Assembly (NCBI RefSeq): GCF_048128805.1
Contig: NC_136003.1
Location: 21,901,340-21,965,339, forward strand
DNA from: Centroberyx gerrardi
Taxonomy: Eukaryota; Chordata; Actinopteri; Beryciformes; Berycidae
Direction: 5' to 3'
DNA: 64,000 nucleotides
The notes below the pieces were generated by a model. The model worked only from the letters and a program-made list of their open reading frames with translations. It was not told the DNA's origin and did no database searches. Below are positions 1 through 64,000 of this stretch, in pieces. Each line of letters starts with the position of its first letter. The stretch's first letter is position 1. A program made the translations under genes and the position numbers.

Positions 1-179
1 GCGTAAATTTAAGGCTATGGAAGTTAATATTTGATTACTTGAATATTCTTGAATATGAAAAAGAATTAAAACGATGTACTGGGCTTTTATTTTGAAAGTT
101 ACTGCCGGAAGTTATATTTGTATTGCGGCTGTCTTGACGCTAGCTTAACGGACAACCTCCGCGGTTCAGCTCCCAGCCG

Positions 180-323
180 CTAGGAGGAACAAGGGATCCC
201 AGCGTGGAGAAGGAAGCGGTCTGACTCCTCAGCCCCACACAGGACGGGACAGAGCCAACACACAGGAGGAGGGAGAATACTTTCAATTTGACTTCGAAGA
301 GTTTCTCTACATGGGGACACGAA
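180..323 (+). promoter_or_regulatory. dock6: dock6 5' UTR / promoter-proximal region with overlapping uORF
   Basis: No TATA box is apparent ahead of the start and the transcription start is not visible. An ATG at 311, 13 nt before the main ATG and in another frame, opens a short frame of 17 codons ending at TAA 362-364. It therefore overlaps the true start and could lower initiation at 324. Bases 1-180 show no other feature that I can support. Confidence 0.4.
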
Positions 324-28039
<27,716 letters not shown>

Positions 28040-29480
28040 AGCATGCAGGACTGGATAAGAGCAGAAACAGCAAGCTTCAGAAATTAGCCGCATCTCATCC
28101 CGTCTGTTCCCCCCTCCCCCCCTTTGCACACCAACTGTCACCAACACACACGCATCATCTTCTGCCTTGTCTAGCTCGTTATTTCACCCCCGCCCCCCGA
28201 CCACCCAGTCATGCCATAACACCCCCCCCACACACACACACACACACACATACACACTCATCCCTCCTGAACCACCTTCCCCCGTCATCCCTCCCTCCTG
28301 TCTCTCACACCTCTATAGGAGAAAACCTAACGCTGTTTATACTGGAAGTTTATCTGCGCTGTAAACAGAGTCATTTGGAGCGAGGTTCTGTCTCTTCAGC
28401 ATGCGAAGCCAAGCTTTCAAGAGCAGTCTCTCCACTGACGACCTAAAGGGAACCACTTTTAATTTTAGGTTTTACAGAACTAGAGCATCCAAACACTCTG
28501 AGGAACCTCTGTGACTGTGCATCTGTTTTGTATGTTTGTCTGTGTTGTTTGTGTTTGAGTGTGTCTGCTTGACTGAAGAAAGATTAAGTTCCCTTTACAT
28601 CTGCTTGTGTATTTGTACTGTTTGCTGTTGAAGGGGCTAGGTTGCCTTGCAAAGTGAATGCTGGTCTGTTTTGTTCTGTGGCCTTATTGAATTTGTGTGT
28701 GATTCCTTCTTATTTTTGTTGGGACCAGCAGTAGTCACTGCCAGACATAGTTTCTTAATGGTCCCAGGGAGCTTTTCTGTTATCAACATACCAAATATCT
28801 GACATTCCTCCTTAGTCAAGTTCTCACATTCATCCGCCCATCTCTCATTATAGGAATTCATTATAGAGTGGAGGTGGGGATCGTGCTTTCCAATTTGAGG
28901 CCTCATTCCCCGGTCTAAGTATAGGAGGGGCATAAAGCGAAAGGATTGGCATGGTAAATAGGCAGGAGGGGATGTTTCAATGTTTTTAAACTGTGAAATT
29001 CTCTTGTAATGCACTGCAGTCACCCATCAGATGTTCACCACAGACGTGCTGCCCCTGACAATCTCCTTCACCCACCCAAACATTTTTAAACTGTGACCTT
29101 TAGTGTGCAGTAGAGTCGGACAACTGAGTAAATCTTACAAACTCTGCATGTTTCATGTAAAAAAATGTCCTGCCATGATTGTATCTGAACTGGTGTCAAA
29201 AGCACTCCACATGTCTTGTATCTGTCCACCACCCTGGTTGTGGAAGATCTATAGTCAATGTAGCCATTTTCTAACTACTGTATTGGAACTACTGTATCTA
29301 TTATATTGCACTATTGTAAAACAAACTGCAGCACATAACACTGTAACTACTAAAATATCTCTGCTTTTGTAATTTTACAAAGCTGGCTGAAATGTGTTTG
29401 TTTTTTTTACCCATTGGGATAAACAACTTTTATTTATTCACATTATCTTTTTTACTGCCTTCTATTAAACTTCTCTTCCT
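28040..29480 (+). other. dock6: dock6 3' UTR (probable)
   Basis: There is no further coding sequence after the TGA. An ATTAAA poly(A) signal lies at 29464-29469, giving a 3' UTR of about 1.4 kb. The first part contains C-rich and CA tracts (28170-28250). Confidence 0.6.
29464..29469 (+). terminator. dock6: Candidate dock6 poly(A) signal ATTAAA
   Basis: This is the common variant hexamer and the first plausible signal after the stop codon. I saw no canonical AATAAA between 28040 and this point. Confidence 0.5.
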
Positions 29481-29552
29481 TCTCTGCCAGTCCAACTTTA
29501 TTTGTTGTATTATGGAGCTGTAGAATAGACTAATGAGACTAATGGATAATAG

Positions 29553-29555
<3 letters not shown>

Positions 29556-29613
<58 letters not shown>
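29556..29613. repeat. AT microsatellite
   Basis: A nearly uninterrupted run of AT dinucleotides, broken once by GT, just downstream of the dock6 poly(A) signal. Confidence 0.95.
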
Positions 29614-29619
29614 ACATGC

Positions 29620-31430
29620 AGTAGTCTAAATTAGTCACTCTAATATGTTTATCAGGATGAACTAGATGTTCCATATTAACCTTTACAGAAAATCACTATA
29701 ATATTCCTATAGGGACTTAAGAGTATATTAAATTCAATAGTAACTTTTTAGGTACCTTATTGTACTTTCTGCTAGGCCCATTTTTATTTCCAGCGGTAGA
29801 ACTATGAGGGACTTTTGTTGTGATTATGTGTTGTATTGTATCCTTCCAAAGATTATTGTAAGGCTACTGTAGTTATTTTGTTTTAGCACAATTCAAAACA
29901 AGTTATATTTCTGTAATTGTTTTAATTTTGGTAAACAGTTGTTACATATAAGTCACATTAGCCATATGACAGGCCTACTGGCGCCGACTAGGTTTTCATT
30001 CCAACCAAAGACTACCTTTGCCACATTTTTCATAATTTCCTGTGGGGTAGCATGTCTCCCATTATATCCTGCAATGTTTGTCTGATTTACCGGAGTGAAG
30101 GGCCCCCATGTCGGCAGAGTGTGTAATGAACTCCGCATTCATAAAACCCTGCGCATTTTACACGTCAAACACTTAGCAGTCAGACTGTTAATAAAACTGT
30201 TGTTCTAAAATCACTTAATCACGGCCCACCCTGGCTAACTGTTTTTCAAAAAGGCGGCAAAATACCGTTACGCTAAAATGACACAAATGCTCAATAAACC
30301 TTTTAATTTTAATCAATAAGTAGTAATAATTAAATATCATTCTTCCGCCGAGCGATATAGTTCTCCTAGGCTATACATAAGCACCGGTGTGAGAGCGGAT
30401 CGGTTAGCGCATTAATACGTAAATTAATTGCTCTGGGGTCACAGGTGTGTGAGATTATCGGTTACTTCACAGCGACCTCGACCGTGACTCCGCCAATCAG
30501 AGTTGAGAACCGGAGCTATCCGTTTTCTAGTAAACTGGATCCATCCGACCGTCCAGATGGACTGAAGCCAGAGACCACGAGGAGTGGGAGGGCGACATGA
30601 CTGCATGACGTCATGTTAGGAAAAAAAACCAACCATCCACATAGGTTACAGTAGGCTACAGTAGAGTACAGTAGAGTGGTGGCACTATGAAAAAGGCTTT
30701 GTTCCAAAAGCTCTCAGTCTTTTGAAAAGTGAGATGCGTGTTAGGCTGCTTTGAGAAAATGATTGCTGACATGCAAATCAAACTATAAGCTAACCGCAGC
30801 CACATAAATTACGTTATTAATTGATAATCTAAATACATTTTTATTTCCAAAGATGTAGAGTAGTATACTCTTGTAATGGCATAAGCTATCCATCTACCTA
30901 TACTATTTTATGACATTGAAAAATAAATTGCCTATTTCTGAGTTTCCTTCCCCAAAAATTATAGCATTTTATTGCTTGCCAGAATGGCAACCATCTACAT
31001 CCTGATGAGTTAGTAGGATTTGAAATGTTCTGATTTGTTTTGTTTGTTTGTTTTCTGTGGTGATTTAGAGTACACACCAGCTGATTTCACCAATTAGTTC
31101 CTCCTCTCTGGTTGAAGTTGAGTGAAATCAGCTGCTGTAGTGTTTGGTTGGAGTGAAAACCTGCACAGGCTACTCTCTGCCCTCCATGGCACCGTTGCCC
31201 ATTCCTGCCCTACAGCAGGTTCCCAATTTGTTTCCTGTCAGGGACCTTAAGTAGTTACACATGTCTACAGACTATAACATTTGATGACATTTTCTCCCAG
31301 GGACTCCTGTTTCTAAAGACTGTTTGTTATAGCCTGTATGATTTCTGCCCAACTGTTTACGCCTATAAACCTGTGATCAGTCATTCTTATGCATTATGTA
31401 ACTGTGCTTCTGGTGAATTAACTTCCTCCT
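29620..31430. other. Intergenic stretch between dock6 and kank2
   Basis: No conserved coding block is visible on either strand. It contains two diverged fragments of one repeat family in opposite orientation (about 29975-30015, and 31070-31200), recognisable by the core TTTGGTTGGAATGAAAACCT and its complement. Confidence 0.6.
31070..31200 (+). repeat. Teleost interspersed repeat fragment
   Basis: The order ACACACCAGCTGATTTCACC, CTCTGGTTGAAG, GTGAAATCAGCTG, TTTGGTTGGAGTGAAAACCT matches a repeat common in fish genomes. It has no coding potential. A fragment of the same end appears inverted at about 29975-30015. Confidence 0.55.
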
Positions 31431-31539
31431 CTTGCTGGGGGCCCTGGAGTCACCTCAACCCCCTTGGAGGTCCTTGAAGGTCCTTAAAGGTCCTTGTCAG
31501 TCCTTGGAGGTCTATCCACTAGTCAAACGGCTGCCTGGC

Positions 31540-31649
31540 CCTTTAAGCGGAGAGGGAGGGGGAGCGGAGCATCTTGGCTGCGGTGTTTTTGTCTCTCTGT
31601 CAGTGAGCGCCCCTGGGCCGAGGCGGCTGAAAGGATTTCCACAGGACAG
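31540..31649 (+). promoter_or_regulatory. kank2: Candidate first non-coding exon and promoter of kank2
   Basis: A GC-rich patch (CCCTTTAAGCGGAGAGGGAG and following bases) stands out from the AT-rich surroundings and ends in a good donor, GGACAG|GTATGG at 31649/31650. It lies on the same strand as kank2 and upstream of it. The assignment is inference from composition and the donor only. Confidence 0.3.
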
Positions 31650-32794
31650 GTATGGACAGCAGATCAAATACAATAACTCTATTTATTATCTGTCTCGCTT
31701 ACGTTTTGTTCAATTGCATTTAAAGCGCTATAGTAGACGCGGTGCCTTTCCTGCGAGTGTGACTTCTTTTGTGAAGCGTCGGTCCTGCCCATTCCCCCGG
31801 TCCTCTCCGAAGTAACGGGTCCTTTATCCTCCAAAACCACCCCGCCTTCAATAAGAATAATATTACATCCCGGTGTTCAATGTGATTTTGTTTCTGAACG
31901 GTCTGTTAGCACATCTATATAGCTTTGGCAGAATATTTTACTTAGGCTCATGGTTGTTCCCCCCCCCCGTGCGTGTCTTTTTGTTCACAGCATCATCGGT
32001 AACTCGCGCGCTCCGCGGTAGCGAGGAGCGCCCTTAACGAAAAACCACTATAATATTCCTACAATATTCATACAAGGGACTTAGCGCGTAGCCTACTGTT
32101 GTACTAAATGGTGAGCTAATAGTGACCTTATCGTACTTTATGGTATTTGTATCTACTATGGTATGACAATAATATTCCTATAGAGACTGTAATGTTTGTA
32201 TGATATCGCTGTAAAATGCATTATAGGATCTCTAGTTGTATAAGGGAGAGCTTTTGCCATTGTAAGCAATAGGCTACGCAATCTCAACTTTTGCCTTACT
32301 GAAAGAGTTTTTAATGCGGGTGGGAGCCCAAGCTGCATAGCAAAATCTTTCTACCACGTCATTTTTGAATGATATAACCGGGCTATACCCATGCCTATAC
32401 TTGTTTTTGTTTGTAGCCTAGGCTACTTCATATAAAACTTTTCCTCGTGCCTCACAGGTGATGTGTTAAAATGATCTGGTCATTTTTTTTTTTTTTTTTT
32501 TATAACTGCATTAAAAGAAAGCCCCGTGATCACCGAGACTCATGGGAGAGGGTGGGACCGTGCATTCTGCGAGTTTTCATTACTTCCAGATGTTCATCAG
32601 CTTTTCGTTGCCGCTTTCTGCCCTCAAATTTGCTTGTCTCACCGCCTGTCGCTGGTCAGTGGTCAGGCAGGGCAGAGGATACCCTCAAGATGGATGAGGC
32701 ATGATAGACCTATATTTCACCGGGATACAGACCAGGGAAAACCCACCTAAAACTCAGTTTAGCCACATTTTTAGGCTGCCATAAATCTTGTCAT

Positions 32795-33012
32795 AGTACA
32801 CACTGAATGTACAAAACATTAGGGAAGATTACTCTTTTCATGAAGTACACTGATGAAGTGAATCCAGGTAAAAGCCATCCCTTATTGTTTTCCCTTATTA
32901 AATCTATAACAATCACAAAGGAGATGTAGATAAAGAGAAGCAGACGAGCTGGAGAAGGCTTTTTAAGCTTTGAGACAACTGAGATGTGGATTGTGCAAAA
33001 GGGCTGCAACTT
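32795..33012. repeat. Diverged teleost DNA-repeat copy
   Basis: ACACTGAATGTACAAAACAT at the start, then CCCTTATT.. and a block with GAGACAACTGAGATGTGGAT, reproduce in order the parts of a repeat that is abundant in salmonid and other fish genomes. The copy is internally shortened and non-coding. Confidence 0.5.
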
Positions 33013-33439
33013 ATCAGGAAAATGTCCCTAATAAAAGTAGGATCAAATAGATATAAGTTAAATGAGAATAGGGTCTAATGCTTTTCTGAAAATCGAATTG
33101 TTTTTTGTTTATGTTAGTGGTTGTTTGTCTTATGATGATGGTCGACTGGAGGTCAGAGTTTATCCATCACTGGATGCAACAGGATGTCGATATGTGGGAC
33201 AGACTGATAGTCCAGTTTAATCAGTTTAATCAGTAAACACATCCGATGTTGTTTTGATGAAGGATATGCAGAACGTGACCGGGTCTGGAGGTGCAGTCTC
33301 CAGCCTGTTACCATACAATACTCTAACAAACTGTTGTTGTAACATACTGGTTGTTACTAAATGAACACCCAGGGAATAGCCGGAGATCATTAGCAGCTGC
33401 ATGGCCCTTAGACGGGCCGGGCACCCTCATTCATCCATG

Positions 33440-33768
33440 GGTGGTTCTATGGCTCCCAAACCTTTTTCATGTCAAGGACCCCCAAATACATAGGCATTAG
33501 ACCACAGACCCAAGACTGTGTCCCAAAGAACCCCATCTGAGATATGATCTGTTAGATTAGACTTGGTACAGAATTAGATAACTGTCTGTACTGCAGTTGG
33601 AGAGAAAACAACAACAGAGAGAGGGGAACCTGAGACAAAAACCCTCATACATCCTCTTATTGTGCTAAATCTGGTGAGTGAAATAATAGTGAAATTTAAC
33701 TATTCCTCATTTTTCTGGGGACCTCCTTGAATCCCCAGACCCCAGTTTGGGAACCACCGGTCAGGTTT
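33440..33768. mobile_element. hAT-like non-autonomous element (degenerate)
   Basis: The left part reads GGTGGTTCTATGGCTCCCAA followed by ACCTTTTTCATGTC; the right end reads CAGTTTGGGAACCACCGG. The ends are inverted versions of the well-known GTGGTTCCCAAAC-type hAT terminus, the left one carrying a small insertion. No transposase frame is present. Confidence 0.5.
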
Positions 33769-36700
33769 GTGCCCAGCTGGAGTTTCCTTCAACAAGTTTC
33801 TGCCGGGCTGGAATGTGATTGTCTCATTACAGCATTTGGACCCAGGGGTGCTGTAGTGGAATGCAGGGTTATAAACCCCATTTGCACAGCGGGCCACACG
33901 CCGGGCATTTAAATGGTTTAGCGAGTCTAATGGAATTACACCCTGAACCTGCAAGAGACTGTCTGTCACTGTCTAGGGACAGTCCATTAGGTATTTTGGA
34001 GAGTCCACTGCATAACAAACTGCTCCTTGATACCATCTGTTCTGTTGATTCAATCAGTTATTATTTTCATCACTTTAAATAAGGCAACTTTATGAGTGAT
34101 TTAAGGATTTGTGATGTTAACTTGCCTTTTTCAGTGTAAGTGCACACAGTCAAGTTGTATTTCGCTCTCCCCTGTTATGCAGTTTATTTCCCCCAGTCTA
34201 CTGTACACTGGTCCCATCACATCAGCCACTTACTGCTGATCCACTGGATACTAAGCCTGCCCTCATCCCATTTAGGCTTGCCAGAAAGAAGACAAAATCC
34301 ATGTTAACTTAACTTAGTTGCTCTAGAAGCAACCCAAATATTATGTCGTTATTCATGTTTTCAATGCTTCTATGGTTTTGTCTAAATGGCCTACAAATAT
34401 GAATGTGCACACCATCAAAGGGATGAAGATATTAAATGTCTGAGTAAGTTTTTGTGATGATTAAACCAGGAAGTTCTTGTTTTAGAGGTTGATTTGTTTA
34501 TAAAGCAGCCAAGGGATAAACAGTCCAGTATTAGTAGCATCAGCCTGGTTTGGTCAGGACTTACAGTGAGGGTTAATACTCCTACTTAACTATATTAATG
34601 GGGCAACCAATCTAGTAATGTTTTCAGTGAGCATATGGCCTGATCTGGCTTTCAAAGTACTAAGGGCCGAAATTCATTATCTGCTTGAATAATCTGACTT
34701 GAGCTCCTTTAATACATTAATCACTCAGAAAAGCAAGATGGACTGCTCTATTTAGCAAAGCACACACACATAGTGCAGTGTGCTGGTTTGTAGATGATTG
34801 CCTGGTCTCTTTGTAGTCTCTGTGTTCACAGAGCCATTTGATCAGCGGCGCTTATTGAATCAGGAAGTTATTGATGAGATCCCTGAGAGGGACCCACTTC
34901 ACTACATCAACGCTGCCGTAAGATTGCTTCCTGTGCGCCGTCCGCTCTGCACCACAACACACGTTGACCTGAGCTTTTAACCCCAGCGCTGCTCTGACCG
35001 GCTCTCCGCCGCGCCGTCTGGTCTTCGTCTGCCTCCGCTCCAGACCAGAACCCTCCACTTCCTCACATCATTACGGCACTCTGCCTCTCTGGCCGTCATC
35101 ATTCCTAATCCCCACCTCAAGCGCTGCACAGGAATTTTCTCCCAAATGCCTTTTTTTCTTCTTCTTTGTTTCCGTGCCACTCCTGTCCCTCGGCCCCACC
35201 CTTGCTCAGTTTCCTGTCGGAGGTCAGCGCAGTGACCAATAGCAGCTGGGCTGGTGTTTACTCTGCTCCTGTTCCAGGAGTAATGTGAGCAGGCTGGCCC
35301 CTCCCTTGGCCTTACTCTAGCCAGCACCAGACTGCTCCAGCCCAGTGCCGTCTGTTCCTCCGTAACACCACCGCTCCTTAATGTACAAAACAGGCCGTTT
35401 GCAAAGGGCACAGAGCCTGGAGGGGACGTCTCGCTGGGTTTTCCTTTCACTGTCCCCAGTTTGAGGCTCAAATTAGTCGAAACCCACATGCCCAACATGC
35501 TGTAATACCATGATGATATGAGATCATCTGACACGTGGTAATGTCCTCTCTGTCATGCAGTGATGTGCACAGTACAGGCTCAGTGTGTCAAGTAGCCACC
35601 ATTCTGCCAGATGATAAGTGGCTGTTGTTGCTTCTACAGTCAGTTTTCTATAGCTGTTCAGGAGAGAGATTTGTAATTTATTGATTAATTATTCATTCAG
35701 GACCAGTTGGCTGAATGAAGCCATCTGTGCTGCGGAGTGTGGAGGCACAAAGAAGTCTTAGTAGATAGATGCTTGGCCACATCACACAGATCAACAAAGA
35801 TTTTTCCTGTTGTGAACTTTATGTGACATTTAAAACTCTTGTCCACATGTATATTAAGGTTTTTGAGGTCTGCTATACTGCACAGTCCCAAACAATGAAA
35901 AAAAGAGCTTTGATTAAAAAACAATCTGCTTTTTTTAGTTACACAAAGTACCGCCTCTCGTAGGGATTCTCTATTGTAGGTCTATTTTTAGTTTTGGAAT
36001 GCACAAATGATGGTAATCTTCTAGGCCATTTTAGATTATGAGGAAAGGTCTTTTGAAACCTTATTTACTCTTGGTCAGAAGCTCTTGCAATGTAATCCTT
36101 GTGATGTTCCTCCTGCTTTAACAAGAGCAGACTACATTCTGGTGTCAGAAGCAGGATTTGCAGTGATTCATTCTGGTGGAGTCCAAGTCTGAGAAGAGTC
36201 ATGGTGTTCTCATTCGAGAAGTTTCCATCTAAGACTCTCAGCTGCATTTCTGTTCTCTTCCCCCCCTCCCCTTTGCAGTTTTGCCTTTCTTTTCTCACAT
36301 TCCCACTCTTTCTCTCCCTCCCTCCCTCCCTCCCCTTACATACTGTACTGTACTGCGCTCCCTTTGCTCACTCATTCTTACCCCCACTCCTTTTTTTTCT
36401 GTTTCGTTTACCCTCTCCTTCTTGTTACTCTTTCTCCTGGGCTTGGAGGAAGTGACTGGGTTGTTTCTGGATCCTTGGGGAATAGAGGGATGGAGCTCCC
36501 TTTCCTGTAACCCTTTCTTCATCAGGCCTCAGACTATCACAACTTTCCATTTTGCCATGCCAGTTAATTGTGTATGATGAGGGCCACACGCATTGGCACA
36601 GGCTTTACAATTTGAAGCAGCGTTGAAAGCCTTTCTTTGCTAATTTGATCTTTCAAGAGGGCGCATGTTGTCGTCCGACTGTTGTTAAAATCCTGCTACT

Positions 36701-37421
36701 TTTTCAGATTCATCACCCCAGCAGCGCCTCAGGCTGGAGGAGACGGACGAATTAAAACGAGCTAAATCACTCTGCTTTGGTATCATTAGGGCCCTTACCT
36801 GAATAAATCAACTGAAAAGCTACAGCTGTGTCTCTTGATACGTGGGAGTCTTCAGGCCTCGGACAGTGTGTGTTGGTGTGTGGGGGCGTCTGTGTGTGTT
36901 CATCTGTGCTGTGTGGGAGTTGGCGGGAGTTCATGCTAAACTATCTTCTGTAAAGTATTTGCCTTCTGCGAAACACAGGATTATACTTAAACCCTCTGCA
37001 CAGCATACTGTCTTTCATCCCGACTTTGAGGGATTTTTTTTGCCTGTGACATTCCAGTTTCTACGGGCAGGTAGTGATGCGTTCATAATGCGTGCCTCTT
37101 TCAGTATCTTACGTAATTAGGGGCACAGATAAAGATAGACGGTGATTTTGGGAGCCTGCAGGCATTTCTAGACCTAGACATCAGTCACTTTAGCGCGATT
37201 CCTGCTCCTCGTATGTCCAGTCTCTGTCAGTGTGTGGATCCATAACAGGGTTTGTTTTGAGGCTTATTTTCTTGACACACACTCTCTCTCTCTCTTTCTC
37301 TCTCTCTCTCCCCCTCTCTCTCTCTCGCTGATGCCCCTCCTAGCTTTATATTAGAACCAGCTGTGGAACTAGGGGCTGAATGAATGGTTCTTTGTGATTT
37401 TGGCTGTCGTTCCAGTGTAAG

Positions 37422-37565
<144 letters not shown>

Positions 37566-40559
37566 CGCCCTCTATCCTACTGGCATGACAACCGTATGAA
37601 ACAATGGACTGAACAACATCAAGTCTTGTTATGACATTATGCAAAGGTCAGTCTTCGGCTGCAAAATCCTCAGACAAAATGTCGGCCGCGGCGTCACACA
37701 TTGCAGCCTGAGTCTGAGCGGTCCCAGCCAACGTATGGGAATCAGCAGATGTTATCATGCAGCTTATCTGGTGGACATACGCTCAGTAGTTACAGCACAA
37801 GCTTCAAGTTTGTGTTGCGCCAGGGAACGCAATACAAGGCTCATTCTTGTTCTGCAAATCAGACTGAGGTCTAGCCTAAGTCTCTAAAGGTGAACCTTGT
37901 AGACGAGGGGTGTTCCCACAAAACTGGAGGGGTGTTGCCACTGGATTTAGGAGTGTGAGTCAGGAAGGCAAGAAAACAGAAAACATTGCTCAATGACATG
38001 GCAGGGAGGTTCCCAGCCTTGGATTGATTAGCCACACAGTCTGTGTTGTTGTGGCAGGGAGAGGAATGGATGGGGGTGAAATCAGTTCATAGAAAGCCGG
38101 GGAAAGGAGAGGAGAGCTTGTCATGCCTGGATCTGGATTAATCTCGGCTGCACCGCAGGGAGGCCAGGGTGATTGGCGTCCCATGGGGGTGTATTGTCCA
38201 CATCCGGGGTGTCAGTCAAAACCACTGGAATGTTTTTTTTCTGGCTTTGCAACCTGTGTTTTTAGTCTTGCAGGAGACGGTCTTTTGTAACCTGTCATAA
38301 GTCTGTTGTTATCCTCCTGACGACACACCTACGTTTTATTGACATTCCTTGACAACCCACTTGGCGTCTAGATCTTCCTAGTTTTGTCCTTAACTCTTTA
38401 TTTCATACTTATTTCTCTATTCATGTCATCCATCTTTATGTAGGTTAAGTAGTTTGTAAGAATCACAAAACAATGCCTGCCCAAGTTCCACTTTCTCCTT
38501 TATTGTTGTTTCCCACAGGTACTGGCTGTAAGAGAGAGAGAAGAGAGACAAGGAGGGGAGAAGAGAAGCGAGAGCGAGGAGACAGGGGAGGAGAGATCCC
38601 GTCCTTGCAGCGTGAGCAGCTGGTATGAAGCGGAAAATGAATCCCTCTTTTCCTAATTCATAAACCATTCCCAACCTTGTGCGGAATAGCTATCACCAAA
38701 GGCAGAGACGTAGTAAGGCAGCGGAAAAATCCATAAAGATTTTCTCTGGGTGGTGGGAAGATATTTCTGACTGAACAATACTCGGGCCTAATCCTTTGTC
38801 GTGGCAATAAAAATACGGTGAATGGAAGCAGTGAGTTTGATAAACCTGGAGAGATCTGACCTTGAAATGAAGTCTACCTCTCTTAAATTGCTCTTCGGGG
38901 TGGTCTCATTCCATCGAAGACACAGGAATCTACATACGTACTGTAAATTGACTCCATTTTTAATCCTCTGCGCTCAGCCGTCAAGGAGTTTGGTTGTAGC
39001 TGAGTCAACCTGAAGCTCCCTTGTGCACACGAAAACAAAACTGTCAGTTTTGCAGTTGCTGCGAGGGATCAAAGAAGAAGAAGCTATGATGTAGCCGTTC
39101 TTGTGACATCTTACAGGAACATAGCAGAGACGTGTAATTTGTGCTGGATGACCTGCACCCCCCACCCCCCCAACCCCCTACTCCCCCAGGGGTGTCTTAA
39201 TCTTAATGGTGTTAGAGATGTGAGGGGGGGCAGGCGATGTTAACTTCCGTTAGTATGGAATGCAGCTGTGGGATGGTGGGGGTTTGTCCTGGATGAAGCT
39301 GGCTAGAGAAATGCAGTGTGTGTGTGTGTGTGTGTAGGTGTGGGGGGCAGGGGGGGTTATTCCTTGGAAGAATGGTAGTCTGGTGCTGGGGAAGGGAGCA
39401 CACTGGTTTCTGTTCACTGTCATCTCAAAGGAACTCTGTTTGAGAGCCCAGTGAGAGAGGGAGGAAGGTCGGCAACCCACCCCTCCCCACCCCCCCACCC
39501 CACCCACACGTGCACACACACACACACACACACACACATAGGGGAGTGCGCACACACATGCAAACACATCTGAAACACCCAATGAGGCACTGTTGCAGAG
39601 GCAGATGCGGAGGTTTGGCGTGGGCGTTGGAAGGGGTGATCCGGGCGAGGGGGAGAAACGGCACTAGGCGAAGCATTAGGGAAAGAGAGAGCTGAGAAAA
39701 CACTGAGAAATTGGAAAAAATGGAGTGTGTGTGTGTGTTTACGTTTGATTTGAAGAGGAAAAGAGGGAGTGATACTTCACAAAATGGAGAGATTGGGCGA
39801 GGTGCAAAGAGAGAAAGAGAATGGACAACGTTGGCCTTCATGTCTAAGGGCTGGGATGTTTGGTTACACTGTGTGAGCTAAAACTGCAGACTCTAATTAT
39901 ATCTCATCAACTGTCCCCTGTCAGCCCTGTCCTCCACCCTGCTGTACACATACTCTCTCTCTCTCTCTCTCCCTCACTTTCTCTCACACACACACATCAT
40001 GCTCTCTCTCTGTCACTCCCTTTCTGTCTGTCCTCCTCTCACTTTCCCACACATGCACTCATAACCACACCACACTGTACAACCCGCTTCACATTATCAA
40101 TCTAACACACACATTCCATAGATAGAGACGGACACACACGGGAAGTATTTATACACCTACCAGAGATATGCATGATGAATACTCTATAAACGACAAATCT
40201 CCTGTGTTCGCTCTGAAAATGCACATCTAGGGCATAAATTCCTCAAATGTGGGCTAAAATATATTTAGCTGTTTGTGCCACATCTAATCAAATTTAACAT
40301 CCAATGCAATCACTTCATAGTAGTTAGATTTGAACATTTTTCAGAGTAGTTTTAATCCTCTCACTGCTTACGTCCTCCTGTGTGCGTGCACATATCCCCG
40401 TGTCTGAGAGTGTGTGTGGCGGTGTTGGTATGAGAGGGTGATGAAGGGGCGCAGATAAGGAGAATCGTACCGAGACATTAAACTGACTACAGGACTTCAA
40501 AAATACCGAGTCAATTCAGTCAGTGTTTCCAAGTGCCCTACTTTCCACAAACGAGCAGG

Positions 40560-40620
40560 CACTGACTAGGGTCACAAGATAGCGAGAGAAAAGAGAGGGA
40601 GAGGGAGAGACAGAGAGGGG

Positions 40621-40677
<57 letters not shown>

Positions 40678-40800
40678 GAGAGGGAGAGACACAGACAGGG
40701 AGAGACAGAGAGAGAGACACAGAGAGGGAGAGACAGAGAGAGAGAGGGAGAGACAGAAAGACAGAGGGGGAGAGAGAGAGAGGGAAGGACTGAGAGAAGA
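40560..40800. repeat. GA-rich simple-sequence tract
   Basis: GAGAGA runs mixed with GGGAGAGACAGAGA units over about 240 bp, purine-only for long stretches on the + strand. Such mirror-type homopurine tracts can form triplex DNA; nothing else is encoded. Confidence 0.85.
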
Positions 40801-41963
40801 GAGACTCAGTTCTTGCTGATGGAACAGAAAACTGGGCTTGAACTGAAGCGAACCCGAGAATGCCCTAAAAACAAAGCGGAGGATTTGAAGTCCAAACTTT
40901 TGATCTTTAAAGTCTCAACAATATAACGATGCTCAAACGGCTAATGCTGGGGATGGCTTAAACATTACATCCTCGGTTCCCACAAACCAGTGACCTAGAA
41001 AGTTAATCTTTTGCAGGGAGACACACAGACTCAGAGGCATGGCATTGTGGGCTCTGCATCGTCGTCGGCCGTGTGGTTCTCTCTGCGGGAGGAACAGATA
41101 CAATGTTTTGTTTATACAAAGTCAAAATGCATGACTTGTGGTATGAATTATGTATTGAAGTTGTTAGTGCACATCACCATGCTGCTGGTGTGTTAAAGTA
41201 ATGAGTGGTGAAGGGGGAAGACAGTGACCAACTGAAACCTCCTGATTGTCAGCTGACGTCGAGAGTGGGAGTAAGAAGATCGAGTCAGAAAACATAAAGA
41301 GAGGACAAAGAGCGAGGAAGCAGAGGGGGAAGATGTGGAGAAAGTATGGGAGAGAAAGGGGAGAGAGTGTCTGTAAACCCTAAATTGAGAGGCGAGGTTA
41401 GCGTGCACAAATGATTCCTAATAAGGTTGTAACTGGCAGTCTCAAAGCTCTGTCCTGGAATAAGCTGCCAGGAAACTTTCCCCTGTAACTCCTCTTCTTT
41501 GAATACTAAGAACAGAAACAAACACATAATCGTCTGTGGCCACCACGCTCACAAAAATGAACGGATAGAGTAAGACAGGGAAGCGGCTGCGCTAACTGGT
41601 AAAAGATACATTTAAACTATTTCTGACCATCATACAAGAAGAATAATGCTGACACAAGAAACATAAATTCATCACTGGAATACCTGCCATATGTAGCGGT
41701 GGACATACATCTATGTAGGCAGTTTATACAAGATGTCCATACTAACAGTAGGCATGTCGGCCCAAGTTTGGGATACAGAATCTTTTTACTGGGCATACAT
41801 TTTATTGGCATCACCTTTTGTTTTTTTTTGTGTGGCTTGAAATGCTTTCCTAGTTTTCTTTTTACTGTCTGTGTGTATGTTTGTTAATAAATTCAACATG
41901 TATCTGTCTTTCCCCAGGTGAGAATTAGTGGGTGATTGTGTCATTTGCAGCCACAGGCTCATT

Positions 41964-48739
<6,776 letters not shown>

Positions 48740-50245
48740 AGCACACTGGCCCGTCCACAACAACTGTTCATATTTCAGTGTATTGTTTCATCTGTGTAAT
48801 TGAGAGATACAAGGACTGTGTGTGTGTGTGTGTGAGAGTGAGTGTGTGTCTGTTGTCACCCTCCATAATTCACATACAGTATATGTGCAGATAATGGCAT
48901 GACAGTTAGCACTTGGCACCGTTGTAATTCACTGCCTTTTGTATACAGTGTTGTTTTGAAATACATGCATTCCTGGTGTGGTACAGACAGAAAGGCTGAA
49001 CATCTAGAATGGTTGTATAGACGTCAGTTCAGTCTAGCAATAATCCAGTTTTTTCAGTACTGTTTCAACTCAATTGTGTTCACTAAACTACATAATACAG
49101 TTCATTATTATACACTTGCTTTTCTCCCATATGGATCTTTTACAAGTTTCTTTTTAAAGCAATATATTTTCAGTGTAACGCGTACAATTACTGAGACACA
49201 GTAGAAGTATTTTGTGTGTCGCCATCACAATCATTTATGGAATAACAAAAGCCACCCCCCTTCTCGCAGATAAGTGTCCTTGATCAAACCGCATCAATTA
49301 GCTGATTGGTGCTACAAAAAATTCATACAGACAACACCTCTTCTTAAACAATATATCAAGATTTATACACAAGATTTATTTACTCTAGAATATTTTTGAT
49401 AGTGTCTTTTTATTCTAATTGAATTCAGGATTTCCAGGGATCATGATTTTATTTCCCAGACTTATCACAGCTTTTTAACCAGAGGACACTAATCTTCTCT
49501 TCTTTGCTGGGTTTTTTTTTTATGTCGGTGAGGTCACACTTTATTTCCCGCGTCGACCACATTTCCCGAGATAAACCCAAAGATGTTTCACTCACAGCAG
49601 CTCTGTAACACTGTATCTTGCGGTCATCGTATCAGTGTGCGGCCTGGCATCAGCTCGGTAGCAGAGAGAGGTTTTGTAATGAACTGTCAAGGTTATTCTC
49701 TGAACGTTATGGTACTACAGTCTTTGTATTTTTATAGGTGAAGGTATTCTGGATGGTTGTAGAGTCCTGATTGAAAGCACTGTGGTGAAGCCACCTCTTC
49801 AGTGGTCGTCCTGTTCAGATTTGTATGGCAACCAGAAAGTGACTGACTGGAGTCTTTGAAGGATGTACCGTGTAAGATAAGAATATCAAAATAATATATG
49901 TCATTATTAGAAGCTAGTAGTTATGCCTAGAATCTGATTCCTTGGAAGAAAAAAAAAAGTGTATTGATGTCAAAATTTCTATTACTTTTTAAAGATTTTT
50001 TTCCATACTTTTCATATCCACTTTTAAGCAACTGAATTTTTTATAAACTTTCCTTTTTTTTTTTTTATTTAACTATCTCTCTCTTTTTATACATTTAAAT
50101 TTGTCCGTTCACAACTACTTTATGTAATCGCACAGGTCTTCGGTTTATCTTTTATGAAGGTTTATGTAAAATCCTAGATTGTGTTTCTCCTATTTTGGTT
50201 TGTGCATTTTGGAGGAAAAAAAATAAATAAATGTGGACCACACTG
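48740..50245 (+). other. kank2: kank2 3' UTR (probable)
   Basis: It extends from the stop to overlapping AATAAA signals at 50222-50227 and 50226-50231, about 1.5 kb. No open frame of interest lies in it. Confidence 0.65.
50222..50231 (+). terminator. kank2: kank2 poly(A) signals, two overlapping AATAAA
   Basis: AATAAATAAA places two canonical hexamers in tandem, followed by a GT-rich stretch (TTTGTGTGTG from about 50271) that would suit a downstream element. Confidence 0.7.
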
Positions 50246-50589
50246 TTTCTACTGGATTCAATCTCTTTGATTTGTGTGTGTGTGTGTGCGTGTATTTGTT
50301 TGTGTAGGTCACCATCAGAGATGTAACAAGGTAAAACCACCTTAACTCAGTTCACCCACCTGTTTAGACTGACATAATCTTTAACACATAAAATCATAAT
50401 GTAGCCTATACATCATAGTAAGTTGTATTAAACTGATGTAAGTTATGTGAAGATAGGGTCTCTTGAGGGAAAAGAATAGATTACAGCTTTTGATTTTTGT
50501 TAATATTGGTGGTTATTTGCCTAATGATGTTCACAAACTGCAGGTCATAGTTTACCCATCTTTTCATTTACCACTTCATCACTGGTTTC

Positions 50590-52304
50590 CAGGGGTGTAG
50601 CACAAAATTCTGGGCCCTATACATAAGCAGTCTCTGTGGGCCCCCTTCCTCTCTTGATCCATGTCTCTCACGCATCTTTTGACTTTTTTTTTTACAAATA
50701 ATTGAGCCAACAACTGTACACATGAATCTGTAGTGGCAATATTGATAGATAATGTTACATGTCATTGTTGCTATGATGCTGATTAATTTATGTTATGCAA
50801 AAATATATGCTCCAAGCTATCCTGGTTGACTGCCTCCAATCTAAGCAACATACCGATATTAGTTTAAACCATTCTTAAACAGTGTTAGCAAGTTGTGCAT
50901 ACAGGATTGACATAGCCTCTTAACCTGCTTATAATATACCATATTGACCTTGATTATGAGACACCCCCCTTTTTTTCAAGACTCCTTTTTTGAAAAAGAT
51001 TTTTTGAAGATCAAATCTTGTTTTTATAAAGAAAAGAATTAAATCTGACCAGAATGCACCAGTAACACACTGAAAAAAACAAGGTAAGCTGATATATATC
51101 TTTTAAATGAAATTGTCTTGTTTGAATAGGCCAAAAAATTAAACTGCAGCCTACTGGTAGGTCTATTTCTAACATAATTTAACCATCTAAAAGTGAAAAA
51201 TAGAACCATAGGTTATATTTTAATTAGACTCTACCTCATTGATCATCATGATCTTAAAATTGGAATTATTCTCCTCCTCAGTTCTTGGTTTACTTGGCCT
51301 ACTTTTAACCCTCTGAAAATGATGGTGGATCATCTGGCATTAACATTACTGTCTTTTGAAGGCCGTTGCGGGTGGTATCATATGAATCTTGAGATTGCAA
51401 TGAATCCGTTGATACCAAACATGTCATGCTAGCTTACTGGGAAAGGGCTAAATATCGCTCCAAATTTGAACTGTCTTTACCGCGAGGTCCGCAACACCTC
51501 AATGTCAAATGATTGCTTGTAATAACTTTTAGCTCCACTTCACGAGCTCACCTTGTCTCACGTGCTCGGTAAGAGATGAGGGACCTGCTGCTGCTCCACT
51601 CTCGGTGGCTGTTTCTGAAACTGAGGGCCATGTGTTTCATGATGTTAAGCTTTGCTAGGTAATGTTGATAGATATAATGTCATATGACATTGTAGCTATG
51701 ATGCAGATTAATTTATGATACTGATTAATTTATGTTATACAATGCAAATATGCTCCAAGCTAGACTGGCTGACTGCCTTCAGTCTAAACAACTGCTGATA
51801 TTAGCTTAAACCATTCTTAAACTGTGTTAGTTGTGCTCAACTTTCTTTTGAAAGAAATTAAGTTAGCAGTTGTTTTCCCTCAGTTTGCTTTCTTTCTCTT
51901 TCCTTTCTTTCTTTTCTTTTTTGGTACCCCGATTTCCCTTTCTTGGGGAAAGACATGACTCTATCACAGTGCACATTGGTGCTCCAGCATCAGCAGTCAC
52001 TCGGCTCGGTTAGCTGCGTTTAGAGAGGAATCCTAGTGCAGGGGCGGACTAAACCATTTTGCGCCTTTTGTAAGGGGTGAGAGGGGCCTCAGAGAGCCTC
52101 CACTATTTATTTATTTTTTTATACAAAGTTCAGTCTCTCAACCGATTTATTCAGCCAATTTAAATTTAGTTATGACATCAATTACTTAGAAATAAAAAAT
52201 TGCAAACAAAAACAAACTTTTCATTCCAGGCTTTTCGAGGGCCCTCCCTGCATTGGGGCCCTGGGTAGTCAGTCCCACTTTTCCCCCAACTACAACGCCC
52301 CCTG
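50590..52304. mobile_element. hAT-like insertion with 8-bp target-site duplication
   Basis: The 1715-bp segment begins CAGGGGTGTAG and ends CTACAACGCCCCCTG, so both termini read CAGGGG inwards. It is flanked by CTGGTTTC on both sides (50582-50589 and 52305-52312), an exact 8-bp duplication as expected for hAT transposons. The downstream copy of the surrounding repeat has a single CTGGTTTC at the same place, the empty site. No transposase frame survives, so it is non-autonomous or decayed. Inside is a partial direct duplication (about 50743-50888 and 51665-51829). A second hAT-type start, CAGGGGCGGACT at 52039, suggests nesting. Confidence 0.85.
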
Positions 52305-52308
52305 CTGG
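52294..52308 (-). promoter_or_regulatory. CTCF-like motif spanning the hAT insertion junction
   Basis: On the minus strand this reads CCAGCAGGGGGCGTT. It fits the vertebrate CTCF core CCASYAGRKGGCRSY except at one position. CCAG comes from the duplicated target site and CAGGGGGCG from the transposon end. Binding is not shown by the sequence. Confidence 0.4.
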
Positions 52309-52352
52309 TTTCTATAGTATTAATATTAGGGAGGTAGTGGACGTTTACATGT

Positions 52353-52367
52353 CCACTAGAGGGCGCT
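52353..52367 (+). promoter_or_regulatory. CTCF consensus match, upstream of the globin pair
   Basis: CCACTAGAGGGCGCT fits CCASYAGRKGGCRSY at all 15 positions. It is inside the direct repeat and thus has an exact partner at 62146-62160 on the other side of the globin genes. It also forms part of a palindromic setting (CTAGAGGGCGCTCTAG). Motif match only. Confidence 0.45.
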
Positions 52368-54933
52368 CTAGCCCAATAATTTCAGCTCAAATATGCGTTT
52401 ACCTTCTATCAGGGTAGACCAACAGAGAGCAGTGTTCACCAACTCGAGGCTTTATCATTTCACAGAGCCCAAAGGACCCAAAGTGTCCTCCAGTTACCGT
52501 CATATATTCTGCAGCATCCTATTTCATTCCCCTTACTCGCATCACTCTATGTTTATCTAATATTTTATCCACAGTTTTATAATAAATGTTTTTTTTCTAT
52601 TATGCCCCCCAATGAAAAATCACTTTAATACCCCTGTAATAATCCTATAGGGATCTTTATTGTGTCTGTGGTACTCAATATGAGTTTATACTGACCATAT
52701 TGTACAATATGTTATTTTTTTTATGTCATATGATTTTAAGATAGCCCTATTATTCCTATAATAATCCTGCAAAAAATATCATACTATACGTCTTCCTCAC
52801 AAGGGGTGTAAAATGAAAACAAAAAATAGTTTAAAAACTCATCTCCTTATAGCAAGTGGGACAAAAATAAAATAAAATAAATAAAATTAGCAATTGATAT
52901 TAAAACCGTAAAACTGGTAGTTAAAAAAGCCTAAAAGTTACAGAAAACTGCAGAAAATTCAGTTGACCTAGGCTATATTGAAAAACACATAGGCCAATAT
53001 CCGAGGATATGTCTTATGTTGTGCCTAGTATGTGTAGTCCATAACCAAGGAGAAAACAGAGAAAGGCGCAAAAACTCTCGCAAATAATCCCTGTGGTCAG
53101 TTTCAGTCCCCGCCGTTAAACGGTTGTAAAATACCCTAAAAAACATGCATCGGTGGCCGTTGATGGTGTGCCGTTTTATGTAAGAAACGAGCGTGCATTG
53201 TAGGAAAATGCATCCTCATATTATCAGACTTGACCGTGACGTGCGCTTGATCATCACTCTAAATGTTGTGTAGCCTATGTGAACAGAGAAAAGTGGGCTT
53301 GGTGGCTAAACCAGAACCAAGAACATGACAGCTCAATGTCCACCTCCTGCACTAATATTCATGATTGTTATGATTTGGGGTTACAGCAATGGTTGAATCA
53401 ATCAATGACTCAAGAATCAATCCATTGGTGGCCAATTAATCGGTAATCAGTAGCCTAGTAATGTGTTGCTGCTGTCTTTTTTTGGAACACGTTCTTGATC
53501 TCGGTGGCACTAACTTTAATGAGCAATTATTCAATAAAAATAAAAATCAAGAAAAAATAAATGAATAAAATATAGCCGCAAGCGACCAATAGTGGAGTCT
53601 AAGCCCATTGGGCAAATGATTTGCCAGTGAGAATATAAGCTTGATTCATAATTTTGGAAAGGATCATCTCAACATCTCAGAATATTTCAGTGAAATTGTG
53701 CAACTGCAGGTGAGATGGTGCCTGGCGTATTGACATTTGAAAAATGCCAATTGGCCTTGTGGTAAATTTTTAGAGTGCAACCAAATAGTCTGACACACTT
53801 TAGGCATTCACAAACATTTAGGCTACATGAAGTTTGGTTGCTCAAACATGGGCGTTATAAGGAATTATGGCCCCGTGTCCACCAAAGACCTGAGAAAAAA
53901 GCGCTGGCGCTTTTTCATGAATTCCTATGGAAAGGTTGAGCTTACAACCCAAAACAGGTACCTGACCTCCTTTTAGCGCTGAGCGCCGTGAGCGCTGAAC
54001 CTGCCAGTTTGCGCGTCTTCGCCGTCAAGTTCTTTCTGTGCGTCACAATGGTTACAAGAATCAACATTCTGTGATATAAAAATGATGTAGGCAGTTAAAA
54101 TATTCGGTGTAACATTTGATGGAGATTAAGGCAACTGTGTAAGAGAAATGTAAAACAAGGTGCTATTGCAAGGGCGGCCTGATGTGGTCTGACACACTTG
54201 ACACCCTTCTGGGCCCCTTCCAAACACACAGGCTATGTGAGAGTTGGTTGCTCTAGCAGCAAGCGGTTAGGAACTATGCCTCACTGCCTGTGCATCATGT
54301 CAACTTCTTTTGTGCACTATGGCCAAAACGGCTTGGCCTTTCAAAACTCTGGGTAGTAGCAGTATCTAAGAAGTCCATATATGCTGTGAGCAAAACATTC
54401 TTAAGATTGGATCAACTTTGCAGGAGAAATAGTGAAAAATAGGTGAAAATGGCGAGAAACTGGTCAGGCTGATAAGGTTATTTTTTTTTTTTTTGCCTCA
54501 GTAGACTAGTGAGGGAGTTTTGAAACCTAGCCTGTTCACCAAATTTGATTGCTCTAACATGAAGCATCAATGAATTATGCCACATGTGCATCTTCGCCAT
54601 CCACTTTATTCATGCGTTAAGGCCAAACAGTTATGAGTAAGCCTATCAAAAATCTATGACCGAGATGCTATGACTCCAGCCACTGGGGGGCTGCGGGAAA
54701 TAAACGGGCTACAGTTGTCTTTTATCTTCTATTAATAGGCCTATCTGCCCAAAACAGCAACACAGTATAAGGCAACGAGGTCCTTGTCATGTACAGAGAA
54801 TCTTTGTGTTCCTCCAAACACAGCTGCAAGGAGCTAAAATTAATAATATATACAAAAATAAAAATATGTAATTTTCCAAATAATTAATATTTCTGAATAT
54901 TTCCAATAAAATCCAGATGCTGCCTGGAAGATT

Positions 54934-55400
54934 TCCAGCCAGTTGAAATCTGTAACTCAGAAAATGTCCAAGATGCTGACAGCCTAATAAAAGAAATCAC
55001 ATAAAAAATTACCACAAACGAAGTGGCCCAGTCTTGGGTAGCTGACACGGCACTATTTGCGCATACATTCAAGCTTATTAAAGCTTCCAAGGTCGACATT
55101 TTGATAAAATTCTACTTGTGCCGAGGTGTATCTTATTATTTTTAAACGTAAAAGTAGACTACCTATAGGCTAATGCCCTCATTTCAGTGCTAAGAAGTGT
55201 CCAATCTTTGAAACATTGACTTTTATTGGTTAAGATAAAGAGACAGCGGTGCATTTAATCCTATTGCCACTGGCTTCTTTAAAAATGTTTGAAGCTGAAA
55301 ATGTGTCGTTTTTTAGGAATTGGGTAGGTTCTCTGGGAAAAAGGTGACATAAAGGGTAAAACATGTGTATGTAGTGATGTAGGCTATAGGCTGGAGGAAT
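54934..55400 (+). other. Non-coding stretch upstream of the alpha globin
   Basis: This is AT-rich and continues the duplicated block, but whether it is duplicated cannot be tested because the downstream copy is cut by the window end. I see no gene in it. Confidence 0.5.
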
Positions 55401-55554
55401 ACTCAACTAAGCAATCATCAGCAGCTACAGAGTGAAAATGAAGATTGAAGCCTACTCTCTGTCGTCGGCTGAGTTTTTGGAAAACCAAACAGAGACCTAT
55501 ACAAGCTTCACTGTGGGATTGTGTGCGCAGCATTTTGCGCACCCCGAGTTGCCC

Positions 55555-55740
55555 GGGGCCACACCTCTGTATTCACACCTACAAACTTGGCTGTGCACCA
55601 GTGATTATTTTCTAAACAATCAGATAAGCGACAGCCAATGGCACAGTAACAGAGGTGGAGTCTTCAGGCAGCGTTTGCTGCTGCAGATAAGACAACAATA
55701 CATAAACCGCCGCGCAAAGATTGGGTCCGAGCCAGAAAGA
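55555..55740 (+). promoter_or_regulatory. hba: Alpha-globin promoter
   Basis: Erythroid-type elements in order: CCACACC (55559-55565, KLF-type), AGATAAG near 55622 (GATA), CCAAT at 55635-55639, AGATAAG at 55685-55691 (GATA), and CATAAA at 55701-55706 as a TATA variant about 55 bp before the ATG. The order and spacing suit a globin promoter. The word ATAAACCGCC is shared with the beta promoter. Confidence 0.65.
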
Positions 55741-55759
55741 CGACTGAGCAAAAGCAACA

Positions 55760-56505
55760 ATGAGTCTCACCGAAAAAGACAAAGCCGTTGTGAAGGCTTT
55801 CTTTAGCAAATTTGGTGGGAGGACTGATGACATCGGCACTGATGCCCTGTCGAGGTAAGGATGATTTAGGAATTCTTTGTAGGCTACATTAGAAAACACT
55901 AGGCTACAGTTTACAGCATACATTTAAGAGCGTTACAAACGTGAGGCCCCCTGTTGCGCACGCGTAATATCTCAATTGTCCCTGTTCTCTCAGGACTCTG
56001 GCAGTGTACCCCCAGACTAAGACCTACTTCGCCCACTGGAAGGACCTGAGCCCCGGGGCTCCTATGGTCAGGAAGCATGGCATGACCATCATGGGCGGCG
56101 TGCTGGACGCCGTGGGGAAGATGGACGACCTGTCCGGGGGCCTGCTCACTCTCAGCGAGCTGCACGCCTTCATGCTGCGAGTGGATCCCGCTAACTTCAA
56201 GGTGAGTCGTGACAGCTCTCCTAAACGAATAGCATCAGTGACTATAAACATCATCCAAATGAATTTTATGGTCATAAATTCTATGAATCCTTTCCATCGT
56301 TCCACGAGTCCATCAGGGGAAAGAGGGGCAGTTACGCACAGTATCTTATACATTTCTGTCCTCTTTTCATTCACAGATCTTGTCCCATAACATGCTTGTG
56401 GTTATGGCTATTATGTTCCCCGACGACTTCACCCCGCAGGTTCATGTGTCTGTGGACAAGTTCCTCGCCAAGCTCGCCTTGGCCCTGTCCGAGAAGTATC
56501 GCTAA
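55760..56505 (+). CDS. hba: Haemoglobin subunit alpha
   Basis: Three exons: 55760-55854, 55994-56201, 56377-56505; 143 codons before TAA, the normal length of fish alpha chains. Introns sit at the two conserved globin positions (after codons 32 and 101). Counting Met as 1, the distal haem histidine is His60 (VRKHG) and the proximal one His89 (LSELHAF). The start [15 protein letters not shown] and the end [10 protein letters not shown] are classic alpha-type. It pairs with beta chains in the red-cell tetramer. It lies about 1.4 kb upstream of the beta gene on the same strand. A poly(A) signal follows at 56567. The gene appears intact; its developmental stage of expression cannot be read from the sequence. 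Confidence 0.97.
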
Positions 56506-56566
56506 ACAGACCCAGATACTGACATGATTGTTGCAGTGCCAGCTGTATGAAGATGTGAATGTCTTG

Positions 56567-56572
56567 AATAAA
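56567..56572 (+). terminator. hba: Alpha-globin poly(A) signal AATAAA
   Basis: A canonical hexamer 62 bp after the stop codon, the usual compact 3' UTR of globin genes. Confidence 0.85.
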
Positions 56573-57208
56573 TGGATCTGTTTCAATCTGAACACTTTGG
56601 TTTCTTTCACTTTCTTTCACGTAATGACTCTGTTGAGTGTATTTTATTCAACCAAATCTTACAATGCAGAAATTAATCTATTAATAAAGAGCTATTGCTG
56701 CCTCGTCGAGTAATTATAATACCTACTGTATATTTTTTATTTAACAAGAGCCAACTATTTATATGGCATCTGAATCGTACTGCATTATAGCAAGGGTGTA
56801 GCCTACCAAAACCTTAACTGGACCACTGCGGATTATTTGTTTTCATAATCATATGATGAAAACCACAGACATGTCCTTTGCAAGTCACAAATAAACTTGG
56901 TTGAACAATATTAGCCTACAATGCAGAAATATGCTCAACTTATAGGCTATTGCACTACACAATTGCATTACATAATATTATACACTATCATTATAAATAA
57001 AAAATGGGTAAGCCTATAGGCTATTTGTATTTTTTCTATGCACATAGATTTGTCAAATGTTCATTTATTCTAAAAGGTTTAAACTATCATTAGCCTATTA
57101 TTGTTAGCCTATTATAATAAAAATAACAATAATAATAATAATAATAATTATTATTATTATTATATTATCAATAGTAGTAGTAGTAGTAGCAGCAGTAGCC
57201 AAATATAC

Positions 57209-57239
<31 letters not shown>

Positions 57240-57419
57240 AATTAGTAATAGCACAGTATTCATAAATATTTTTCCTGTTTCCAGGTACACTTCATTGAAT
57301 GTTTTTGTTAAAATGACTAAATAAGTTATTTAAAATTAGTAAAATTATACAGCTTTGTTCATTTTTATGTTTATGATTTTAGTATAACAATAATAACAAT
57401 AATAATAATAGTAATAATG

Positions 57420-57459
<40 letters not shown>

Positions 57460-57640
57460 TAATAATAATAATATGGTGTAGGTATACCTACTTTTGAAAC
57501 ATTTAATCACAGAGAGAACAGAGTAGAATATTTCATCAATAGTTCATCATTATTACAACGTATCAGCTCATTTTTATCCTATCATATTTTAATGTAGACT
57601 ATTTACTTTCCAAATTATTGTCCACATCAGCTGATATGCC
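56573..57640. repeat. AT-rich spacer between alpha and beta globin with AAT/ATT and TAG tracts
   Basis: The interval holds simple repeats: ATA/ATT runs at about 57120-57193 (AATAAT changing to TTATTA, so it can fold on itself), an AT run at about 57207-57238, and a long AAT run at about 57391-57472. No gene is visible. The tracts separate the two globin transcription units. Confidence 0.8.
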
Positions 57641-57647
57641 TGCATTC

Positions 57648-57840
57648 AGATAAGCCTATTCTCTGACAGAAAGAGCAGAATCCGAATCAGACAAGAATGT
57701 ATGAATCAGCAGGGAGTATGGTCACTATCACTGTCTCAATGTCTGCGCTGCCAGCTGTTTCCCTCAGACAGTTGCTTGTCTATGGGAGGAGTCGGTGAGA
57801 TAAACCGCCTATATATGCAGTGCCTTCAGTCTGCACCAAC
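57648..57840 (+). promoter_or_regulatory. hbb: Beta-globin promoter
   Basis: AGATAAG at 57648-57654 and AGATAA at 57798-57803 are GATA sites. TATATAT at 57810-57816 is a good TATA box about 65 bp before the ATG. The second GATA site runs straight into ATAAACCGCC, a decamer also present at the core of the alpha promoter. Confidence 0.65.
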
Positions 57841-57881
57841 AGGAAGACACTTAGTCTTGAGGATACCTCTGAACAGTCAAC

Positions 57882-58820
57882 ATGGTCGAGTGGACAGACT
57901 CCGAGCGCGCAATCATCCAGGACATCTTCTCCAAGGTTGACTATGACGTCATTGGCCCTGCAGCTCTGTCAAGGTATTACATTTACTGCTGTAAACTGCA
58001 AATATTCCCTGAATGTTCCTCTCCTCAGTGTTCAAGTCAGTCCAAGTCATTTTCATATATGATAATAAAGCTATATTTTCCATATTCTCTATGTTGTGCA
58101 TTTTCCCCGCACACTGACCCCATGTCTCGATTTAGCTCTAAAATTGAGTTTTTTTTATGTTTCCTAAGGTGCCTGGTCGTCTACCCCTGGACTCAGAGGT
58201 ATTTTGGCAACTTTGGAAACCTCTACAATGCCGCAGCCATTATTGGAAACCCGATGGTGGCCGCCCATGGGACGACCATCCTGCACGGTCTGGACCGGGC
58301 TCTGAAGAACATGGACAACATCAAGGAAACCTATGCTGAGCTGAGCGTGCTGCACTCTGAGAAACTTCACGTGGACCCCGACAACTTCAGGGTAGCCTAC
58401 ATATCTCCGACCGGTTTCCTATTCTAATATTCTAATAAGTTCAAATAAGTAGTATAATAAGTAACAAATTCATCCACTCTAATGCGTAGATTCATTTGTA
58501 ACTATAAATGCCGTCTCAGACAAATTTGCATAGCCTTCTACTCGGTTATCTTTAATAGCTGTACAGTGAGTAATTTTTGGTATTGTTTTGGTATTGATCT
58601 GATTTAGAGGGTATTTTCTGGTCCGTGCTTGGTGGGATAATCCGGACATGATGTTACCCACATATTAAACAACTTTGTCTGTTGTTTTCAGCTGTTTTCA
58701 GACTGTCTGACCGTCGTGCTTGCCAAACAGATGGGCACTGCTTTCACTGCTGATGTCCAGGCAGCTTTCCAGAAGTTCCTGGCCGTCGTGGTTTCCTCCC
58801 TGGGAAGGCAGTACCACTAA
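57882..58820 (+). CDS. hbb: Haemoglobin subunit beta
   Basis: Three exons: 57882-57973, 58169-58391, 58692-58820; 147 codons before TAA, normal for beta chains. It starts [12 protein letters not shown], a typical fish beta N-terminus, and ends LGRQYH with the C-terminal His used in the Bohr effect. Counting Met as 1, the distal His is 64 (VAAHG) and the proximal His is 93 (LHSEKLH), followed by Ser94 (position F9). Ser at F9 is common in teleost beta chains and has been linked to the Root effect. Introns are at the conserved globin positions. The exon 3 acceptor is the first of two TTTTCAG words; the second would shift the frame. A poly(A) signal is at 58906. Confidence 0.97.
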
Positions 58821-58905
58821 AAGTCTGGCAGCATGAGCAAGAGAACCATCATGACGCTTGATTTTACTGATTTCCACAAACTAACTGTGCTATCTTTAAA
58901 ACAAG

Positions 58906-58911
58906 AATAAA
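58906..58911 (+). terminator. hbb: Beta-globin poly(A) signal AATAAA
   Basis: A canonical hexamer 86 bp after the stop codon. Confidence 0.85.
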
Positions 58912-59293
58912 AGTTGCGTAGGCTAGTTGTCATCAAAACGTTTTTGTATTGAATTATTGTCTGACCGTGTGTCTGGGCTATGCGCCGACCTGCGAATGTG
59001 TGCTTAGTGATAGATGGATAGAGATGGGAGAGAAAAAAGAGAGAGAACTACAAAGCCATACAAAATACATGTCATAAAATAAATGTAATATGTAATGGTG
59101 CAGTATAGATTATATTTACATCTATTGGTAAAAAAGTAAGAAAAGAAAAACAACTGTAGCCAAAATGATAGACTATTACAGCACAAACGATGAGCTGTAG
59201 CCTCTTCACAGCTATTCAGAAAATCTCTGCGCTATTATCTTATTCAAAAGCAGTTGCTCAGAAACTTGAATTCGACTTGATTAAAGTCCGCAT

Positions 59294-59345
59294 AGATAGA
59301 TAGGAATTTATTAATCCCAGAGGGAAATTCAAATTGTTACAGCAG
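59294..59345. repeat. Teleost interspersed repeat end
   Basis: AGGAATTTATTAATCCCAGA followed by GGGAAATTCAAATTG is a phrase present in great number in fish genomes. Only a short end fragment is present. Confidence 0.6.
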
Positions 59346-59821
59346 CAGACACTTAAGTCACCAAACATATACTAGACAAAACAAAGCACCAATCAGGTAG
59401 CCTACATAATTAGGAGAATAAAAATAAATAAATAAGCAGTTGTCTGGTGAAATTATACTTAGTCTAGATTTAATACAAATATTTATTTATATTTAATATT
59501 TTATCATATTTAATTTGAGATGCTCGGCCAACTACAACTTTACTGCTGCCTGTTGGATTTTTTTTTGTATGTTTTTATTTGATTTTACTTTATTTTTGCA
59601 CTGGTGTCAAATGCATCACTGATTAAATATCAAGGTCCTAGGCTACATGGACCGCCTAGCAGACGGTTTTGGATAAGTATAGTGTGGCTTAAATAAGAAT
59701 ATAAGCCTATACAATAGCCCTGTCAACTGTTTATTTTGATATGGGCCCGTTATCCCTTTTAGTAGCTATTTCATGCAGGTTTGTGTTTGGTGTGAGATGC
59801 CTTACAGCTTTATCTTTTTTT

Positions 59822-60600
59822 AGGGGTCCAAGCACGTAGTGCTGGAACCCTATTGTATTTGCTGGAATTATTCTGCTTCTTTCTTTCTTTCTTTCTTTCT
59901 TTCTGTCTTTCTGTCTTTCTGTCTTTCTTTCTTTCTTTCTTTCTGTCTTTTTCTCCGCTAAAAGTATCTGCAGCTCAGAAACCGTAAGTCCTACAGCAGC
60001 CATATTTGGCAGGTGGGCTCCTATGACCCACCACTACTCAGGCAAGTCAGCCCATGCACACTGGCCAGATGGTGGCGCTATAACAAGCAACTTTACGTTT
60101 TGGCCAATCACTTCTGAACCGTGTGTCGTAGACTGAAAATTCTTGTGTTCCTAGATTCTTTGGAAGGTACAGAGTCCAACCCATATCTCACTTTCAATGT
60201 CCACCATATTGCATTGTCCGCCATTTTGAATTATTTAAGAAACACTTTTTTTGCAACTCCTCCTAGGCCATTCATCCAATTCACATCTTTCAAAGTTGTA
60301 CAAAGGTTATTGATAGGTCAAATGGTTTGGCTTTTATCGACCAATAAACTTTTAACGAAACACGCCATAACACTAAATTGGCCATAACTCATTAACCATT
60401 CATCTAATCAAGCCAAAATTTTAAACACATATTGAAAAGTGTTGCGTGAACACACCCACAAAAGCATTTTGAGCTGCACCACTAGTGGGCGCTACAAATG
60501 CAAAAAGTTCATATCTCATAATTGACTGCATAGATTTTTATGGAAATTTTTACACATGTTCTAGGATGATGTCCAAGTCGATGCATGAAATGTGGTCATT
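59822..60600. repeat. Large teleost repeat beginning 'aggggtccaagcac'
   Basis: It opens with AGGGGTCCAAGCACGTAGTG and CTGGAACCCTATTGTATTTG, then a TTTC-type microsatellite (about 59876-59950), then blocks such as GCCATATTTGGCAGGTGGGC and ATGGTGGCGCTATAAC. This is the layout of a long, very common fish repeat with no known protein. Recurring phrases (CATATCTC, CCAAAATTTTAAACA) fit its internal repeats. Open frames in it are not conserved proteins. Confidence 0.65.
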
Positions 60601-60899
60601 ATTGATAAAAGTGGGCGTGGCTTATTGCATAATAACCAAATCTTCATTGGTATTAAAGTCACAACTTCAAAAATTCATTAAAAATCAGCCGTATGTCCTA
60701 GAGAGCTGAAATTTTCAGGACATGTCGGCTGAAGTGAGATGAATCTTTCGTACACTGGTACCTACCCCCGATTCTGAAATCGCCCCCCTCTGTTTATAGC
60801 AAAAACTGACTGTGATCCCACGGTGTTGCCCTTAAATCGCCATACCTTAATTAGTAAACAGCCCAAAAATTATAATGATATGTTGAAAACTGAGCGCAC

Positions 60900-60985
60900 A
60901 GTAATAATAATAATAATACATTTAATTTGTAATGCACTTTTCATTAGAAGTAAATCTCAAAGTGCTACAGAGTAAAGGAGAAAAG
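60900..60985. repeat. Teleost repeat tail (TTTAATTTGTAATGCACTTT type)
   Basis: Preceded by an AATAATAAT run, it reads TTTAATTTGTAATGCACTTT and then TCTCAAAGTGCTACAGAG, a diverged relative of the repeat tail at 2832-2995. Confidence 0.5.
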
Positions 60986-61454
60986 AAAAAAAAACAGGAG
61001 CATAAAAACTGATAAAAATGAACCAACAGCAAAGATCCTAAAAGCCACACAAAGGAAAAACGCCTGATTAAAAAGGAAAAGCTTATAGACAATGCATAAA
61101 GACAAAAATAAAAAAAACAGCACAAAGTTAAGGAAAGGCTCTGTTAAAAAGGAAGGTTTTTAGGCCTCTTTTGAAAGCATCGATAGTAGATGTAGATGGA
61201 AATGTGCAGCTGCAAATAGTTTGATAAATTGATAATGTGATATGTTCAAGATAGTTTGATCAATCTTGATCAAACTAAATACAAATGATGTCTGGACTGT
61301 CAAGATGATGTCTGTAAAGCCATGTGTAAATTGATTAATGTGGCGCGCTAGTACAGTTATAATATTCTTTCTGAGGCTTTCAATATGGTTTGGACTAGCA
61401 CCTGTGACCAATCACTTGTCCCTTTGTTCCGTTTCCCCACTGTGACACACACCA

Positions 61455-61530
61455 AAGTGGAAGTTGGCAGAGTGGTAAAGCTTAGGTCTTTGGACTACAA
61501 GGTTGTGAGTTCAAGCCCCTGATGAACTGT
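61455..61530 (+). repeat. tRNA-derived SINE or tRNA relic
   Basis: TGGCAGAGTGG (61465 region) matches the pol III A box, and GTGAGTTCAAGCCCC about 35 bp later matches the B box. The acceptor stem does not close convincingly, so this is a SINE head or decayed tRNA rather than a working tRNA gene. Confidence 0.5.
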
Positions 61531-61817
61531 GACAATTTTTAAGTTTCATGAAAAGTAAATCACACAGTGCAGAAAACTCAGAGCAGGTGTTGGACATCAT
61601 CTGTCAATGGCAAAATATCTGAATGTCATCACTGATTGGGGCGTGGCCAGACCTCTCAACCCACAGAGAGCAGTGCAGCAGCAGTTTTCTGACCCATGTG
61701 ACTTCCTATTGTTTTATTCGTTAATGGAGAGCACTACAATGTTCGATAAAGTGATTAGCACTGTCAGTCTGTCAATCATATAGGCTGCAGTATCACACTA
61801 CTTCTCCCTTTAGTGTG

Positions 61818-64000
61818 TGTGTAGGTCACCATCAGAGATCTAACAAGGTAAAACCACCTTAACTCAGTTCACCACCTGTTTAGACTGACATAATCTTTAA
61901 CACATAAAATCATAATGTAGCCTATACATCATAGTAAGTTGTATTAAACTGATGTAAGTTATGTGAAGATAGGGTCTCTTGAGGGAAAAGAATAGATTAC
62001 AACTTTTGATTTTTGTTAATATTGGTGGTTATTTGCTTAATGATGTTCACAAACTGCAGGTCATAGTTTACCCATCTTTTCATTTACCACTTCATCACTG
62101 GTTTCCATAGTATTCATGTTAGGGAGGTAGTGGACGTTTACATGTCCACTAGAGGGCGCTCTAGCCCAATAATTTCAGCTCAAATATGCGTTTACCTTCT
62201 ATCAGGGTAGACCAACAGAGAGCAGTGTTCACCAACTCGAGGCTTTATCATTTCACAGAGCCCAAAGGACCCAAAGTGTCCTCCAGTTACCGTCATATAT
62301 TCTGCAGCATCCTATTTCATTCCCCTTACTCACATCACTCTATGTTTATCTAATATTTTATCCACAGTTTTATAATACATGTTTTTTTCTATTATGCCCC
62401 CCAATGAAAAATCACTTTAATACCCCTGTAATAATCCTATAGGGATCTTTATTGTGTCTGTGGTACTCAATATGAGTTTATACTGACCATATTGTACAAT
62501 ATGTTATTTTTTTTTTATGTCATATGATATCAAGATAGCCCTATTATTCCTATAATAAGCCTGCAAAAAATATCATACTATACGTCTTCCTCACAAGGGG
62601 TGTAAAATGAAAACAAAAAATAGTTTAAAAACTCATCTCCTTATACCAATAGTGGAGTCTAAGCCCATGGGGCAAATGATTTGCCAGTGAGAATATAAGC
62701 TTGATTCATAATTTTGGAAAGGATCATCTCAACATCTCAGAATATTTCAGTGAAATTGTGCAACTGCAGGTGAGATGGTGCCTGGCGTATTGACATTTGA
62801 AAAATGCCAATTGGCCTTGTGGTAAATTTTTAGAGTGCAACCAAATAGTCTGACACACTTTAGGCAGTCACAAACATTTAGGCTACATGAAGTTTGGTTG
62901 CTCAAACATGGGCGTTATAAGGAATTATGGCCCCGTGTCCACCAAAGACCTGAGAAAAAAGCGCTGGCGCTTTTTCATTAATTCTTATGGAAATGTTGCG
63001 CTTTCAGCGCTTACAACCCAAAACAGGTACCTGACCTCCTTTTAGCGCTGAGCGCCGTGAGCGCTGAACCTGCCAGTTTGCGCGTCTTCGCCGTCAAGTT
63101 CTTTCTGTGCGTCACAATGGTTACAAGAATCAACATTCTGTGATATAAAAATGATGTAGGCAGTTAAAATATTCGGTGTAACATTTGATGGAGATTAAGG
63201 CAACTGTGTAAGAGAAATGTAAAACAAGGTGCTATTGCAAGGGCGGCCTGATGTGGTCTGACACACTTGACACCCTTCTGGGCCCCTTCCAAACACACAG
63301 GCTATGTGAGAGTTGGTTGCTCTAGCAGCAAGCGGTTAGGAACTATGCCTCACTGCCTGTGCATCATGTCAACTTCTTTTGTGCACTATGGCCAAAACGG
63401 CTTGGCTTTTCAAAACTCTGGGTAGTAGCAGTATCTAAGAAGTCCATATATGCTGTGAGCAAAACTCTTAAAAAACTCTCAAAATTCTTAAGATTGGATC
63501 AACTTTGCAGGTGAAAATGACGAGAAACTGGTCAGGCTGATCAGGTTAATTTTTTTTTTTTGCCTCAGTAGACTAGTGAGGGAGTTTTGAAACCTAGCCT
63601 GTTCACCAAATTCGATTGCTCTAACATGAAGCATCAATGAATTATGCCACATGTGTATCTTCGCCATCCACTTTATTCATGCTTTAAGGCCAAACAGTTA
63701 TGAGTAAGCCTATCAAAAATCTATGGCCGAGATGCTATGACTCCAGCCACTGGGGGGCTGCGGGAAATAAACGGGCTACAGTTGTCTTTTATCTTCTATT
63801 AATAGGCCTATCTGCCCAAAACAGCAACACAGTATAAGGCAACGAGGTCCTTGTCATGTACAGAGAATCTTTGTGTTCCTCCAAACACAGCTGCAAGGAG
63901 CTAAAATTAATAATATATACAAAAATAAAAATATTTAATTTTCCAAATAATTAATATTTCTGAATATTTCCAATAAAATCCAGATGCTGCCTGGAAGATT
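61818..64000 (+). repeat. Direct repeat, downstream copy (truncated by window end)
   Basis: It is colinear with 50301-54933 but compact: it lacks the hAT-like element and the 734-bp segment 52852-53585. Small differences include an extra GCGCTTTCAGC-type insertion near 63000 and an AAAACTCTTAAAAAACTCTC insertion near 63463. The last base corresponds to 54933 in the upstream copy, so the repeat has no visible right end. Confidence 0.92.
62146..62160 (+). promoter_or_regulatory. CTCF consensus match, downstream of the globin pair
   Basis: It is identical to the motif at 52353-52367 and in the same orientation, because both lie in the direct repeat. It matches CCASYAGRKGGCRSY at every position. 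In this copy the adjacent junction motif is absent, as the hAT-like element is missing. Confidence 0.45.

Follow-up and report, generated by a model that had tools for sequence, protein, structure and literature searches.

The hba-hbb pair nearest kank2 in the hemoglobin cluster of Centroberyx gerrardi was very probably doubled by a single head-to-tail duplication of a unit of about 11.5 kb (50301-61814), judging from the sequence of the two copies, with later changes following in each. The left breakpoint of this duplication would lie in a TG-rich tract and the right one inside a high-copy dispersed element; thereafter a hAT-like element and a 288-bp insert would have entered copy 1, deletions of about 1,011 and 238 bp, and probably one of 734 bp, would have occurred in copy 2, and the hbb copies would then probably have been homogenised through gene conversion. 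The window is the whole 64,000-nucleotide stretch analysed here (C7:21901340-21965339), and the genome assembly (779 Mb, 278 contigs) was searched with a globin profile. Unless prefixed with C7, coordinates are those of the window and are continued beyond its end where downstream sequence is discussed.

The repeated block and the second globin pair

The first-pass annotation, made from the window alone, described a block at 50301 that recurs in the same orientation at 61818 and is still matching at the window end, where 64000 corresponds to 54933. This repeat is real, with an exact match marking its start at both positions and the similarity still under way at 64000. Comparison of the window with itself recovers four repeat pairs (at least 150 bp, E <= 1e-10), three of which belong to this block. 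Its portion within the window comprises three segments of copy 1, namely 50301-50589 (segment A), 52313-52853 and 53588-54933 (segment C), which match 61818-64000 with 26 substitutions in 2,151 aligned bases (98.8% identity, gaps excluded). This is a match far above chance. Two pieces of copy 1, of 1,715 bp and 734 bp, are missing from copy 2 in this portion. Old dispersed repeats make up some of the block. For segment A, a weakly similar stretch lies at 32733-33168, with a best match of 57.2 bits against no more than 29.2 bits in 40 sequences randomised with the dinucleotide composition preserved; for segment C, 72 genome matches are listed, 70 of them at 89% identity or less, after scoring of 40 out of 458 candidates. 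A Pfam scan detected no domain in 10 open frames (minimum length 50 aa), a subset of such frames in and around the shared segments, or in two frames within the pieces restricted to copy 1; Rfam at gathering thresholds gave no match across the whole window.

Between the two block starts lie exactly one complete hba and one complete hbb, both on the plus strand, and they have matches among hemoglobin alpha and beta chains whose structures are known. The principal features are:

50301..61814, + strand: copy 1 of the unit, about 11.5 kb, containing hba-1 and hbb-1, from the alignment of the copies
55760..56505, + strand: hba-1, exons 55760-55854, 55994-56201 and 56377-56505, 143 aa, GT/AG splice sites
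57882..58820, + strand: hbb-1, exons 57882-57973, 58169-58391 and 58692-58820, 147 aa, GT/AG introns
61818..64000, + strand: start of copy 2, which runs on to about window coordinate 69384 (C7:21970723)

The first-pass annotation had read this arrangement as a tandem duplication with the globin genes inside the unit and had suggested aligning the downstream sequence and comparing the gene copies. In that alignment the similarity carries on beyond 64000 over the rest of the unit, and a complete second hba-hbb pair is found there, colinear with the first and with both breakpoints consistent, which supports the proposed duplication. Of the two outcomes named beforehand as contrary to it, neither is seen: the similarity does not break off soon past 64000, and segment C is near-identical at two places among the matches scored (40 of 458 candidates). 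The second hba had been predicted to start 827 bases past the window end, a figure correctly derived as 55760 - 54933 = 827, and it starts at +825, with its ATG at window coordinate 64825; the unseen gene start had thus been placed, without tools, within two bases. The hbb-2 ATG is at 66969, and the second pair spans 64825-67907. In the globin profile search the second exons of the two pairs are spaced 9,065 bp apart for hba and 9,087 bp for hbb, with equal bit scores within each globin type. The reading frames of hba-2 and hbb-2 are intact and their GT/AG sites present. The alpha products are one residue apart (S to T at position 16, counting the initiator methionine), and the beta coding sequences are identical. 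Given that both pairs retain intact frames and splice sites, it is probable that nearly the same hemoglobin is made from each and that the duplication adds dosage.

Breakpoints and the order of later changes

The two copies align from 50301 = 61818 to 61803 = 69384 over 7,442 positions in six segments, with the downstream continuation running as 53585-59268 = 62645-68350 and then in pieces up to the last of these positions. The 7,442 positions of the unit differ by 92 substitutions (1.24%), of which one falls among 876 coding positions and 91 among 6,566 noncoding ones. The six segments contain 29 gaps, the longest of 31 bp, and the copies are also set apart by several large insertions and deletions. 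A listing of pieces of at least 250 bp and at least 80% identity places the end of the similarity at 60903/69008; this end point was rejected, as the alignment passes through the 288-bp insert and the 238-bp deletion that follow. The features that define the boundaries and the differences between the copies, none with an assigned strand, are:

50270..50310: TG-rich tract containing the left breakpoint; exact identity starts with TGTGTAGGTC at 50301
50590..52304: hAT-like element, 1,715 bp, copy 1 only, with termini CAGGGG...CCCCTG, the 8-bp direct repeat CTGGTTTC standing on either side
52854..53587: 734-bp piece confined to copy 1, with a single genomic location found
59269..60279: 1,011 bp missing from copy 2, the left portion of the dispersed element included
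59816..61814: high-copy dispersed element, interrupted by the 288-bp insert and truncated on the right at the duplication breakpoint
60904..61191: 288-bp insertion in the element of copy 1, found neither in copy 2 nor at any of the 7 family loci compared
61415..61652: element piece of about 238 bp, missing from copy 2 but spanned at all 7 family loci compared
61804..61827: junction of copy 1 and copy 2, element sequence ending in CTCCCTTTAGT, then GTGTGTGTAGGTC

The left breakpoint is situated 2.1 kb beyond the kank2 stop codon. The dispersed element that contains the right breakpoint has at least 40 genome matches to a 914-bp query, the window's own included, among the 40 of 769 candidates scored. 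In copy 1 this element is cut after CTCCCTTTAGT; at all seven family loci compared it runs on uncut into TAGTTTCTCC.... After copy 2 the dispersed element carries on to about 69750, with copy 2 departing from the family across some ten bases beside the breakpoint. The outer flanks, left of 50301 and right of copy 2, are not common to the copies. An element that is cut at 61814 and yet continues after copy 2, taken together with these unshared flanks, constitutes the signature of a head-to-tail duplication: two adjacent, same-strand, colinear and near-identical copies are separated by one new junction, and the sequence cut at that junction resumes after the last copy. As regards the recombination route, a plain exchange between two TG tracts was considered and set aside, as the sequence left of the junction is dispersed element and the TG-rich tract is present at the left breakpoint only. 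As a separate observation, sequence weakly similar (73-74%) to the flank on the right of copy 2 occurs at two other places in the cluster.

Several of the differences between the copies can be ordered relative to the duplication. The hAT-like insertion in copy 1 is later than the duplication, since the 8-bp repeat CTGGTTTC stands on both sides of the insert in copy 1 and only once at the empty site in copy 2. The insert has short terminal inverted repeats, imperfect past the first six bases, and at least 64 matching pieces genome-wide, its own included (40 of 50 candidates scored), with most of the listed relatives covering only part of its length. The hAT superfamily is characterised by 8-bp duplications and short terminal inverted repeats, as described for Tol2 (PMC4818426), and the direct repeat, short inverted ends and genomic relatives of the insert resemble these transposons. 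The one 84-aa open frame scanned in it gave no transposase domain; non-autonomous copies lack the transposase gene, and the insert is probably of this kind.

The remaining differences were polarised by genomic occurrence and by comparison with the seven family loci of the dispersed element, which served to judge both 59269-60279 and 60904-61191. Element sequence within 59269-60279 is carried at least in part by 7 of 7 family loci, and as this 1,011-bp piece contains the left part of the element, its absence is read as a deletion from copy 2. The piece of about 238 bp, spanned at all seven loci, is likewise read as deleted from copy 2. The 734-bp piece was found at one genome place only, which makes a deletion in copy 2 more likely; an insertion into copy 1 was set aside on this ground, though the direction is not proven, and the piece was probably deleted from copy 2.

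Uneven divergence and competing readings

Divergence between the copies varies from 0 to 22 substitutions per 400 positions across the unit, and the two windows of highest divergence overlap AT-rich microsatellites. The spacer before hbb is 2.8% diverged, microsatellites included, and the rest of the unit is at 0-2% per 400 positions. One tract is free of substitutions:

57510..58932, + strand: substitution-free tract between the copies, 1,418 aligned positions, containing the whole of hbb with its introns

With the microsatellite stretch 57080-57480 masked, leaving 66 substitutions in 7,053 positions, this longest run of 1,418 compares with a shuffled mean of 503 (20,000 shuffles, P = 5e-5), and the same test on noncoding positions only gives P = 0.001. 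In the window part of copy 2 alone, which stops short of hbb, the longest run is 399 (P = 0.12), which is not out of the ordinary. The substitution-free hbb tract suggests a later gene conversion, which is probably its origin; conservation of the introns and an assembly effect are alternative sources of such a tract. Because divergence is this uneven, a single date for the duplication is insecure. Tentatively, the pair duplication might be recent and perhaps still variable in copy number, with hbb and its introns kept identical by conversion, a partial sharing with a third hbb that lies inverted some 14 kb past hbb-2, and flanks that drift.

It is also conceivable, if rather doubtful, that the tandem duplication is older and has been kept alike by repeated gene conversion, such that the value of 1.2% understates its age. 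This would be a variant compatible with a single head-to-tail origin, and the run of 1,418 substitution-free positions over hbb beside a 2.8% spacer speaks for it. However, the spacer figure includes microsatellites, the unit elsewhere shows 0 to 2% per 400 positions with no clearly older part, and neither the breakpoint nor the cut element has lost its sharpness.

A different possibility is a false haplotype duplication, in which two alleles of one unit were laid in series by the assembler. A divergence of about 1.2% is within the possible range for two haplotypes of one fish. The 1.24% divergence, the several indels and a transposon present in one copy and absent from the other all resemble haplotype differences, and the join sits between a high-copy element and a TG-rich tract. 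False duplications accounted for 4 to 16% of earlier assemblies in the three species studied in PMC9516828. Against this, the copies join without a gap, the 153,661 bp formed by the window and its downstream sequence contain no N, and contig C7 extends over 34.4 Mb; moreover, by eye, any overlap of the parent sequences at the join is limited to a few bases. The gapless join and the continuous sequence around it make an assembly origin less likely, and we regard it as improbable. The two breakpoints are in repeats, a kind of sequence in which assemblies break as well, and this is compatible with a true or a false duplication.

That a dispersed repeat merely occupies both places by chance, without including the globin genes, is exceedingly improbable and is refuted by the second pair at 64825-67907: segments A and C do contain old repeat-derived pieces with relatives of up to 89% identity, but the similarity includes both globin genes and reaches the end of the unit, and among the matches scored (40 of 458 candidates) segment C is near-identical at the two copies only.

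The kank2 side of the MN cluster

Within the teleost MN hemoglobin cluster, the unit occupies the side next to kank2. The feature nearest its left breakpoint is:

42320..48202, + strand: kank2-like coding exons with KN motif and ankyrin repeats, stop codon 48200-48202

The KN motif lies in the open frame 42320-43774 and the ankyrin repeats in the one at 47772-48179, and the DHR-2 lobes A and B are found in frames at 24.5-26.4 kb. These domains point to KANK and DOCK proteins, the particular members kank2 and dock6 being assigned from the synteny published in PMC9670116. At the other side, NPR3-family matches are present at C7:22047978 and C7:22053801, past the last globin at C7:22032289. The kank2-like and dock6-like exons before the globins and the NPR3-family (nprl3) exons beyond them, with both hba and hbb genes inside, identify the MN cluster as outlined in PMC10256766 and PMC9670116. 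Of the globin exon matches in the genome, 16 of 22 fall in this cluster, which contains 9 hba, 7 hbb and 2 hbb fragments, the first exons of two hba going undetected at the threshold used. The hbb of the window has a threonine in its YPWTQ motif, which we take to be the beta-39 site. If this equivalence is correct, it differs from the tuna MN genes, in which PMC9670116 reports a cysteine at beta-39. The cluster resembles that of the Southern bluefin tuna described there in its kank2, dock6 and nprl3 flanks and its repeated alpha-beta pairs, and differs from it in gene numbers.

Similarly, the notothenioid and yellow perch MN cluster shares with the present one the kank2 and nprl3 flanks and transposon insertions within the cluster, and a lineage-specific tandem duplication of such a pair in the MN cluster has already been published (PMC10256766). 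In that account TAT-like repeats precede each pair in one species, whereas here the right breakpoint is in a dispersed element; by comparison with it, the present analysis resolves the unit, its breakpoints and one post-duplication hAT-like insertion in one genome. On the whole, that the MN cluster gains alpha-beta pairs in tandem is known biology and an ordinary route by which fish clusters grow, and the pair nearest kank2 provides a well-resolved example of such a gain in fish hemoglobin clusters, with its breakpoints and the order of several later events.

Repeats within the window

32733-33168, same strand as segment A: diverged relative of segment A, the first part (50301-50589) of the block shared by both copies of the duplicated unit
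50735-50888 and 51658-51830: direct repeat, 76% identical, within the hAT-like insert of copy 1

The relative of segment A matches it in patches at 77-79% identity and is an old dispersed repeat.

Second globin region

C20:20072001-20092000 (loci L019 and L020): second globin region, on another contig

This region contains an hba-like exon 2 spread across two frames (19214-19391 in the numbering of three joined stretches), which looks broken, and beyond it a diverged alpha-type gene.

Globin genes past the window end

81634-82615, minus strand: third hbb (locus L010)
95872-95994 and 101970-102175: two hbb fragments (locus L012)
118361-132151: large inverted duplication (loci L014-L015)

These lie downstream in the cluster and are given in window coordinates. 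The two fragments, one of which carries a stop and a frame change, are probably remnants of older pairs. The arms of the inverted duplication are 80-98% identical over their matched pieces. Each contains one hba and one hbb arranged head to head, and for exons 2 and 3 of this pair the translation is the same in both arms. The third hbb is close to hbb-1, the beta-globin gene of copy 1, in exon 2 (98.2%) and exon 3 (96.1%), but far less so in exon 1 (only 84.8%), a pattern of exon identities that suggests partial gene conversion.
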